Shown here: one piece after another, positions 1 through 64,000 of the stretch
Layout of the letters: each line of letters begins with the position of its first letter
Position numbering within the stretch: the stretch's first letter is position 1
NCBI GenBank assembly: GCA_902802265.1
Contig: CADCLN010000001.1
Coordinates: 140,864-204,863 of the forward strand
DNA length: 64,000 nucleotides
Source: an uncultured Bacteroidales bacterium
GTDB lineage: Bacteria; Bacteroidota; Bacteroidia; Bacteroidales; Bacteroidaceae
Reading direction: 5' to 3'
Made by a program: the position numbers and the translations under genes
Notes under the pieces: model-generated
What the model was told of the DNA's origin: nothing
Seen by the model: the letters and a program-made list of their open reading frames with translations, nothing else
Database searches by the model: none

Positions 1-1086
1 ACCAAGATTGTCGATGGTGTGGATGCTTTGGATATGACCAACCGCGATGCCATGGGCGATGTGTACGAGTACATACTTGGAAAGATGGCGGCGAGTGGCA
101 ATAATGGTCAGTTCCGTACACCCAGGCATATCATCCGCATGATGGTGGAACTGATGCAGCCCACGCTGAAGGACGAAATCTGCGACCCTGCGATGGGCAG
201 CGCGGGCTTCATCGTGGAGAGTGCCAAGTACATAGCAACCCACTACAAGCAAGATCTGCTAAAGAAGGAGAACGCGGAACGCTTCAGAGGCAGCATGTTT
301 CATGGCTTCGACACAGATAGCACCATGTTGCGCATTGGTGCGATGAACCTGATGCTGCATGGTGTGGAAGAGCCCGATGTGGCTTATCGTGACAGTCTTT
401 CGTCGAGCAACAACGACACAGAACGCTATACGCTTTGCTTGGCCAATCCGCCGTTTTCGGGTAGTGTGGATAGTGAAGACATCAACAAATCGCTTCTTGC
501 CGTCACCAACACCAAGAAGACAGAACTGCTGTTTGTCTCGCTGTTTATCAGAATGTTGCAGACAGGCGGCCGTTGTGCCAGCATCGTGCCAGACGGCGTA
601 TTGTTTGGCAACTCCAATGCGCACGTGGCTTTGCGTAAAGAACTGGTAGAGAATCACACCCTGCGTGCAGTTATCTCTATGCCGAGCGGTGTGTTCCAAC
701 CTTATTCGGGTGTGAGCACAGCCATACTGATTTTCACCAAGACCAACGCAGGCGGAACTGATAAGGTTTGGTTCTACGACATGCAGGCAGATGGCTATTC
801 GCTCGACCAAAAGCGCACGGAGGTAACAGAGAACGACATCCCCGATGTGATAGCCCGTTTCCATCACCTTGAAGCTGAAGCCCAACGCAGCCGTAAAGAC
901 CAGTCTTTCCTGGTTCCTGTTGACGAGATACGCAGCAATGAATACGTGCTTTCCATCAACAAATATAAAGAGGTGGAGCGTGAAGCGATTGAGTACGAAA
1001 GCACCGAGGTGATTCAAGGCCGCATCGAAGCCTTAGAGAGTGAGATTACAGCAGCCATTAACGAGTTCCGTAGTAAATTCATGTAG
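1..1086 (+). CDS. hsdM: Type I restriction-modification DNA methyltransferase subunit HsdM (5' end outside window)
   Basis: This is the C-terminal part of the modification subunit of a type I restriction system, which uses S-adenosylmethionine to methylate adenine at sites chosen by HsdS. The frame is open from base 1, so the true start lies upstream; a GTG at 19 is only the first possible start inside the window. Visible motifs are the SAM-binding DPAMGSAGF (about residues 60-68 of the visible part) and the catalytic NPPF of N6-adenine methylases (about residues 142-145). A helical tail follows, as expected for the part that contacts HsdS. The stop is 3 bases before hsdS, indicating one operon. 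Roughly 150 N-terminal residues are probably missing; this is an edge effect, not decay. Confidence 0.95.
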   Translation, partial: TKIVDGVDALDMTNRDAMGDVYEYILGKMAASGNNGQFRTPRHIIRMMVELMQPTLKDEICDPAMGSAGFIVESAKYIATHYKQDLLKKENAERFRGSMFHGFDTDSTMLRIGAMNLMLHGVEEPDVAYRDSLSSSNNDTERYTLCLANPPFSGSVDSEDINKSLLAVTNTKKTELLFVSLFIRMLQTGGRCASIVPDGVLFGNSNAHVALRKELVENHTLRAVISMPSGVFQPYSGVSTAILIFTKTNAGGTDKVWFYDMQADGYSLDQKRTEVTENDIPDVIARFHHLEAEAQRSRKDQSFLVPVDEIRSNEYVLSINKYKEVEREAIEYESTEVIQGRIEALESEITAAINEFRSKFM

Positions 1087-1089
1087 GGT

Positions 1090-2229
1090 ATGAAAGAAGG
1101 ATGGGAATATAAGAAGTTAGGAGAAGTTGCAACATTTATAAATGGTTTTGCATTCAAGCCTTCGCAATGGGTTGAAAGTGGAACACCTATTATTCGTATT
1201 CAGAATCTTAACAATCCAACAGCCCCTTATAATTATTTTAATGGTGAAGTACCAAGCAAATATGTTGTAAAGAAAGGGGACGTTTTAATCTCATGGTCTG
1301 CAAGTTTAGGAGCATATGAATGGAAAGGTGATAAAGCCTACTTAAATCAACACATATTCAAAGTTGTTTTTGATAAGACTGATATAGATAAGCATTTCCT
1401 AAAATATGCAGTGACAAGCAAACTTACCGAGATGGACAAAGATGCTCATGGGGCAACTATGAGACATATAGTTAAGACGGATTTTGATAACACAAAAATA
1501 CCTTTTCCCCCACTCTCCGAGCAGCAACATATTGTTGAAGAGTTGGACTTACTGAGTTCCATCATCGAAAAAAAGAAAGCCCAATTAAACGAACTGGATA
1601 ATCTGGCGCAGTCTCTCTTCTATGAAATGTTTGGCGACCCTATCACTAATGAAAAGGGATGGGAAGTGAAGAAGATGGGAGAAATAGGATCAGTTGAACG
1701 TGGTATTGGCATATCTAAAAAAGATTTTGTTGATAATGGCCTGCCTTGCATTCATTATGGACAAATACATACCATCTTTGGTCCAACTACCTATAAGAAT
1801 AAAACATTTATACCATCCGACCTTCTGCCCAAATACAAATTTGCACACCCTGGGGATGTAATAATGGCAATTACAAGTGAAGATGTTGAAGGTTCTTGCA
1901 AAAGTACAGCATGGTTGGGTAATTATGATATAGTAGTTGGTTCAGATGCTGCGATATTCCATCATTCAATAAATGGTGTTTTCATTTCCTATTATACAAA
2001 AACGAAAGCATTTTATATCGAAAAAGCTAAATATGCAAACGGCTTCAAAGTGACTCATATTTCAGCAAAGGAAATAGAATCAATCCCAATGCCTCTTCCC
2101 CCATTGGATTTGCAATACAAATTTGCAGAAAGTATTGAATCCATTGAACACCAAAAGGAACTAATCAAGCAGTCCATCAAGGAGGTTGAGACACTATTCA
2201 ATAGCCGCATGGATGATTATTTCAACTAA
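1090..2229 (+). CDS. hsdS: Type I restriction-modification specificity subunit HsdS
   Basis: HsdS recognises the bipartite DNA target for both methylation and restriction. The 379-residue protein shows the usual two-repeat plan: target-recognition domain 1 (about 1-140, opening with a GEVATFINGFAF-type segment), a conserved helical spacer (about 140-185, with EQQHIVEELD), target-recognition domain 2 (about 190-345) and a second helical segment at the end. It is spaced 3 bases from hsdM and 6 from hsdR. Its bases are visibly more A/T-rich than the two flanking genes, which fits the frequent exchange of recognition domains among HsdS proteins. No second hsdS copy, inverted fragment or invertase gene is visible inside the window. 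The target sequence cannot be inferred. Confidence 0.95.
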   Translation: MKEGWEYKKLGEVATFINGFAFKPSQWVESGTPIIRIQNLNNPTAPYNYFNGEVPSKYVVKKGDVLISWSASLGAYEWKGDKAYLNQHIFKVVFDKTDIDKHFLKYAVTSKLTEMDKDAHGATMRHIVKTDFDNTKIPFPPLSEQQHIVEELDLLSSIIEKKKAQLNELDNLAQSLFYEMFGDPITNEKGWEVKKMGEIGSVERGIGISKKDFVDNGLPCIHYGQIHTIFGPTTYKNKTFIPSDLLPKYKFAHPGDVIMAITSEDVEGSCKSTAWLGNYDIVVGSDAAIFHHSINGVFISYYTKTKAFYIEKAKYANGFKVTHISAKEIESIPMPLPPLDLQYKFAESIESIEHQKELIKQSIKEVETLFNSRMDDYFN

Positions 2230-2235
2230 AAACGC

Positions 2236-5200
2236 ATGAGGAACTTTGACTATCTACAGGACATAGAAGCACTACGCGACCTATACGGTTTTTGTAGTGC
2301 TGCCGAGGACACGCAGCAGACCAACTATGATGTGTGTGCGCTGAATGGCAGGCGAGCCTTGGAATGGATAGTAAAGTCTATCTACACCCTAAAAGGCATC
2401 CAGACAGATCCGCGCACAAATCTGCTTGAACTGATGTCGAGCGAACCGTTTACGCAGTTCATTGGCGACGACGACAAGTTGCTGATGGAGGCTCACTATG
2501 TGCGCAAGATAGGCAATAAAGCTGCTCATGCCGGTGGGGTGAAAGGCGGCGAAGCGTTCTTCTCGCTCCTTAATATATATAATGTGGTAGGTGGCATCCT
2601 GCTTAAACTAAGGTATATCCCAAGCCTGGCACCCTTCCGCAAAGAACTGATACCAAAGAAGCCTACGCTAACGGTGGTGCCTACAGACACCGTGCCTACA
2701 GCAACGGCGCAGTTTGTGGAAAGTGTAGAAAAGGCATACTTGGAAACCCCGCAGAGCATTGAGGGCAAGATAGACCACAACGAAGCAGAAACACGCAAGC
2801 TGTTCATCGACATGCTGCTGGAGGAAGCGGGCTGGGAGGTACTGGACAAAGAAGGAGCCATCGTGCCCAGCAAGGCGTGCATTGAGATAGAAGTCAACGG
2901 TATGCCGAACAACACAGGCTTAGGCTATGTGGACTATGTGCTGTTTGGCGCAGACGGAAAACCGCTGGCTGTGGTGGAAGCCAAGCGCACCACCGTGAGC
3001 CAAGAGAGAGGCAGGCAACAAGCCATTCTCTATGCGGATTGTCTGGAGAAACGCTATGGCGTGAGACCTGTCATCTATTACACCAACGGCTTCAAGACCT
3101 GTATCATCGACGGATTGGGCTATCCCGCAAGACGTGTTCAGGGGTTCCACACAGAAGCAGACTTGACGGTATTGCTGCAAAGGCGCGGAAGAAACAACAT
3201 TACAGACCTTAGCATCAATGAGGATATCACCGACCGCGAATATCAGAAGCGGGCCATCCGAAAAATGTGCGAACACTTCAACGCGATGCACAGAAGGGGC
3301 TTGATTGTGATGGCAACAGGAACGGGCAAGACGCGTGTGGCTATTTCGCTCTGCGATGTGCTGATGCGTAATGCCTGGGCAAAGAACATCCTGTTCCTTG
3401 CAGACCGTACAGCATTGGTGAAGCAGGCGCACAAGAACTTTACCAAGCTGTTGCCCGGCGCCACGACTGCCCGCCTGGATGACTTCAAGACAACAGACAA
3501 GGAGACTGTGATGCAAGCCCGCATCCTGTTCAGCACCTATCAGACGATGATTAACTACATTGACACGGAGGAGAAAGAATTCAGCATTGGCCGTTTCGAC
3601 GTGATTATCATTGACGAAGTACACAGAAGCATCTTTGGGAAATATACCAGCATCCTCAGTTACTTTGACGCGTTGATGGTGGGTCTGACGGCTACGCCCA
3701 GAGAGGATGATGACAAGGACACCTATGACAAGTTTGAATGTGAGAGCGGAAATCCCACCTTTGAATATACGCTACAAGAAGCGGTACTTGACAAGAAACT
3801 TGTTGACAAGGTTATATTCTCGCGCACTACAGATATATTGAAGAACGGCATCAAGTACGACAAGCTTTCCAAGCAGGAGAAAGATCAGCTGGAAAGCATT
3901 TGGCAGTATGAAAAGGCCCGATACAACATTCCCGACGATGAGGAATATAGCCGCAACATTGAGAGCAACGAGCTGTTCAGTTTCATTTACAACATAGACA
4001 CCATCGATAAGGTGCTGGTAGATTTGATGGAGAACGGCTTGAAGATAAACGGTGGTGACACCATCGGCAAGACCATCATCTTTGCCCATAGGCACAAACA
4101 TGCGGAAATGATTGTTGAGCGATTCAAGAAACTCTATCCATCGTTGGGCGATGATTTCTGCCAGCTGATTGACAACCAAGTAAACTATGCGCAGAGCATC
4201 ATTGACACCTTCGAAGTGAGAGGAAAGATGCCCCAGATAGCAGTCTCTGTGGATATGCTCGACACAGGCATCGATGTGCCGGACATCTTGAATCTGGTGT
4301 TCTTCAAGCAAGTGCATTCAAAGATTAAGTTCTTGCAAATGTTGGGACGAGGCACACGAACCTCTGAGGAAATCTTCGACGAAGGGAACACGCCAGAAGA
4401 AAGGGCGAAGAAGTGTTTCTATGTTTTTGACTGGTGCGGAAACTTTGAGTTCTTTGGCGAGAATCCCGAAGGCTTTAAGCCGTTGAAGTCTATTTCGCTC
4501 ACAGAACGATTGTTCGATTTGCGGGTGGATTTGGCCATAGCCCTACAGCATGAACGATTCCAGAATGACGATGGGGCAAAAGCTCTGCATGATGAGACGA
4601 AATCCATCCTGACGGGCCAAGTGGAAGGACTGAACGATAAGCATATCTCCGTAAGAGAGCGTCGGGATTTGGTGGATAAATACAGGAAGAAGGACAGTTG
4701 GGTGTATCTGTCGAACACGGATGGCATTGAACTGAAGGACAGTATAGCTCCATTGCTTGTAAACAATTCCACCAATATTGGAGCCACGAAGTTTGACATT
4801 CTTATGATCAACATAGAATTGTCAACCGTCGTGGATGATGTCAATGGTGAAAAGTCCAAGCAAGTGGTTGAAAATATAGCAAAGAGGCTGCAGGAGAAAG
4901 CAAGCATCAAGCAGGTGAACGACAAGATGCCGCTGATAAAAGCACTTTCCAGGCATGACTTCTGGGACGGTGCTTCATTGGACAAATTGGAAAATGTGCG
5001 CAAGGAGATAAGAGATTTGGTGCAGTTCCTGACGAGCCTTTCTAATCAGACGTTCACCATCAACATAAAAGATACGGTAGAAGTCAAGGAGGCACCCTGC
5101 GATGTGCCATTGCAGACTTCTTACAAGCAGCGGGTCATTGACTTCCTGGCAGAAAACAGAAAGCTGCCAGTGATTCAGAAGATTGTTAACATGGAGAAGC

Positions 5201-5592
5201 TGACGCTTGCCGACATCCGTGAACTGGAGAAGATTTGCTGGAAGGAATTAGGCACAAAGGAGGACTACGAAAGTTTCATTGCCAAGAGCAACATGATATG
5301 TGGCGACAGTGTGGGTGCATTTATTCGGGCACAAATTGGTGTTGACCGCCATGTGGCCATGGAACGTTTCTCGCAGTTCCTGTCAGACACGAAGCTTAAT
5401 TCTTTGCAAGAGGAGTATATCAAGAGCATCATCACATACGTTTGTGATAATGGTGACATTACGCCTAACACGCTGCTGGAAGAAGAGCCCTTTGCTCAAT
5501 ACGAATGGATTGACACGTTTGGCAAGAACTTCATAGCCGTGCGAAACTACGTAAATGATATACACGACATGGTAAGAGTGGCTTGTGGTTGA
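2236..5592 (+). CDS. hsdR: Type I restriction endonuclease subunit HsdR (EcoEI-like)
   Basis: HsdR is the ATP-dependent translocase and nuclease of the type I complex. The 1118-residue protein has an N-terminal DUF4145-like helical region (about 15-105), a PD-(D/E)XK nuclease core (VDYVL near 233 and VVEAKR near 250), then a superfamily 2 helicase motor with Walker A MATGTGKTR (about 358-366), DEVH (about 461) and motif VI GRGTR (about 705). The C-terminal third resembles the EcoEI R family C-terminal domain that binds the methylase core. The gene closes the hsdM-hsdS-hsdR operon. All key motifs are intact, so the system looks functional. The only uncertainty is the type I subfamily. Confidence 0.95.
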   Translation: MRNFDYLQDIEALRDLYGFCSAAEDTQQTNYDVCALNGRRALEWIVKSIYTLKGIQTDPRTNLLELMSSEPFTQFIGDDDKLLMEAHYVRKIGNKAAHAGGVKGGEAFFSLLNIYNVVGGILLKLRYIPSLAPFRKELIPKKPTLTVVPTDTVPTATAQFVESVEKAYLETPQSIEGKIDHNEAETRKLFIDMLLEEAGWEVLDKEGAIVPSKACIEIEVNGMPNNTGLGYVDYVLFGADGKPLAVVEAKRTTVSQERGRQQAILYADCLEKRYGVRPVIYYTNGFKTCIIDGLGYPARRVQGFHTEADLTVLLQRRGRNNITDLSINEDITDREYQKRAIRKMCEHFNAMHRRGLIVMATGTGKTRVAISLCDVLMRNAWAKNILFLADRTALVKQAHKNFTKLLPGATTARLDDFKTTDKETVMQARILFSTYQTMINYIDTEEKEFSIGRFDVIIIDEVHRSIFGKYTSILSYFDALMVGLTATPREDDDKDTYDKFECESGNPTFEYTLQEAVLDKKLVDKVIFSRTTDILKNGIKYDKLSKQEKDQLESIWQYEKARYNIPDDEEYSRNIESNELFSFIYNIDTIDKVLVDLMENGLKINGGDTIGKTIIFAHRHKHAEMIVERFKKLYPSLGDDFCQLIDNQVNYAQSIIDTFEVRGKMPQIAVSVDMLDTGIDVPDILNLVFFKQVHSKIKFLQMLGRGTRTSEEIFDEGNTPEERAKKCFYVFDWCGNFEFFGENPEGFKPLKSISLTERLFDLRVDLAIALQHERFQNDDGAKALHDETKSILTGQVEGLNDKHISVRERRDLVDKYRKKDSWVYLSNTDGIELKDSIAPLLVNNSTNIGATKFDILMINIELSTVVDDVNGEKSKQVVENIAKRLQEKASIKQVNDKMPLIKALSRHDFWDGASLDKLENVRKEIRDLVQFLTSLSNQTFTINIKDTVEVKEAPCDVPLQTSYKQRVIDFLAENRKLPVIQKIVNMEKLTLADIRELEKICWKELGTKEDYESFIAKSNMICGDSVGAFIRAQIGVDRHVAMERFSQFLSDTKLNSLQEEYIKSIITYVCDNGDITPNTLLEEEPFAQYEWIDTFGKNFIAVRNYVNDIHDMVRVACG

Positions 5593-5636
5593 GCGATGTT
5601 CTTTGCCATCTGCTTCAGGAAGAAAGAGAGCACAAA

Positions 5637-5671
5637 AAAACTACAGCATGAATTAAACATACTGTAGTTTT
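5637..5671. terminator. Bidirectional terminator between hsdR and the sigma factor gene
   Basis: Perfect 10-bp arms AAAACTACAG (5637-5646) and CTGTAGTTTT (5662-5671) can be extended inward past one mismatch by ATG/CAT around an AATTAAA loop. The A run on one side and T run on the other allow it to act for hsdR on the plus strand and for the convergent sigma factor gene on the minus strand. Confidence 0.75.
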
Positions 5672-5695
5672 GACAATTCTTTTAATGCCATAAAC

Positions 5696-6274
5696 TCACG
5701 CAATATTCTTTGCCATCTTCTTCAGGTTGATGAGGGCGTAGCGCATACGACCCAAAGCGGTGTTGATGCTGCAATTGGTGAGTTCGGCAATTTCCTTGAA
5801 TGAAAGTTCTTCGTAGTAGCGCATGGTCAAGACTTGTCGCTGATTTTCGGGCAGGCGACTGATGAGGTGCTTGACATCTGCTATGAGCTGCCGGTTAATC
5901 ATTTCCTGTTCACGGTTTTCATTGACAGCCAACGAGGGGTCGTTGAAAAGGTCTGTCTCAGAATCATCGTTTGAAATGACGGTTTCTTCTGGTTCTTTGC
6001 GGAAATGGTCAATCACCAAGTTGTGGGCTACACGCATGAGCCATGCTTGGAATTTACCTGTCTCCTGATATTTCCCGTTGCGAAGTCGCACAACGACTTT
6101 CACGAAAACATCCTGGAAGAGGTCTTCTGCAAGTTCCTGATTCTTTACGGCGTAAAAGATGTAAGAAAAAACTTTGCTTTCATAACGTTTCATCAGAACG
6201 TCAAAAGCATTGTCATTGCCTTTAATATACATTTCGACCAATGTTTCATCGGTCATGGCATTCATATTTTTCAT
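5696..6274 (-). CDS. RNA polymerase sigma factor, sigma-70 family, ECF type
   Basis: This is a 192-residue two-domain sigma factor that would direct RNA polymerase to a specific promoter set. Region 2 (about 15-90) includes DLFQDVFVKV. Region 4 (about 125-185) has the helix-turn-helix LSFKEIAELTNCSINTALG. There is no region 1.1 or 3, as is typical of ECF factors. No anti-sigma gene or SusCD pair lies next to it, so it is not an obvious glycan-uptake ECF switch. It follows fmt in the same direction after a gap of about 150 bases and probably has its own promoter (see 6386-6393). The start ATG at 6274 is the first in frame; a second ATG four codons later would also work. The regulon is unknown. 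Confidence 0.9.
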   Translation of the reverse strand: MKNMNAMTDETLVEMYIKGNDNAFDVLMKRYESKVFSYIFYAVKNQELAEDLFQDVFVKVVVRLRNGKYQETGKFQAWLMRVAHNLVIDHFRKEPEETVISNDDSETDLFNDPSLAVNENREQEMINRQLIADVKHLISRLPENQRQVLTMRYYEELSFKEIAELTNCSINTALGRMRYALINLKKMAKNIA

Positions 6275-6385
6275 TATTCTCTATTATTAAAATTAGAGTA
6301 ATGTTTCTTCTATAGGCAATAACGTTTTAGGATTAATATTTCAGTTTTTCTACCATTATGATACTATTCTAATGGTTTTCGGCTG

Positions 6386-6393
6386 CAAAGAAA
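6386..6393 (-). promoter_or_regulatory. Possible -7 element for the ECF sigma gene
   Basis: Read on the minus strand this is TTTCTTTG, one base from the Bacteroidota -7 consensus TAnnTTTG, followed by a leader of about 110 bases to the sigma factor start. No clear -33 TTTG was found at the right distance, so this is tentative. Confidence 0.35.
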
Positions 6394-6421
6394 CATCTTT
6401 TTTCTGAAAGAGCCAAATATT

Positions 6422-7378
6422 TTAACAAAAAAATGCGCTTTCGGCTAATTTATATCCTCTGAGCAAATCAAGAGTGGGCATTCGCTTCTTGCCTTCAAGC
6501 TGCAAAACGTGTATATTGAGCAGTCCGTCGGCGGTAGCAACTTTCAGGTATGTCTTACCGTCTGTGAGGATTTGTCCTGGCTGGTAAGCGGAAGCAGAAA
6601 CCGTTTCCTTTGTGGCTTCGTAAATCTTGACCGATTTCCCCTCAAGCGTAGTCCACGCTGCTGGATAGGGCGAGAGTCCACGGATGAAATCATAGACTTT
6701 CTGCATGGGCTGATTCCAATTGATGCGACAGGTTTCACGGAAAATCTTAGGGGCTGGCGTAGGCTCTACACCCTGAATGTCGGCTTGGGGAACCGTTTTG
6801 AAAGTTCCATCGATGATGCTATCGACGGTCTTGGTGACCAGTTGTCCGCTAAGCTGCATCAGTTTGTCGTGTACCACGCCCACATTGTCTGTGTCGGCGA
6901 TGGGAATGCGCACTTGGTCGATGATGTCGCCTGTATCTATTTCGTGCTTCAACATAAATGTGGTCATGCCCGTCTCTGTTTCGCCGTTGATAATGGCCCA
7001 GTTGATTGGGGCTGCTCCACGGTATTTTGGCAATAGGCTGGCATGGGCATTGAAGGTTCCCAATGGGGGCATGCTCCACACCACTTCGGGCAACATACGG
7101 AATGCCACAACCACTTGCAGGTCGGCACGCAGAGCACGCAGTTCTTCCACAAAGGCTGAATCTTTCAACTTCTCTGGCTGAAGCACCTTTAACCCGTGTT
7201 CAACGGCGTATTGTTTTACCGGACTGGGCTGAAGCACACTGCCATGACGTCCCATGGGTTTGTCGGGCATCGTCACCACTGCCACCACATTGTAGCCGCC
7301 TTCGACCAGGGCACGCAGGCTTTCAACTGCAAAATCGGGCGTGCCCATATATACGATTCTCAAACTTTCTTTTGTCAT
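6422..7378 (-). CDS. fmt: Methionyl-tRNA formyltransferase
   Basis: Fmt transfers a formyl group from 10-formyl-tetrahydrofolate to initiator Met-tRNA in the cytoplasm. The 318-residue length is normal. The N-terminal Rossmann-like catalytic domain carries the MGTPDFAV start, an NAHASLLP segment with the catalytic Asn and His, the SLLPKYRGAAPI signature, and EIDTGDI with the catalytic Asp. The C-terminal domain (about 210-318) is the tRNA-binding barrel. The start overlaps the stop of the ClC channel gene by 4 bases, indicating translational coupling in a tsaC-clc-fmt operon. Confidence 0.96.
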   Translation of the reverse strand: MTKESLRIVYMGTPDFAVESLRALVEGGYNVVAVVTMPDKPMGRHGSVLQPSPVKQYAVEHGLKVLQPEKLKDSAFVEELRALRADLQVVVAFRMLPEVVWSMPPLGTFNAHASLLPKYRGAAPINWAIINGETETGMTTFMLKHEIDTGDIIDQVRIPIADTDNVGVVHDKLMQLSGQLVTKTVDSIIDGTFKTVPQADIQGVEPTPAPKIFRETCRINWNQPMQKVYDFIRGLSPYPAAWTTLEGKSVKIYEATKETVSASAYQPGQILTDGKTYLKVATADGLLNIHVLQLEGKKRMPTLDLLRGYKLAESAFFC

Positions 7379-9183
7379 TCTGGACTAAACTTTATCAATG
7401 TCTTTCGATAGGAATTAAACAATCCTGAGCGGCTGATGAAGCCGACATATCTGAAATCATTATCGAGGATAGGCAAATTCCATGCCCCTGTTTCATCAAA
7501 TTTCTTGGTGACAATCTGAAGTGTGTCGTTGATACTGAGCGTAGCAGGAGGTTCTTTCATGAAAGAAGAAACCTTGTATTGATGATACAATTCTGTGCGG
7601 AACATATAGTTGCGGACTGTATCCAATGAGACAACTCCCAGAAAACGTCCGCTATGATCCACAACGGGGAAGATGTTACGGTGCGACTTTGAAATCGTAT
7701 GGGTAAGTTGGCTCAGTTCCATGTCGGGTGTCACGGTGCGGTAATCGCGTTCTATGAGAGATTCCAAATTCAGCACAGTCAGGATGGCTTTGTCTTTGTC
7801 GTGTGTCAACAGTTCGCCCTTACGAGCAAGACGCATGGCATAAATGCTGTGTTGCTCAAAAAGGTTGATGATCAGATAGCTCACTACGGAAACAATCATC
7901 AGGGGAACAAACAGGTCGTACCCGCCCGTCAATTCGGCAATCAGGAAGATACCCGTCAGCGGGGCGTGCATCACACCCGACATCAAACCTGCCATGCCAT
8001 AGAGACCACAGTTTTCTGCCGAAAGGAATGTTGCCTTTCCCAACGAAAGTCCAAAGAGCAAGTCCCAAAGGCTGGCAAAGACAAATCCGGCAATACAGCC
8101 GACAAACAGACTGGGTGCAAAGATTCCGCCACAACCGCCACCGCCATTGGTCGCCGTGGTCGCAAAGACCTTAAACACCAGAACCAGCGAGAGATAAATC
8201 AGCAGGTTGGTCTGTCCGCCATAGAACAAAGAGTGTTGGGTGATTTCTTCTGCCGAAGCATGGTTGATGAGCTGGTCAATGACACCATATCCTTCGCCAT
8301 ACATCGCAGGAAAGAAATAAATCAGAATGCCCAGGATAGAAGCTCCCAACAGGAACTTATAGAGCGGTTTCTTTATTTTACCGAAAATCTCTTCAAACCA
8401 ATTCATGGCTCGGGTAAAATAGAGAGACATCAGTCCGCAAAAGACACCCAAAAAGAGGCATCCTGGTATGACATCAATTGTAAAGGCTTTTGAGAGCACA
8501 AAGTTAAACTGCGGTGCTGTTCCATAGAATCCGTATGATACACAGACCGATGTAATGCTCGTCACCAAGAGGGGCAAGAGGGAGGACATGTTGAGTTCCA
8601 GCATCAGCACTTCGGTCACAAACATGACACCCGCTATGGGTGCCTTGAACACTCCCGACACGGCACCTGCAGCACCGCAACCCACCAGCAGCATCATGAT
8701 GTTGGGCGGCATGTGGAAGCGTTTGCCGAAATCTGAACCCCATGCAGCTCCTGTCAACACAATCGGAGCCTCGGCTCCTACCGAACCGCCAAAACCTATG
8801 GTGATGGCACTGGCAATGATACTGGACCAGCGATTGTGTGATTTGATTCGGCTGCGACCTCTTGACATGGCATACAATATCTTGGTTACGCCATGGCTGA
8901 TGTCACCCCGAACAATGTATTTCACAAAGAGCATACACAGCAGGATGCCCACAGCAGGATAGAGGAGATACAACTCATTCGTCTCGTCCATTGAGAAGCT
9001 GGAAGTCAGCAACTGCTGGATAGCCTGAATAATCCATTTCAGCACAAATGCGGTAACACCCGTGCACACACCTACAGCCACACTGATAATCAGCACAATC
9101 TGATTCTGCGTGTGGTCACCTTTTATCCATGTCGTTATGGCATTCAAAAAGGTTATTTCTTTTCGTCTTATTCTAAAAAACAT
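7375..9183 (-). CDS. ClC-family chloride channel/antiporter with paired CBS domains
   Basis: This membrane protein of 602 residues belongs to the ClC family, which moves chloride or fluoride, often in exchange for protons. The membrane part (about 25-430) includes the ion-path motif GSVGAEAPIV, whose Glu (about 139) matches the gating glutamate, and a glycine-rich TNGGGGCGGIFAPSLF segment. Two CBS domains (about 450-600) probably sense adenine nucleotides. The gene overlaps tsaC by one base and fmt by four, so the three genes form one transcript. Whether it is a channel or an exchanger cannot be decided by eye. Confidence 0.93.
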   Translation of the reverse strand: MFFRIRRKEITFLNAITTWIKGDHTQNQIVLIISVAVGVCTGVTAFVLKWIIQAIQQLLTSSFSMDETNELYLLYPAVGILLCMLFVKYIVRGDISHGVTKILYAMSRGRSRIKSHNRWSSIIASAITIGFGGSVGAEAPIVLTGAAWGSDFGKRFHMPPNIMMLLVGCGAAGAVSGVFKAPIAGVMFVTEVLMLELNMSSLLPLLVTSITSVCVSYGFYGTAPQFNFVLSKAFTIDVIPGCLFLGVFCGLMSLYFTRAMNWFEEIFGKIKKPLYKFLLGASILGILIYFFPAMYGEGYGVIDQLINHASAEEITQHSLFYGGQTNLLIYLSLVLVFKVFATTATNGGGGCGGIFAPSLFVGCIAGFVFASLWDLLFGLSLGKATFLSAENCGLYGMAGLMSGVMHAPLTGIFLIAELTGGYDLFVPLMIVSVVSYLIINLFEQHSIYAMRLARKGELLTHDKDKAILTVLNLESLIERDYRTVTPDMELSQLTHTISKSHRNIFPVVDHSGRFLGVVSLDTVRNYMFRTELYHQYKVSSFMKEPPATLSINDTLQIVTKKFDETGAWNLPILDNDFRYVGFISRSGLFNSYRKTLIKFSPE

Positions 9184-9749
9184 TATTCTCTGATGATGGT
9201 AAACTGGCCATCTTCACTCATTTTGATGATGCTGGAGGGCTTGTGTTTCTCCTTGCATTGCTGACTGTAATGCACCACATAATCCACCGCCTGTTTGATT
9301 TCATCCGATATTTCATCAAACGTCCGTGCTGTGGGTTCGCCGCTGATATTGGCGCTGGTGGAAACAATGGGCTTCTGGAATCGGTAGCACAGTTCCTTTG
9401 AGAACTGTTCGCGGGTAATACGAATGCCTGCCGACCCATCCTCTGCCAACAGATTGGGAGCCAGCCCCGACACATGGTCAAAGATAACCGTCAAGGGACG
9501 TTCACTCATTTCAATCATGTCCCATGTGACATTGGCAACCTTCCGTACATAGCGAGAAAGACGTGCCTCGCTGTCAACCAAACAAATCAGCGCTTTGGAG
9601 TCTTCTCTGCGTTTGATTTCATACACCTTCTTGACAGCTTCGGGATTGGTGGCATCGCAACCAATACCCCATACGGTATCTGTGGGATAGAGGATAACCC
9701 CACCTGCTTTCAGCACTTCTATGGCTTTTTTTATTTCGTCTTGTAACAT
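9183..9749 (-). CDS. tsaC: Threonylcarbamoyl-AMP synthase (Sua5/YciO/YrdC family)
   Basis: This enzyme makes threonylcarbamoyl-AMP from threonine, bicarbonate and ATP, the first step of t6A37 tRNA modification. The 188-residue protein is a single YrdC domain with GGVILYPTDTVWGIGCDA near the N terminus, KRR...KAL in the middle and the STSANISGEP signature (about 130-140). It lacks the extra C-terminal Sua5 domain. It is first in the tsaC-clc-fmt set and starts directly after a heptamer repeat tract that separates it from prfC. Confidence 0.94.
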   Translation of the reverse strand: MLQDEIKKAIEVLKAGGVILYPTDTVWGIGCDATNPEAVKKVYEIKRREDSKALICLVDSEARLSRYVRKVANVTWDMIEMSERPLTVIFDHVSGLAPNLLAEDGSAGIRITREQFSKELCYRFQKPIVSTSANISGEPTARTFDEISDEIKQAVDYVVHYSQQCKEKHKPSSIIKMSEDGQFTIIRE

Positions 9750-9754
9750 CGGTC

Positions 9755-9818
9755 CATTTACTATTTATTACTATTTACCATTTCTTTCTCCCCCTAGAGG
9801 GGGAGTTGGAGGGGGTCT
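9755..9818 (-). repeat. Composite intergenic repeat, copy 1 (prfC/tsaC)
   Basis: On the minus strand the order is AAGACCCCCTCC, a G/C palindrome around CCCCCTCTAGGGGG, then TAAATGG/TAAATAG-type heptamers. The element starts one base after the prfC stop and ends about 5 bases before the tsaC start. The same arrangement occurs at 41332-41402 and 50446-50532, and the palindrome part at 15093-15133. Confidence 0.8.
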
Positions 9819-9819
9819 T

Positions 9820-11412
9820 TTAAAACTCCGATGTGAAATGGAATTTGATATGTTTGAAATCTTGCTGTGCCATTTGCAGAACATAGTTGGAGTCGGCAAG
9901 GAACACGTCGCGTCCCTCGCGGTCTTTCGCCATGTATTGATACTTACGCTTCTTGAAAGCATCCAACTCTGCGTCGTCGTCGCTCTCTACCCAGCAAGCC
10001 TTGTAGAGCGAGATAGGTTCCCACTTGCACTTGGCGTTATATTCGTTTTCAAGTCTGTACTGAATCACTTCAAATTGCAGCTGACCGACCGTACCGATAA
10101 TCTTTCGCCCATTGAACTGATTGATGAACAACTGAGCAACACCTTCGTCCATCAGCTGATTGATGCCTTTTTCCAATTGCTTCGTCTTCATGGGGTCGGC
10201 ATTTTCTATGTATTTGAACATTTCAGGAGAGAAGGATGGCAAACCTTTGAAATGCAGCTGTTCGCCTTCGGTCAGTGTGTCGCCGATTTTAAAGATGCCA
10301 TTGTCGGGCAGACCTACGATGTCGCCTGGCCAAGCTTCGTCAATCGTTGACTTGCGCTGTGCCATGAACTGTGTCGGACTGCTGAAACGCACGGTTTTCC
10401 CAGCCCGCACATGCAGATAGGGAGCATTACGCACAAATTTACCAGAACAAACCTTGCAGAAAGCCGTACAACTTCTGTGATTAGGGTCGATGTTTGCTGT
10501 GATTTTAAAGACAAAGCCCGTAAACTTAGGTTCTTCAGGCTGCACCAATCGTTCTTCCGCCGTGGTCGGACGTGGCTGGGGAGCAATCTCCACAAAACAG
10601 TCGAGCAATTCCTGCACACCAAAATTGTTCAGAGCTGAACCAAAGAACACAGGTGCCACTTCTGCATCCAGATAAGTCTGGACATCAAAAGGATCGTACA
10701 CTCCGTCTATCATCTCCAAGTCTTCACGCAACTTGCCCGCATCCATGTCACCCACCATTTCGTCGAGCTGAGTGGAGTGAATATCCACATTCACCTTCTC
10801 TGTCACCACTTGCTTGTTAGGCGTAAACAAGTTCAGATTGTTTTCGTAGATATTATAAACGCCCTTGAAGCGTGCACCCTGATTGATGGGCCAGCTCAAC
10901 GGGCGTACATGAATTTGCAACTCACTTTCCACTTCATCCAGCAAATCGAATGGGTCCCTACCCTCACGGTCCATCTTATTGATAAACACAATGACGGGCG
11001 TTTTTCTCATGCGGCACACCGTCATCAGTTTGCGGGTCTGTGCCTCTACACCCTTTGCGCCGTCAATGACAATGATGGCCGAATCGACAGCCGTCAAGGT
11101 ACGGAAGGTGTCTTCTGCAAAGTCCTGGTGACCTGGCGTATCGAGAATATTCACTTTGTAGGGTGGCTGATTGGGGTCGGCACTTTGGGGCAAATAGTCA
11201 AACTCCATCACGGAAGTGCTGACCGAAATACCACGCTGTTTCTCAATCTCCATCCAGTCCGATGTGGCTGTCTTCTTAATTTTGTTCGACTTCACCGCCC
11301 CTGCTACCTGAATCTGCCCGCCAAAAAGCAGCAACTTCTCGGTAAGCGTCGTCTTACCTGCGTCAGGGTGCGAAATAATGGCAAATGTACGTCTTCTTTC
11401 TATTTCGTTCAT
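9820..11412 (-). CDS. prfC: Peptide chain release factor 3
   Basis: RF3 is the GTPase that removes RF1/RF2 from the ribosome after termination. At 530 residues it has the normal length. Translation-GTPase motifs are present: G1 [10 protein letters not shown] (about 14-23), the G2 region around [13 protein letters not shown]3 DTPGHQDF, and G4 NKMDRE. EF-G-like domains 2 and 3 follow. The gene has its own divergent promoter shared with the GH35 gene. Its stop codon abuts a dispersed repeat, so expression of the downstream tsaC may depend on read-through. Confidence 0.97.
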
Positions 11413-11491
11413 AAAAAAACCAACTCTCTTTCCATGTACAAACCGCTGTCATCAATGGACAATTTCACCTTGTACACGATAAAACAGAGTG

Positions 11492-11522
11492 CAAAGTTAG
11501 CAAAAAGTTTTCGTTTTAACAA
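11492..11522 (-). promoter_or_regulatory. Promoter of prfC
   Basis: On the minus strand the sequence reads TTG (11522-11520), a 20-bp spacer and TAACTTTG (11499-11492), matching the Bacteroidota -33/-7 pattern. It overlaps the upstream part of the GH35 promoter on the other strand, so the two promoters may interfere. Confidence 0.65.
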
Positions 11523-11531
11523 AAATTCTCC

Positions 11532-11539
11532 TATCTTTG
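11532..11539 (+). promoter_or_regulatory. -7 element of the GH35 gene
   Basis: TATCTTTG is a perfect TAnnTTTG element 29 bases before the GH35 start codon. The -33 region is weak (TTTTCG). Confidence 0.6.
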
Positions 11540-11568
11540 CCCCATAATTTCTATATAATCTTAGTCTT

Positions 11569-13638
11569 ATGAAGAAAATCCTTCTTTTGTTTGCACTCTT
11601 ACCACAAATCCTTTGTGCGCAAACGACTTTTAAATTTGGTACATACACCAACCCTGACGGCAGAATTTTGCAAGTAGATAGCCGAGGATTCGTCTTTGAC
11701 AACAAACCGATCATCCCTGTCATGGGTGAAATCCATTATGCGCGTGTTCCCGAACAAGACTGGCGGAGAGAAATTCGCAAAATGAAGGCGGGCGGCATCA
11801 CCGTCATTGCCACATACGTCTTCTGGATTCATCATGAATACGAAGAAGGGCATTGGGACTGGAGTGGCAACCGCAACCTGCATCGTTTTGTTGAAATCTG
11901 TGGCGAGGAAGGGATGCCCGTTGTGCTGCGTGTGGGCCCCTTTTGTCATGGCGAAGTCTATCAGGGCGGTTTCCCCACATGGATGGTGCAAAAATCCATA
12001 GACCATCCGCAGCAATACAAACTGCGTTCCACTGCTCCTGGCTTTCTGGCTGCCACCAACCGACTCTACAACAACATCTTCGCACAGGTGAACGGATTGC
12101 TATGGAAAGATGGCGGGCCCATCATCGGCATGCAGCTTGAAAACGAGTGCCGTGGTCCCTGGACATACTATGCTGCGCTGAAGGAAATGGCTCTCAAGAT
12201 AGGTTTCGACCTGCCATTCTACACACGCACGGGTTGGCCCAAGCTCAACGGGAAGGAAGTGTTTGGAGAAATCCTGCCGCTCTACGGTGACTATGCCGAC
12301 GGATTCTGGGACCGTTCCATGGCAGACATGCCTGGCGATTATCCCAAAGCCTTCATCATGAAGGACACTCGTCTTTCGGCTGTGATAGCTACAGAAAGTC
12401 TCGGCACCAACCAAAGCACAGAGATGGAACAGAGCGATTTGTCATACCCTTACTTTACATGCGAACTGGGAGGCGGCATGATGCCAGCTTACCATCGCCG
12501 CATCAACATCTCGGGCAGAGAAATGAAGCCGCTGGCCATCTGCAAACTGGGTTCTGGCAGCAACTTGCCTGGCTACTATATGTATCATGGCGGCACCAAT
12601 CCCTATAATCCTCAGCACACGATGGCCGAAACACAGGCCACGTCGGTCACCAACTACAACGACATGCCCTATATGAGTTACGACTTCCAGTGTCCGCTGG
12701 GCGAAATGGGACAACCGCTCGACGAGTCATACCATTCAGGCCGTCTGCTCCACCAAATGTTGGCAGATTGGGGTGACCAGCTTTCCCAGATGGACGTGGA
12801 CACACTCAGCGACCACTACAGCCGTCGCGGAGCGTTTGAGTTTTATAACGACTATGTTCGCATCCTCCATGAGCAAGGTCAGTCCTACTGCACCTTCCGA
12901 GGCATGAAGGCAGGAAACGCCACAATAGACTGGACAACCGTAGAACCATTCTGCCAAGCAGACGGCACACTCTACTTCATAGAAATTCCTGGAAAGAAGC
13001 CACAAATCTCTATTAACAAAAAGGTATATAAGGCAAAACTGAACAAACCCTTCAGCGCCGCAGGGCTTACCCTTTGCGTCTTGTCGAAAGACAAAGCCTA
13101 CACAGCTTTCAAAATAGATGGCCAGCTGCACTACGCCCAGCATCATGGCATCCTCTACAAAGATGGCAACACCATCGTGGAGGAATATTGGCAAACTACT
13201 CCTTGTGACATCAAGGCTACCCAAACGCAATCCGCTGCCGCTCCACGCAAAGTACAGCTTGGCAGTCAGAAAGTTGCTGCCATGCCGACCAACGCAGACT
13301 TTGAAAAAGCAGCCATCTACGCCCTTGACCTCACCTCGTTTACGTCCAACGACAACGCTGATCAGTTCCTCAAAATCAACTACAAAGGCGATGTTGCCCG
13401 TGTCTATGCCAACGGTAAACTCGTTGAAGACAATTTTTGGAATGGGAAACCCATGCTTGTCCGTCTCGCAGACCTAATCGGGAAAAAAGTTGAGCTGTGC
13501 ATCCTTCCGCTTGCCAAGGATTACCCCATCTATTTCCAAGCCCCACAACGGGCTGAGATAGAAAAAGCGCCCAACGGCATCCTGCTCTCACTCGACAGCA
13601 TCGAACTGCTGACCCGCCACACCCTTCGGGTGCACTGA
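11569..13638 (+). CDS. Secreted glycoside hydrolase family 35 (beta-galactosidase-like)
   Basis: This predicted exported enzyme (689 residues) should remove terminal galactose or a related sugar from plant polysaccharide side chains. A signal peptide covers about residues 1-18 (hydrophobic ILLLFALLPQILCAQ). The (beta/alpha)8 barrel carries VMGEIHYARVP and the acid/base segment GPIIGMQLENECRG (about 184-197). A TCELGGGM segment (about 300) is where the nucleophile is expected. Jelly-roll-like domains follow. The nucleophile region departs from well-studied GH35 enzymes, so substrate specificity is open. It is transcribed alone and converges on xylA. Confidence 0.82.
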   Translation: MKKILLLFALLPQILCAQTTFKFGTYTNPDGRILQVDSRGFVFDNKPIIPVMGEIHYARVPEQDWRREIRKMKAGGITVIATYVFWIHHEYEEGHWDWSGNRNLHRFVEICGEEGMPVVLRVGPFCHGEVYQGGFPTWMVQKSIDHPQQYKLRSTAPGFLAATNRLYNNIFAQVNGLLWKDGGPIIGMQLENECRGPWTYYAALKEMALKIGFDLPFYTRTGWPKLNGKEVFGEILPLYGDYADGFWDRSMADMPGDYPKAFIMKDTRLSAVIATESLGTNQSTEMEQSDLSYPYFTCELGGGMMPAYHRRINISGREMKPLAICKLGSGSNLPGYYMYHGGTNPYNPQHTMAETQATSVTNYNDMPYMSYDFQCPLGEMGQPLDESYHSGRLLHQMLADWGDQLSQMDVDTLSDHYSRRGAFEFYNDYVRILHEQGQSYCTFRGMKAGNATIDWTTVEPFCQADGTLYFIEIPGKKPQISINKKVYKAKLNKPFSAAGLTLCVLSKDKAYTAFKIDGQLHYAQHHGILYKDGNTIVEEYWQTTPCDIKATQTQSAAAPRKVQLGSQKVAAMPTNADFEKAAIYALDLTSFTSNDNADQFLKINYKGDVARVYANGKLVEDNFWNGKPMLVRLADLIGKKVELCILPLAKDYPIYFQAPQRAEIEKAPNGILLSLDSIELLTRHTLRVH

Positions 13639-13640
13639 GA

Positions 13641-13699
13641 GCACAAAGAAGACAGAGGGCACAGAGATTTTTTCTCCATGCCCTCTGTCTTCTCTGTGC
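13641..13699. terminator. Long hairpin between GH35 and xylA
   Basis: Arms of 21 bp (13641-13661 and 13679-13699, one mismatch) enclose a 17-base loop containing a T6 run. The two genes converge here, so it can terminate both. The sequence is rich in CACAGAG-type words, suggesting it derives from a dispersed repeat. Confidence 0.7.
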
Positions 13700-13717
13700 C
13701 TTCTGTGCACGTCAGCA

Positions 13718-15031
13718 TTAAGCATACATGGCAACGATTGCCTCGTACAGTTCCTGCTTGCCAGAAGTCTGCTTAGGCTCACCGTTCTTCTTGCCATACT
13801 CGTAAACCTGTTCCAGGGTGAGCTTGCCGTCTTCGAAGTCCTTACCCATGCCGCTGTCGAAGCTTGCATAACGCTGAGCCTTCATCTGCTTGTATGGGCT
13901 TTCTTCCAGCAACTTAGCTGCACATTCCAGAGCACGAGCCATTGCGTCCATACCAGCGATGTGAGCAATGAAGATGTCCTCCAGGTCTGTAGAGTTACGA
14001 CGAGTCTTAGCGTCGAAGTTCGTACCGCCATGACCCAGACCACCGCCACGGAGGATTTCCATCCAAGCCTGTGTCAGTTCGTAGTTGTCAATGGGGAATT
14101 GGTCTGTATCCCAACCGTTCTGGTAGTCACCACGGTTAGCATCGATAGAACCCAACATGCCATTATCAACAGCAACAGCAAGTTCGTGCTCGAAGGTATG
14201 ACCAGCCAATGTTGCGTGGTTTACTTCGATGTTCACCTTGAAATCCTTGTCCAGACCATGAGCCTTCAGAAAGCCGACAACAGTTTCTGTGTCAACATCA
14301 TACTGATGCTTGCTGGGTTCCATTGGCTTGGGCTCGATGAGGAATGTGCCCTTGAAGCCCTTGCTGCGAGCATAGTCACGTGCCATGCCCAGCATAGTAG
14401 CCATGTGTTCCTTTTCGCGCTTCTGGTCTGTGTTGAGCAAGCTCATGTAGCCTTCACGACCACCCCAAAATACATAATTCTCAGCACCCAGCTTGATACC
14501 AGCGTCGATAGCGTTCTTAATCTGAACGATAGCGCGAGCTACAACGTCGAAGTCTGGATTCGTAGAAGCACCGTTCATATAACGAGCATTGCCAAATACG
14601 TTGGCAGTTGACCACAACAGCTTGATGCCTGTCTCCTGCTGCTTCTGCTGCAGATAGTCTGTGATGGCCTTCAGGTTGCTTTCATACTCTGCAATAGAGC
14701 TACCTTCGCTAACCAAGTCAACATCGTGGAAGCAATAGTAAGGAATGCCCAGCTTCTGCATGATTTCAAAACCAGCATCAGCCTTCTGCTTAGCAATAGT
14801 CACAGCGTCAGCACCTTCGTTCCATGGGAACTTCTTTGTACCGCCACCAAACTGGTCGCCGCCTTCTGCACAAAGTGTGTGCCACCAAGCCATTGCAAAG
14901 CGCAGCCAGTCCTTCATGGGCTTACCCATGATTACCTTTTCTGCATCATAATAGTGGAAAGCCATAGGATTCTTGCTTTCCTTGCCTTCAAACTTAATTT
15001 TACCAATCTCTGGAAAATACTCTTTTGCCAT
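13718..15031 (-). CDS. xylA: Xylose isomerase
   Basis: XylA interconverts D-xylose and D-xylulose in the cytoplasm. The 437-residue sequence is of the long (class II) type. Visible active-site signatures are [10 protein letters not shown] (His and Asp for ring opening), the metal-binding stretch [16 protein letters not shown], and [10 protein letters not shown] and GSIDANRGD for the second metal site. xylB lies upstream on the same strand with a 115-base gap that holds a composite repeat. The product of XylA feeds XylB. Confidence 0.98.
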
Positions 15032-15092
15032 AAATTTTTAATTTTAAAAGGTTTATAATTAAAGTTTCGTAAAATCTCCTTCAACTTGTCCA

Positions 15093-15133
15093 CCCCCTAG
15101 AGGGGGAGCTAGAGAGGGTCTTATAGGGGGTCT
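15093..15133 (-). repeat. Composite intergenic repeat, copy 2 (xylB/xylA), palindrome part only
   Basis: The CCCCCTAGAGGGGG palindrome plus a GAGAGGGTCTTA tail matches the copies at 9788, 41332 and 50502. It starts shortly after the xylB stop in the same orientation relative to transcription, but lacks the heptamer tract. Confidence 0.75.
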
Positions 15134-15146
15134 GTCTGGTCTTTCT

Positions 15147-16625
15147 CTACTTTCCTTCCAGCACATTTACCCAACGCTTATATGCTTCTATATAAGCACA
15201 GTTGTCTGCTACAGGCTCTTCTGTCACAATGTGCTTCAGCGTCTTAAATGCATCATCGCTATCCTTATAGATGCCTGCACCAATACCAGCACCGTATGCT
15301 GCACCCACAGAACCATCCGTTTCGTACAACTCGATGCTTGCACCAGTCACAGCTGCCAATGTTCTGCGGAACATCGGATTCAAGAACATATTGGCATGAC
15401 CTGCCTTGATGGTCTTGATTTCGATGCCCATGCCCTTCATGATTTCCATGCCGTAAGCAAACGAGAACGCAATGCCTTCCTGAGCAGCACGCAGCAGATG
15501 GGCCTTCTTGTGAATGTTAAAGTTAATGCCGTGGATGGAGCAACCCACTTCTTTGTTCTGCAACAGACGTTCTGCACCATTGCCAAACGGAATAATCGTC
15601 AGCCCTTCACTACCCACAGGCACCTCATCCGCCAGCACATTCATCTCCGAATAGCTTATTCCTTCGGGAGCCACGGTGCGCTTCATCCAGGCATTCAGAA
15701 TGCCCGTACCATTGATACACAGCAACACACCCAGGCGCGTGTCGGGCTGCAAGTGGTTCACATGTGCAAAGGTGTTCACACGCGACAACTTGTCGTAGTT
15801 CACTTCGCCAAGCACACCATAAACCACACCGCTGGTGCCACCCGTAGCAGCAATCTCACCTGGTTTCATAACATTCAGCGACAAGGCGTTGTTGGGCTGG
15901 TCACCGCCACGATAACTAATGGGTGCACCTTCAGGAATACCGAGTTCATCGGCGACAGCCTTGCAAACTTTCGACTGTACAGAGAACGTAGGAACGATGT
16001 CTGCGATGATATCTTTGGGGAAACCAAAATAGTTCATCACGTCGTCCGACACATTATTAGATATATAATCCCAGAACATGCCTTCCGACAGTCCTGAAAC
16101 CGTGGTTTGCATTTCACCGCCCGACAACCGCATAGCGATGTAGTCGCCTGGCAACATAATCTTGTAAATCTTTCCGAACACCTCTGGCTCGTTCTCCTTT
16201 ACCCAAGCCAACTTAGCAGCGGTGAAGTTTCCTGGAGAATTAAGCAGGTGACTCAGACAACGCTCTCCGCCAATAGCCTCAAAAGCAGCCTGTCCGTAAG
16301 GCACAGCCCTGCCATCACACCAAATGATAGAGGGGCGCAAAGCCTTTGCCTGTTTATCCACACACACCAAGCCATGCATTTGGTAACTGATGCCAATAGC
16401 TTTCACCTTGCTCAGTCCACCAGCCTTTTCAGCAACACGCTTCGTAGCCATCTTCAGTTCGTCCCACCACATCTGGGGGTCTTGTTCTGCCCAACCAGAC
16501 TGTTTTGAAATAATGGGAGCTTCACAGTCAGGATACTGTGCACTTGCCACAGTCTGTCCTGTCTCCGCATCAACCAGCGCCGCCTTTACCGACGACGTTC
16601 CAATGTCATAACCGAGTAAATACAT
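15147..16625 (-). CDS. xylB: Xylulokinase
   Basis: XylB phosphorylates D-xylulose to xylulose 5-phosphate, the entry to the pentose phosphate pathway. The 492-residue FGGY-family kinase has the N-terminal phosphate-binding GYDIGTSSVKAALVD, the conserved GWAEQDP and ISYQMHGLV segments, and the C-terminal ATP-binding region GGTSGVVYG...GAAYGAGIGAG. It precedes xylA in a two-gene operon. A likely promoter lies just upstream (GTAATTTG-like sequence near 16663), but it is not a perfect match. Confidence 0.96.
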   Translation of the reverse strand: MYLLGYDIGTSSVKAALVDAETGQTVASAQYPDCEAPIISKQSGWAEQDPQMWWDELKMATKRVAEKAGGLSKVKAIGISYQMHGLVCVDKQAKALRPSIIWCDGRAVPYGQAAFEAIGGERCLSHLLNSPGNFTAAKLAWVKENEPEVFGKIYKIMLPGDYIAMRLSGGEMQTTVSGLSEGMFWDYISNNVSDDVMNYFGFPKDIIADIVPTFSVQSKVCKAVADELGIPEGAPISYRGGDQPNNALSLNVMKPGEIAATGGTSGVVYGVLGEVNYDKLSRVNTFAHVNHLQPDTRLGVLLCINGTGILNAWMKRTVAPEGISYSEMNVLADEVPVGSEGLTIIPFGNGAERLLQNKEVGCSIHGINFNIHKKAHLLRAAQEGIAFSFAYGMEIMKGMGIEIKTIKAGHANMFLNPMFRRTLAAVTGASIELYETDGSVGAAYGAGIGAGIYKDSDDAFKTLKHIVTEEPVADNCAYIEAYKRWVNVLEGK

Positions 16626-16849
16626 ATCTACAAAGAATTTGGTTCAACACAATTTTGCTGCAAATTACGTGCTTTTTTCTCAAATCTGTAGCAATTTTTG
16701 TTTCTAATTCTTTTCATTATGTTTCAATTTATATTTTTTCACACAATAACCCCCTTTTTGTCCCATAAAACAGCTTAGGCGGATGTAGCGTCACTCTGAA
16801 GGACGAAATCCGATGCACGAAGGAAGATAGATACATAATACACGCAGCG
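16626..16849. other. Gap upstream of xylB
   Basis: This A/T-rich leader carries the presumed xylB promoter region. No gene was recognised in it. The rest of the gap to nth (16850-17195) is described as repeat arrays and a promoter. Confidence 0.5.
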
Positions 16850-16994
16850 GGAAAGTTCTCCTACTGCCGGCGCACAGTTTTCCCACTCCAGTGGCACAGT
16901 TCTCTGACGGCAGTCGCAATGCAGTGCTACCCCAGCCGCACAGTTCTCCCACTTTGGCGGCAGAACTTTCCCACCGCGGTCAGAGAACTGTGCC
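16850..16994. repeat. 22-bp-phased tandem array, family 1
   Basis: Six full units of exactly 22 bp run in register (16850, 16872, 16894, 16916, 16938, 16960) and a partial seventh begins at 16982. The first 16 bases of a unit approximate GCACAGTTCTCCCACT, and the last 6 vary. Because 22 is not a multiple of 3, each unit is read in a different frame, so the minus-strand open frame through it (16775-17032) is not a repeat protein. Related units occur at 36386-36429. Confidence 0.8.
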
Positions 16995-17039
16995 AATGAG
17001 GTTTTACTACTATCACATGAACTCAAATACAATACTTGA

Positions 17040-17105
17040 CTGTTGAAACATCAAAACACGGCTCTTGTCGATTCATAACTGAACTCTTGGTAAATTCAGC
17101 CTCAA
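17040..17105. repeat. 22-bp-phased array, family 2, copy A
   Basis: Three adjacent 22-base units (17040, 17062, 17084) have starts CTGTTGAAACATCAAAAC, CTCTTGTCGATTCATAAC and CTCTTGGTAAATTC. They align unit by unit with arrays at 25776-25841 (minus strand), 36836-36901 and 53434-53499. Confidence 0.7.
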
Positions 17106-17145
17106 CTACCCCAACAGCGTTTTCCACAACATTTTCTCAAAACTG

Positions 17146-17176
17146 TTGGAGCATAACAAAAAAACGCTTACCTTTG
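17146..17176 (+). promoter_or_regulatory. Promoter of nth
   Basis: TTG at 17146-17148, a 20-bp spacer and TACCTTTG at 17169-17176 give a good -33/-7 promoter, ending 20 bases before the nth start codon. Confidence 0.7.
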
Positions 17177-17195
17177 CGGGCAAAATAAAAAATGC

Positions 17196-17831
17196 ATGAA
17201 AAAGCAAGAGCTATACAATCGAATTGTGGCGTATTTCAGCGAACAAATGCCCGATGTGGATACGGAACTGGAGTATGCTTCACCGTTTCAACTGTTGGTG
17301 GCTGTGATATTGAGTGCACAGTGCACCGACAAACGGGTAAACATGGTTACGCCCCCGCTGTTTCGCGACTATGCCACGGCTGCAGAGATGGCTGAAGCAA
17401 CGCCCGAAGTCATCTACGAGTATATCAAGAGTGTGAGTTATCCCAACAACAAGGCCAAGCACCTGGTGAGCATGGCACAAATGCTGCTACGCGACTTCGG
17501 AGGTGTAGTACCCGACAATCTGGACGACTTGGTCAAACTGCCTGGTGTTGGCAGGAAAACAGCCAACGTCATCCAAGCCGTTGTGTTCGGCAAATCTGCC
17601 ATGGCTGTGGATACGCACATCTTCCGTGTGAGCCATCGCCTCGGACTGGTACCCGACTCCTGCACGACACCCTACGCAGTAGAAAAGGAGTTGACCAAGC
17701 ACTTTCCACCTGATGTCATCCCACGTGCCCATCATTGGCTTCTGCTGCATGGTCGATATGTCTGTCAGGCACGCACGCCGAAATGCGGTCAATGCGGACT
17801 GGCAGAGGTTTGCAAAAGCGTGCGATTATAG
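17196..17831 (+). CDS. nth: Endonuclease III
   Basis: Nth is a base-excision repair glycosylase/AP lyase for oxidised pyrimidines. The 211-residue protein has the helix-hairpin-helix LPGVGRKTANVI with the catalytic Lys (about 119) and the catalytic Asp in AVDTHIFR (about 137). The 4Fe-4S ligands have the spacing C-x6-C-x2-C-x5-C in CQARTPKCGQCGLAEVC near the C terminus. It is transcribed alone between an intergenic repeat array and a strong terminator. Confidence 0.97.
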   Translation: MKKQELYNRIVAYFSEQMPDVDTELEYASPFQLLVAVILSAQCTDKRVNMVTPPLFRDYATAAEMAEATPEVIYEYIKSVSYPNNKAKHLVSMAQMLLRDFGGVVPDNLDDLVKLPGVGRKTANVIQAVVFGKSAMAVDTHIFRVSHRLGLVPDSCTTPYAVEKELTKHFPPDVIPRAHHWLLLHGRYVCQARTPKCGQCGLAEVCKSVRL

Positions 17832-17844
17832 CGGGCAGTTTTGC

Positions 17845-17956
17845 AACCACAGATTACACAGATTACTCTTTACACAGATTACACGAATCTCTTTTATAAA
17901 CAGTTTTTCCCAAAGCCCAGCGGGGGCTTTGGGAAAAACTGTGTAAAATCTGTGGT
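17845..17956. terminator. Nested inverted repeat and terminator between nth and the GH2 gene
   Basis: A perfect 19-bp stem (17900-17918 with 17924-17942, arm ACAGTTTTTCCCAAAGCCC, 5-base loop) lies inside an outer pair AACCACAGATTACACAG / CTGTGTAAAATCTGTGGT (17845-17861 with 17939-17956). The outer AACCACAGATT word is dispersed elsewhere (42025, 42084, 42355 inverted, 56051). The two flanking genes converge here. Confidence 0.75.
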
Positions 17957-17986
17957 CCTTATACTTCCAAAGGTTGAGTACGGCTA

Positions 17987-20900
17987 TTATCTGCCGTTTA
18001 GCCGTTGCAGAAAATCAATCTCCACGATGCGGAGTTCTCCCTTCACCTTCTCGCTGCCTGGCGTCTTGTAAAGATCGAGTTCTGTGGCAGGACCGCCTGC
18101 CAATTCTGTCACTTGTCCGAAAGCATCGTTGTCGGTGGCTGAACCAGACTGGCGGAGGGTGTATTTCTTTGCCTTGACTGGTTTGTCGGGGAAAAGAGAA
18201 ATGTAACCTAACGATTTATCGGTATTACCTTTCCAAATGAGCTGACCATCGGCATACACTTCAAGGGGATAGGAACGTTGCCGCCAACCCGTCAGTTTCA
18301 GACTGATTTCATCAATGGCTGCAGGTTCGCTCAGTTCGTAAGTAATCCATGCCGTCGAGAGTTTGCCATCGTTTTTCCATTCGGACAGTTCGTTGTCGTC
18401 CCAACTACGCTGCACATCTGCCGTATTGGATCCAGCCGTAGCCGAGAGGATGCTGACGGTATGTTTCTTCTCTGTATAGGAAGGGGTAGCAGGTGTTTCG
18501 CCACGGTCGAGCACACCCTGCAAATGATCTGAAGCGATGTAGCGCGATAATCCCGCATTGATTTGCTGGGAGTCTGCCGTGGTGTTCCATTCCAGCACAG
18601 CGTCTTTCATGTCTTTGGCACGAGCCGTCAAACGGATTTTTCCTGCTTTGGTGGTGGAGCGCACCAGTACGCGGCTGACACCAGCCTCAACAGGAAGGTC
18701 TTTCGCAAGGATGTAGTTGTCGCCATCGGGACTTTTACCGATGCCACCACGCCACTCGCCTTCGCCCTCCAGTGTCCAATGGATAAAGCGGTTGTCCAAC
18801 GGGCAACGCTGTCCGTCTTCATCTACAATCTCCACCTGCACAAGGGCAAGGTCGGCACCGTCTGCCTTCATGCCGCCATCGGGGTTCTGCATCAAGGTGA
18901 GACGGATGTGGTCGGCACGTCCAGCCGTCTGGTGACTGGCTTCCGACTCTACGGTAACGCCGTCGGCAGCATAGCTTACAGCCTTGATGGTGCCTGGCAC
19001 GTATGCCACATCCTTGAATGTGTGGAGGAAGGTGTAGGCAGGTTGTAAGCTCTTGCCGACGGATTTTCCGTCCACAAACAACTCCACGATGGGCGAAGTG
19101 GAAACGACATAGACGTCTTTCACCACGCCGTCGGGGTAGTCCCAGTGCCCGATGATGTAACTGGCTTTGTGCTGTACATCTACCCAGGAATTCCACATCA
19201 CTTGATGTGCAAAAAAGGCGTCCTTCGGAATGCGCATGGCATCCACCACTCCGCTGGTGCGGTAGTTCATTTCGCTGCGTCCGTGGGTGTTGGTATCGGA
19301 AAACACAATCTTCACACCTCCGCTGCTGACACGCCGTCCCATTCCTGGGCGTACAATATAATAATCGTGCCAACGACGAATCTGTTCGATGGTGAGCTGG
19401 TCCTGGTTCTGGTTGTAGATGTCGGCAGGCGCTTTGCGGTAGTAGGGTCCTGCTCCCTGCTTGTGATAAGGATAGGAATAGTCGTCCCAATACATGCGGT
19501 AGCCCTCGTCGCGGCAATACTCCATGGCCCACATGGGATGCTTTCCCGACTTGTTGATGTAGAGCATTTCACCACCATATTCCGCTTCGTTGATGTCAAG
19601 CATTTCGCGTGAACCTGTGGCACGTCCACCATAGGGGTCGTACTGATTGCGAATGGCAATGAGCTGCTTCATGTGGTCGCGGCTGATGCTTTCGTTGCCG
19701 CCTTCATAGAAAAGGATGCTGGGGTTGTTGCGATTGTAGATGATGGCGTCGCGCATCAGTTCGGTACGTTGCGTCCAATGCCGCCCTTCCACATCTTTTT
19801 CCGCATCGCCGGCAGGCATGGCTTGAATCAAGCCCACACGGTCGCACGACTCCACATCCTGACGGGTGGGCGTGACGTGCATCCAACGCACCAGGTTTCC
19901 ACCCGACTTGACGATGAGGTCGTTGCTGTAGTCTGACAACCAAGCAGGGATGTCGATTCCCACAGAGGGCCATTCGTTGCTGGTGCGCTGTGCATAGCCA
20001 TGCATCATGATGCAACGGTCGTTCAGCCATATCTTTCCTTCGCCGAATTGTGTTTTGCGAAAGCCTGTACGGATGGAGACTTCATCGGTGGCAGAACCGC
20101 CAGCCACCAATCTTGACTTGACGGTGTAGAGGTAGCCATAACCCCACGACCAGAAGTGAACATCCGCAAGCCGCCGCTGGGCAGCAAGTGTGGCAGTGTC
20201 GCCAGCGGCTATCAACTGCGGTTTGCCTGTAAAGCAAGCCACTTGCTTGCCTTCGTTATCAAGAACAACAGCCTGCAAGGCGACTTTTTGAGCCGATGTG
20301 GAACTGTTGATGACTTGTGTTTCTACGTGTGCCGTCACTTTCCGTCCCTTGATGTCGTAGTCTGTGCCATAAATGTAGGTACCCGTTGTGCCTAAGTTGG
20401 AGAACAGCGGCAAGGTCTGATAGACGGCACCCGTCACATGCAGATAGACATTCTTGGGCAGACCGCCCATGTTCATGTTGAAGTTCTTGTTGTTCCACTG
20501 AAAGGAGGTCGGTGCTAGCTTGTTGTTCGGCAGATTGTTCCCGTCCTTCGTTTCTGCTGCAGTTTTAGGCACCAGCAGTTCTGTGCCGTCGGGGTTCTTC
20601 TCTTTGTAAGCCCAATCGTTGTCTGTGAGCACCTCCAGCCGGTTCTGCTTCCCTATATATAAATAAGGTGTCAACTCGAAACCGAAAGCCATCACGCCGT
20701 TCTGATGCAAGCCCAGCCTGTGACCGTTCAGCCACACTTCGGCACTTTGGCGGGCACCTTCAAACTCAATGAATATGTGTTTGCCTGCCCATTCCTGCGG
20801 GGCGGTGAACACTTTTGTATAGCGACAGGTGTCGTCGGGCAATGAAGCAATGCCCACACGATAAGCATAGTCCTCATTCCAAGCATGAGGCAATGTGACT

Positions 20901-21037
20901 GTTCGCGTCTCTCCTGGATGCAGAATCGCCTCTTGAGGGTAATGAATCTGCCAATCTCCATTGAAGTTTAGCCGCTGTCGCTGCGCCATGACAGACGAAG
21001 TGCAGAGAAGGGGTATGATTACAAGGAACTTCTTCAT
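17987..21037 (-). CDS. Secreted glycoside hydrolase family 2 with C-terminal discoidin-like domain
   Basis: This exported enzyme (1016 residues) probably removes a beta-linked sugar (galactose, glucuronate or similar) from pectin fragments. It has a signal peptide (about 1-18), GH2 sugar-binding and immunoglobulin-like domains (about 20-320), and a TIM barrel with acid/base segment EGGNESIS (about 445-452) and MWAMEYCRDE (about 510-520) as the likely nucleophile region. DUF4982 and Big-type beta domains follow, and a C-terminal F5/8 type C-like domain (about 840-970) ends in a basic tail. It lies 35 bases downstream of the PL11 gene in the same direction, so the two act together on rhamnogalacturonan. 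Exact specificity is not visible. Confidence 0.85.
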   Translation of the reverse strand: MKKFLVIIPLLCTSSVMAQRQRLNFNGDWQIHYPQEAILHPGETRTVTLPHAWNEDYAYRVGIASLPDDTCRYTKVFTAPQEWAGKHIFIEFEGARQSAEVWLNGHRLGLHQNGVMAFGFELTPYLYIGKQNRLEVLTDNDWAYKEKNPDGTELLVPKTAAETKDGNNLPNNKLAPTSFQWNNKNFNMNMGGLPKNVYLHVTGAVYQTLPLFSNLGTTGTYIYGTDYDIKGRKVTAHVETQVINSSTSAQKVALQAVVLDNEGKQVACFTGKPQLIAAGDTATLAAQRRLADVHFWSWGYGYLYTVKSRLVAGGSATDEVSIRTGFRKTQFGEGKIWLNDRCIMMHGYAQRTSNEWPSVGIDIPAWLSDYSNDLIVKSGGNLVRWMHVTPTRQDVESCDRVGLIQAMPAGDAEKDVEGRHWTQRTELMRDAIIYNRNNPSILFYEGGNESISRDHMKQLIAIRNQYDPYGGRATGSREMLDINEAEYGGEMLYINKSGKHPMWAMEYCRDEGYRMYWDDYSYPYHKQGAGPYYRKAPADIYNQNQDQLTIEQIRRWHDYYIVRPGMGRRVSSGGVKIVFSDTNTHGRSEMNYRTSGVVDAMRIPKDAFFAHQVMWNSWVDVQHKASYIIGHWDYPDGVVKDVYVVSTSPIVELFVDGKSVGKSLQPAYTFLHTFKDVAYVPGTIKAVSYAADGVTVESEASHQTAGRADHIRLTLMQNPDGGMKADGADLALVQVEIVDEDGQRCPLDNRFIHWTLEGEGEWRGGIGKSPDGDNYILAKDLPVEAGVSRVLVRSTTKAGKIRLTARAKDMKDAVLEWNTTADSQQINAGLSRYIASDHLQGVLDRGETPATPSYTEKKHTVSILSATAGSNTADVQRSWDDNELSEWKNDGKLSTAWITYELSEPAAIDEISLKLTGWRQRSYPLEVYADGQLIWKGNTDKSLGYISLFPDKPVKAKKYTLRQSGSATDNDAFGQVTELAGGPATELDLYKTPGSEKVKGELRIVEIDFLQRLNGR

Positions 21038-21072
21038 GTTCTATTCTTTTCTGACAAAGGTTTTCAATCTGT

Positions 21073-24000
21073 TCAGAAGGTTGTGTCACGCTGACTGCCA
21101 ACTTCCAAGTAGCGGTCAATCAGGTTTGTGATGTCTTCTACCGTGATGCCTTCAGCACCCTCCAGATAAAGGTCTATCAAGTCGGTGATGTCTTCGACGG
21201 TGATGTCGGCTTCCACCACACGGATGATGCCTTCCTCAGCCAGGGCAGATGTGTCCCAGCGGTAGCCAATTTGGGGTTTTGCAGGCAGCATGACGGGTTC
21301 GCCGTCAATGGTTAATGTACCCGAACACTTGATAATCTGGATGTCCTGATCAGGTATATAACTGTATTTGTCGTTCAATTCGGACATTTCAATGACAGGC
21401 GAAGTGAATTTCGCATTGCCCTGAACGGCAATCACGTCGGTGCTGGTCTTCGTGGCTGTTGAACGTGTGCGAATCTGGATAATAGCACCTTCCTCAGCAG
21501 TCAGACTACCATTCACCGTCAGCGTGCCGACCATGGTTTTCAGTGTAGGACTCTTATAGAGCGCACCCAGTGTAGCCCCCTGCTTCAGGGTCAAGTTGTT
21601 CACCTGACCGTTGCCTTTCAACGTTGCTCCGCTATGCACTGTAATTTTACCTGAAGTGACTGCTGCCGATGTGCAGTTTGCCCACACCGTTCCTTCATAG
21701 ACGTTGAGCGCACCCGTCGAACTTCCGGTCAACGTCCAGCAGCCATCGCCGTATTTGTTGACAGTGCTCGTAAACGTTCCAGAAAATGCGTCGTCATTGC
21801 CAGCATAGCCAATGGACCAAGTGCCGCCGCCCAGTGTGCCAGCACCCTGCACACCACCTAACGTATAGGTGAAGTTCTGAACATTGCTGCCACCAGCCTT
21901 GTAGCCTGTTACAGCCACATCTTCGTTCACCACAAGCGTAGCCTTCTGCATGTCAATATCCTGACAGAAGCGGTTGGCACCCGAACCCAGTTCAACGATA
22001 CCTTCGAAGTCCTTTGCATTCATAAAGTTGTCAAAGCGCACATAGCCCGAAGACAGTTTAATCGTACCCTTACCCAACAGCGTACTGCGGAAGGTACCAC
22101 GCCCAGAACCAACGAAAGTAAGGGTATTACCTTCGTCAATGTTCAGCTTGTTCTGGAATGTCGGTGCGTCGCTTGAATTGGTCGTATAAAACTGAACGAA
22201 ACGCACATTGCCTGTGACATGTACTTCGCTGTTAGCCGAACCCAACGTGGCACCTGTTGTGCCCTGGGCAATAGTTCCTTCAGCAAAGATGGTCGATTTG
22301 TAGGAATTGGCTGAAGAATATGACACCGACAACTGACCCGCACCCGTCTTTTTCAGCACACCCGCAGCGGAGCCCGTCAGCAGTCCCTTCAGCGTCGTAG
22401 AACTGTTGGCAGGAATCTGGAATGTGGCCGTATCTGTCAACTGAATGCCTCGGTCGGTGGCAAGGCTGGAGCCGTCGAACACAAGGGTTGCCTTACCTAC
22501 TTTCCACTTGCTGCTGCTCTTGCTGCCTACGCCGATGCTTGAAGGCGAACCCTGCATGGAGAGTTCTTTCAGCACAACCGTACCGGCATTGATGACGGTA
22601 GCTCCTGTATAGTCAGCGTTCTTGGTGGCAAGAATCAGCTTGCCCGAACCATTCTTCACCAATCCGCCTTCGCCTGTCAAACCACCATTGCCCAGCAAGG
22701 TGTAAGTCTTTTCAGTATTGACTTCCATGCCAGCAGCAGGCATCAGTTCGGGGATGTTGACGGTCGTATTCACTGTGCCGTCGTCGAAAACGATGCTATC
22801 CTGTGCCACGAAGGTAGTGGGCACACCATCCACCAGCCAGTTTTCCGTCTGATAATCCCAAATGTTGGTTTCGTTGCCTGTCCAATGTACGTTTGCCAAA
22901 GCTTTACGCTGTCCGTGAATCACCAGACTAATGGCACCTTCGGCATTTATCACTTCGTAAGAAAGTCCAACGATGCCCTGCACCTCACAAAGTGCCACAT
23001 CGCCATTGAACTCACCTGTGTATTCCACCATTCGGTAAGTACCTTCCTGCAACTGCGTAGAAGCAATGTTGAACACCAACGGCTGGGTAATGGCAAGGTT
23101 TCCGTTCACCTTCAAGCCTGTACCCTTGTCGAGGTCTATATCCACAAACGTTTTCTTGTCAAACGTGAGGTCGCCCTGCACCGTCAGGGTTTCAGTGGGA
23201 CGAATCACACCTTCTGCATAATTGAGTGAACCTTCAAACGACAGTTCACCCACAGTACCCTTGCCCGAAAGCACACCACGTGCCCGCAGCTCAATGGGGC
23301 TCTCTACGGTGCCGTTTACTTCAAGCGTACCCTCAGAAACCACCACCTTGCCCGTCGTGGTGATGTCGGCATTGACGACAAGTGTGCCCTGCATACCCTT
23401 CCACAGAGCCACACCGCCTTCAACAGGACTGTTCAGGGTCAGCGTCTGCTCCCTCACGGGCATGAAATATGCGTTCTGAACACTTTGTGAAGGGGCAGCA
23501 ACGACAACATTGCCCAGCGTCAGGTCATAGACAGCCGTGGCTTCGTCCGCCTTCATCGTCGGTGGCAGGGGCGGACGCGGCATGTCGTAACCCAAATAGA
23601 AACTGGTGTTGGGCGACTGATAATAACCACGATTCGTAATTTGTCCAAAGTAATTGGGGTCTTCCAGCAAGCAATAGATGTTGTTGACAGAAGTCGTATA
23701 GTTCGTGGCATAAAGCACAAAGCCCACATCGCCCGTGGCATCATGTTCCGTCAGAATAACCTCTTCGCGCCAGTCGCCCAGAATATCGCCCCAGAACAAA
23801 GGACGCACACCCGATTCCAAGGCTACTGCCCAACCAGATTCCCGCGAGGGCTGAATCTGGCGTGTATATCCTGTGCCGCCATCATATTTTCCGATGACCA
23901 GCGCAGCATCATCGCCCGAACCAGGTGTCCATGCACACTCACGCAGTAAGTCATCGTCCCACCATATACCTTCGTAGGGATAGGGGTGATCACTGCTGAT

Positions 24001-25572
24001 GACCTCGCCCTTGGCATTGTACATATTGGGCAAGGTTGACCACATTTCGTAACCCTTGTATTTGGGGTCCACGTCCATACACTCGCCGCGCCCCACGTCG
24101 CCCACACTGCTCATGTACCAACGCTTAATGCTCGTGCCGTCAAATGCACTGTAAAGAATCGTACCGAGCATATCGGGTGCGTTCTGCTGAATCGCAAAAA
24201 TCTCCTGCCCTGGACGGTCGGGGTCAATGTCGCTCAAGCGGAAACGGTCACCGTGACCGATACCCGAGTTCCAAAGCATCTTTCCCGTGTTGTCGAGCGC
24301 GTATGCACCATTCATCACTTCGTCACAGCCATCGCCGTCCACGTCGCCAATGCGGATATGGTGGAACTCCGACGGATTGCCGTTGTCCCAGAAGGGGAAG
24401 CGGAACAGCTCCCTGAACTCGCCGCCTTCATAGCCGTAAGCGTAAGTAAAGTAGTGATGAACGCCCTTATTGGTACGCACCTGAAACTGGGCCACAATGC
24501 TCTGGTGCACGCCGTCCAGAAACGCCGAACCCATCGCAGCCGACATATAGGGATATTCATCATTCATAAAGGCAGACTTGTTGGTGCGTGTATATTCCAT
24601 ATCCCTGTCCTTAGGCATCGTCATGGGGCATACATCCTTCTGTTCGCCCGTCATGCCGTCGATAATGAGCATATAGTGCTGCGGATTCTTCCCTCTATTA
24701 TAATAAGTATAGTTCACTACGCCGTCGCCGTCAATGTCGGGATTCGATCCGTCGCTGCTCACAGTCTGCATGCCCGACCCCGTGCTGCTGGCTTGCTGGC
24801 CATTATAATAAAGGTATTTGCCCATGCACCTGTTCTCTACATCCCACAGACGTGCACCCTCGCACACCTGCACACAGACTTCGCCGCGTCCGTCACCGTC
24901 GAAATCGCCTACGGTGACACCGTCGTTCTGACCGCCAAAGGCAAAGAAATGGATTCCAAGATTAACGGTCCACAGGTGCCTGCCGTCACGGGTATAAGCC
25001 TCCAAATAGTCACCGCCCAGCTTGTCTGCACCGTGACCCTCATAACCATTCATGTCTTTATGGTTATAAACACGATTGACCACATACTCCATTTCACCGT
25101 CTCCGTTCAAATCCACTGGCCAACAGAACTTCGACGTGAACAGCGTGTCTTCACGGTTGACCACAGGCGAACCTGCTCGCTTATAATTCACACGTATTGC
25201 TGCATTCGCCCATGAGTTATCGACGAAATGGAAAGGGACGGACAACGCACCTTCCTTTCCATCGGCATCGACCAATGAAACAGCCAACTGACTGCCATAA
25301 GGAATGGCACTGAGCTGAGCCTGGTAGTTGTTCCGCAGGATAGGACCCGCCAGCTTCACATAGCTGCCTGCGCCCGTGCGATCTACATAGAGATTGTACT
25401 TTGCATCCTCTGGCTCTTGCGCCAGACGACGCCATGTTACGGTCACTTTACTGTCACGCTGGGCTGCGATTACACCGCGACCCAAAGACATTTGCTGACG
25501 TTGCGCCAAGCCCCTTGCGGGAGTCAGTGCCAACGCCAGCAAACCAAGAATAGGTAATAGGTTAGATTTCAT
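21073..25572 (-). CDS. Giant secreted PL11-type rhamnogalacturonan lyase with beta-strand repeats and dockerin-like tail
   Basis: The chosen start is ATG at 25572, followed by a clear signal peptide (MKSNLLPILGLLALALTPARG); the longer frame to 25746 runs back through the promoter. The product is 1499 residues. The N-terminal half (about 25-650) resembles family 11 rhamnogalacturonan lyases, which cleave the pectin backbone by beta-elimination: LGRGVIAAQRDSKVTVTWR opening, then calcium-binding-like DLNGDGEMEY, DGDGRGEV, DVDGDGCDEV and a HHIRIGDV segment. Residues about 690-1420 are glycine/threonine-rich repeats like autotransporter-associated beta strands. The end has two dockerin-like helices, VEDITDLIDLYLEG and VEDITNLIDRYLE. 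GH2 lies downstream, and the AraC sensor is divergent. Confidence 0.85.
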   Translation of the reverse strand: MKSNLLPILGLLALALTPARGLAQRQQMSLGRGVIAAQRDSKVTVTWRRLAQEPEDAKYNLYVDRTGAGSYVKLAGPILRNNYQAQLSAIPYGSQLAVSLVDADGKEGALSVPFHFVDNSWANAAIRVNYKRAGSPVVNREDTLFTSKFCWPVDLNGDGEMEYVVNRVYNHKDMNGYEGHGADKLGGDYLEAYTRDGRHLWTVNLGIHFFAFGGQNDGVTVGDFDGDGRGEVCVQVCEGARLWDVENRCMGKYLYYNGQQASSTGSGMQTVSSDGSNPDIDGDGVVNYTYYNRGKNPQHYMLIIDGMTGEQKDVCPMTMPKDRDMEYTRTNKSAFMNDEYPYMSAAMGSAFLDGVHQSIVAQFQVRTNKGVHHYFTYAYGYEGGEFRELFRFPFWDNGNPSEFHHIRIGDVDGDGCDEVMNGAYALDNTGKMLWNSGIGHGDRFRLSDIDPDRPGQEIFAIQQNAPDMLGTILYSAFDGTSIKRWYMSSVGDVGRGECMDVDPKYKGYEMWSTLPNMYNAKGEVISSDHPYPYEGIWWDDDLLRECAWTPGSGDDAALVIGKYDGGTGYTRQIQPSRESGWAVALESGVRPLFWGDILGDWREEVILTEHDATGDVGFVLYATNYTTSVNNIYCLLEDPNYFGQITNRGYYQSPNTSFYLGYDMPRPPLPPTMKADEATAVYDLTLGNVVVAAPSQSVQNAYFMPVREQTLTLNSPVEGGVALWKGMQGTLVVNADITTTGKVVVSEGTLEVNGTVESPIELRARGVLSGKGTVGELSFEGSLNYAEGVIRPTETLTVQGDLTFDKKTFVDIDLDKGTGLKVNGNLAITQPLVFNIASTQLQEGTYRMVEYTGEFNGDVALCEVQGIVGLSYEVINAEGAISLVIHGQRKALANVHWTGNETNIWDYQTENWLVDGVPTTFVAQDSIVFDDGTVNTTVNIPELMPAAGMEVNTEKTYTLLGNGGLTGEGGLVKNGSGKLILATKNADYTGATVINAGTVVLKELSMQGSPSSIGVGSKSSSKWKVGKATLVFDGSSLATDRGIQLTDTATFQIPANSSTTLKGLLTGSAAGVLKKTGAGQLSVSYSSANSYKSTIFAEGTIAQGTTGATLGSANSEVHVTGNVRFVQFYTTNSSDAPTFQNKLNIDEGNTLTFVGSGRGTFRSTLLGKGTIKLSSGYVRFDNFMNAKDFEGIVELGSGANRFCQDIDMQKATLVVNEDVAVTGYKAGGSNVQNFTYTLGGVQGAGTLGGGTWSIGYAGNDDAFSGTFTSTVNKYGDGCWTLTGSSTGALNVYEGTVWANCTSAAVTSGKITVHSGATLKGNGQVNNLTLKQGATLGALYKSPTLKTMVGTLTVNGSLTAEEGAIIQIRTRSTATKTSTDVIAVQGNAKFTSPVIEMSELNDKYSYIPDQDIQIIKCSGTLTIDGEPVMLPAKPQIGYRWDTSALAEEGIIRVVEADITVEDITDLIDLYLEGAEGITVEDITNLIDRYLEVGSQRDTTF

Positions 25573-25605
25573 TGACAAAGTATTTAATAATTGGTTTATT
25601 TTTGT

Positions 25606-25644
25606 TTTTCGCTGTGCAAAGGTAGATGTTTTGCACAGCGAAAA
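25606..25644 (-). promoter_or_regulatory. Promoter of the PL11-GH2 operon inside a perfect 15-bp inverted repeat
   Basis: Arms TTTTCGCTGTGCAAA (25606-25620) and its exact complement (25630-25644) flank a 9-base centre. The minus-strand -7 box TACCTTTG spans 25624-25617, across the centre and the edge of one arm; the other arm lies in the -33/-7 spacer. That geometry suits an operator. An alternative is a hairpin at the 5' end of the transcript. Confidence 0.7.
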
Positions 25645-25775
25645 GGGTAAAAAACTTAACAAAAAAGTGTAAAATCGTACCAAAAACGCAAAACTTTCAA
25701 TTTTGATACATAAAAAACGAAGTGAATGCCCTTCAAAAAAAATCAACTGTGACCGTTCAGTTTTATGTACAGAGG
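25645..25775. other. A/T-rich upstream region of the PL11 gene
   Basis: No gene or repeat was recognised in it. Further to the right, 25842-26116 is also gene-free apart from an 80-codon open frame (25863-26105) that has no recognisable features and is not called. Confidence 0.5.
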
Positions 25776-25841
25776 TACATCATCGAATGAACAAGAGTTA
25801 AGTTTTGAATTGACAAGTGCCGTGTTTTGAATTGACAACAG
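25776..25841 (-). repeat. 22-bp-phased array, family 2, copy B
   Basis: Read on the minus strand, units of 22 bases start CTGTTGTCAATTCAAAAC (25841-25820), CACTTGTCAATTCAAAAC (25819-25798) and CTCTTGTTCATTCG (25797-25776). This is the cleanest copy of the family. Confidence 0.75.
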
Positions 25842-26116
25842 CAAAGTTTCGTCTTTTTAATCATGAAACGTTCACTTTTTATTTCATCATTTTTACATCA
25901 TCACAACTTCTTTTTCGGTGGCAGCAGAAAGGAGAGTGCTAACACACAGACACGAAAAAGCACAGCCGTGTCTCCTGCGAATAAGCGACTGAAGGGGTAT
26001 GCTCATTTCAATGAGCACAAGGCGTTTTTTTGCAAAAAACCATCAAAAGGAAGTATAAAAAGAGGGAAAAGATGCGATTTTAGGAAAACAGAATGGGCTG
26101 AATGAAAGTTTTTTGG

Positions 26117-26124
26117 TATATTTG
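26117..26124 (+). promoter_or_regulatory. -7 element of the AraC-type regulator gene
   Basis: TATATTTG matches TAnnTTTG, 30 bases before the regulator start. No -33 TTG lies at the usual distance, so the promoter may be weak or activator-dependent. Confidence 0.5.
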
Positions 26125-26154
26125 CGCAGATTTTAACCGGAATCTGAGACAGGC

Positions 26155-28677
26155 ATGAGATACAGGAAGTGGGCTTTGATGCTATGGATGCTGTCGCTGA
26201 TGACCATCTGTCACGCAGCTATTCAGGGGTTTCGCTGCACGGGGTTGCCTAATCAGGCACAGTTGCCCGTGCCGCAGGTAGGTTTTGTATTGCAAGACCA
26301 AGCGGGCTACATGTGGTACGGAACACAGGGCGGCGGCGTGTGCCGTGATGACGGCTATCAGGTGCGCACGTTCAACAGCAACCAACAAGGTTGCAAGGAC
26401 ATCGAAAATGACGAGGTGACGGCACTGGCAGAAGACCCCCTAAAAGGGCGCATCTGGGTGGGAACGCGCAGCGGCCTGTATTACATCGACCAGCAGGACG
26501 GCAGCGTTCACAACATCACCCTGGAAGAGACACGGCACAAGAAGATTCATTGCATGGCGGTGAGAAAGGACGGTAGCCTGTGGTTCGGCGTGGAACGCAA
26601 AGTGGTGTTACTGTCACCCGAACTTAAGGTGCTAAAGAGCTTCTCCATCGGAGACAATCCACGCGAAGAACCCAAGAGCATGATGATAGACCACGAGGGC
26701 ACGCTCTGGGTGTGCATCCTGCGCGGCGGACTGCGGGCTGTCGGCAAGGATTGCAAAAAACTGGAGGTGAAGCCGTGGACGCTGGACGCCGCAGCCCATT
26801 ACATGGTGGAGGACACCCTGCACCAGTGTTACTGGGTTGGCACATGGGGCAAGGGCGTAGTGAGCTACCCTGATATGCACTTGCACCCCGCCACATTGCA
26901 CACAGAGGACACCAGCCTGTTTGACAGCAAAGTGAACAACATGGTCATTGACTACGCGAACCAACTGCTCTGGACTTCTACGGCAAGCAACCTGTTTGCC
27001 TATTGTATAATGTCGGTATTCGGCATTGACAACCACCGCATTAATACGCTACTGCCGATGGAGACTGCGAATTTCATGTCGCAGGAAAAGAAGGTCATTG
27101 GCAACCTGTTTCTGGATAGATTTAATAATGTGTGGGTGCCTGGAAGTATGCCGCACACATTCATCGTTTCACCCATCGGTGGATGGGGTGATATTCGCCG
27201 CGACCCTGTTCAGGCAATGGAACAGCAGATTGGTTACAAGGTGATGGTCAGCCGCATCATTCGCGAAGGGGAACTTTACTGGATTTACCAAGACCGCATA
27301 CGGCTTTCCCTCTACAACAGCCGCACAGGCAAGCTTTCTTTCATGGCAAACGAAGCGCAGCCCAAAGCACAGAGCACGAACAAGGCACTCTGTCGGCGAT
27401 GGGACGCCAAGGGGGTATGGACGTGCAGCGGGCACAAACTGCTGCAGGCATGGAACGAAGGCGGAACAATACAGTGGAAGGAGTTGACCAACGTGCAGTT
27501 GCCCAACTATATCTCTGCCCTCAACGACGTGGGCAATGGACAATTGCTAATCGGCACAGAGAAACAGGTGTACTGCTATGATTACCGGCATCAGACCCTG
27601 AAAGCTTTGACGGACTCCATCGGCATTGTGCAGAGTGTAGGCTACGATGACAAAGGCAAGCTGCAATACACCCTGCGTGCAGGTCAGCATCTGCCCATTA
27701 CCGACTCCTTCGGACACGTTTGGCAACTCACGGAAACCAGCCTCACGGAAACCAATCCACGAACAGGTGCTTCACGCACAATACGGCCTACGGATTCCGA
27801 TGTGCAGATGGAGCATTTCACCGATTTCTGCCTGGCGGATGACAGCATTTGTCTGGGCGGCATCGGGGCTATCTGCATCGTTGGTCACAGCCCTGCACTG
27901 GACAAGCCGCAGGGGCGTACCGACTCCATCGTGCTGACGGACAACATTCACTTGAGCACCCTCAATCCGCTCTATGCACACACCACGCGCTTTGCTTATC
28001 GCGGTTCTTCTTCCGACAAGTGGATTTATCTGGAGCCAGGCAACAACACCATAGACCCCAGCACCCTGCACCACAACACGCAGACCATCGAAGTGATGGC
28101 TACCGACCCCTTCGGACGGTGGAGCCAACCGCAAGTGCTCCCATTTACACACCCCCACGACGGCAATAGCTACCATGGGCTTTGGCTACTCCTTGTACCG
28201 CTCTTGGGTTTAGGGTGGTGGTGGATGAGAAAGAGGGGGGCTCGCCCTGCTGAGACTTTGCCCGACCCGCCCAGCGGGGATGATGGAGACGGGGCGGTTG
28301 CTGCTGACCCTCGCCCCCTTGCTGAGGGAGATGGAGCAGATGTTTCTCCTTTCCTTGTTCAAGTGATAGGTCTTATTCAGAAGAATCTGGATAATCCTGC
28401 TTATGACATAGCGTGTCTGTGTACTGACATGGCGGTAAGTCGCATGAATTTGTATCGCAAGTTTCAAGCAGTCACTCAGCAAACACCATCCGAATTTATT
28501 CGAAGCATCCGTCTGAAGCACGGAGCGGAATTGCTGCAAAGCACTGAGCAGTCGGTAAGCGAAGTGGCATACGCTGTAGGTTTCACCTCGCCGCAGTATT
28601 TCATCAAGTGCTTCAAGGAAGAATATGGTGAAACGCCCAAGAAATTCAGACAGCAGAATGGTGCTGCGCAAAAATAA
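26155..28677 (+). CDS. One-piece transmembrane sensor-regulator: beta-propeller, Y_Y_Y-like domain, membrane helix, AraC helix-turn-helix
   Basis: This 840-residue protein looks like a hybrid two-component glycan sensor from which the histidine kinase and receiver have been removed. After a signal/membrane segment (about 5-22) come propeller repeats (about 30-560; for example QDQAGYMWYGTQGGGV and GRIWVGTRSGLYYI). A Y_Y_Y-like beta domain (about 600-670) and one membrane helix (about 675-691, GLWLLLVPLLGLGWWWM) follow. A Pro/Asp-rich linker (about 692-735) leads to an AraC DNA-binding domain (about 735-835, MAVSRMNLYRKF and SVSEVAYAVGFTSPQYF). It faces the PL11-GH2 operon and probably controls it, with the ligand bound in the periplasm. 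Confidence 0.88.
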   Translation: MRYRKWALMLWMLSLMTICHAAIQGFRCTGLPNQAQLPVPQVGFVLQDQAGYMWYGTQGGGVCRDDGYQVRTFNSNQQGCKDIENDEVTALAEDPLKGRIWVGTRSGLYYIDQQDGSVHNITLEETRHKKIHCMAVRKDGSLWFGVERKVVLLSPELKVLKSFSIGDNPREEPKSMMIDHEGTLWVCILRGGLRAVGKDCKKLEVKPWTLDAAAHYMVEDTLHQCYWVGTWGKGVVSYPDMHLHPATLHTEDTSLFDSKVNNMVIDYANQLLWTSTASNLFAYCIMSVFGIDNHRINTLLPMETANFMSQEKKVIGNLFLDRFNNVWVPGSMPHTFIVSPIGGWGDIRRDPVQAMEQQIGYKVMVSRIIREGELYWIYQDRIRLSLYNSRTGKLSFMANEAQPKAQSTNKALCRRWDAKGVWTCSGHKLLQAWNEGGTIQWKELTNVQLPNYISALNDVGNGQLLIGTEKQVYCYDYRHQTLKALTDSIGIVQSVGYDDKGKLQYTLRAGQHLPITDSFGHVWQLTETSLTETNPRTGASRTIRPTDSDVQMEHFTDFCLADDSICLGGIGAICIVGHSPALDKPQGRTDSIVLTDNIHLSTLNPLYAHTTRFAYRGSSSDKWIYLEPGNNTIDPSTLHHNTQTIEVMATDPFGRWSQPQVLPFTHPHDGNSYHGLWLLLVPLLGLGWWWMRKRGARPAETLPDPPSGDDGDGAVAADPRPLAEGDGADVSPFLVQVIGLIQKNLDNPAYDIACLCTDMAVSRMNLYRKFQAVTQQTPSEFIRSIRLKHGAELLQSTEQSVSEVAYAVGFTSPQYFIKCFKEEYGETPKKFRQQNGAAQK

Positions 28678-28709
28678 TTATTCCCTCGCTGTCGCAGCGA
28701 AGGAATAAT
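28677..28709. terminator. Terminator after the AraC regulator gene
   Basis: A 15-bp stem (28677-28691 with 28695-28709, one mismatch, 3-base loop) starts at the last base of the regulator stop codon. On the minus strand it is followed by TATTTTTG, so it could also end a leftward transcript. Confidence 0.75.
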
Positions 28710-28965
28710 CAGATGAATGTTTAATGTTATTTAGGGAATGGACTCGAACCTCACGGTTCGTTGGGGGTGTTTCAAGGAGAAAAATTTGGGGACAACTCCT
28801 TGAAACTGTCCAATTGCATAATAACAATTGAAAAGATGCTCGTGGCCATGACGCCAATCATACTTTATCACTAAACCACAACCGACAAGGCTTGACGAGC
28901 TCTAATCAAAAGTCAATGCTTGTTAAATCAATGTAGCTATGAAAAAAGTTCTATCTTCTTTTGCA
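28677..28965 (-). ncRNA. Candidate structured RNA of about 290 bases
   Basis: This stretch has no convincing gene but much secondary structure. It contains CGAACC-TCAC-GGTTCG (28744-28759), an exact 11-bp pair GTTTCAAGGAG/CTCCTTGAAAC with a 16-base loop (28769-28806), a competing TTGG..ACA/TGTCCAA pair, and GCTCGT/ACGAGC enclosing about 55 bases (28839-28900). On the minus strand a TACCTTTG box lies upstream (28970-28977) and a terminator hairpin downstream (28677-28709). Near its 3' end it reads GGTTCGAGTCC, a tRNA T-loop word, and near the middle GGTTTAGTGATAA, a D-arm-like word, but no cloverleaf closes. It may alternatively be the 3' untranslated region of rhaD or a decayed tRNA. Confidence 0.4.
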
Positions 28966-28969
28966 AGGG

Positions 28970-28977
28970 CAAAGGTA
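28970..28977 (-). promoter_or_regulatory. Possible promoter of the candidate RNA
   Basis: Minus-strand TACCTTTG fits the -7 consensus; the nearest TTG is 22 bp upstream, slightly too far. The 28978-29122 remainder of the gap to rhaD is A/T-rich with nothing further recognised. Confidence 0.4.
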
Positions 28978-29122
28978 TAACTTTTTTTCCAAACCACCGC
29001 AATTTTTCAACTTTTTTTTGCATCTATGCGCAGTATTTGAAAGTTTTTTGGAGAAAAAAGACGAACCTTTTCGTCAAGCATAACGAATGGTTCGTCTTTG
29101 AAATGAAAGGGATGAAGCTTTG

Positions 29123-29944
29123 TTAACAGGGGCGCTGCTTCGGCAAATGGAACACATCCTGCACTTCTTTCATGGCAGCAGCGGTCATGCCGTCGGGTTC
29201 GCTGCCCATGTTACGGGCACACATATAGATGTTGGCTGCTTTGCAGAGCACGTCGGTTTGGTCGAAAGCATCCATGATGTCAGTGCCGACGGCAACGGTG
29301 CCATGCTTCTCCCAAAGCACTACGTCGTGTGTTTTGATTTGTTCGAGGGTAGCTTCTGCCAATTCAACACTGGATGGCAATGCGTAGGGTACAATGCCGA
29401 TGCCAAGCGGAGCAAAAGCAAGTGTTTCGGGAATCATGGACCAAAGTACACGAGTCATTTCATCGCCACGGAGGAATCGCTGGATGTGTGACATGGCCAC
29501 GAGTTCGATAGGATGGGTGTGGAGTGTAGCTTTGTAGCAAGAACCTGTTTCCAAAAGATAGTTCTGCAAGGCAAGGTGCGTAGGCAATTCGCTTGTGGGC
29601 ACAACAGGTTCGTCTGCTATGATTTCGTAATTGGCGCAGTCATCACAGATGCGGACAATGCTTCCGTTCTGCATAGGAAATTTTGCCAGGTCACGCATAC
29701 GTTTGCCTGTGCCTTTACAGTAGAAATATTTGCCTTTGAGTTGTGGCAAGGTCATGCCGATTGGCTTCACAGGCGTAATGGCAGACATAGCCTTACATTC
29801 GTCATCCATAAACTCGGTGACGTTCACGGTGATGTTGCCACCGTTGCGCTCTGCCCATCCTTTCTGCCAAAGGTATCCTGTGACCTCTGCAATCTGGTCA
29901 ACCACGGCCCTTAAGCCTGGGCGACCATCTAATATACTTTTCAT
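29123..29944 (-). CDS. rhaD: Rhamnulose-1-phosphate aldolase
   Basis: This class II aldolase splits L-rhamnulose 1-phosphate into dihydroxyacetone phosphate and L-lactaldehyde in the cytoplasm. The 273-residue length is normal. WAERNGGNITVNV near residue 30, the catalytic-Glu/phosphate region VPTSELPTHLALQ (about 115-127), the zinc-binding LHTHPIELVAM (about 141-150) and the later His in WEKHGTVAVG are visible. It is the last gene of the GH51-kinase-isomerase-porter-aldolase operon. The close relatives FucA and AraD are less likely on overall sequence pattern. Confidence 0.88.
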   Translation of the reverse strand: MKSILDGRPGLRAVVDQIAEVTGYLWQKGWAERNGGNITVNVTEFMDDECKAMSAITPVKPIGMTLPQLKGKYFYCKGTGKRMRDLAKFPMQNGSIVRICDDCANYEIIADEPVVPTSELPTHLALQNYLLETGSCYKATLHTHPIELVAMSHIQRFLRGDEMTRVLWSMIPETLAFAPLGIGIVPYALPSSVELAEATLEQIKTHDVVLWEKHGTVAVGTDIMDAFDQTDVLCKAANIYMCARNMGSEPDGMTAAAMKEVQDVFHLPKQRPC

Positions 29945-29978
29945 GTTTTTTCGTTTTTGAGTTATATCAAACTAATTA

Positions 29979-31319
29979 TTAAATATTATCTCCATAACGC
30001 TCTTGGGTAATTTGCTCCAATGACTTGCCACGGGTGTTTGGCATACCCAGCAGACCAACGACCAAAGAGATGAGCAACAGAGCTACCATGCAGTAGGCGG
30101 CCAGTGTGAAACCTTCGCCATTGTCACCATAAATATAGGTAAAGACGAGCCCCCAGACAGCAGACAGACCACGAACAATGAAGAACATCAGTCCCTGAGC
30201 ACCTGCACGGAACTTGGCAGGGAACAGTTCACTGCCCCACAGCGCATAGAACACCTGCACAGAACTACCATTGTTCACACCCCACAAGATGGTGAACAGC
30301 CAAATGCCCGCAATGGTCGATACGCCGCCACCAATGATGAGAATCCATGCAGTGAGCGCAGCTGCCAAACCAAACACATAGAAGAAGCGGTGAGCCACCT
30401 TATCTACAAAAAAGGAGATTATCAAGGTAGTGACAACCACAAAGACCCAGCTTACACAACTCAGCATGTTAGCCGTTTCATTGCTCAAACCGCCAGCCGT
30501 TTCGTAAATGTGAGGCATAAAGAAACCCATGACCGAAGCCACAAGATTCCACGTCAGATAGATAGCAGCCAGATAAGCCACCGTCTTGACAGCAATCTTA
30601 TTGGTAAACAGCAGCTTGATATTATCAACAATACCACTCTTATCTTTTGCCTTGTTGGCTGTAAATTCTGCACTCTCCTGCAACTGTCGCTGAAGGTTCC
30701 AAGCAATAAAGGCTACAACGAAGAGGGTCAGAAACACAACCCGCGAGCTAAACACCTCAACGGCAGCCTGTGCAGCATTTTCACCAACAAAGCTGTGCGC
30801 CAACGATTCAACGGGTGCATAGAGGTAACCACCAGGAGCAAACAACATGCCGAACAGCAGAATGCACATCGGACCGATGCCCCATGACATCTGCGAAATG
30901 CAGATATTGCGTCCACGATTGTTCACCTCCGAACTTTCCGAAATATAAGTCCAGGAGGCTGGCACACCGATGCCGACAGAAATGCCTGTCACAAGGAAAC
31001 CGCAGAGCAGCATCGGGAAGTTGACCGTGCACATGATAATCAGCACACCCAGCATATAGACCAGCAGGTTGTAAGTAAAGATGAACTTACGTCCAAATTT
31101 GTCGGCCAGGAAGCCGCCGATGATGGCACCGATGGCTGCACCCAGCGCATTCGCACTTAGAGCATTGAGCCATCCAAGATGCATTTCAGTAAGTCCCAGG
31201 TAGTTCTGCCACAGCGTCACACCACTGGCACCAGCCACGATAGCTCCTGCATCCAAATAATTATTGAGCGAAACCGCAAGGGTGCTCTTCAAAGAACTTG
31301 ACTTTGCCATATTCGTCAT
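29979..31319 (-). CDS. Major facilitator superfamily sugar porter
   Basis: A 446-residue inner-membrane protein with 12 hydrophobic segments, a large loop after the sixth and the sugar porter marks GGFLADKFGRKFIF between helices 2 and 3 and PNTRGKSLEQI at the C terminus. It probably imports the monosaccharide used by the operon (rhamnose, fucose or arabinose) with protons. It differs from the RhaT and FucP transporters usually associated with these sugars. The isomerase stop lies about 9 bases upstream. ATG at 31310 is an equally good alternative start. Confidence 0.85.
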   Translation of the reverse strand: MTNMAKSSSLKSTLAVSLNNYLDAGAIVAGASGVTLWQNYLGLTEMHLGWLNALSANALGAAIGAIIGGFLADKFGRKFIFTYNLLVYMLGVLIIMCTVNFPMLLCGFLVTGISVGIGVPASWTYISESSEVNNRGRNICISQMSWGIGPMCILLFGMLFAPGGYLYAPVESLAHSFVGENAAQAAVEVFSSRVVFLTLFVVAFIAWNLQRQLQESAEFTANKAKDKSGIVDNIKLLFTNKIAVKTVAYLAAIYLTWNLVASVMGFFMPHIYETAGGLSNETANMLSCVSWVFVVVTTLIISFFVDKVAHRFFYVFGLAAALTAWILIIGGGVSTIAGIWLFTILWGVNNGSSVQVFYALWGSELFPAKFRAGAQGLMFFIVRGLSAVWGLVFTYIYGDNGEGFTLAAYCMVALLLISLVVGLLGMPNTRGKSLEQITQERYGDNI

Positions 31320-31328
31320 TGAGTTACG

Positions 31329-32759
31329 TCATCTGCAAACTACGTCGCATTCAATATTGAAAATCTTCGCCACCTTCAGGATGGTGTCGATATGACGACC
31401 CACGGCTGCAGCCATGTGGTGGGTAGGTCCTGCTTCGCTCCACTTGTTGACAAATTCGCGGCATGGAAGCGAGAATTTGGTCCGCATATTGGTATCTCCA
31501 AACATGAAGATAGGTCCTTCTTCATTGACACCTTCCGCAACCACAAACTTGAACACGCCATTCGCATCTTGCGTGATAGCCAAGTAAGTGACTGGGCCTG
31601 TAGGTGGATAGAACTGAGTGAGGTAGCCACCACCGGTCTTGCCATGGAACACGGGCACAATCTTCATCGTAGGCTTGTGAGCTTGCGAAATGTCAAAATC
31701 ACCCGACCCCGAATGGCCGATGATGCAGATATCCTTGGGAAAATCGATGCTGTACATTTCGGCGAGTGTACCTGTACCGCTGATAGTCTTCAGTATGGAC
31801 ATGGCCATTGCCACTTTCATGTCGCCCTCAACGGCGCAAGCTGTGTGTTGCTTGATAAGCATGGAGAAGGCAGGAATCAGCATAGAGTCGAGCTTGCCGG
31901 CTACACCCTGGGCAAAGCCTGCATAATGAGATGCAATCATACCCAATTTCTCATCCTTCACCCACTGTTCGAAGGCTACGACATATTTAGCCATGTCCCA
32001 AACCTTCTCAATGGTTCCGCCACCTTCAATCTCGAAAGTGTCAAGGATGTCTTGTGCCTTGGAACGAATAGCCTCTTCATCGGTAATATTGTCAGCAATA
32101 GCCCACATCTGTTCCCAATCAAACTGCTTGGTGTAAACAAACATACGATGGTAGAGGTTGGTCTCATCGATATAGAGATCCATCATGCCAGGATACGGAC
32201 GGCCTATCTGAGCAATATTGGTGTCGCGGAAACGGCGACGCACCTGGGCAGCACGGCACCAGTCCTCTATTTCGGCCTGTACACCTGGGTCGCCGCCCTC
32301 GACAACACCTGTAATCACAGCCGAGCGCTTGCCTGCACGGTTAAGGTCGGCCACCATTTCACCGATGGCACCACAAGCATACAATTCGCCCAGCCAAGTG
32401 GGGATATCGGTCTTAGCGTAATCGGGAGCCAGTTTCTTCTGTACATTCACAATTACAACAGGAACATCTATGTCGCGAACAGCAGGCAACATATTATAAG
32501 ATGTGCAGTAGGTCAACATCTGCAGGATGACAAGGTCAACATCTGCAGCACGGAATTTATCTCCGACAGTCTGCGACTGCTCTTTGGTTGTCACCATGCC
32601 GCCGTCAATGAGTTCAACGGTGCAGGGAAGGGTTTTCTTAAAAGCCTCATACTGCGCCTGAAACTCAAGCACGAGGGATGGAAACTGTGGAAGGTATGCA
32701 CCGAGTGCAATGGAAAAGACACCCACACGTGCCTTTGTCTCAACTAATGGTTTTGCCAT
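31329..32759 (-). CDS. L-fucose/L-arabinose isomerase-like protein
   Basis: A 476-residue cytoplasmic aldose-ketose isomerase of the broad AraA/FucI superfamily, not the usual RhaA barrel. The N-terminal half shows alternating Rossmann-like strands (VDLVILQMLTYCTSYNML, VPVVIVNVQ). The C-terminal half has residues placed like the manganese ligands of AraA: Glu in ACAVEGD (about 311), Asp in MYSIDF (about 339), His in IGHSGSGD (about 348) and His in GPTHHMAA (about 447). It sits between a RhaB-like kinase and a porter, so it most likely makes the ketose that the kinase phosphorylates. Substrate (rhamnose, fucose or arabinose) is inference. Confidence 0.8.
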   Translation of the reverse strand: MAKPLVETKARVGVFSIALGAYLPQFPSLVLEFQAQYEAFKKTLPCTVELIDGGMVTTKEQSQTVGDKFRAADVDLVILQMLTYCTSYNMLPAVRDIDVPVVIVNVQKKLAPDYAKTDIPTWLGELYACGAIGEMVADLNRAGKRSAVITGVVEGGDPGVQAEIEDWCRAAQVRRRFRDTNIAQIGRPYPGMMDLYIDETNLYHRMFVYTKQFDWEQMWAIADNITDEEAIRSKAQDILDTFEIEGGGTIEKVWDMAKYVVAFEQWVKDEKLGMIASHYAGFAQGVAGKLDSMLIPAFSMLIKQHTACAVEGDMKVAMAMSILKTISGTGTLAEMYSIDFPKDICIIGHSGSGDFDISQAHKPTMKIVPVFHGKTGGGYLTQFYPPTGPVTYLAITQDANGVFKFVVAEGVNEEGPIFMFGDTNMRTKFSLPCREFVNKWSEAGPTHHMAAAVGRHIDTILKVAKIFNIECDVVCR

Positions 32760-32777
32760 AATTTTGCTTGTTATTGG

Positions 32778-34250
32778 TTAGTTAGTTTTTGTTATTTCAA
32801 GATAACGCTGATAAGCAGCATCCCATGCGTCACTGTCTTGTGGCTGATAGGTCTTCATCTCGATGCTGTTGGCAATGATGCGACGCATTTCGAACAGATC
32901 GCCCACCACTCCTGCAGCCTTGGCTTGCAGCATGATGTTTCCAATGGCAGTACCTTCGATAGGACCTGTCACCACCTCCAATCCTGTGCTATTAGCAGCA
33001 AACTGCATAAGGAACTGGTTCCACACACCACCGCCGATGACGTGCAAACGCTCGATGGGGAACGGAGCCAAATCCTTCAGATAGCCAATGACCTGGCGGT
33101 AGCGCATGGCAAGACTTTCAAAGATGCAACGGGCTATCTCCTGATGCGTTTCGGGCACAGGCTGACCCGTCTTTCGGCAATAATTTTGAATAGCCTCAAT
33201 CATGCTGGCGGGGTTGGCAAAGTCGGGAGCATCGGGGAAAATGAACGAGCGGAAGGGAGGTGCCTCCATGGCACTGGCATTAAGTTCATTCACATTGGCT
33301 GGTGCATCCTTAAATTCCTTGCGGCTACGTTCTAAAAGCCACATACCGCAGATGTTTTTTAGGAAGCGGGTTGTGCCTTCGACACCACCTTCATTCGTGA
33401 AGTTATACTCAAAACTCTTCTTCGAAATGATGGCATCCTTCGTCTCGATGCCCAGCAGCGACCACGTGCCACAACTGAGATAGGCAAACCTTTCGTTCTG
33501 AGCGGGAACGGCAGCCACAGCCGCACCCGTGTCGTGACCAGCCACAGCCACTACAGGGACAGCACCCAGCCCCGTCATCTGCTGCACTTCGGGCGTAAGC
33601 ACCCCTACCCTGTCCGACGGATTGACATACCTGCCAAACTGACTTTCCTTCAAGCCGATGACCTCAATGAGTTCGGGGTCAATCTTCTTGGTGCGGGGGT
33701 CAAGCATCTGACTGGTCGAAAGGATGGTGTATTCACACACCGCCTCACCCGTCAGCATATACATCAGAGCATCAGGCACAAACAGAATCTTGTCGGCAAC
33801 CTCCAGTGCAGAATCCTTATTCTTGCGCAGCGTACTGAGTTGGAAGAGGGAGTTGAACTGCATAAACTGGATGCCCGTCTTCTTATAAACCTTCTCCTTC
33901 GAAATCAGTTTGAAATACTCCTCCATGGCATGGTCTGTGTGCGGATCACGATAGCAATACGGATTGCGAAGCACACCGCCGTCCTTGCCGATGCAGACAA
34001 AATCCACACCCCAGGTGTCAATGCCGATGGAAGCAATTTCAATCTGCTCCTCGGCCACCACCTTCAAACCACGGATAATTTCGTTATACAGGGCATAGAT
34101 ATCCCAAAAGAAATGTCCTCCCGTCTGAATGATGGGATTGGAGAAACGCGTCAGCTCACGCTGCTCCAATTTGCCGCCCACGATGCTACCCAAAATGGTA
34201 CGTCCACTGGTAGCACCCAAGTCAACAGCAAAAAAGTTTATTGATTGCAT
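32778..34250 (-). CDS. rhaB: Rhamnulokinase/fuculokinase (FGGY family)
   Basis: This kinase phosphorylates L-rhamnulose (or L-fuculose) at C1 using ATP. The start was set at ATG 34250 because the conserved phosphate-binding segment FFAVDLGATSGRTILG begins right after it; the frame to 34316 runs into the GH51 gene. The 490-residue product shows ASIGIDTWGVDFV, the sugar-binding region HFFWDIYALY, AGHDTGAAVAAVP, and a C-terminal VIGGGVWNQFLMQFAA nucleotide-binding segment. It starts 16 bases after the GH51 stop and ends 18 bases before the isomerase. RhaB and FucK are close homologues; the neighbouring RhaD favours rhamnulose. Confidence 0.85.
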   Translation of the reverse strand: MQSINFFAVDLGATSGRTILGSIVGGKLEQRELTRFSNPIIQTGGHFFWDIYALYNEIIRGLKVVAEEQIEIASIGIDTWGVDFVCIGKDGGVLRNPYCYRDPHTDHAMEEYFKLISKEKVYKKTGIQFMQFNSLFQLSTLRKNKDSALEVADKILFVPDALMYMLTGEAVCEYTILSTSQMLDPRTKKIDPELIEVIGLKESQFGRYVNPSDRVGVLTPEVQQMTGLGAVPVVAVAGHDTGAAVAAVPAQNERFAYLSCGTWSLLGIETKDAIISKKSFEYNFTNEGGVEGTTRFLKNICGMWLLERSRKEFKDAPANVNELNASAMEAPPFRSFIFPDAPDFANPASMIEAIQNYCRKTGQPVPETHQEIARCIFESLAMRYRQVIGYLKDLAPFPIERLHVIGGGVWNQFLMQFAANSTGLEVVTGPIEGTAIGNIMLQAKAAGVVGDLFEMRRIIANSIEMKTYQPQDSDAWDAAYQRYLEITKTN

Positions 34251-34266
34251 AGGGTTTTTGATCGTA

Positions 34267-36267
34267 TTACTTCTTAATCTTATACATACAGAATGTGCGG
34301 GCAGGAACAACCACATCTTCTACAGGCGTGTTGAAAGTAGTCTTTCCCGTCATCGGCACCACCTTAATGGGGTCGTCAAACGTGTTTTCCGCCACCAAGT
34401 CATAACTGTGGAACACCGTGTATTTACCTTCGTGCTTACCCTTCATGCCCTTCAGGTTCAACGAAACAGGCTGGTCGTTATCACTGGTATTGACAACCTT
34501 TACAATGATTTCGTCCGTATTCTTGTCATACACCGCACTGGCAAACAAACCGTCCTGGTCAGGATTGCCAGCCACAGGCTTGCCCCTCATCGTCAGCTGA
34601 ACCACATTCGTACCCTTGTTCAGCGAATAAAGCTGCTGCACATAGTAAGAAGAAGAATTGAACGAGCGCAGATTGTCATACCAAATGGCATCGGGTCTCC
34701 ACTGCCAGCCCTCCACATGCGCAAACAACGGAGCGTATGTTGCCATCTCCACCACGTCGGCATTGCGCTCCAGACCCGTCATGAAGGCAGCCTCCATCAG
34801 GGCAGCATTGAAGTGGTTCCACTTCTTGCCCTTTCCGTGGCAAGCATATTCACCAGCAAACACCTTTGGAGCACCCTTGCCACGCTTGTAGTTGTCGTAG
34901 CGATTGCCACTCTTCAGGAACCAGTCCTCGTTGCGATAGAAATGCTCGTCGTACAGGTCCACCTTCAGTTCGCTCATCTTCGGCTGCAGCATGTCAAACT
35001 TGTCGCCCTCAGAGTCTGGTCCCGTCGTACCGATATACTTGATTTCGGGGTGAACCTTGCGCACAGCATCGAGGAAAATCTTTAGGCGCTTCGTGAACAC
35101 AGGATTATCCTTGTAGTCCCACTGCTCGTTGCCAATGCCCACATACTTCAGGTTGAACGGAGCAGGGTGCCCCATGTCGGCACGCAACTTAGCCCACTGG
35201 TTCTTGGCAGGGTCGCCGTTGGCAAACTCGATGAGGTCAATCACATCGTCAATGTAAGGCTGCAACTGGTCAATGGGCACATGCACCTCGTCCTCCTTCT
35301 TTCCGCGCGTAATGTCATTCTGGAACTGGCACGACAGCCCCACACTCAGCACAGGCAGCGGTTCAGCACCAATTTCTTCGGACAACTGGAAGAACTCGAA
35401 GAAGCCCAGGCCGTAGCTCTGATAATAATCTGGGAAATACCGATGCGTAAACGTGTAATGCCAGCGGTTCTCGTTCAGCGGACGATTTTCCACAGGGCCC
35501 ACCGAATTTTTCCACTGATAGCGCGTAGCCAGGTCAGTGCCCTCCACGATGCAGCCGCCAGGGAAGCGGAACACGCCAGGCTTCAGCTGTTCCAGCGCTT
35601 CAGCCAAATCGCGGCGCATACCATTTTCGTGTCCCTTGTAAGTATTTACAGGGAAGAGGCTCACGTGCTCCAAATCGGTGGTCACCTTCGAGTCGCCCCA
35701 CACGCGCAGATGCGCCCTGGCAAAAGTCCTCGCAGGCCTGATTGTGGCCGTGTACTTCTTCCACTCCTTGCCGCTTACCTCCACACTGGCATTGCCCAAT
35801 TTCTGGTCATCGCCCATCGTGGCATTATCCACCAAGTCAATCCACAGCTTAGCCTTGCCGCCATCGGGCACACGAGCCCAGACAGAGAAGCGGTAATCCT
35901 CGCCGCCCTTCACGCCCATGCCGAAGAAGCCACGATTCTCAATCATGGTGTACTTGTCAGTATGTCCCGACGGAGCCAGACGCACATAGTGCGGATTCCG
36001 CTTGAAGGGACCGTCGTCCTTCAGCGTCACCTTTCCAGAAATGTCCCATCCGGCAAAATGATTCGGAAATTCAAACGAGCGGTTCATCACCAGTTCAGCG
36101 TAAAGACCGCCATCGGCAGCATAATTGATGTCCTCAAAAAAGATGCCATACATGGTTGAGGGAATCGGCGCACCCAGCTTCTGCGTATTGATGTCGAGCG
36201 TGTGAGTTTGCGCCGTCATGCCAGCCGTCACCACCAGTGACGCCAGCATCGCATTAAATCTTTTCAT
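34267..36267 (-). CDS. Secreted alpha-L-arabinofuranosidase, glycoside hydrolase family 51
   Basis: This exported enzyme (666 residues) releases L-arabinofuranose from arabinan or arabinoxylan side chains. A signal peptide covers about 1-19. A carbohydrate-binding-like beta domain (about 60-200) precedes the barrel, which has the acid/base segment YVGIGNEQWDY (about 371-381) and YDEHFYR with the nucleophile (about 440). A beta-sandwich domain ends the protein. It is the first gene of the sugar operon and has a near-perfect promoter. The co-transcribed catabolic genes look specific for a deoxyhexose, so the enzyme may instead strip side chains to expose rhamnose. Confidence 0.92.
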   Translation of the reverse strand: MKRFNAMLASLVVTAGMTAQTHTLDINTQKLGAPIPSTMYGIFFEDINYAADGGLYAELVMNRSFEFPNHFAGWDISGKVTLKDDGPFKRNPHYVRLAPSGHTDKYTMIENRGFFGMGVKGGEDYRFSVWARVPDGGKAKLWIDLVDNATMGDDQKLGNASVEVSGKEWKKYTATIRPARTFARAHLRVWGDSKVTTDLEHVSLFPVNTYKGHENGMRRDLAEALEQLKPGVFRFPGGCIVEGTDLATRYQWKNSVGPVENRPLNENRWHYTFTHRYFPDYYQSYGLGFFEFFQLSEEIGAEPLPVLSVGLSCQFQNDITRGKKEDEVHVPIDQLQPYIDDVIDLIEFANGDPAKNQWAKLRADMGHPAPFNLKYVGIGNEQWDYKDNPVFTKRLKIFLDAVRKVHPEIKYIGTTGPDSEGDKFDMLQPKMSELKVDLYDEHFYRNEDWFLKSGNRYDNYKRGKGAPKVFAGEYACHGKGKKWNHFNAALMEAAFMTGLERNADVVEMATYAPLFAHVEGWQWRPDAIWYDNLRSFNSSSYYVQQLYSLNKGTNVVQLTMRGKPVAGNPDQDGLFASAVYDKNTDEIIVKVVNTSDNDQPVSLNLKGMKGKHEGKYTVFHSYDLVAENTFDDPIKVVPMTGKTTFNTPVEDVVVPARTFCMYKIKK

Positions 36268-36314
36268 TTGAAAATGTCAAGGTATTAAAGGGTTAATATT
36301 AGGGTTTGATGCCG

Positions 36315-36345
36315 CAAAGATACAAACAAACCTTCACAATGCAAA
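36315..36345 (-). promoter_or_regulatory. Promoter of the GH51-rha operon
   Basis: On the minus strand TTTG (36345-36342), a 19-bp spacer and TATCTTTG (36322-36315) match the Bacteroidota consensus exactly, 47 bases before the GH51 start. Confidence 0.8.
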
Positions 36346-36385
36346 GAGAAAGTGAAAGTTTTTCTGAAAAAACACATTTTCTGTG

Positions 36386-36429
36386 GGAAAGTTTTCATGT
36401 TAGAACAGCAGTGCAGTGCCACGGAGATG
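36386..36429. repeat. 22-bp-phased mini-array, family 1, second locus
   Basis: Two units of 22 bp start GGAAAGTTTTCATG (36386) and GCAGTGCAGTGCCAC (36408). They resemble units 1 and 4 of the array at 16850-16994 (GGAAAGTTCTCCTA and GCAATGCAGTGCTAC). The surrounding 36268-36528 region has no gene. Confidence 0.55.
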
Positions 36430-36528
36430 ACACTGAACTGCTTATTTTTTTCATCTGAACAGATTTCGGTGCATCTTGCAAGATGAAGATTGTGAAGAGG
36501 CCGTAATCTTTCTTTTTGCGAGGATTTG

Positions 36529-36560
36529 TTTGGTCGTGTTGGAATGATTCCGTATCTTTG
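36529..36560 (+). promoter_or_regulatory. Consensus promoter before a small ORF
   Basis: TTTG (36529-36532), a 20-bp spacer and TATCTTTG (36553-36560) predict a start of transcription near 36567. Confidence 0.7.
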
Positions 36561-36582
36561 CGGTCAGAATGAATGCATCATC

Positions 36583-36798
36583 ATGGGCTATTTTATTTTG
36601 TTTTTCAGTTTGTGCACCATCGCTGTTTTTGTTTATAGCTGGCTGCAGAATCATCTTTCCGAGAATGGTGACCGCGTGTATTACATCGGTGACTGTAGGG
36701 ATGCTCCTGGCTATGCAGACAGGGGAAAGTCTAAAGGGTGCAGTCCTTTGGTTTTTGCATTTATTTTCATTCTTGCTCTTTTTATTTTGCTGCAGTAA
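36583..36798 (+). CDS. Small hypothetical membrane protein
   Basis: A 71-residue frame starts 22 bases after a consensus -7 box. It has two hydrophobic segments (about 3-20 and 53-70) around a polar middle with two Cys (GDCRDAPGYADRGKSKGC). The family is not recognised. A second ATG at 36569 opens another hydrophobic frame that runs on into a repeat array and is judged less likely. It lies in a decayed region, so it may be a remnant. Confidence 0.35.
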   Translation: MGYFILFFSLCTIAVFVYSWLQNHLSENGDRVYYIGDCRDAPGYADRGKSKGCSPLVFAFIFILALFILLQ

Positions 36799-36835
36799 TG
36801 TCCTACCCTTTATCTATAGTGATGACGAAACCTTG

Positions 36836-36901
36836 CTGTTGTCAAATCGGAACACAGCACTTATCGTTTCAGAACTTAACTCCTGTTTAATCGGTTATTT
36901 A
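36836..36901 (+). repeat. 22-bp-phased array, family 2, copy C
   Basis: Units of 22 bases begin at 36836 (CTGTTGTCAAATCGGAAC), 36858 (CACTTATCGTTTCAGAAC) and 36880 (CTCCTGTTTAATCGG). Order and spacing match copy B. Confidence 0.7.
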
Positions 36902-36926
36902 CCGAAGCAAACAAAAATCCGAAAAA

Positions 36927-37686
36927 CTACGGACAGACAGGACGAACACATCGCCCTCTGCATCGGCTGCCGGTGCGATAGTCGATGTAGATATCCCAGT
37001 TGCTTATGCGCCAGTTATACGAGAAAGTCATGTACCACGCCATGGACGATTCGAAGCCTCCGAGCGAATTGGTCCAGCCTTCTCCATCATACGAACCTAT
37101 ACGACCGAGCGTCTCACTATAGTAGGAACGTGTTGCGGGCAGGAAGATGGAGCGACCATTGGGACCTTTCACGATAAATCCGCCTGGACTCAAACCCAAC
37201 CAGGTGCATTGTTTTATCAGTTCGTCCACTTCTTTGGATGTGGGCATTCGCCAGGAGCCGCCCCAGTTTACATGGGCTGCATCGTCTTCGGGGTCGAGAA
37301 TGGTCTTGTTGTCAACAGTACCGTTATGGGCGTTGTTGTTGTATTATGTCAAAGTCCCCGAATTGCCTTCGCACAATTTGTAGCTTTTCCAAGTATATTG
37401 TGTCTTTGGTTCGGTTTCTCCCCATTCAAAGAAGTCGCCATAGTCGTCATGGTGTCTGCACCGATGTTGGTTTCTGCTCACATCACGGAGAGACCGAGAT
37501 CAACAAAACGGTGACCAGATTCTATGTTTGAACCATTGCCATAAACTTTCTCACCAGTCAGATAGCCATTGATGAGCAGGGTGATGTCCTCCACATCCAG
37601 TTGTTTGTTGTGGTTCAAGTCACCGTTACATTTGTAGTCAGCACGGTTGCTGCCAGCAACAACAGGGAAGCGTAAACTTTCTTCAT
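36927..37686 (-). pseudogene. Decayed secreted protein: signal peptide, dockerin-like repeat, FISUMP-type domain
   Basis: The minus strand from ATG 37686 encodes a signal peptide (MKKVYASLLLLAATVL), then after a frame change GDLNHNKQLDVEDITLLING (dockerin-like). Next come GHRFVDLGLSV, DYGDFFEWGETEPKTQYTW, DDAAHVNWGGSWRMPT and, to the stop at 36927, a domain ending WDIYIDYRTGSRCRGRCVRP. This is the pattern of Fibrobacter succinogenes major paralogous (FISUMP-like) domains. Lesions: a frameshift near 37640, TGA at 37478-37480 where Trp is expected, a frameshift near 37450, and TAA at 37344-37346 where Lys is expected. The promoter (TTTG-19-TACATTTG, 37708-37738) is intact. Confidence 0.8.
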
Positions 37687-37707
37687 GAATATCATTTTTG
37701 GGGTGTG

Positions 37708-37738
37708 CAAATGTAGTAATTACAATTCTTTCTGCAAA
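37708..37738 (-). promoter_or_regulatory. Intact promoter of the decayed FISUMP-type gene
   Basis: TTTG (37738-37735), 19-bp spacer and TACATTTG (37715-37708) lie upstream of the pseudogene start, suggesting recent decay. Confidence 0.6.
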
Positions 37739-37788
37739 ACTTTTCGTGGAAAAACCTTCCTTTCCCTCAACAGTTTCTGCTTCCGATG

Positions 37789-37820
37789 TTTGGATATTCT
37801 GGAAAGAACCCGTAAATTTG
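37789..37820 (+). promoter_or_regulatory. Promoter of the MATE gene, probably giving a leaderless mRNA
   Basis: TTTG (37789-37792), 20-bp spacer and TAAATTTG (37813-37820) end only 4 bases before the ATG at 37825. With the usual distance from -7 box to transcription start, the RNA would begin at or near the start codon. Confidence 0.65.
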
Positions 37821-37824
37821 CAGC

Positions 37825-39123
37825 ATGAATCTGCGTAACCAACAAATTCTGCATATCGCCCTGCCGAGCATCGTGAGCAATATCACGGTGCCATTGTTGG
37901 GACTGATAGATGTGGCCATCACGGGACACATCGGGGATGCTGCATATATTGGAGCCATCGCCGTGGGAGGCATGTTATTCAACATTATTTACTGGATGTT
38001 TGCCTTCCTGCGAATGGGCACCAGTGGCATGACAGCACAGGCCAGGGGGCGGCGCGATTTTGACGAAGTGGTAAAGTTACTGGTCAGAAGCGTGGGGCTT
38101 GCATTGGGCATTTCGCTGGTATTGCTCGTTCTGTCGCCTATCATTCAGGATGTAGCCCTGAACATTATTGCGCCAGGGGCAGAAGTTGAACATTTAGCTT
38201 CGTTGTATTTCAACATCTGCATCTGGGGCGCACCAGCCTCGTTGGGGCTATTTGCCCTAAATGGTTGGTTCATAGGAATGCAGAATTCCAAGACACCGAT
38301 GGCGATTGCCATCAGCCAGAACATTCTGAACATCGTGGCCAGCTTGTTTCTCGTCTTCGGACTGGGCATGAAAATTGAAGGTATTGCCCTGGGTACAGCC
38401 ATTGCACAATGGGGTGGATTCGGGGCAGCAGTGGTATTACTGCTGAAATATTATGCAAGGCTATGGAAACACGGATGGCCCCAAAGCATCTGGAATGTGG
38501 CGGCCATTCTGCAATTCTTCAATGTGAACAAGGATATTTTCCTGCGCACTTTGTGCCTCATCTTCGTCCATTTCTTTTTCATTGCAGCTGGAGCCAAACA
38601 GGGTGACACAGAACTGGCAGTCAACACGTTGCTGATGCAATTCTTCACACTCTATTCATATTTTATGGACGGTTTCGCCTTTGCGGGAGAAGCCCTTGCA
38701 GGGAAAGCTGTCGGTGCTCAGAATTTACGAATCTATCACAGCGTCGTGAAGCATCTTTTCGGCTGGGGGGTAGCAATGGCTGGGATTTTCACTTTTCTCT
38801 ACTTCGCAGCAGGACCATGGTTTCTCCGCTTGCTGACTGACGATGCATCTGTTGTCCAGACAGCTGCCACCTATCAACCCTGGACCTTATTACTTCCCCT
38901 TTGCGGCATGGCAGCATTTATCTGGGACGGCATCTACATTGGAGCCACCGCCACACATTATATGTTACTAAGCATGGTTGTAAGCATGGCCCTTTTCTTT
39001 GGTTTATGCCAGCTACTTATTCCTCCCCTCGCCAACCACGGCTTGTGGATTGCTTTCCTTTGCTACCTTGCCATGCGGGGTGCAGTACAGACATTGACAA
39101 GAAAACAGATTATCAAAAAATAG
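37825..39123 (+). CDS. MATE family multidrug/metabolite efflux transporter
   Basis: An inner-membrane protein of 432 residues with about 12 hydrophobic segments in two similar halves. The N-terminal ILHIALPSIVSNITVPLLGLIDVAITGH is typical of the DinF-like MATE branch, which exports cationic compounds in exchange for sodium or protons. The natural start is clear from this conserved opening. The TfoX-N gene follows after 11 bases in the same direction. Confidence 0.93.
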   Translation: MNLRNQQILHIALPSIVSNITVPLLGLIDVAITGHIGDAAYIGAIAVGGMLFNIIYWMFAFLRMGTSGMTAQARGRRDFDEVVKLLVRSVGLALGISLVLLVLSPIIQDVALNIIAPGAEVEHLASLYFNICIWGAPASLGLFALNGWFIGMQNSKTPMAIAISQNILNIVASLFLVFGLGMKIEGIALGTAIAQWGGFGAAVVLLLKYYARLWKHGWPQSIWNVAAILQFFNVNKDIFLRTLCLIFVHFFFIAAGAKQGDTELAVNTLLMQFFTLYSYFMDGFAFAGEALAGKAVGAQNLRIYHSVVKHLFGWGVAMAGIFTFLYFAAGPWFLRLLTDDASVVQTAATYQPWTLLLPLCGMAAFIWDGIYIGATATHYMLLSMVVSMALFFGLCQLLIPPLANHGLWIAFLCYLAMRGAVQTLTRKQIIKK

Positions 39124-39134
39124 AAAAAAGAATT

Positions 39135-39515
39135 ATGGCAAGCAATGCTGATTTTGTGAAATACATCGCTGAACAATGCGCCGAAGCTGGTGAAATCATG
39201 ACTAAAAAGATGTTCGGTGACTATGCGATTTATTGCAACGGAAAGATTTTCGGCCTCATCTGTGACGACCGTTTCTACATCAAGCCTACCACAGCTGGGC
39301 GCAAACTACTCCGCGAGGTTGTGCTTCGTCCACCCTATGAGGGTGCCAAAGATTACTTCTACATTACTGACGTGGACGACCATGCCTACCTTTCCCAACT
39401 GGTTCGCGCCACATACGCCGAACTGCCTGCACCCAAGAAGAAAAAGCCTCAGTCGTCACTTGCATCGAAAACTTCTGGCGGAAAGCGCAATTCATCCTCT
39501 GGGTCATCCCTGTAA
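39135..39515 (+). CDS. TfoX N-terminal domain protein
   Basis: This 126-residue cytoplasmic protein is a single TfoX_N domain (MTKKMFGDYAIYCNGKIFGL..., about 20-100) followed by a Lys/Ser-rich tail. TfoX proteins are linked to competence regulation in some proteobacteria, but stand-alone N domains in Bacteroidota have no proven role. The start ATG follows the MATE stop by 11 bases. The last 67 bases overlap the 3' end of an opposing gene. Confidence 0.85.
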   Translation: MASNADFVKYIAEQCAEAGEIMTKKMFGDYAIYCNGKIFGLICDDRFYIKPTTAGRKLLREVVLRPPYEGAKDYFYITDVDDHAYLSQLVRATYAELPAPKKKKPQSSLASKTSGGKRNSSSGSSL

Positions 39516-39814
39516 TCCTCATAATGATCCTGATAATAATCTGGGTCGTTATGTTCCTCTGTAGATGACCGTGCTGACTCTGCCCATATCCGCCGTTCTA
39601 TCTCTTTGGCCGTAGCAGAGTCCACGGCATAATGACTGTCAGGCACAGCAGCATTTCCTTTCACACTTTCCATCCGCTGCCGCCACTTTTCCCAACGCTC
39701 GTTACGCACTCTCTCATCTTTCCGATGCTGCTCATTCACCCACCACAACAACATGCCCATAAAGCCAAAAGCCACAAGCAAATAAAGACAACCAAAGTTA
39801 GTGTTCTTTTGCAT
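39449..39814 (-). CDS. Hypothetical membrane-anchored acidic protein
   Basis: The 121-residue frame has one hydrophobic N-terminal helix (about 8-25, CLYLLVAFGFMGMLLWW), then a charged, probably helical region and a strongly acidic C-terminal tail (HNDPDYYQDHYEDYRDDPEDE). No family is recognised. It converges on and overlaps the TfoX-N gene by 67 bases, so one of the two 3' ends may be shorter than drawn. It lies 15 bases downstream of the GIY-YIG-like gene and may share its transcript. Confidence 0.5.
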   Translation of the reverse strand: MQKNTNFGCLYLLVAFGFMGMLLWWVNEQHRKDERVRNERWEKWRQRMESVKGNAAVPDSHYAVDSATAKEIERRIWAESARSSTEEHNDPDYYQDHYEDYRDDPEDELRFPPEVFDASDD

Positions 39815-39829
39815 AAAAATCCGCCATCA

Positions 39830-40381
39830 TCATTTACCCTTACGCAACAAACATAATTTATTCCTGTAGTTCATATTCTCCACATTATTGTTATTTTGTA
39901 TATTAAGAGGTGGATTATATACATTGATAAGCTCCTTTTCTTCTTCTTTATAGTTTGGATTTTCCATATACAGCACAATTAAATTCTCAACCATCCAATC
40001 TGTTATTTTCGTTTCATCTTCCGACTTAAACTTTGTTTTACCATTGTCTTTCTTATCGCGTGGTATAAAATCAAACCCTCGCAAACTACCCAATGATTTA
40101 CGTAATGTCGATTTGCCGGCATTATCACCAAAATGAATTTCTATTATCCGCTTATTCAAATTGCTCTTGCTAATACCTGTATATAAAACATTATATTCTA
40201 CACCTTCATAAACAATCGTTTTATATACAGGTTTTTCTTCTATTTGAGGCTGAAGCAAATCTACTCCTTGACGCAACAAAAAAATATAGTTGCCAGCACA
40301 AGAAGGAAGTGAAGTCGGCTCTTGAGGATTCCACATTTTTAATTCTGATTTTCTTCCACATCCAAACATATTCCAAAACAT
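39830..40381 (-). CDS. GIY-YIG-like nuclease domain protein
   Basis: A 183-residue protein with the outline of a GIY-YIG nuclease: GNYIFLL (about 30-36, first motif), VLYTGIS (about 65-71, second motif), LNKRIIEIHFG with Arg and His (about 75-85), an inserted KSTLRKSLGSLRGFDF segment, VENLIVLY with a candidate catalytic Glu (about 133) and PPLNIQNN with the usual Asn near the end. Known relatives cut DNA (repair, mobile elements) or serve as restriction enzymes. It lies 4 bases downstream of the next gene upstream (40386-40697), in an A/T-rich island. Its biological role is unknown. Confidence 0.65.
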   Translation of the reverse strand: MFWNMFGCGRKSELKMWNPQEPTSLPSCAGNYIFLLRQGVDLLQPQIEEKPVYKTIVYEGVEYNVLYTGISKSNLNKRIIEIHFGDNAGKSTLRKSLGSLRGFDFIPRDKKDNGKTKFKSEDETKITDWMVENLIVLYMENPNYKEEEKELINVYNPPLNIQNNNNVENMNYRNKLCLLRKGK

Positions 40382-40385
40382 AACA

Positions 40386-40697
40386 TTAGCCCTCCATTAC
40401 ATACAAGTCAAAATTTTTCCCCATTCGAATCACCAAATTTTTGCCACTTGCCAATTGTTTAAAAGTATCACTTCTGTCCAAGACATCTTTTAAATCTCTT
40501 GCTACAGCGGTTCCTTTTTTTGTTGGGACATTTACTCCTTTTATGTCAAGGCGGAAATTATACCCTGATTTATTTCTATTGCCCACACTATAAAAGGATT
40601 CTTTGTTTAACACCTTTTCATCACCTCCTTTTTTAATGGCTTCTAAAATCCAAGGAAGATTATCTTCCCAAATTTTCACATACAATTCTTTTTTCAT
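40386..40697 (-). CDS. Hypothetical small protein paired with the GIY-YIG-like gene
   Basis: A 103-residue, charged protein without membrane segments or recognised family. Visible elements are an N-terminal KKELYVKIWEDNLPWILEAI helix and a C-terminal VIRMGKNFDLYVMEG strand pair. It is the first gene of a tight pair with the GIY-YIG-like gene (4-base gap) and A/T-rich. Its function could be as partner, inhibitor or target-binding subunit of the nuclease; this is only inferred from position. Confidence 0.55.
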   Translation of the reverse strand: MKKELYVKIWEDNLPWILEAIKKGGDEKVLNKESFYSVGNRNKSGYNFRLDIKGVNVPTKKGTAVARDLKDVLDRSDTFKQLASGKNLVIRMGKNFDLYVMEG

Positions 40698-40726
40698 AAA
40701 TTTAAATTGTTTTTGTTGATAATTAT

Positions 40727-41210
40727 TTATTGATTACGCCTCAATGCTTCTTCGTACACCTCTCTCACTCTTTGCCGAAGTGATTGCGGCTTTATCACAG
40801 TTAATGAACGACTACGCGAAAGCAGTGCCATCACAAAATCGTTAGTTATTCGCGGGGGCGGAGAGAGATGCGAAATTCATCAGGCGTATCGACCAATATC
40901 TTTTGAGAATGATGCAAAGGGACTGATTTTAAGAAATACCCATCAAGTGCATCGTAAGAAAGTTCAATTTCTTCTGGCAGGGTCTTCCGGATTGTTCCAA
41001 ATGCCATAGCAATCACGAAAAAGACTTTTCACATCTATACTTTCATCACGAACAAAAGGCCTGTCTTTGTGTATCTGCAAATTTTAAATGCGGTCTATTC
41101 CAAAACTTTTCAATTGTCCATCTTCTTTTGTCAACAAATACCAACGCTGGTTTATTTCTCAGTTTGTCTATTGTCAACAAGTATCTAATCAATGTTTCTA
41201 TCGGTTTCAT
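40727..41210 (-). pseudogene. Remnant of a WYL-domain transcriptional regulator
   Basis: Fragments in different minus-strand frames together resemble a WYL regulator. These are an N-terminal KPIETLIRYLLTIDKL...RRWTIE (from ATG 41210), RPFVRDESIDVKSLFRDCYG, LPEEIELSYDALDGYFLKSV and LHHSQKILVDTPDEFRISLR, and the C-terminal TNDFVMALLSRSRSLTVIKP followed by VREVYEEALRRNQ, ending at 40727. At least three frame changes and a large internal deletion (the gene would be about twice as long when intact) show it is dead. It lies upstream of the GIY-YIG pair. Confidence 0.75.
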
Positions 41211-41287
41211 CAGCCCACGCGTTTTTGCTGCAAAGATAAGTCTTCTGAACGACAAAAGATGTCGCAGGGCAAAAAAATCCACTTTTT

Positions 41288-41320
41288 TTTGTTTTTTTAA
41301 AAGAAAAGGTTGTACCTTTG
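41288..41320 (+). promoter_or_regulatory. Promoter of the HAD hydrolase gene
   Basis: TTTG (41288-41291), a 21-bp spacer and TACCTTTG (41313-41320). The leader that follows is made of the composite repeat. Confidence 0.65.
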
Positions 41321-41331
41321 CGGCAGAAAAG

Positions 41332-41402
41332 AAGACCCCCTCTAACTCCCCCTCTAGGGGGAGGATAGTAAATGGTAAATGGTAAATAGTAAATAGTAAA
41401 TA
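41332..41402 (+). repeat. Composite intergenic repeat, copy 3 (before the HAD gene)
   Basis: AAGACCCCCTCTAACTC and the CTAGGGGG palindrome (41332-41363) are followed by five TAAATGG/TAAATAG heptamers (41366-41402) ending 5 bases before the start codon, the same order as at 9755-9818. Confidence 0.85.
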
Positions 41403-41407
41403 ACGTG

Positions 41408-42085
41408 ATGGAAGGATTCGATTTTAAGGTAGCGCTGTTCGATCTGGACGGCGTGGTACTGGACACGGAAAGCCAGTATTCGGAGTTCTACGGAGCGATA
41501 GGCAGGGAGTTTCACCCTGAAACACCCGATTTTGCCCAACGCATCAAGGGTATGACGCTGGAGCAGATTTATGGTGCGTGGTTTGATGGACAGCCCGACG
41601 TGCAGGCTGAAATTACGCGCCGGCTGAATGTGTTTGAAGCCAACATGAAGTATAATTACATCGAAGGTTTTCCCACATTCATCCAGGAACTGCGCGCGGC
41701 GGGCATCAAGACGGCTATCGTCACAGCCAGCAACGACGAGAAGATGCAGAGCGTGTATCGGGCGCATCCTGAGTTGCTGTCGCTCTTTGACCGCATCCTC
41801 ACGGCAAAGGATTATGCTGCCAGCAAACCTGCTCCCGACTGCTATCTGCGGGCGGCTGAACTGTTCGGCGCAGACCCTTCGGCGTGCGTGGTGTTTGAAG
41901 ACAGCATCAATGGGCTGAAGGCTGGACGTGCGGCGGGGGCTTTCGTTGTGGGGCTGACTACCACGAATCCAGAAGAAAAAGTGGCACCGTTGGCAGACAT
42001 CACCATGGCTGACTTCACGGGGGCTAACCACAGATTACACAGATTTTTCAACTACGAATTTGACGAATTAAACGAATTTTTTTAA
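41408..42085 (+). CDS. HAD-superfamily hydrolase (phosphoglucomutase/phosphatase-like)
   Basis: A 225-residue cytoplasmic HAD enzyme with motif I FDLDGVVLDTES (about 11-22), motif II VTAS (about 110), motif III Lys near AKDYAASKPAPD (about 137-148) and motif IV VVFEDSINGL (about 163-172), plus a helical cap after motif I. The fold fits beta-phosphoglucomutase or small sugar-phosphate phosphatases. ATG 41408 is preferred to the GTG just before it. The last 15-20 residues are encoded by a dispersed AACCACAGATTACACAG repeat (from 42025), so the native C terminus has been replaced. Confidence 0.88.
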   Translation: MEGFDFKVALFDLDGVVLDTESQYSEFYGAIGREFHPETPDFAQRIKGMTLEQIYGAWFDGQPDVQAEITRRLNVFEANMKYNYIEGFPTFIQELRAAGIKTAIVTASNDEKMQSVYRAHPELLSLFDRILTAKDYAASKPAPDCYLRAAELFGADPSACVVFEDSINGLKAGRAAGAFVVGLTTTNPEEKVAPLADITMADFTGANHRLHRFFNYEFDELNEFF

Positions 42086-42372
42086 CCACAGATTACGCAG
42101 ATTGCTCGAAACCCTCGAAATAGACGACACAAAAATCAAGCCGACGTTGCCCCTGCGGGGAGGCTTAGATTTTGGGGAGTATGTAAGAGGCTCGACGAAG
42201 TCATTTTTTTAACAACGGATTGAACGGATTTGGGGGGACTACGAATTTGACGAATTTGGCGAATTTTTAGCTCGACGAAGTCAATTGGACGAACTTTAAT
42301 CCGTTTAATTTGTTTAATCGTTCCGCAGGAACTTGTTGATAAAAAACATGAAAAATCCATGTAATCTGTGGT
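42025..42372. repeat. Mosaic of dispersed repeats between HAD and GH2 genes
   Basis: Direct copies of AACCACAGATTACRCAGATT lie at 42025 and 42084, with an inverted copy at 42355-42372 (TGTAATCTGTGGT). Between them are ACTACGAATTTGACGAATT words (42051, 42239), their inverted counterparts around 42295-42320, and GCTCGACGAAGTCA twice (42192, 42271). No gene or promoter is recognised in the 305-base gap before the GH2 gene. Confidence 0.6.
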
Positions 42373-42390
42373 AAAATAGTAAATAAAATT

Positions 42391-44478
42391 ATGAAAACTC
42401 GGAAATTCCTAATCGGCATTACGCTGTTGGCCTTGCACACAGCGGTTCAGGCACAAAGTCAGCAACTCTTCGACTTCGGCTGGCAATTCACTCCCATGGC
42501 TGACGGCAAGGCGTCGAACAGCGTGTTGGTTGATTTGCCCCACGACTGGGACATCTACACGGCTCCAGACCCTGAGACGGGGGCTACGGGCACGGGTGGT
42601 GGATGGTTCCCAGGAGGAAAGGGTGAGTACCGAAAGACGTTCAAGACACCCGACAGCGAGGTGGTGAAACTCCATTTCGAGGGTGTCTATCAGAAGGCGG
42701 AGGTCTTCATCAACGGAAAGAAGGCTGGACAGCATGCTTATGGCTACACACCTTTCACCGTGGATATTACTTCTTATTTATATAAGGGGAAGAAGCAGGA
42801 GAACGAAGTGCTTGTCAAGGTGGACAATAGCACACAACCCAACTGCCGCTGGTATAGTGGTTCGGGCATTTATCGTCATGTGTGGCTGCAAACCATGCCG
42901 CTGTTGCACATTGCCGAAAACGGCGTATTCATCACAACTCGTGAGGTTTCTGCAGACAGGGCAACGATGATGGTGGACGTAACGGTGGTGAATGAGTCGG
43001 ACCGTGATAGGGATGCGATGGTGGTCATCGGCAGCGGACAGATGATGGTTCATGTACCTGCCAAACAAACAAAAAGCATCACAATGTCTTTCTTTGTGAA
43101 GAATCCTCAACTGTGGTCACCCGACAGTCCTCGTCTGTATGATGCCAAGGTGGAGCTGAGGGAAGCAGGAAGCCTCATTGACCAACACAACGTGAATTAT
43201 GGCATCCGCACTTTTTCTTACGATGCCGAACAGGGGTTTGTACTCAACGGCAAACCGATATTGATTAACGGTGCCTGTGTTCACCACGACGACGGTGTGC
43301 TGGGTGCCATGGCTTTCGATGCTGCTGAAATCAGGAAGGTACGACTGATGAAGCAGGCTGGTTTCAATCTGATTCGCACATCGCACAATCCCGCAACCCG
43401 TGCTTTCATGGATGCTTGTGACTCCATCGGTATGCTGGTCATTGACGAAGCTTTCGACGGATGGCGTACAGCAAAGAATCCATACGACTATGCTACCGTT
43501 ATCGACTCCTGTTATCGTGAAGATATTCATGCCCTTGTTCTGCGTGACCGCAACCATCCCTGCGTCGTCAGCTGGAGCATTGGCAACGAAGTTATGGAGC
43601 GCAAGGACATCGGTGTAGTCACAACGGCACGACGGTTGAAACGAGCCATTCTGGAATGTGATTCTACCCGTCCGGTGACAGAAGCCCTCTGTGCATGGGA
43701 CAGCGATTGGGAAATCTACGACCCCCATGCCGAAGTGCTTGACATCGTGGGCTACAACTACATGATACATAAGCACAAGACGGACCATCAGCGTGATCCG
43801 AAGCGAGTAATGTGGCAAACAGAGAGTTATCCTCGGGATGCGTTCCAAAACTGGGCTAACACGACGGACTATCCCTACATTATCGGCGACATAGTGTGGA
43901 CTGGGCTTGACTACTTGGGTGAATCTGGCATTGGTCGCTATTATTACAGGGGAGAGCGCGAAGGTGAACATTATGTGGGCGGCGGTCAGCCTGAGTGGCA
44001 TGGTGCTTACTGCGGCGATGTGGATATTACAGGCTGGCGCAAACCCATTAGCCACTATCGTGAAATGTTGTGGAAGGATGGTCACGACCTCTATATGGCT
44101 GTGAAGGAACCCAATGGTTATCATGGAGAAATCAGGGAAACGGCCTGGAGCGTATGGCCGACGTGGGAGTCTTGGAACTGGGAAGGCTGGGAAGGAAAGC
44201 CAGTAGAAGTGGAAATCTACACGAAAGCACCTGAAGTAAGCCTTTACCTGAACGACAAACTCGTTGGCAGACAGAAGGTCAACCGCGAGACGAAGTACAA
44301 AGCTGTGTTCTCTGTTCCTTACGAAGCGGGAACACTACGGGCCGAAGCCGAAGGAAACAGCGTAACCCTGAGCACGGCTGCCCAGCCTGCACGTTTGCGG
44401 CTGACAGCGGACAAATCTTTGCTGAGGGCCGACGGTCAAGACCTTTCGTTCATCACGATTGAAGTGGTGGATAGTTAA
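42391..44478 (+). CDS. Secreted glycoside hydrolase family 2, shortened by an in-frame stop
   Basis: A 695-residue exported GH2 enzyme (beta-galactosidase-like) with signal peptide (about 1-21), sugar-binding domain (VDLPHDWDIYTAPDPE, about 47-62), immunoglobulin-like domain, and a TIM barrel. The acid/base is in SWSIGNEVME (about 395-404) and the nucleophile in MWQTESYPRD (about 473-482). DUF4982-like and Big-type domains follow. The frame ends at TAA 44476-44478 inside a Big-type domain, but the same frame continues with recognisable sequence to 44781. The catalytic parts are complete, so the short form could still be active. Confidence 0.8.
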   Translation: MKTRKFLIGITLLALHTAVQAQSQQLFDFGWQFTPMADGKASNSVLVDLPHDWDIYTAPDPETGATGTGGGWFPGGKGEYRKTFKTPDSEVVKLHFEGVYQKAEVFINGKKAGQHAYGYTPFTVDITSYLYKGKKQENEVLVKVDNSTQPNCRWYSGSGIYRHVWLQTMPLLHIAENGVFITTREVSADRATMMVDVTVVNESDRDRDAMVVIGSGQMMVHVPAKQTKSITMSFFVKNPQLWSPDSPRLYDAKVELREAGSLIDQHNVNYGIRTFSYDAEQGFVLNGKPILINGACVHHDDGVLGAMAFDAAEIRKVRLMKQAGFNLIRTSHNPATRAFMDACDSIGMLVIDEAFDGWRTAKNPYDYATVIDSCYREDIHALVLRDRNHPCVVSWSIGNEVMERKDIGVVTTARRLKRAILECDSTRPVTEALCAWDSDWEIYDPHAEVLDIVGYNYMIHKHKTDHQRDPKRVMWQTESYPRDAFQNWANTTDYPYIIGDIVWTGLDYLGESGIGRYYYRGEREGEHYVGGGQPEWHGAYCGDVDITGWRKPISHYREMLWKDGHDLYMAVKEPNGYHGEIRETAWSVWPTWESWNWEGWEGKPVEVEIYTKAPEVSLYLNDKLVGRQKVNRETKYKAVFSVPYEAGTLRAEAEGNSVTLSTAAQPARLRLTADKSLLRADGQDLSFITIEVVDS

Positions 44479-44781
44479 GGCCGAGTCTGTCCTGAAGCAT
44501 CCATCCCCTTCGAAGTGAAGGTCAGCGGACAGGGACAACTGATGGCTGCTGCCAGTGCCGACTTGAAGGATAGCGAACCTTCTACTTCGTCGCGAGTTAC
44601 AACCTGGAAGGGGCGTGCGCTGATTGTTGTGCGCAGTTCACAGAAAAAGGGTAAGCTACATGTCAATGTCCTGCCCGTCGTGCCTGGAGTGGACTTCACA
44701 CGCACAACCATCCATATACCGATGCAAGCCGGCGTGAAGAGCATCCTGCCTGCATCTCAGATTGATATTTCTGTCAGGTAA
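44479..44781 (+). pseudogene. Detached C-terminal end of the GH2 gene
   Basis: In the same frame as the GH2 gene and directly after its TAA, this stretch encodes GRVCPEASIPFEVKVSGQGQ and onward for 100 residues of the last beta-sandwich domain, ending at a TAA. One substitution (a Lys codon to TAA) or a sequence error would explain the interruption. Confidence 0.75.
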
Positions 44782-44785
44782 GAGG

Positions 44786-47734
44786 CTATAGGCCCAAAAT
44801 CACACCTTCCTTTTTTATACCATCCATCTTGATGGTGAGAGGTTGAGAGAAGCGGACATGGCGCACATGTTCGCTTTCTTCAACGGCTGGCATGGCACCC
44901 AACAGGGCTTGCTTGTAGATGCCGTCGCCGAGGAAGTCGTTGACGGTGAAGTAACCCACACCAAAGCTGGTGAGGTTCTGGAAGAAGTGCGTACCCTGGC
45001 TGGGTTCGACATGGAAACTTTGCAATCCGGCTTCCACAATGACTTTGGCTGCAGAAATATGAGGCCACTTCACAGGAATGCCCAACCAGGGGTCGCTGCT
45101 GCCCCAACGCCCTGGACCGACCAACACATAGTGGTCGCCACGCTGCAGGAAACCTCGGTTGATATGCTCCACTTCGTCGGCAATCAGTTGGTTGTTGGCC
45201 GCCGAGAAGTTTTCTGTCTTAATATAAACAATGTCCTGCACATCAGTAATGATACCATGCCCGATGGCATTGTGGCTGCGAATCAGGCAGTCTTCATCAG
45301 GAATGAGTCGGATGTCTTCATCAAGCTGAAGCGTATTGTCCACCATCGGACGAATCTGCAACAGATAAAGTTCACCACGCTTGTCGGGATGCAAATCCAC
45401 CGCCAGTTCTATTTCGACAGGACGCGCCATTTCCTCTTGTCCATAACGCAACACTTTCTGCAAAAGTTCTGACAAGGGAATGACACCATGCTGCAAAACT
45501 CCTGCAAAACTGATGATTTTTCGGTTTTTACCCTCATAGAATCCGTCGTAGATGCACTGATCATAGGGGTCAAAAGTGGAGACAATCCACTGCAACGAAC
45601 CGTCGTTTTCAGCATCTCGCACCGTAACCGTCTTGAGATTAAAAGCATCGTTGACTTGGAACTGGACATTCGAAGTGTTCAAAGGTTCCAATGCATAAAA
45701 CTTCGTCTGAGTTTCACGCAGAGCAATCTCCATTTCACTCATTTGCAGAATCTTGTCGGGATGAGCAGGACAAACGCGGAGGGAAAGACCGCCGTCAACA
45801 ATGTATTTGCCCAGTCCAAGAGCCAGCTGAACCACGCCGTCTTCTGCCTTTTCGTCACCAATGGGATAGTAGTTAATGCTGCGGGCCACACCCGAAATGG
45901 CAGGATAAAAGCCGCTGGGATAGTCTTGACCAACCACTTCCTGCAAGATAATCGCCATCTTCTCTTGGTCAATCACATTGGAAGTCGCAACCATATAGTC
46001 CTTCGAAGCACGGTAGAAGACAGAGGCGTAAACACTCTTAATGGCATTCGACAACATTTCAAGCCGCACATATTTATCCTCGACAAAAGGAATCATGTAC
46101 GTGGAATAAATACCGGCAAAAGGCTGATAGTGACTGTCTTCAAGCAACGACGAAGAACGGATGGCCAACGGGGCATGAACCACATCGCTGAAGGACATGA
46201 GGTCGTCAGCCAGATTCTCCGGCAAACGAGCATGAAGGAAATACTGCAAAATTTCCTCATCAGGCATATCACTCAATGCCACTTCATACAGACCATTGTT
46301 TTCCATAAACTGGTCGAAAATATCCGTACAAAGCACCACCGTCTTGGGAATCATCACATGAACATTGGGATAATCGTTCAAATCTGTACGCCGCTTGATG
46401 ATGTTGTCAAGAAAAGCCAAGCCACGTCCCTTGCCCCCCAACGAACCTTCTCCGATGCGGGCAAACTGACTGTAAGCATCGTAGCGGTCACGGTGGAAGA
46501 TGGCTACCACACCTTGGTTTTTCATGCGGCGATAAGTGACGATAGCGTCAAAAATGTACTGACGGTGACGGTCCACATCGCTCAACTTGTCCCATGTTAT
46601 CTTCTTCAGAAACTCCGAAATGGGGAAAAGTGCACGGCTACTGAGCCAACGGCTTACGTTGTTACGCATCAGATGGTATTGCAAAGACTCCGCAGGAATC
46701 TTGAAGATGTTTTCGTGCAATTCCCTCAGATTGTGCACTCTAATCAGTTCACGCATAGAATTGGGGTCACGAAAGACAAAGTCGCCAAAACCGAAATGCT
46801 TCGTCAGCACCTTTTTCAAGTCGTGGTCTATCTTCTTCGAATTTTTGTCAATAAAAGCAGCACGACACTTGTCAGCATACTCCTTACGCCCTGTTTCGTT
46901 GCTGTTCAGCACCAGCGGCACGTATTGATCCACATTGCGGATGGCTTGCAACAATTTGTAGCCAGCCAATTCATCCTTCTCCGTATCCCCATCATGGATG
47001 GGGTAACGGCAATCGCTGATGACACCCAGCACATTGTCGCTGTAGCGGCTATAAAGTTCCCAAGCCTCATCGTAGTTTCGAGCCAACACAATCTTTGGAC
47101 GACCACGCATTCGCAGCATTTCCAACTGAGAGTTCAATGCTTCTGTGGCAAATTCCAAACTCTGTTGCAGCACAAATTTATACAGATAAGGCAGTATGGA
47201 TGAATAATGACGGATGCCATCTTCCACCAGCAAAATCATCTGCACACCTGCTTTCAAGTCGTGGTCCAGATTCATCTTGTCCTCTATCAACTTGATGATA
47301 CTCAGCAGTAAGTCAGTATTTCCCAGCCAACAGAATACATATTCAAACGCACTCAAATCCTCGTTTTGCATTCGCTTAGTAATGCCGTGAGAGAAAGGTG
47401 TCAGCACCACAATGGGAATGTTTGGCAATTGTGTCTTCACATCTCGGGCAATGTCAAACACATCGTTGTTGTCCGTTCCTGGCATACAGATGATGAGGTT
47501 GAAAGCATATTGCTCCAGCAGATTCTTTACATCTTCCTGTCGCGAGGCACGAAAGAAGCGCGGCGGATAGCGTAAGCCCAACTTGGCATATTCATCAAAA
47601 ATCTTTTCATCCACACGTCCATCGTCCTCCAGCATGAAGGCATCGTATGGGTTAGCTATAATCAGCACGTTGAAGATGCGCCGCTGCATCAGGTCAACAA
47701 AGCTGGTGTCTCGCAGTTGTAGGTTGGTTGTCAT
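44786..47734 (-). CDS. Fusion of two receiver-like domains to a PEP/pyruvate-binding (PPDK_N) domain
   Basis: A 982-residue cytoplasmic protein. Residues about 15-160 and 165-330 look like two response-regulator-type alpha/beta domains (FNVLIIANPYDAF and MILLVEDGIRHYSS), the second with the acidic VED. The C-terminal two thirds resemble the ATP/pyruvate-binding domain of pyruvate phosphate dikinase (GEGSLGGKGRGLAF, LAIRSSSLLEDSHYQPFAGIY, and a WGSSDPWLGIPV segment). The phosphohistidine and PEP-binding domains of true PEP synthases are absent. Similar proteins are widespread in Bacteroidota, with no proven function. It is last in a nadK-ABC-flippase-like operon. Confidence 0.8.
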   Translation of the reverse strand: MTTNLQLRDTSFVDLMQRRIFNVLIIANPYDAFMLEDDGRVDEKIFDEYAKLGLRYPPRFFRASRQEDVKNLLEQYAFNLIICMPGTDNNDVFDIARDVKTQLPNIPIVVLTPFSHGITKRMQNEDLSAFEYVFCWLGNTDLLLSIIKLIEDKMNLDHDLKAGVQMILLVEDGIRHYSSILPYLYKFVLQQSLEFATEALNSQLEMLRMRGRPKIVLARNYDEAWELYSRYSDNVLGVISDCRYPIHDGDTEKDELAGYKLLQAIRNVDQYVPLVLNSNETGRKEYADKCRAAFIDKNSKKIDHDLKKVLTKHFGFGDFVFRDPNSMRELIRVHNLRELHENIFKIPAESLQYHLMRNNVSRWLSSRALFPISEFLKKITWDKLSDVDRHRQYIFDAIVTYRRMKNQGVVAIFHRDRYDAYSQFARIGEGSLGGKGRGLAFLDNIIKRRTDLNDYPNVHVMIPKTVVLCTDIFDQFMENNGLYEVALSDMPDEEILQYFLHARLPENLADDLMSFSDVVHAPLAIRSSSLLEDSHYQPFAGIYSTYMIPFVEDKYVRLEMLSNAIKSVYASVFYRASKDYMVATSNVIDQEKMAIILQEVVGQDYPSGFYPAISGVARSINYYPIGDEKAEDGVVQLALGLGKYIVDGGLSLRVCPAHPDKILQMSEMEIALRETQTKFYALEPLNTSNVQFQVNDAFNLKTVTVRDAENDGSLQWIVSTFDPYDQCIYDGFYEGKNRKIISFAGVLQHGVIPLSELLQKVLRYGQEEMARPVEIELAVDLHPDKRGELYLLQIRPMVDNTLQLDEDIRLIPDEDCLIRSHNAIGHGIITDVQDIVYIKTENFSAANNQLIADEVEHINRGFLQRGDHYVLVGPGRWGSSDPWLGIPVKWPHISAAKVIVEAGLQSFHVEPSQGTHFFQNLTSFGVGYFTVNDFLGDGIYKQALLGAMPAVEESEHVRHVRFSQPLTIKMDGIKKEGVILGL

Positions 47735-47744
47735 ATATTTATTG

Positions 47745-48773
47745 TTATTTTTCTTTTTTACAAAAATCCACTTTCATCAGCCCCAGCCCAATGGCCGCCC
47801 AGAAGATTTCCCTCACTCGGCAGATGATGGAGATGAACAAGCCCAGTCCGCTGGTCATGCCAAGCTGACTGACAGACAAGGCAAAACCACCTTCACGTCC
47901 GCCCAACTGTAGGGGCAGAAAACCTAAGATATTGGCAAATAGAGATGTAAAACTAAGAATCAAGAAAGATTTGCAAAAAACAAGAAGTGAAGACTCATCG
48001 TTCACACCAAAGAGTATCAGCATGAACATAATTTCAAAACTCTGGCAAATGCGCCCCACATACTCTATCAGCAGACTCTTATAGAACGTCCACCGTTCCT
48101 GGCTGTGCAGCTCAGCTATCTGACGGTCAATCTTCACAAGATCCTCATGATGCGCTTCCTCAAAATTTCTGCCCCAACGTTTCAAACCTGGAAGTTTGCT
48201 GACGAAATGTATCAGCCTCACCACCATTCCGTTCTTATACCCCTTGACAAACAGATAAATACCGCCACTGCAAAACAGCGTCATCAGCAGTAGCACAATG
48301 CCTGTACCCACATTCATCGGCAGCAAACCCATACAAGCCAGCAACACATAAAGCACCACACTGGTCGTCCAGAAACAAAAGTGTGCAAACACATGCATCA
48401 TGGCAAACAGCACCACCGACGAAGTAGCCCGCTGCACCCCTACATGTTTCGTCATCTCCATGATTTTATACGGCTCACCGCCCAGCAATCCAATCGGCGT
48501 AGTATAATTCAGAGCAAAGCCCGACACCGTGAGTTTCAGCAGATAAGCATAACTCACAGGGCACGGTCCACTCCCCTTCACAATCACCATCCAAGCCCAG
48601 GCATTCAGCATATAAAGCACACCCCACAACGCCAAAATAGCCACCAGCCAATAGCCTGCCTGCTGAATATAGCCCCAAAGCTCCACAAAACTCACATTGA
48701 ACGTGAAGCACATCATGACCACAGCCACAATGCCAATCACGAAGAAAATATTTTTCACCTTACGCTGCGTCAT
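47745..48773 (-). CDS. Lysylphosphatidylglycerol synthase-type/flippase-like integral membrane protein
   Basis: A 342-residue inner-membrane protein with about eight hydrophobic segments of the UPF0104 (LPG_synthase_TM) family. Conserved elements are TPIGLLGGEPYKIMEM (about 93-108) and LGFLPLQLGGREGGFAL (about 286-302). Family members are membrane parts of MprF or lipid/glycolipid flippase-like proteins; no aminoacyl-transferase domain is present. It overlaps the ABC exporter gene by 4 bases and precedes the PPDK_N fusion by 10 bases. Confidence 0.85.
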   Translation of the reverse strand: MTQRKVKNIFFVIGIVAVVMMCFTFNVSFVELWGYIQQAGYWLVAILALWGVLYMLNAWAWMVIVKGSGPCPVSYAYLLKLTVSGFALNYTTPIGLLGGEPYKIMEMTKHVGVQRATSSVVLFAMMHVFAHFCFWTTSVVLYVLLACMGLLPMNVGTGIVLLLMTLFCSGGIYLFVKGYKNGMVVRLIHFVSKLPGLKRWGRNFEEAHHEDLVKIDRQIAELHSQERWTFYKSLLIEYVGRICQSFEIMFMLILFGVNDESSLLVFCKSFLILSFTSLFANILGFLPLQLGGREGGFALSVSQLGMTSGLGLFISIICRVREIFWAAIGLGLMKVDFCKKEK

Positions 48774-50473
48774 GACTGCTCATTTCTTGACAAAACAAGG
48801 GTTTGGGTTGTAAAATCCTTCACGGCCAGTCGGTGAGTGACAAAAAGGATGGTGCTGTCTGCAAAATGCTCCTTCAGGTTCTTCAGCAATTCATTCTCGG
48901 TATCCATGTCGAGCGCAGACGTAGCCTCGTCGAGCAGCAGCACCTTGCAAGGACGCAGCAGGGCACGGGCGATGGCAATGCGTTGCGCCTGTCCCTCGCT
49001 CAGTCCGCCACCCTGCTCGCTGCACACCGTGTCCAGTCCCTGTGGCAACTGGAACACAAAATCGGCCATTGCCAGCCGCAGAGCCTCGGCAATCTGATCG
49101 TCTGTTGCCTCAGGATTGCCCAACAACAGATTTTCGCGGATAGTACCCGAAAACAGCGTGTTGCCCTGAGGAATATAAGAAAAATTGACGCGAGTGGCAG
49201 CAGACAGTCTGTGAGCTTCACCGCCCTCATCAGCGTAAATCTCGGCACTACCCTCCGTCGGTTCAATCAAAGCCAAAATCATGCGAATCAGCGTCGTCTT
49301 CCCAGCTCCCGTCTCGCCGAAGATGGCCGTAAACGTACCAGGACGGAAGTCGTAGCTGAAGTCCTTCATCACCATGCGGCCGCTGCGCCCCGCTTCAGCT
49401 CCATACCTGAAACTGACATGCTCAAAGCGCAACCCCACACGACCTGGCATCGGCACAGGCTCTTCCTCTGCCTCCAGCGGCAACTCTTCCAGCTCCATCA
49501 GGCGCTCAGCACTGGTCATCGAATTGACAAACATGGGCAACAGCCGAGCCATGTCGAGCATGGGACGCTGAATGCGGTTAATCAGCTGCGTGAAGGCTAT
49601 CAGCACACCCACCGTAATCAGTCCGCCCTGCAATTGAAACAGTCCCCACACCAGAGCTACCAGATAAGCCCCTGCAAAGCCGATGTTCACCAGCGACTTC
49701 GACAGGATGCTGAACTTGGCACGGCTCTTTATCTGACTGCGCAACACACCTTGACGCTGCTCCAGCCTGCTCACCATCGATCCTGTCCGCTCCAGCGTCT
49801 TGATGACCATCTTGTGCTGCACACTCTCCTGAATGATAGCTTGAATCGCTGAGTTGCTATCCTTGATATGCCTGACGATGCGGCGCATCCTGCGAAAATA
49901 AATACGCGAGAGCACAACAAACAGCGGCGAAACCACCACAAGGATAATGGCAAGCGTGCTGTCCATCACATAGAGATAGACAAACGAAGCCAGGAACTGC
50001 ACCACGACAATCAATGTCGAAGGCACCACTTCAGTCATCAGCCCCACGATGTCGTTCACGTCGCTAAACAATCTGTTCAGCACATCTCCCGTGTGGTACT
50101 TTTCGATGCCGCTCCACTGCCCCTGCAGCAGCCGACGGAAAAACCCCTGCTGCATCGTGTTCTGCGCCTTGACGCCCAGCACCGCTTCAATCCATGTCGA
50201 AGCGATGTGCAGCAGCATCTCCGCCAGGAACACCCCTCCCAGCAGCACAGCCATCCAGCCAATGCTGCCGCTGCGGGCACCCGTCGCGATGTCGGTCAGT
50301 TTGCGGATGGTATCCACCCCCAACAGACCCATACCCACCATCACCAAACCTATCAGCGCATTCAGCACAGCCTGAACACGACACCCCTCGTGGTGACTCC
50401 ATAGCCACCTCACAATGGTTCCCGTCGAATATTTTGTCTTTCTATTTACTATGTACCATTTACCATGTACCAT
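48770..50473 (-). CDS. ABC exporter, fused membrane and ATPase domains
   Basis: A half-size exporter of up to 567 residues: six membrane helices (about 30-310) and an ATPase domain with Walker A GETGAGKTTL, signature LSEGQAQR, Walker B VLLLDEATSALD and the H-loop His in FVTHRLA. It would export a lipid, peptide or drug as a dimer. The ATG at 50473 lies inside a heptamer repeat tract, so the first dozen residues (MVHGKWYIVNRK) are repeat-encoded; a GTG 19 codons later is an alternative start. The gene is coupled to the flippase-like gene by overlap. Confidence 0.9.
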   Translation of the reverse strand: MVHGKWYIVNRKTKYSTGTIVRWLWSHHEGCRVQAVLNALIGLVMVGMGLLGVDTIRKLTDIATGARSGSIGWMAVLLGGVFLAEMLLHIASTWIEAVLGVKAQNTMQQGFFRRLLQGQWSGIEKYHTGDVLNRLFSDVNDIVGLMTEVVPSTLIVVVQFLASFVYLYVMDSTLAIILVVVSPLFVVLSRIYFRRMRRIVRHIKDSNSAIQAIIQESVQHKMVIKTLERTGSMVSRLEQRQGVLRSQIKSRAKFSILSKSLVNIGFAGAYLVALVWGLFQLQGGLITVGVLIAFTQLINRIQRPMLDMARLLPMFVNSMTSAERLMELEELPLEAEEEPVPMPGRVGLRFEHVSFRYGAEAGRSGRMVMKDFSYDFRPGTFTAIFGETGAGKTTLIRMILALIEPTEGSAEIYADEGGEAHRLSAATRVNFSYIPQGNTLFSGTIRENLLLGNPEATDDQIAEALRLAMADFVFQLPQGLDTVCSEQGGGLSEGQAQRIAIARALLRPCKVLLLDEATSALDMDTENELLKNLKEHFADSTILFVTHRLAVKDFTTQTLVLSRNEQS

Positions 50474-50532
50474 GTACCATTTCCTTTCTCCCCCATAGAG
50501 TCCTCCCCCTAGAGGGGGAGTTAGAGGGGGTC
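50446..50532 (-). repeat. Composite intergenic repeat, copy 4 (nadK/ABC exporter)
   Basis: On the minus strand: CAGACCCCCTCTAACTC, the CTAGGGGG palindrome (50532-50502), a short linker with a second GGGGGAG, then heptamers of the TGGTACA/TGGTAAA type (50482-50446). The tract includes the annotated start codon of the exporter and ATGs in all three frames, spaced 7 bases apart. Confidence 0.85.
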
Positions 50533-50539
50533 TGTTCTC

Positions 50540-51424
50540 CTACCCTCTTCTATCTGCGCCCCACATCATCTTTCTGCGAAGCGTGGCATAGAAACTCTGC
50601 CCAGGCTTCGTCAGCACATTCACCACATACGGAGCCTTGCGGATGTGCAGATGGATATTGTCAGGATAGCTCTGGCTGCGACCGTCGAGCGCCACCAGGA
50701 AACTGCCGCTGCGGCTCTCTACACGCAACGAAATCTCGCTGCTGTCCTGCAACACGATGGGGCGCATGTTCAGCGAATGTGGAGCCACGGGCGTGAGACA
50801 AATCGTGTCCGACTGCGGCACCATGATGGGTCCGCCCACACTCAGCGAATAAGCCGTGCTGCCCGTCGGCGTGCTCACAATCAAGCCGTCTGCCTGGTAC
50901 GTCGTCAGGTGCTCACCGTCGATATCAGTATGAATCGTAATCATCGACGAAATGTCATGCTTCAGGATGGCAATCTCGTTCAGCGCAAACGGATAGCCCT
51001 GCAACGCCAGTTCGTCGCACGACAGCCCAATCACGTTGTGAGCCTCCACCCCATAGTGGCCGTTGTAGATGTCATCGATGACAGCCTCCATCTTGTTCGG
51101 AGAAAAACTCGCCAGGAATCCCAGCCGCCCCGTATTGAAGCCCACGATGGGTATCTGCTTGTCTGCCACACGGCTTGCCACGTCCAGAAAAGTGCCGTCT
51201 CCACCCATGCAGATGGCATAATCCGCCGTAAAGTCACCGTCGGTCACCACCTCGCAACGGGGCACGGCAATCTGCAGCGTATCGCGCAGAAAAGCATGGA
51301 ACTGATCCGTCATGACGATGTCAGCTCCGCGCTGCTGACAAATAGCCAGGAACTTCTGCACCGCAGCCGCTTTCCGCTCCTGATACACATTCCCAAACAG
51401 GGCAAACTTCAGTTTCTTATCCAT
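50540..51424 (-). CDS. nadK: NAD kinase
   Basis: NadK makes NADP from NAD and ATP in the cytoplasm. The 294-residue length is normal. GGDGTFLD (about 74-81) is the family signature with the catalytic Asp, NTGRLGFLASF follows, and STPTGSTAYSLSVGGPI (about 185-200) binds NAD. It is the first gene of a four-gene minus-strand set and has a consensus promoter. Confidence 0.96.
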   Translation of the reverse strand: MDKKLKFALFGNVYQERKAAAVQKFLAICQQRGADIVMTDQFHAFLRDTLQIAVPRCEVVTDGDFTADYAICMGGDGTFLDVASRVADKQIPIVGFNTGRLGFLASFSPNKMEAVIDDIYNGHYGVEAHNVIGLSCDELALQGYPFALNEIAILKHDISSMITIHTDIDGEHLTTYQADGLIVSTPTGSTAYSLSVGGPIMVPQSDTICLTPVAPHSLNMRPIVLQDSSEISLRVESRSGSFLVALDGRSQSYPDNIHLHIRKAPYVVNVLTKPGQSFYATLRRKMMWGADRRG

Positions 51425-51444
51425 ATCTCAAAACTTTTTGGCTG

Positions 51445-51475
51445 CAAAGATACAGGTTTTTTGCTGAACCACAAA
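51445..51475 (-). promoter_or_regulatory. Promoter of nadK
   Basis: On the minus strand TTTG (51475-51472), 19-bp spacer and TATCTTTG (51452-51445), 20 bases before the start codon. Confidence 0.8.
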
Positions 51476-51625
51476 CAGCAAGAGGCGGAATTTTGTAAAA
51501 TCATTTTGCTGTTTCAGAATATTTTCATAAAAAAAATTCTTTATTCTTCATTCTTTATTTTTTCCCACCTTTGCGCCCGAAACATTACCCAACTTTCACA
51601 ATTTGAACCCAAAAGGCACATAAAC

Positions 51626-53349
51626 ATGACACACCTCAGAACCCTCCTCTGCGCCCTCGCAGGGACGGCACAGGGACGGCACAGGCCGAGACCATCACCA
51701 GAACCTACCTCTTCAGCGGCCACATGGAAGGCAGCACGTGCGAAGGCTACTTCTACGAGGAAACCACGCCAGGCACGCACTACAGCAGTTCGCCTGCGAC
51801 GTGGACCTACAACTTCACCAGCAGACTCAACTTTACCCTGGCCGATGGCATCAGTCTTACCCTTGCCAGCTCCACCAGCCAAATCTCTGCCCAATCCAAC
51901 GTACTCGGCGGGGAGGGGAACGTCACGCTCACCCTGAACGGCGGCTCGACCTACTACATCTGGCACGTCACGGTGTACGGCAAGAACGGCAATTTGCTCT
52001 TCGACGAGACCAACAGGGACGACACCAATGCGGAGAACACCCGCGTATTCAGCTGGGGACCTATCGATGCCAGCAGCAATGGCATCGCCGTGGGAAAGAT
52101 AGTCATCACCTACTCCGAGCAAGACATCTACCTCATCGACGAATCCTCCACCACCATCAGTGGCGTGGATGATGTATATGACTATACCGGCTCGCAAATA
52201 TCCCCCGAACCCGAAGTGGTCATGGGCGGCACGACGCTGACCGAGAACGTACACTACACCGTCTCTTACGCCGACAATGTTGCCGTTGGCAGGGCCACCC
52301 TCGTCGTTACGGGCATAAGCCCCTACCACGGCAGCATCTCACAAACCTACTTCATCAGCGACGGAACTACGGAGACGGCGGATTCGGCGGATACAACGGG
52401 AGAGATGGCTCGATCGAAAGGGGCATCAATGGTACGGTAACCTGCACAGCCGCTGACCACATTATCCAGGATAGCAGCGACAACACTACCTGGTACAACC
52501 TGGCCTCGGGCAGCACCAGCAACAAACAATACGTGCGGGTGATTGAGACCACACACCTCACCCTCTACGACAACGCCGACAACACGGCGGCCATCCAGTC
52601 TGCTGCAGGCGACGGTATCTCGTACACGGTGACTCTCAGCGGCCGCACGTTCTACAAGGACGGGCGCATGGAACACGATCTGCCTGCCGTTTGACGTGAC
52701 TCTCGCCAACAGCCCGCTCGCCAGCGACGGTGTGGATGTCCGCGAGCTTACTGGCTCCAGCTTCGACAGCAGCACCGGCACCCTTACACTCTCTTTCACA
52801 GAAGGGAGGTTAGTTTACATCACTAGTTTAGGTGTAAATATGGAATGTAGCGACATCACAACCATCGAAGCTGGCAAGCCCTATCTCATCCGCTGGGGAA
52901 CGCCCGAGGTACACTCCTCTTCCGACCTCGTGGATCCCGTCTTCACAAATGTGGCTATCAAGAGCGGCACCACCAACACCGTGACCGACTACGTGGACTT
53001 CATAGGCACCTTCTCGCCCACAACCCTCACAGGCGGCAACACCAGCGTGCTCTACCTTGCCAGCGACAACAAGCTCTACTACCCAAGCGCCGACGTAAAC
53101 ATCAAGTGCCACCGCGCCTACTTCCAGCTCAAGGGCATCGCCGCCGGCGACTCCGAACAGGGCAACGCAAAGATACGCGAGTTCCAGCTGATTTTTGGCG
53201 AAAACACCAACAGCCTCACCCCCATCCCCTCTTCGACGAGAGAGAAACAAGATGATGCGTGGTACGACCTCTACGGCAGAAAAATGGTCAACGGACATTT
53301 GCCTTGCGGCATCTACATCCACAACGGCAAGAAAGTCGTGATTAAGTGA
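51626..53349 (+). pseudogene. Frameshifted secreted surface protein
   Basis: Four blocks in changing frames add up to one exported protein of about 570 residues. They are a signal peptide from ATG 51626 (MTHLRTLLCALAGTAQ), a block from about 51690 (TYLFSGHMEGSTCEGYFYEE) to 52370, a second from 52370 (YGDGGFGGYNGRDGSIERGI) to 52665, and a third (WNTICLPFDVTLANSPLASD) to the stop at 53349. The end WYDLYGRKMVNG...GIYIHNGKKVVIK is a common C-terminal pattern of Prevotella exported proteins. Lesions: an 11-bp duplication at 51663-51684, loss of one base near 52367, and gain of one base near 52665. The function is unknown. Confidence 0.8.
51663..51684 (+). repeat. 11-bp tandem duplication in the signal-peptide region
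   Basis: GGACGGCACAG occurs twice in a row. Removing one copy restores the frame LAGTAQAETITRTYLFSG across the expected signal-peptide cleavage site. Confidence 0.85.
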
Positions 53350-53433
53350 GAAATACTTAACCTTCCCTTTCTATTGCTGCTGCACTCAAGCACATATTTT
53401 ACATTTATTTCGTATCCAAAGTTCAAGACTGGG
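53350..53433. other. Gap after the frameshifted protein
   Basis: Nothing was recognised in this first part of the 504-base gap; the remainder holds a repeat array, a possible small transcript and the DUF4153 promoter. Confidence 0.4.
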
Positions 53434-53626
53434 CACTTGTCAATTCAAAACACAGCTGTTGAATATTCAAAACTTCACTCCTGTTCAATCGGTATTGATC
53501 CACCATGAATTCTAAACTTAATGACTGTGTGCTCTAAACTTAAAACAACGCCGCTGTTTTCAGAAACAACGGCGTTGTTTTTATAAACATCGGGCTTGTT
53601 TCTGAAAACATCGGCGTTGTTTTAAC
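53434..53626 (+). repeat. Composite 22-bp then 21-bp phased tandem array, family 2 copy D
   Basis: Five 22-base units (starts 53434, 53456, 53478, 53500, 53522) begin with CACTTGTCAATTCAAAAC, CTGTTGAATATTCAAAAC, CTCCTGTTCAATCGG, CCACCATGAATTCTAAAC and TGACTGTGTGCTCTAAAC. They run straight into four 21-base units (53543, 53564, 53585, 53606) of the form AAACAWCGGCGTTGTTTT. The first units match copies A-C; the 21-base units are seen only here. Confidence 0.8.
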
Positions 53627-53724
53627 TTTGTATCGCAGTCACACAAACTTTTTTCCTGTGACTGCACGAAAAAAGAATCGTCATGCGGCAGATTGATATT
53701 CCTGTCAGACCGTTATGGAAATAA
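53623..53724 (+). other. Possible small transcript with hairpin and 13-codon ORF
   Basis: A TAACTTTG box (53623-53630) at the end of the array is followed by a perfect 9-bp hairpin (GCAGTCACA 53635-53643 / TGTGACTGC 53657-53665). A 13-codon frame MRQIDIPVRPLWK follows (53683-53724). The words CAGATTGATATTCCTGTCAG here and CAGATTGATATTTCTGTCAG at the 3' end of the GH2 remnant (about 44758-44777) differ by one base, so this may be a copied gene end. Confidence 0.3.
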
Positions 53725-53785
53725 GAACATCCGCCAGCGAAAACGAAAAAAATGTGGGCAGAAACAGTTTTTTTTCATATTTTTC

Positions 53786-53827
53786 GGATATCGGATACAG
53801 GATATCGGATTTTTCTTCGTACTTTTG
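53786..53827 (+). promoter_or_regulatory. Direct repeat and -7 box upstream of the DUF4153 gene
   Basis: GGATATCGGAT occurs at 53786-53796 and 53800-53810 (14-base period), directly upstream of TACTTTTG (53820-53827), 26 bases before the start codon. The repeats occupy the usual -33 region and could be activator sites. Confidence 0.45.
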
Positions 53828-53853
53828 CACACGAATCAACTCTCTTTTAATCC

Positions 53854-55470
53854 ATGAATGCAAAACTGAGAAATATGATGCGGCTGCTGGCAGAGAGTCC
53901 GAGAAGGTTTCCGGTGGAATTGGCACTGGGACTGACGTTCTTCCTCGTCGCAGCATACCAGACGGACAAGTCGGGATGGTGGAATGTGGTGGACGAGACG
54001 ATTGGCAGAATGAACGGGGATGTCCTCTGGCTGTATGTTCCGCTGGCAGTTCTGAGTTTCTGGCTGGGCAGGGTGAACCGCTGGGCGTATGTGGCTTCGT
54101 ATTTCCTGTTCGTGCCGCTGGCTTGGCTCGTCGGCAAGGGGTTCTTCAATACCTTCGGCTTTGCTTTCACCTATATGCTGGCAGCCATCCTGCTGTTCGT
54201 GGGCCACAAGCGCATGGACAACCGCACCTTGGGCACACACGCGCTGCATATAGGCATCCAGACAGCATTCGGAGTGCTGGTGGCAGGTGTGCTTACGCTG
54301 GCCCAGTATGCCATCATCGGGTCGTTTGCCTATATCTTCGGGCTGGACGTACCAGGCAATTTATACATCTACACCGACGAGTTCATCTGGTTTGTCATTG
54401 CGCCGCAGGTGTGCTACACATTCATCAGGCAGGGAGTGGACGAGGACGAGCATGGTGCGTTCATGAAGGTGGTACGCATCATCCTGGACTTCATTCTGTC
54501 GCCTGCCATCATCATCTACACGGTGATTTTGTACGCCTATTTCATCAAGATAGCTGTGATGTGGGATTTGCCGAAAGGCGGCGTGGCGTGGATGGTGATG
54601 GCATTCGTCGCGGTGGCACTGGGCGGATGTCTGGCTCAGGAGATGCTTGAAAAGCGGCACTACGACTGGTTTTACGGACGGTTCACATGGATAGCCATTC
54701 CGCCACTCATCGTGTACTGGATTGGTTCGACATATCGCATCGGGGTGTACGACTTCACAGAGGCCCGCATCTACCTGATGGTGGCGGGTGTGCTGATGAC
54801 GCTGTTCGTGCTGATGCTGGCTTGGCGACGGACGCGGCGTTTCCAGCTGATGGCCATCGTGCTGGGTGCGGCTGTGGTGCTGTTCACATACATCCCTGGC
54901 ATTTCGGCAAGGAGTTTCGGCCTGCGCTGCCAGACGGCTCGGATGCTGGAGTATGCCGAGCGGCTGAAGCTGCTGAACGAGAAGACAGGGCGCTTTGTCA
55001 GGGATTTTGATGTGCAGAAACAGATGGCCAGCGAAAAGAGCCGCGAGCTGTACAAGCATTTCTACAGCTCCATGGAGTATGTGCAGAAGGAGATGGGCAG
55101 GGAGGACTTTTCAACGCACTATGGCACATGGAATGGACCTTACCCCGAATCGACACAAGTGCCCAACGAGGTTCACGAACGGCTGAAGCCTGTGAACGTG
55201 GGCAAGTATAATGTGATGTTGCCCAACGAAGATTACGAGGTGGAATATAGGCAGGGCATCGTCACAGTACACAGGCGGGACGGACAGCTTGTGATGAAGT
55301 ACCCAATAGCGGAGAAGGTGGAGAAGAAGCCCGAACTGCTGAACCATCCCAAAGAGTTGTTTGTATATCAGAACGATTCGCTGCTGCTGGTGCTGCGACG
55401 TTTCTGGACAAAGGGCGACCACATCGATGACGTTGGCAGCTACGAATTCAATTTGTTTAGAAAGCAATAA
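53854..55470 (+). CDS. DUF4153 domain integral membrane protein
   Basis: A 538-residue inner-membrane protein with about ten hydrophobic segments in residues 20-355 and a soluble, probably cytoplasmic or periplasmic C-terminal part (about 360-538). The membrane part matches the DUF4153 pattern (LYIYTDEFIWFVIAPQVCYTF; ILDFILSPAIIIYTVILYAY). The function of the family is unknown. The next gene (DJ-1) starts 21 bases later, so the two may share a transcript. Confidence 0.85.
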   Translation: MNAKLRNMMRLLAESPRRFPVELALGLTFFLVAAYQTDKSGWWNVVDETIGRMNGDVLWLYVPLAVLSFWLGRVNRWAYVASYFLFVPLAWLVGKGFFNTFGFAFTYMLAAILLFVGHKRMDNRTLGTHALHIGIQTAFGVLVAGVLTLAQYAIIGSFAYIFGLDVPGNLYIYTDEFIWFVIAPQVCYTFIRQGVDEDEHGAFMKVVRIILDFILSPAIIIYTVILYAYFIKIAVMWDLPKGGVAWMVMAFVAVALGGCLAQEMLEKRHYDWFYGRFTWIAIPPLIVYWIGSTYRIGVYDFTEARIYLMVAGVLMTLFVLMLAWRRTRRFQLMAIVLGAAVVLFTYIPGISARSFGLRCQTARMLEYAERLKLLNEKTGRFVRDFDVQKQMASEKSRELYKHFYSSMEYVQKEMGREDFSTHYGTWNGPYPESTQVPNEVHERLKPVNVGKYNVMLPNEDYEVEYRQGIVTVHRRDGQLVMKYPIAEKVEKKPELLNHPKELFVYQNDSLLLVLRRFWTKGDHIDDVGSYEFNLFRKQ

Positions 55471-55491
55471 TAACCCTATAACCGCACAACA

Positions 55492-56040
55492 ATGATTTAC
55501 GCATTTATGGCCGATGGTTTCGAGGAAGTCGAAGCGTTAGGCGTGATTGATGTCTGCCGCAGGGCAGGACTGGAAATAAACATGGTAAGCATCATGCCCA
55601 CAGAAGTGGTGGAGGGTGCACATGGAGTGAAAATCGTAGCCGACTCGATGCTGGCAGACAATAACTACAGCGGAGCCGATATGCTGTTCCTGCCTGGCGG
55701 AATGCCTGGTGCACAGCATCTGAACGACTGCGAACCGCTCAGCCAAATCATCATGCAGCACTACGGGGCTGGCAAACCGCTGGCTGCCATCTGTGCCGCA
55801 CCCATGGTGTATGGCAACCTGGGCATTCTCCAGGGGAAAGACGCCACTTGCTACCCTGGCTTTGAGAAGTTCCTCACAGGAGCGAACTACACGGCTGCCC
55901 TGACCGAGCAGGACGGACAGTTCTTCACAGGCAAAGGCCCTGCCGCTGCCTTGCAGCTGGGCTACGACATTGTGGCTCACTTCTGTGGTGAGAACATTGC
56001 TGAAACGCTCAAGGCCGGCATGATGTATAACGACCTTTAA
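55492..56040 (+). CDS. DJ-1/PfpI family protein
   Basis: A 182-residue cytoplasmic protein of the DJ-1/YajL type, associated with protection from oxidative or carbonyl stress or deglycation. FMADGFEEVEALGVIDV (about 5-21) carries the conserved Glu, and AAICAAPMVYG (about 101-111) the reactive Cys at the nucleophile elbow. Its biochemical activity is disputed for the family. It lies between the DUF4153 gene and the AEC transporter on the same strand. Confidence 0.92.
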   Translation: MIYAFMADGFEEVEALGVIDVCRRAGLEINMVSIMPTEVVEGAHGVKIVADSMLADNNYSGADMLFLPGGMPGAQHLNDCEPLSQIIMQHYGAGKPLAAICAAPMVYGNLGILQGKDATCYPGFEKFLTGANYTAALTEQDGQFFTGKGPAAALQLGYDIVAHFCGENIAETLKAGMMYNDL

Positions 56041-56080
56041 CCCCTCTGCCAACCACAGATTTTCTCAGTTTTTCACGGAT

Positions 56081-57025
56081 ATGGAGAATATCATCATCAT
56101 GATGACGTTGTTTTTCATCGTCATCGTGGGATTTGTGGCAGGGAAGTTGGGCTACATGGGTGGAGAGTTTGACCGCAAGCTCTCCAGTTTGGTGGTTGAC
56201 ATCACGTGTCCTGCCTTGATTCTTTCCTCAACCATGACGGGGACACTACCCGACCGCCAACTGATTTTGCCGCTACTGGGCATCAGCCTCATTACATACA
56301 TTCTGCTGACGGTTGTGGCGGTGTGGCTGCCTCGGCTGCTGACACGGCACAAGAATCAGGAGGGCATTGTGGGGTTTGCCCTGATGTTCGGCAATGTGGG
56401 TTTCATAGGCTACCCCATTGTCGATTCAGTCTTTGGCCACGAAGCCGTCTTCTATGCTGCCATCCTGAATGTGGTCAACACGTTCTTTGTGTTTACGGTG
56501 GGGGCCATGCTGGTGAACGGAGAGTTTTCTGCGACACAGGCAGAAAAACAAAAGAGCAGCAAACGCAAACAGATGCTCAACCCCAAAATCATTTTCGGTT
56601 CACCCATGATAGCCGCCTATCTGGCTATGATCATCGTTGCATTGAGGATTGAGGCCGTACCCGAATTCATCAGCAAACCGCTCACCATGATTGGCAGTAT
56701 CACCGTGCCTGCCGCTCTGCTGATTATCGGTTCGTCGATGTCGCGGCTTTCTGCCCGAATGATGCTGGGAAACCGCACGGTGTATCTCGTTACGGTGTTC
56801 CGTCTGTTCCTCATTCCGCTCGGACTGTATTACCTGGCAACGGCACTGGGGTTTGCTCCGCTGATGGTCAACATCAACACGGTCATCATTGCCATGCCGG
56901 TGGCTACCTACGGCACCATCCTTTGTCTGAAGTATGGGCATGACACGACATTGATTACGGAAGTGACGTTCATCACCACCCTACTCTCTGTGCTGACCAT
57001 TCCGCTGCTGTCGATGATATTCTAA
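56081..57025 (+). CDS. AEC (auxin efflux carrier) family transporter
   Basis: A 314-residue inner-membrane protein with about ten helices. FFIVIVGFVAGKLGYM opens the first half, and GFALMFGNVGFIGYPIVDSVFG contains the conserved Asn-Val-Gly-Phe motif. The second half repeats the fold (VPAALLIIGSSMSRLS). Bacterial members move malate, malonate or similar anions; the substrate here is unknown. It starts 40 bases after DJ-1. The gap begins with an AACCACAGATT repeat word (56051). Confidence 0.9.
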   Translation: MENIIIMMTLFFIVIVGFVAGKLGYMGGEFDRKLSSLVVDITCPALILSSTMTGTLPDRQLILPLLGISLITYILLTVVAVWLPRLLTRHKNQEGIVGFALMFGNVGFIGYPIVDSVFGHEAVFYAAILNVVNTFFVFTVGAMLVNGEFSATQAEKQKSSKRKQMLNPKIIFGSPMIAAYLAMIIVALRIEAVPEFISKPLTMIGSITVPAALLIIGSSMSRLSARMMLGNRTVYLVTVFRLFLIPLGLYYLATALGFAPLMVNINTVIIAMPVATYGTILCLKYGHDTTLITEVTFITTLLSVLTIPLLSMIF

Positions 57026-57027
57026 GG

Positions 57028-57142
57028 AAAGGGAAGTTAAAGGGAAGTTAAAGGGAAGTTAAAGGGAACGAATGGTAAATAGTAAATGGTAAATAGTAAA
57101 TAGTAAATAGTAAATGGTAAATAGTAAATGGTAAATAGTAAA
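57028..57142. repeat. Two adjacent short tandem repeats (11 bp and 7 bp)
   Basis: AAAGGGAAGTT occurs about 3.5 times (57028-57068) and is followed by ten heptamers TGGTAAA/TAGTAAA (57073-57142). They lie between the stops of two converging genes. The heptamers match those in the composite repeats at 9755, 41366 and 50446. Confidence 0.9.
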
Positions 57143-57151
57143 TAAAGTTGT

Positions 57152-59740
57152 CTATTTTTTCACGGCAAAATCCAAAGCCTGCAAGTCTTTGTCGAGCGAC
57201 GAGGTGCCATAGAGAATCTGATAGCGGCCTGGCTTCACGGCTAATTCAAAGATGTCGCTATCGTAGAACTCAAATGCTTCGCCGTCGAGGGTGATGCTGG
57301 CTGTCTGCGTTTCACCAGCTTTCAACGTGAGCTTCTGGAAGCCCTTCAGAGCCTTGATGGGAGCATCGGCGTCGCCCAATGCTTTCACATATACCTGCAC
57401 GGTCTCTGTGCCTTCACGTTTGCCGGTATTTGTCACGGGCACGGTCAGCGTCACTTTGCCATCTTTCTTCATCGAACTGGCAGAGAGCTTGCCCTTACCC
57501 ACGGCAAAGGTGGTATAGCTCAGACCGTAGCCGAAAGCATATTGAGGCTTGCCTGTGAAGTAGCGATAGGTGCGGTTCTTCATGGAGTAGTCGAGGAAGT
57601 CGGGCAGGTCGTCGTTGGAACGATAGAAGGTGATGGGCAGTTTGCCGCCAGGGTTGTAGTCGCCAAAGAGCACTTCTGCCAAAGCCTTGGCACCACCCTG
57701 CCCTGGATACCATGCCTGAAGGAGTGCGTCGTACTGGCCCTCGACACTGCCAAAGGCGATGGCTGATCCTGAACAGTTGACAAAGATGACGGGACGTCCC
57801 GTTTTGTGCATTGCCCTCAGAAGCATCTGCTGCACTTTCGGCAGTTCAATGGTCTGTTTGTCGCCGCCTTCACCCTCCATTCGGGCAGAGATTCCGCCAA
57901 TGATGATGATGGCATCGGCTGCGCTTACTTCGTTGGCCAAATCGGTAAAGTCTGCCAACTTGCGTTCACAGATATCGCCACGCAGCATGGCAAATTGTTC
58001 GTTGCCGTGACGGTATTCAATGACCACATCGTAGGTTTTGCCCTTTTCTACAGGGAACGATTTGTACTCCACCTGACGACGGAAACCGCGACGACCGCTG
58101 GGCTTGCCTTCTTCTACCACTTGTCCGTTCACTTTCAGCACATAGCCGTTATCGGTTGCCAACGTGTATTTCATTTCACCCGTAAAGGTGGAAATATACT
58201 GACCGCTGATGCGGACGGAGAGTGTATCCCGATTGACGCCCTGAGCAAAGCCCCATGCGCCGAAGGTGGAGAAGTTCAGTTCGTTGTAGTATTCTGTCTT
58301 GGCTGGTTCGCCAGCAAGTTCCTTGTTGTTGAAGAACTCCACTTTCACGCCTTTGCCTCCATTGAAATCCTGCAGATGGTGAATGGTGGTGTACTCGTCG
58401 TTCAGTTCACAAGCTTTCTGGTAGATAATCTTAGTTCCAGGCAAAGCAGCCTGAATGCCGCTGAGCAGAGAGTGTTGATGAGCTTCGGTAGGAGTGCCGC
58501 CATAGTTGCCGTTGAGCATGCCCACGTCCTCTGCATTGGGACCAACCACGGCTAAGGTCTTGATACTCTTGGAGAGTGGCAGAAGGCCATTTTTGTTTTC
58601 CAACAACACCATTGATTCGCGGGCTGCCTGTGTTGCCAAGGCATCGTGCTCTTCACTACTGATGACACTTGGAGCGAGGTTTGCCCACGGCAGCATCTCT
58701 GCAGGGTCGAACATTCCCAGTTCGAAACGCCCCATCAGGGTTTTGCGAAGATGTCCGTCGAGGTCGCTTTCCTTAATCATGCCTTTCTTCAGGGCTTCAG
58801 CAAGTGACATAAACACCTTGCCACACTCAAGGTCTGTGCCATTGAGCACAGCATCGACACTGGCAGAGAGTGGACCGTCGTGTGTCTCGTGCTGGCCACG
58901 GTTATAAAAGTTGTTGATGGCATCGCAGTCGGTGACGACAATGCCGTCGTAGCCCCATTTCCTGCGAAGAATGTCTATCAGGAGAAGGTCGCTGGTGCAG
59001 CAGGGTTTGCCTTCGAAACGCTGATAGGCACACATCACCTCGCGTACATTTCCTTTCTTCACCAATGCTTTGAAGGCTGGCAGATAGGTTTCCCAAAGGT
59101 CACGGCTCGACGGCTCGACGTTCATGGAGTGGCGCAAGGGCTCGGGACCGCTGTGCACGGCATAGTGTTTTGCACAAGCGTGGGTCTTGAAATAGCGGTC
59201 ATTGTTCCCCTGCATACCCAAGACGGTCTGCACACCCAGCACAGCATTCAGATAGGGGTCTTCGCCACAGGTTTCCTGACCACGCCCCCATCGTGGATCG
59301 CGGAAGATGTTCACATTGGGGCACCAAAAAGTAAGCTCAGGATTGCCTGGATAATAGGTTACACCTTGCGGCACATTGAAAATGTTGTGGTCAGAGCGAT
59401 TCCAGTTGGCACGTGCTTCATCGCTGACTTGTGAGAAGACATCATAGACCAGCTGCGCATTGAACGCGGCAGCCATTCCGATGGGTTGCGGATAGACCGT
59501 GTAGCCACCCTGACGGACACCATGACAGGCTTCACTCCACCAGTTGTAGGAGGGTATGCCAAGACGATCTACCGAGGCTGATTTGTTCATCATCAGCCCC
59601 ACCTTCTCATCGGGTGTGAGCAGAGATAACAGATTTTCTACACGCTCTTTATTTGAAAGCGAAGGATTTTGGAATGGATACTGTGCTGAAACGGTCAGCA
59701 CACCCAGCATGGCCATAAGGCTGAAAAATATTCTTTTCAT
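57152..59740 (-). CDS. Secreted glycoside hydrolase family 3 beta-xylosidase with PA14 insert
   Basis: An exported 862-residue GH3 enzyme that should cut xylose from xylo-oligosaccharides. A signal peptide (about 1-19) precedes the TIM barrel, which has the nucleophile Asp in IVVTDCDAINNFY (about 281). The alpha/beta sandwich contains a PA14-like insert (about 455-600; TLATDNGYVLKVNGQ). A fibronectin-type domain follows (KVTLTVPVTNTGKREGTETV). The layout matches Prevotella Xyl3A-type enzymes. The CE15 esterase gene lies 41 bases upstream on the same strand. Confidence 0.93.
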   Translation of the reverse strand: MKRIFFSLMAMLGVLTVSAQYPFQNPSLSNKERVENLLSLLTPDEKVGLMMNKSASVDRLGIPSYNWWSEACHGVRQGGYTVYPQPIGMAAAFNAQLVYDVFSQVSDEARANWNRSDHNIFNVPQGVTYYPGNPELTFWCPNVNIFRDPRWGRGQETCGEDPYLNAVLGVQTVLGMQGNNDRYFKTHACAKHYAVHSGPEPLRHSMNVEPSSRDLWETYLPAFKALVKKGNVREVMCAYQRFEGKPCCTSDLLLIDILRRKWGYDGIVVTDCDAINNFYNRGQHETHDGPLSASVDAVLNGTDLECGKVFMSLAEALKKGMIKESDLDGHLRKTLMGRFELGMFDPAEMLPWANLAPSVISSEEHDALATQAARESMVLLENKNGLLPLSKSIKTLAVVGPNAEDVGMLNGNYGGTPTEAHQHSLLSGIQAALPGTKIIYQKACELNDEYTTIHHLQDFNGGKGVKVEFFNNKELAGEPAKTEYYNELNFSTFGAWGFAQGVNRDTLSVRISGQYISTFTGEMKYTLATDNGYVLKVNGQVVEEGKPSGRRGFRRQVEYKSFPVEKGKTYDVVIEYRHGNEQFAMLRGDICERKLADFTDLANEVSAADAIIIIGGISARMEGEGGDKQTIELPKVQQMLLRAMHKTGRPVIFVNCSGSAIAFGSVEGQYDALLQAWYPGQGGAKALAEVLFGDYNPGGKLPITFYRSNDDLPDFLDYSMKNRTYRYFTGKPQYAFGYGLSYTTFAVGKGKLSASSMKKDGKVTLTVPVTNTGKREGTETVQVYVKALGDADAPIKALKGFQKLTLKAGETQTASITLDGEAFEFYDSDIFELAVKPGRYQILYGTSSLDKDLQALDFAVKK

Positions 59741-59781
59741 AATCGTTATAGTTTTTGTGATTGTATTTTATGTTTGTTTCG

Positions 59782-60975
59782 TCATTCTTGTTTTTCCAAC
59801 CCTGCCACAATCCTCACATCGTCGGTGTTTGCTTCTCGTCCCAAAAGGAAACGGTCAATGAAGGCTTGTGTTTCAGGCCATTGGCTTTCTGGTAACTGAC
59901 AGTGGCCATGACCACCCACAATGCTCCACCCCATGCGGTCTGCAATGCCAAAATGTTCCCACACTTTACGGGCTGCTTCGGCAGAAGGAAGCATCGCAGC
60001 ATCGGAAAGCCATACATAGTCGGGATTGCCAATCAGCAACAAAGCACGCGGACAAACCATGGCACAAAGTTCGTGCTGGTCGTAAGGCAAACGATAGACA
60101 GAATCGCCACGGAAATGTTCACGCTGACTTTCCTTGAACCAGTGATAGTCCGTCTTGTCAATATCCTCCACGTTCTCTTTTGATTCATGGGATTTACGCC
60201 ACGCAGCTGCACCACCGCCACCAGGTTCCTGTGCTATGGTCAAGGCAACACGCTCGTCAAAGGCTCCACAATAGAGTGCCATCTTGCCAGCGTATGAACA
60301 GCCTGTAACACCGATGTGCTGCATATCGATTTTCGTCACATCTGGTCCTAACTGTTGCAAGCCATCCAGCAGACGGCTCAATCCCCAAGCCCATTCACTG
60401 TAGGCTCCATTGTTTTTCAAGTCGGGGTAAAGACGGTCGAAAGGATGTTCGCCACGTTCATGATGTGGTCCCCACTGTCCGTAGTCGTTCACTTGCTTTT
60501 CGTGGAACGTCATGATTGCAATGGGACGATTTTCAAACAACTGACGGGGTAATGACATCATGCTGGTACCAACCATCAAAGCATAGGGTGGCTGCCCCAC
60601 TTTGGGGTAACGAATGGTAGAACGCAAGGTAAGTGTCTGCCCTTTTACCGTTACATCCACAACGAGTGCGGTGTCACCATCCATGCGAGCAACGACTTGT
60701 CCTGGTTCCACGGCGGGCTTGGTCCCAATGCCATAGTGCTGAATCATGTGACCTATATCGCTACGACGCTTTGCCCAATCCGCAAAGCCCGCAACTCCCT
60801 CCAGAGGGTCGGGCAATTCACGAATAATGGGCAACTGGTCTGGTGCCAGCATCACAGGCTTTGCATACTGGCTGCCAGTATTCTCGATGTTATAAACAAG
60901 GGGCATTTCATGGTTCTGTGCCTGCATGGTGAAAGCACAGAAAAGGAACAAAGGGGTAATGAATGTTTTCTTCAT
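59782..60975 (-). CDS. Glucuronoyl esterase, carbohydrate esterase family 15
   Basis: This exported esterase (397 residues from ATG 60975) cleaves ester bonds between glucuronic acid on xylan and lignin alcohols. The start was chosen because MKKTFITPLFLFCAFTMQAQ is a signal peptide and the longer frame crosses the promoter. The nucleophile elbow GCSYAGKMALY carries the catalytic Ser; EPGGGGAAAWRKSHE is the CE15 oxyanion/substrate segment, and VGGHGHCQLPESQW provides the catalytic His. It pairs with the GH3 xylosidase as a small glucuronoxylan operon. Confidence 0.88.
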   Translation of the reverse strand: MKKTFITPLFLFCAFTMQAQNHEMPLVYNIENTGSQYAKPVMLAPDQLPIIRELPDPLEGVAGFADWAKRRSDIGHMIQHYGIGTKPAVEPGQVVARMDGDTALVVDVTVKGQTLTLRSTIRYPKVGQPPYALMVGTSMMSLPRQLFENRPIAIMTFHEKQVNDYGQWGPHHERGEHPFDRLYPDLKNNGAYSEWAWGLSRLLDGLQQLGPDVTKIDMQHIGVTGCSYAGKMALYCGAFDERVALTIAQEPGGGGAAAWRKSHESKENVEDIDKTDYHWFKESQREHFRGDSVYRLPYDQHELCAMVCPRALLLIGNPDYVWLSDAAMLPSAEAARKVWEHFGIADRMGWSIVGGHGHCQLPESQWPETQAFIDRFLLGREANTDDVRIVAGLEKQE

Positions 60976-60981
60976 AGGGCG

Positions 60982-60989
60982 CAAAGATA
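60982..60989 (-). promoter_or_regulatory. -7 element of the CE15-GH3 operon
   Basis: Minus-strand TATCTTTG ends 6 bases before the ATG at 60975; a TTG lies 18 bp upstream of it. The mRNA would be leaderless or nearly so. Confidence 0.6.
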
Positions 60990-61044
60990 CATGTTTTTTT
61001 TCAAACACAAGCCTTTCTGGAGGAAAAAGAGCAAGATAATGATT

Positions 61045-61521
61045 TCAAGAAGTCTTTTTCTTCCAAAATCTTGCAGTAATGTCTTCAAACTGCCCATCAG
61101 CATTTTGACGATATAGTCGCTGGTTAGTGGTTGGTTTGCTGAGAGGACCAAGGTGGCGAATATAGGGACCGACTTTGATATAATCGAAGTCGGTCTTATT
61201 GATAGCAGGAACAATACGCAAACGACCACTATACCACGCCACCTTGAACTGCGGATGCGCCTCGTGAATATATTGTGCCAACAGATTCACGGCACGAGGG
61301 TCACTATCCCCCCCCATAAAGGCTATACAAGTTATGTCGTCTGCGTATTTTTCCACAAATGCGTCAATGGCATCGGTATCCAACGGTAGCCCGATGTCGT
61401 CCCAAAGATATTGGCTATGGCAACCAGGACAACGACACGGACAGTTGGAGATGTTGATGGCAAGTGTCACTTCATCGGGAATCTCTTGGAACACAATGCC
61501 TGTATTGACGTATTTCAGCAT
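61045..61521 (-). CDS. nrdG: Anaerobic ribonucleotide reductase activating protein
   Basis: NrdG is the radical SAM enzyme that installs the glycyl radical in NrdD. The 158-residue length is normal. The 4Fe-4S ligands are in NCPCRCPGCHSQYLW (C-x3-C-x2-C, about 28-36), and FMGGDSDP is the SAM-binding GGE-like element with Asp in place of Glu. It overlaps the nrdD 3' end by 7 bases, so the two are co-translated. Confidence 0.95.
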   Translation of the reverse strand: MLKYVNTGIVFQEIPDEVTLAINISNCPCRCPGCHSQYLWDDIGLPLDTDAIDAFVEKYADDITCIAFMGGDSDPRAVNLLAQYIHEAHPQFKVAWYSGRLRIVPAINKTDFDYIKVGPYIRHLGPLSKPTTNQRLYRQNADGQFEDITARFWKKKTS

Positions 61522-63608
61522 ACTGAATAATAGCGCCTTGCGGCTTCTTCCTGACGCGGCTGCGAGAAGTTGCTAACACGTTTCAAATAGCCGATGATGC
61601 GAGTCATGTAGTCCACATTTTTGGAGTGACACTTGGGACACTCACGCAAGTATCGCTTATCGATGTGACCACAATCGTTGCAGACGGTATTGGGAATGTT
61701 GAATGTAAAGTAATTGCACCCCTCCTGAGCTGCAACCTTCAAAAGTTGAGCATACTGCTGCTTGCTAAGATGCTCTTCCAGATTCATGTGAAGGGCAGAA
61801 CCACCAGTAAGATGTTCAATATAAGGGGCACCGTGAAGTTTGAATTTATCAATCACAGTGAGCGTATCGTCTTCCACCACATAGAAATAACTGTTATAAC
61901 AGTCGCGAGGCACAAAATACCCATCCTCACGGTCCCATTTGGCATGTTTCACACCCACATTCTCGGCTGGTATCATTTCACAGTTGAACATCACATCTTT
62001 GGTGCGATACTGTTTATTGTATTTTTCAATCAAACCTAAGATGCCTTGCACAAAATGCTTATAGTCGTCGTTGGGCGTAATCTTCAGTCCCATGAACTCG
62101 GCAGCTTCCACCAAACCGTTGATGCCGATAGTGAGATATTGGCGGCTGATGTTGATGTAACCAGCATCGAAAAGCGGCAACATTCCGTGGTCTTGCAATT
62201 CCTTCAGATTCTCGTTGTAAGCCAGCTGAACTTTGTGGCAAAGGTCGATGATGGTACCCAGATACTCCAAGTAATCCTGTCCGTGGTTTACGGCATACTG
62301 GATGCAGCGATTCAGATTGATGGTCAGCACACTCTTCGAACCTGTGGACACACCACCTGCACCTAATGTGTAGCTGAAGCCGTTGTCGGTGATTTCGTTG
62401 CGCAAACGGCAGCATGAACTGAGCGAGTCGGCATTGTCGCTCATATATGTAAAGAAACTGTGGCCTTCGCTGTACATTTCTGCCGTAAAGTCGCCCCATT
62501 CCTTATCCAAGCACTCACCGTTTTTGTCAGTCAGCAAGGCCATTGTCTCCACGGGAAATGTCAACAATGTCTTGGTGCGCTCTTTGTTGAACCACTTCAT
62601 GAACCGCTTCTGTAACCAACTGAGTCCTTCCCAGTCTGGTCTTGAACCATCAGGAAAATAGAACTCACCGAAGATGCTTTCAAAATAATAGCGGTCATAA
62701 TAAGCCACGTTCCAGAACACAGCCTGATAGTTACGTGCACCAGTGGGCTGGTTCAGTGTATAAACAATCTGTTCAAAACAATCGGTAATGACTTTATCAA
62801 TGGTGCGTTTCTTCAAGCTCAAATCCACCTGTTCGTCAGCACGTTTCCAATAGTCCTGACCATACTCTTTGCCAATGAAATAGTTCATGTACATCAGGAA
62901 TTCAGGCGTAGCACACGCACCGCTCAACATACTGCTGACCATAAACACCATATTGACGAAACCACCACAAAAACTCTTCAAATTTGTAGGAGCCGTTGAA
63001 TTGCCACCAATAGACAATGTACCGCCAATGAGCCACGGATACATCGTGATACTAGCACAGTAATTAGCCAAACTCGTCTCGTCATTCTTATAAATAAAAT
63101 GATGTGTTAGCTTGTCAATATACTCATCTGCCAATGACTTGCCATACATTTTCTTGATTCGATCTGTAAGCAAACGACGATTCAGGCGAATAAAGTTCGA
63201 CTTAGGCAGTTCGCCAATCAAAGTTGCAATATTTTTATGCTCCACATTAGCATTGGCATCATATTTTGAACCAGTTGCTGCATTCACTGATGAACAGTAT
63301 TCAGACAGAAACTGCAGCTTTGCCAGTGTTTCGCGATCTTCACTGTGCTGCTGCCTGTAGAGCATGAACGACTTGGCCACTTTGTAATAACCTTCGCGCA
63401 TCAAAGCCTCTTCCACTTGATTCTGGATGTCCTCCACCTTGATGTCATCCTTTATTTCTAAATGGCTTAGAATCTTTGAGATAGTACCCAAGTCAGCAGG
63501 TTGTTCTACACTTTCAAACGCCTTAACAATAGCGTGCATAATTTTGTCGAGCGAGAACTGGTCTTTTGAACCGTCACGCTTCGTGATGGTAAAGTTTTTA
63601 ATTTCCAT
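61515..63608 (-). CDS. nrdD: Anaerobic ribonucleoside-triphosphate reductase
   Basis: NrdD makes deoxyribonucleotides without oxygen by a glycyl-radical mechanism. From ATG 63608 it has 697 residues: an N-terminal ATP-cone (about 1-90, FTITKRDGSKDQFSLDKIMH), the catalytic barrel, a zinc site near the C terminus (CNDCGHIDKRYLRECPKC) and the radical-bearing RIIGYL. The start was moved from 63653 because conserved sequence begins at MEIKNFTITK. An anaerobic enzyme as the visible reductase fits a gut or rumen lifestyle. The leader contains alternative hairpins. Confidence 0.96.
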   Translation of the reverse strand: MEIKNFTITKRDGSKDQFSLDKIMHAIVKAFESVEQPADLGTISKILSHLEIKDDIKVEDIQNQVEEALMREGYYKVAKSFMLYRQQHSEDRETLAKLQFLSEYCSSVNAATGSKYDANANVEHKNIATLIGELPKSNFIRLNRRLLTDRIKKMYGKSLADEYIDKLTHHFIYKNDETSLANYCASITMYPWLIGGTLSIGGNSTAPTNLKSFCGGFVNMVFMVSSMLSGACATPEFLMYMNYFIGKEYGQDYWKRADEQVDLSLKKRTIDKVITDCFEQIVYTLNQPTGARNYQAVFWNVAYYDRYYFESIFGEFYFPDGSRPDWEGLSWLQKRFMKWFNKERTKTLLTFPVETMALLTDKNGECLDKEWGDFTAEMYSEGHSFFTYMSDNADSLSSCCRLRNEITDNGFSYTLGAGGVSTGSKSVLTINLNRCIQYAVNHGQDYLEYLGTIIDLCHKVQLAYNENLKELQDHGMLPLFDAGYINISRQYLTIGINGLVEAAEFMGLKITPNDDYKHFVQGILGLIEKYNKQYRTKDVMFNCEMIPAENVGVKHAKWDREDGYFVPRDCYNSYFYVVEDDTLTVIDKFKLHGAPYIEHLTGGSALHMNLEEHLSKQQYAQLLKVAAQEGCNYFTFNIPNTVCNDCGHIDKRYLRECPKCHSKNVDYMTRIIGYLKRVSNFSQPRQEEAARRYYSVC

Positions 63609-63667
63609 AGGTATAGGTAATGTAAGAAAAATCTTGTCAAAAAGCAACGGCACAAGTTATCCAAAAC

Positions 63668-63721
63668 GGGAAACTTTTTTACTCTCTATCCACAAAAAGT
63701 TTCCCCTTTCAGGAAACTTTT
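63668..63721 (-). promoter_or_regulatory. Leader of nrdD with three mutually complementary segments
   Basis: On the minus strand the order is AAAAGTTTCC (63721-63712), GGGAAACTTTTT (63705-63694) and AAAAAGTTTCCC (63679-63668). The middle segment can pair with either neighbour (10 or 12 bp), giving two exclusive hairpins, between the promoter and the start codon. No Rfam-type riboswitch is recognised. Confidence 0.55.
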
Positions 63722-63728
63722 CACGCTG

Positions 63729-63736
63729 CAAAGATA
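63729..63736 (-). promoter_or_regulatory. -7 element of nrdD
   Basis: Minus-strand TATCTTTG, about 120 bases before the nrdD start. No clear -33. The adjoining 63737-63900 is A/T-rich; it holds ACAATA/TATTGT inverted words (63850-63871) but no gene. Confidence 0.55.
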
Positions 63737-63908
63737 TTACAATCTTCAAAAGTAAACACAACTTTACATATTAAAAAAGTATAAATGGCAGAAAATTCTT
63801 ATTGCACACTACGTTGTTACCATATCAGACATTATACACAATACACAACACAATATTTCCTAGTATTGTAAGTACACATATAAGGGCGAAGTGTAACAAC
63901 AAAAAAAA

Positions 63909-63936
63909 GCCTCCAGCACATTTCTGCGCTGGAGGC
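63909..63936 (-). terminator. Terminator of the rRNA operon
   Basis: A 9-bp stem GCCTCCAGC (63909-63917) / GCTGGAGGC (63928-63936) is followed on the minus strand by T8 (63908-63901), just after the 5S rRNA gene. Confidence 0.85.
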
Positions 63937-63949
63937 TCTCCAAAAAAAG

Positions 63950-64000
63950 GGGCGGCGACCTACTCTCCCGCATTGCGGTGCAGTACCATCGGCGCGCCCG
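63950..64000 (-). rRNA. rrf: 5S ribosomal RNA, 3' end only
   Basis: The sequence GGCGGCGACCTACTCTCCCG and the following AGTACCATCGGCG are the reverse complement of the conserved 3' part of bacterial 5S rRNA. The gene runs out of the window on the right. It marks the end of an rRNA operon transcribed to the left. Confidence 0.9.

Follow-up and report, generated by a model that had tools for sequence, protein, structure and literature searches.

Ordered 22-bp repeat units dispersed in the intergenic gaps of a Bacteroidales genome: a putative small mobile element

How did the same 22-base units, kept in the same order, come to stand in several intergenic gaps of one Bacteroidales genome? The question is raised by positions 25,776 to 25,841 of the window, as we call the whole stretch of 64,000 nucleotides that was analysed, and an earlier note had offered two answers, the spread of a small element or a genome-wide protein-binding and chromosome-structuring array. 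The observation itself is confirmed: three 22-nt units lie in register at 17040-17105 (+), 25776-25841 (-), 36836-36901 (+) and 53434-53499 (+). The unit words that the note had quoted proved to be approximate, being literal in only some units and not common to all four loci, while the unit order that it described held. Copy a, for instance, reads CTGTTGAAACATC / CTCTTGTCGATTC / CTCTTGGTAAATTC, and in copy d the 5' words of units 1 and 2 are swapped (CACTTG, then CTGTTG) with the remainder of each unit in order. A 66-nt profile built from the four copies ranks the same four at the top within the window, partly by construction. In leave-one-out scoring copies a, c and d reach 31-41 against means near -25, and copy b, whose slice is offset by one base, reaches -19, an offset that blurs the other three tests too; the independent test of the family is the genome-wide profile search described below.

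Copy a is flanked by an FGGY-type kinase gene and an endonuclease-III-like gene, copy b by a rhamnogalacturonan-lyase-type gene and a gene for an AraC-type regulator, and copy c by an arabinofuranosidase-type gene with a MatE gene further on; a DUF4153 gene lies downstream of copy d (Table 1). The 22-bp array that adjoins copy a is of the GCACAGTTCTCC type. Elsewhere in the window we noticed a 25-nt inverted repeat at 17894-17948, 3' of the endonuclease-III-like gene, with arms 92% complementary and 5 nt between them, which looks like a strong terminator, and at 57028-57144 an 11-bp tandem repeat (AAAGGGAAGTT x3.7) followed directly by a 7-bp repeat (AATAGTA x10.6).

Table 1. Coordinates of the repeat features discussed in the text; the first six lie in the window.
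Feature	Position	Strand	Remarks
Family-2 copy a	17003..17097	+	Units at 17040, 17062, 17084; leader unrecognisable
Family-2 copy b	25784..25878	-	Units leftwards from 25841; top-scoring copy of the genome, E 1.6e-23
Family-2 copy c	36799..36893	+	Units at 36836, 36858, 36880; leader unrecognisable
Family-2 copy d	53397..53491	+	Leader TTTTACATTTATTTC at 53397-53411; units at 53434, 53456, 53478
Array of 22-bp units from a different family (GCACAGTTCTCCCAC type, units in both orientations)	16842..16998	.	Adjoins copy a
21-bp palindromic array (AAACAACGGCGTTGTTTT type)	53534..53630	.	Adjoins copy d
G019 23-bp-unit element	L214 6180-6350 and L213 14208-14350		

The whole-genome profile scan that the earlier note had proposed was done with a sequence-only model of nine copies and 88 nt, applied to 2.88 Mb in 63 contigs (85.65% complete). 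It returned 58 matches at E<=1, which fall into 44 clusters, three single matches with E 0.18-0.81 being left out, and the 44 copies were compared in register with the help of 40 fetched stretches that surround the clusters lying beyond the window. According to this comparison, the element of family 2, as we refer to these copies, is about 95-120 bp long and consists of a leader (TTTTACATnTATTAT), usually 3-4 units and a tail (CTGCTGTTAAATCG). The consensus of unit 1 is degenerate and ends in GACGAAACTTAG, later units are of the types CACTTGTCGATTCAAAACACGG and CACTTGTCGATTCAAAACTTAA, and the words AAAAC and CTTG are conserved; of the window copies, copy d alone has a leader that can be recognised. 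Column conservation spans about -15 to +80 of the model and ends in the flanks, as calculated for 35 of the 44 copies, with nine omitted as aberrant in frame or belonging to odd subfamilies. Unit number, judged by score, is 3-4 in 34 of the 44 copies and 1, 2, 5 or 6 in the rest; four copies form a subfamily whose leader lies about one unit further out, and the length of the element thus appears to vary by whole units. The unit is not palindromic (score 10 against shuffle means of 10.6-11.3). Repeats of 11 bp such as CACAGATTACA stand 3' of some copies (L071), and 95 identical bases that L054 and L062 have in common beside their family-2 copies, near the ends of contigs C50 and C12, are probably an assembly overlap.

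All 44 copies lie in gaps between genes, though about 85% of the fetched sequence is coding, as delimited by a simple home-made hexamer caller that may miss small genes; the gap-only placement about which the note had asked is thereby borne out. A preference for one class of gap did not appear: the 41 clusters that have a called gene on either side are distributed over 15 convergent, 17 co-directional and 9 divergent gaps, and about 11.6, 19.7 and 9.7 (28%, 48% and 24%) are expected from the gap lengths of the same stretches, which include the gaps picked for holding an element. Since the counts follow gap length, nothing points to a role as promoter or operator, and we dropped this candidate.

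The likeness of units between copies tells more about the history of the arrays. At matched unit positions mean identity between arrays is 0.73 and 0.70, at mismatched positions 0.57, and between units within one array 0.56 (29 of the 44 copies), so units of one array are no more alike than different-position units of other arrays, which argues that the arrays spread as wholes. The observed unit order of these 29 standard copies was reached in none of 2000 random swaps; 15 aberrant or subfamily copies were omitted from this test, and the profile, having set the frames, biases it somewhat towards this outcome. We conclude that the array came into being before it was dispersed.

Some copies are close enough to be compared over their whole length. 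L047, L049, L057 and L075 are 84-95% identical and lie in different gaps, and L076 and L081 agree at 91.5% over 118 bp with no further match in their 10-kb stretches. The latter two are bounded by TTTTAACA and TGTTAAA(A or T); in L076 the ends form an inverted repeat of 8 bp (TTTTAACA...TGTTAAAA), in L081 7 of the 8 positions pair, with one outer mismatch. Queries with end sequences found those of L076 again at L081 and partly at C20 and C11; no transposase with matching ends was met. Standard copies have weak terminal inverted repeats, TTTTACA versus TTTAACA, which become clear only in L076/L081. No target-site duplication was recognised by eye in the flanks of the copies examined. Over 95 ungapped columns mean pairwise identity is 0.54, aberrant copies included, and this divergence marks most copies as old or degenerate.

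Other likenesses extend beyond the element. L057 and L075 are alike over 351 bp, through an adjoining array of another repeat family (family 1), and so were not moved alone; L070 and L072 appear to be duplicated together with neighbouring genes, and L062 and L080 have a stretch of 271 bp in common. The stretches of the last two pairs were considered as a transposon or a larger parent element, and neither proved to be one. Family-1-like units also lie to the left of both L076 and L081. A separate repeat family is represented by a 28-base word (CCTGCGGAACGATTAAACGG...) at L080 4880-4908, which occurs at many places of G000, some about 97 bp apart on contig C8.

The range of family 2 is narrow. 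The scan of congeners that had been suggested gave a match at E<=1e-4 in none of 44 genomes (55-99% complete, stricter filters), and among 60 relatives there was one match only at E<=0.01 (E 0.0096). With laxer filters no clear match was obtained in the six nearest relatives, the lowest E there being 0.0095. No empty site of the element came to light; in one protein the nearest relative is 88% identical. An exact degenerate core word, searched in 84,980 species, was found in two Paenibacillus only, against a rough chance estimate of about 0.5, and was absent from the viral contigs searched; this word matches a minority of copies (15 of 180 loci, several being the same copy), and the species and viral collections may omit records of the window's own genome.

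With its structure, its dispersal, its placement in gaps only, its conserved unit order and its restriction to one genome among those searched, family 2 is most probably a short, non-coding, non-autonomous dispersed element of the MITE kind, whose body is a small 22-bp minisatellite. In general MITEs are described as non-coding, multi-copy, intergenic sequences of 50-1000 bp, and we found about 95-120 bp, 44 clusters and 44 of 44 copies in gaps. We suggest that the whole element would have been copied into many intergenic gaps of one species, mobilised in trans by a putative transposase or similar enzyme, and that copies may have survived where they are harmless; unit number varies, apparently one unit per step, and a host function is presumably absent. 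The spread of a small element, as proposed by the earlier note, is thus favoured by the 44 clusters, the kept array order, the close copies in different gaps and the failure of any congener to match at E<=1e-4, and its other suggestion, the protein-binding or chromosome-structuring array, gains no support, considering that there is no gap-class preference and no clear match in the six nearest relatives and that the unit is not palindromic.

The binding array deserves some further consideration, as a host protein that coats 22-bp-phased direct repeats, in a nucleoid or regulatory array whose copies are kept by selection, would account for the strict 22-bp phase (about two helical turns), for the conserved AAAAC and CTTG words and for the placement in gaps only. 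We regard it as unlikely: it leaves the restriction to one genome unexplained, the copies are poorly conserved, and the lack of gap-class bias and of a palindromic unit speaks against it as well. Moreover, other families of the same genome have the same period with other sequences, so that one protein reading one sequence could not serve all of them. Somewhat less probable still is the reading that the 22-bp units mark the ends of a larger transposon, where its transposase would bind them, with family 2 representing solo or internally deleted ends. Transposons of the Tn7 or Mu type have ends with several direct transposase-binding units plus a distinct terminus, which the direct units and terminus of family 2 may resemble, and 9 of the 44 family-2 copies have family-1 words at a distance of up to 450 bp, more than expected by chance from 21 of 327 control positions (p 0.004; the controls, three positions per gap, are not independent). 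Against this, no larger element with family-2 ends was met in the fetched stretches or by an end-containing query, and the units are enclosed by leader and tail rather than placed at one end.

A structured RNA or transcribed regulatory leader was also considered, and we hold it to be very improbable. Hairpins before the 5' T-run are slightly more stable than at control T-runs (one-sided p 0.02), and in co-directional gaps 12 copies run along the gene direction and 5 against it, which is not decisive; on the other side, the consensus fold of nine copies has only -0.6 kcal/mol, a double change is seen in 3 of 8 predicted pairs with a covariation term of -0.04, no Rfam family was found within the window at gathering scores, and both orientations relative to genes occur. 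Targeting of terminators was tried as a related candidate, the 5' T-run being terminator-like at several loci (30% of 43 below -8 kcal/mol versus 18% of 325 controls, p 0.02), and dropped because the effect is weak relative to the controls. That the copies are independent local tandem duplications, alike by chance, is scarcely credible: tandem repeats do occur in many gaps of this genome, but the E-values go down to 1.6e-23 (the training copies of the model being among the best) and the unit order is kept.

The preferred reading of family 2 as a MITE-like element gains a wider context from other repeats. Units of family 1, to which the array at 16842-16998 belongs, are also 22 bp long, have the form GTGGCA-(AAGTTCT or ATGCAGT)-GCCACYGCA and are dispersed in both orientations in G000, where a single query gave at least 46 matches with 40 of 71 candidates scored; the family is also present in G063 and was not found in G014, G007 or G019. 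Its main type (GTGGCAAAGTTCTGCCACTGCA) and second type (GTGGTAAAACTTTACCATTGCA) are related, and a related type, GTGGTA...TACCA, keeps the palindrome as if both arms had changed together. By unit comparison family 2 shows no relation to F1, F4 or F5 (p 0.12-0.89), F1 and F4 are related to each other, and the fifth family is not related to the main family-1 type or its relative. The 21-bp palindromic array of the window at 53534-53630 (AAACAACGGCGTTGTTTTTA) is found also at L185 and L198 of this genome and in the closest relative (L112 of G063).

Elements built to the plan of family 2 from other sequences are dispersed in two congeners, G001 and G019, and also favour its reading as MITE-like. 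That of G001, an unrelated palindromic element of 3x22 bp, has AAGCGCTT palindromes as well as a leader (GGGGCGTC) and a tail (TTTCAGCGCGGCAGGCGC) of its own, and is matched at 22 places including the query (L131 18260-18362). Its sister G067 has the element at 11 places, as well as in one orthologous gap with the first unit only; these counts were made by hand and omit duplicates on the opposite strand as well as matches beyond the array, and some G067 matches are 44-60 bp long. In that gap G067 retains the leader side and the first unit and then diverges, as would be compatible with gain or with loss, and a second orthologous-gap query had no counterpart in G001. The element of G019, with 23-bp units between a conserved leader and tail, has at least 40 places, the query among them, with 40 of 107 candidates scored. 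Among the 12 other full-length matches listed, 11 are 148 bp long, exactly one 23-bp unit fewer than the query of 171 bp, and one is 149 bp long, and in an aligned pair the difference is exactly one whole unit. Weaker matches to it occur in G068, G034 and G013, and none in G000.

The unit lengths of such arrays follow a pattern of their own. We scanned gaps for arrays with periods of 15-34, setting aside those explained by 2-12-bp repeats. In 400 kb of this genome, taken regardless of family 2, there are 16 arrays at 22, 7 at 21 and 2 at 23, and four other periods have one array each; the coding sequence of the scanned stretches contains no array at 22 or 23. Over the sampled genomes of the genus, the 91 longer-unit gap arrays comprise 16 at 21, 36 at 22, 23 at 23 and 16 others, that is, 75 of 91 at 21-23, and their units are mostly unrelated in sequence. 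Period 22 is found, with no array at 23, in the congeners G063 (6 arrays), G014 (2), G007 (3), G001 (3), G067 (4) and G033 (2), and period 23, with no array at 22, in G064 (3), G023 (3), G013 (5), G034 (1), G019 (3), G068 (5) and G025 (1). The arrays at 22 and 23 thus number 36:2 in the first group, including this genome, and 0:21 in the second (Fisher p 5e-14, for arrays that are not independent and groups named from the same counts), and the split was stable over four threshold settings. In a tree of one protein (an endonuclease-III homologue, 30 genomes) the two groups lie on opposite sides of one branch with support 100/99, and shuffles as low were 1 and 0 of 500, 16 of the 30 rows belonging to no group. 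No array at 22 or 23 was found in G026, G027, G028, G029, G008, G036, G018, G065 and G031, some of which were sampled thinly (20 kb). Among the short-period arrays set aside, G018 (23 side of the tree) contributes a 22-bp array made up of 11-bp repeats; from G028 (22 side) come one array at 22 and an AT-rich one at 23. Of five order-level genomes only G038 contributed, with one period-23 array and with matches at periods 33 and 34. At L195 of this genome (9373-9579 and 6743-6852) one family has 22- and 23-bp spacings of similar words side by side (AATTTGCGGAAT / CCGCTAATTATG). Palindromy, considered as a general property, was given up as such: it is clear in the 21-bp families (mean z 2.5, 16 arrays) and weaker at 22 and 23 (mean z about 1.0 and 0.95, 36 and 24 arrays), with 26 of 76 arrays at p<0.05.

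We may tentatively suggest that the repeat length itself is an inherited or enforced trait, 22 bp in one clade, 23 in the other, and 21 for mostly palindromic families in both, and, as a part of this reading that we put forward with equal reserve, that the dispersed elements of leader, units and tail obey the same number of the clade. If so, a molecular ruler would be implied, for instance an enzyme whose duplications have a fixed length or a filament on the DNA for which only one spacing is tolerable, and this ruler would have shifted by one base pair when the clades split. Less far-reaching would be a common descent of the families from one ancestral element, the sequence drifting and the period being kept; neighbouring species have families in common, though drifted, and this speaks for a period that is at least partly inherited. 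The lock of the period is the surprising part, as sequences turn over between species and the repeat length is fixed within a clade, and it poses a testable question: what holds a minisatellite at exactly 22 or 23 bp while its sequence is free? In practice such arrays may cause assembly breaks and may serve as strain markers.

Among known systems, REP sequences and BIMEs are short intergenic repeats present in many copies per genome, REPs being palindromes of 20-40 bp; family 2 is likewise short, intergenic and multi-copy, but its unit is not palindromic. In the open-access literature we found one repeat of the form of family 2, BrickBuilt, and did not find the clade-wide period pattern. BrickBuilt is a MITE of Porphyromonas gingivalis with a tandem minisatellite within a leader and a tail; it has 19 non-identical copies, is always intergenic and is limited to P. 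gingivalis and P. gulae (PMC4596501). Judged by analogy of plan, it is the nearest described thing in form to family 2: both are composed of leader, tandem units and tail, intergenic and restricted to species (PMC4596501). The differences are that its units have 23 nt and those of family 2 22 nt, that it has up to 22.8 units where family 2 usually has 3-4, and that it has IS5-like ends, GAGACC...GGTCTC (PMC4596501), in which family 2 is not enriched; with at most 2 mismatches, this pair occurs within about 250 bp at 5 of 44 family-2 loci and in 11 of 109 control windows. On account of unit length and ends, family 2 is therefore not filed as a member. MITE464/PgRS of P. gingivalis is, as described in the same source, likewise a MITE with an internal direct-repeat array, and its 41-nt units and IS5-like ends are unlike family 2 (PMC4596501). 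Tandem direct repeats of 22 and 23 nt are mentioned there as noted earlier in P. gingivalis W83 (PMC4596501), the same unit lengths as in this genus in another Bacteroidales genome, and this likeness, one of length alone, suggests that such lengths may reach beyond the genus studied here.
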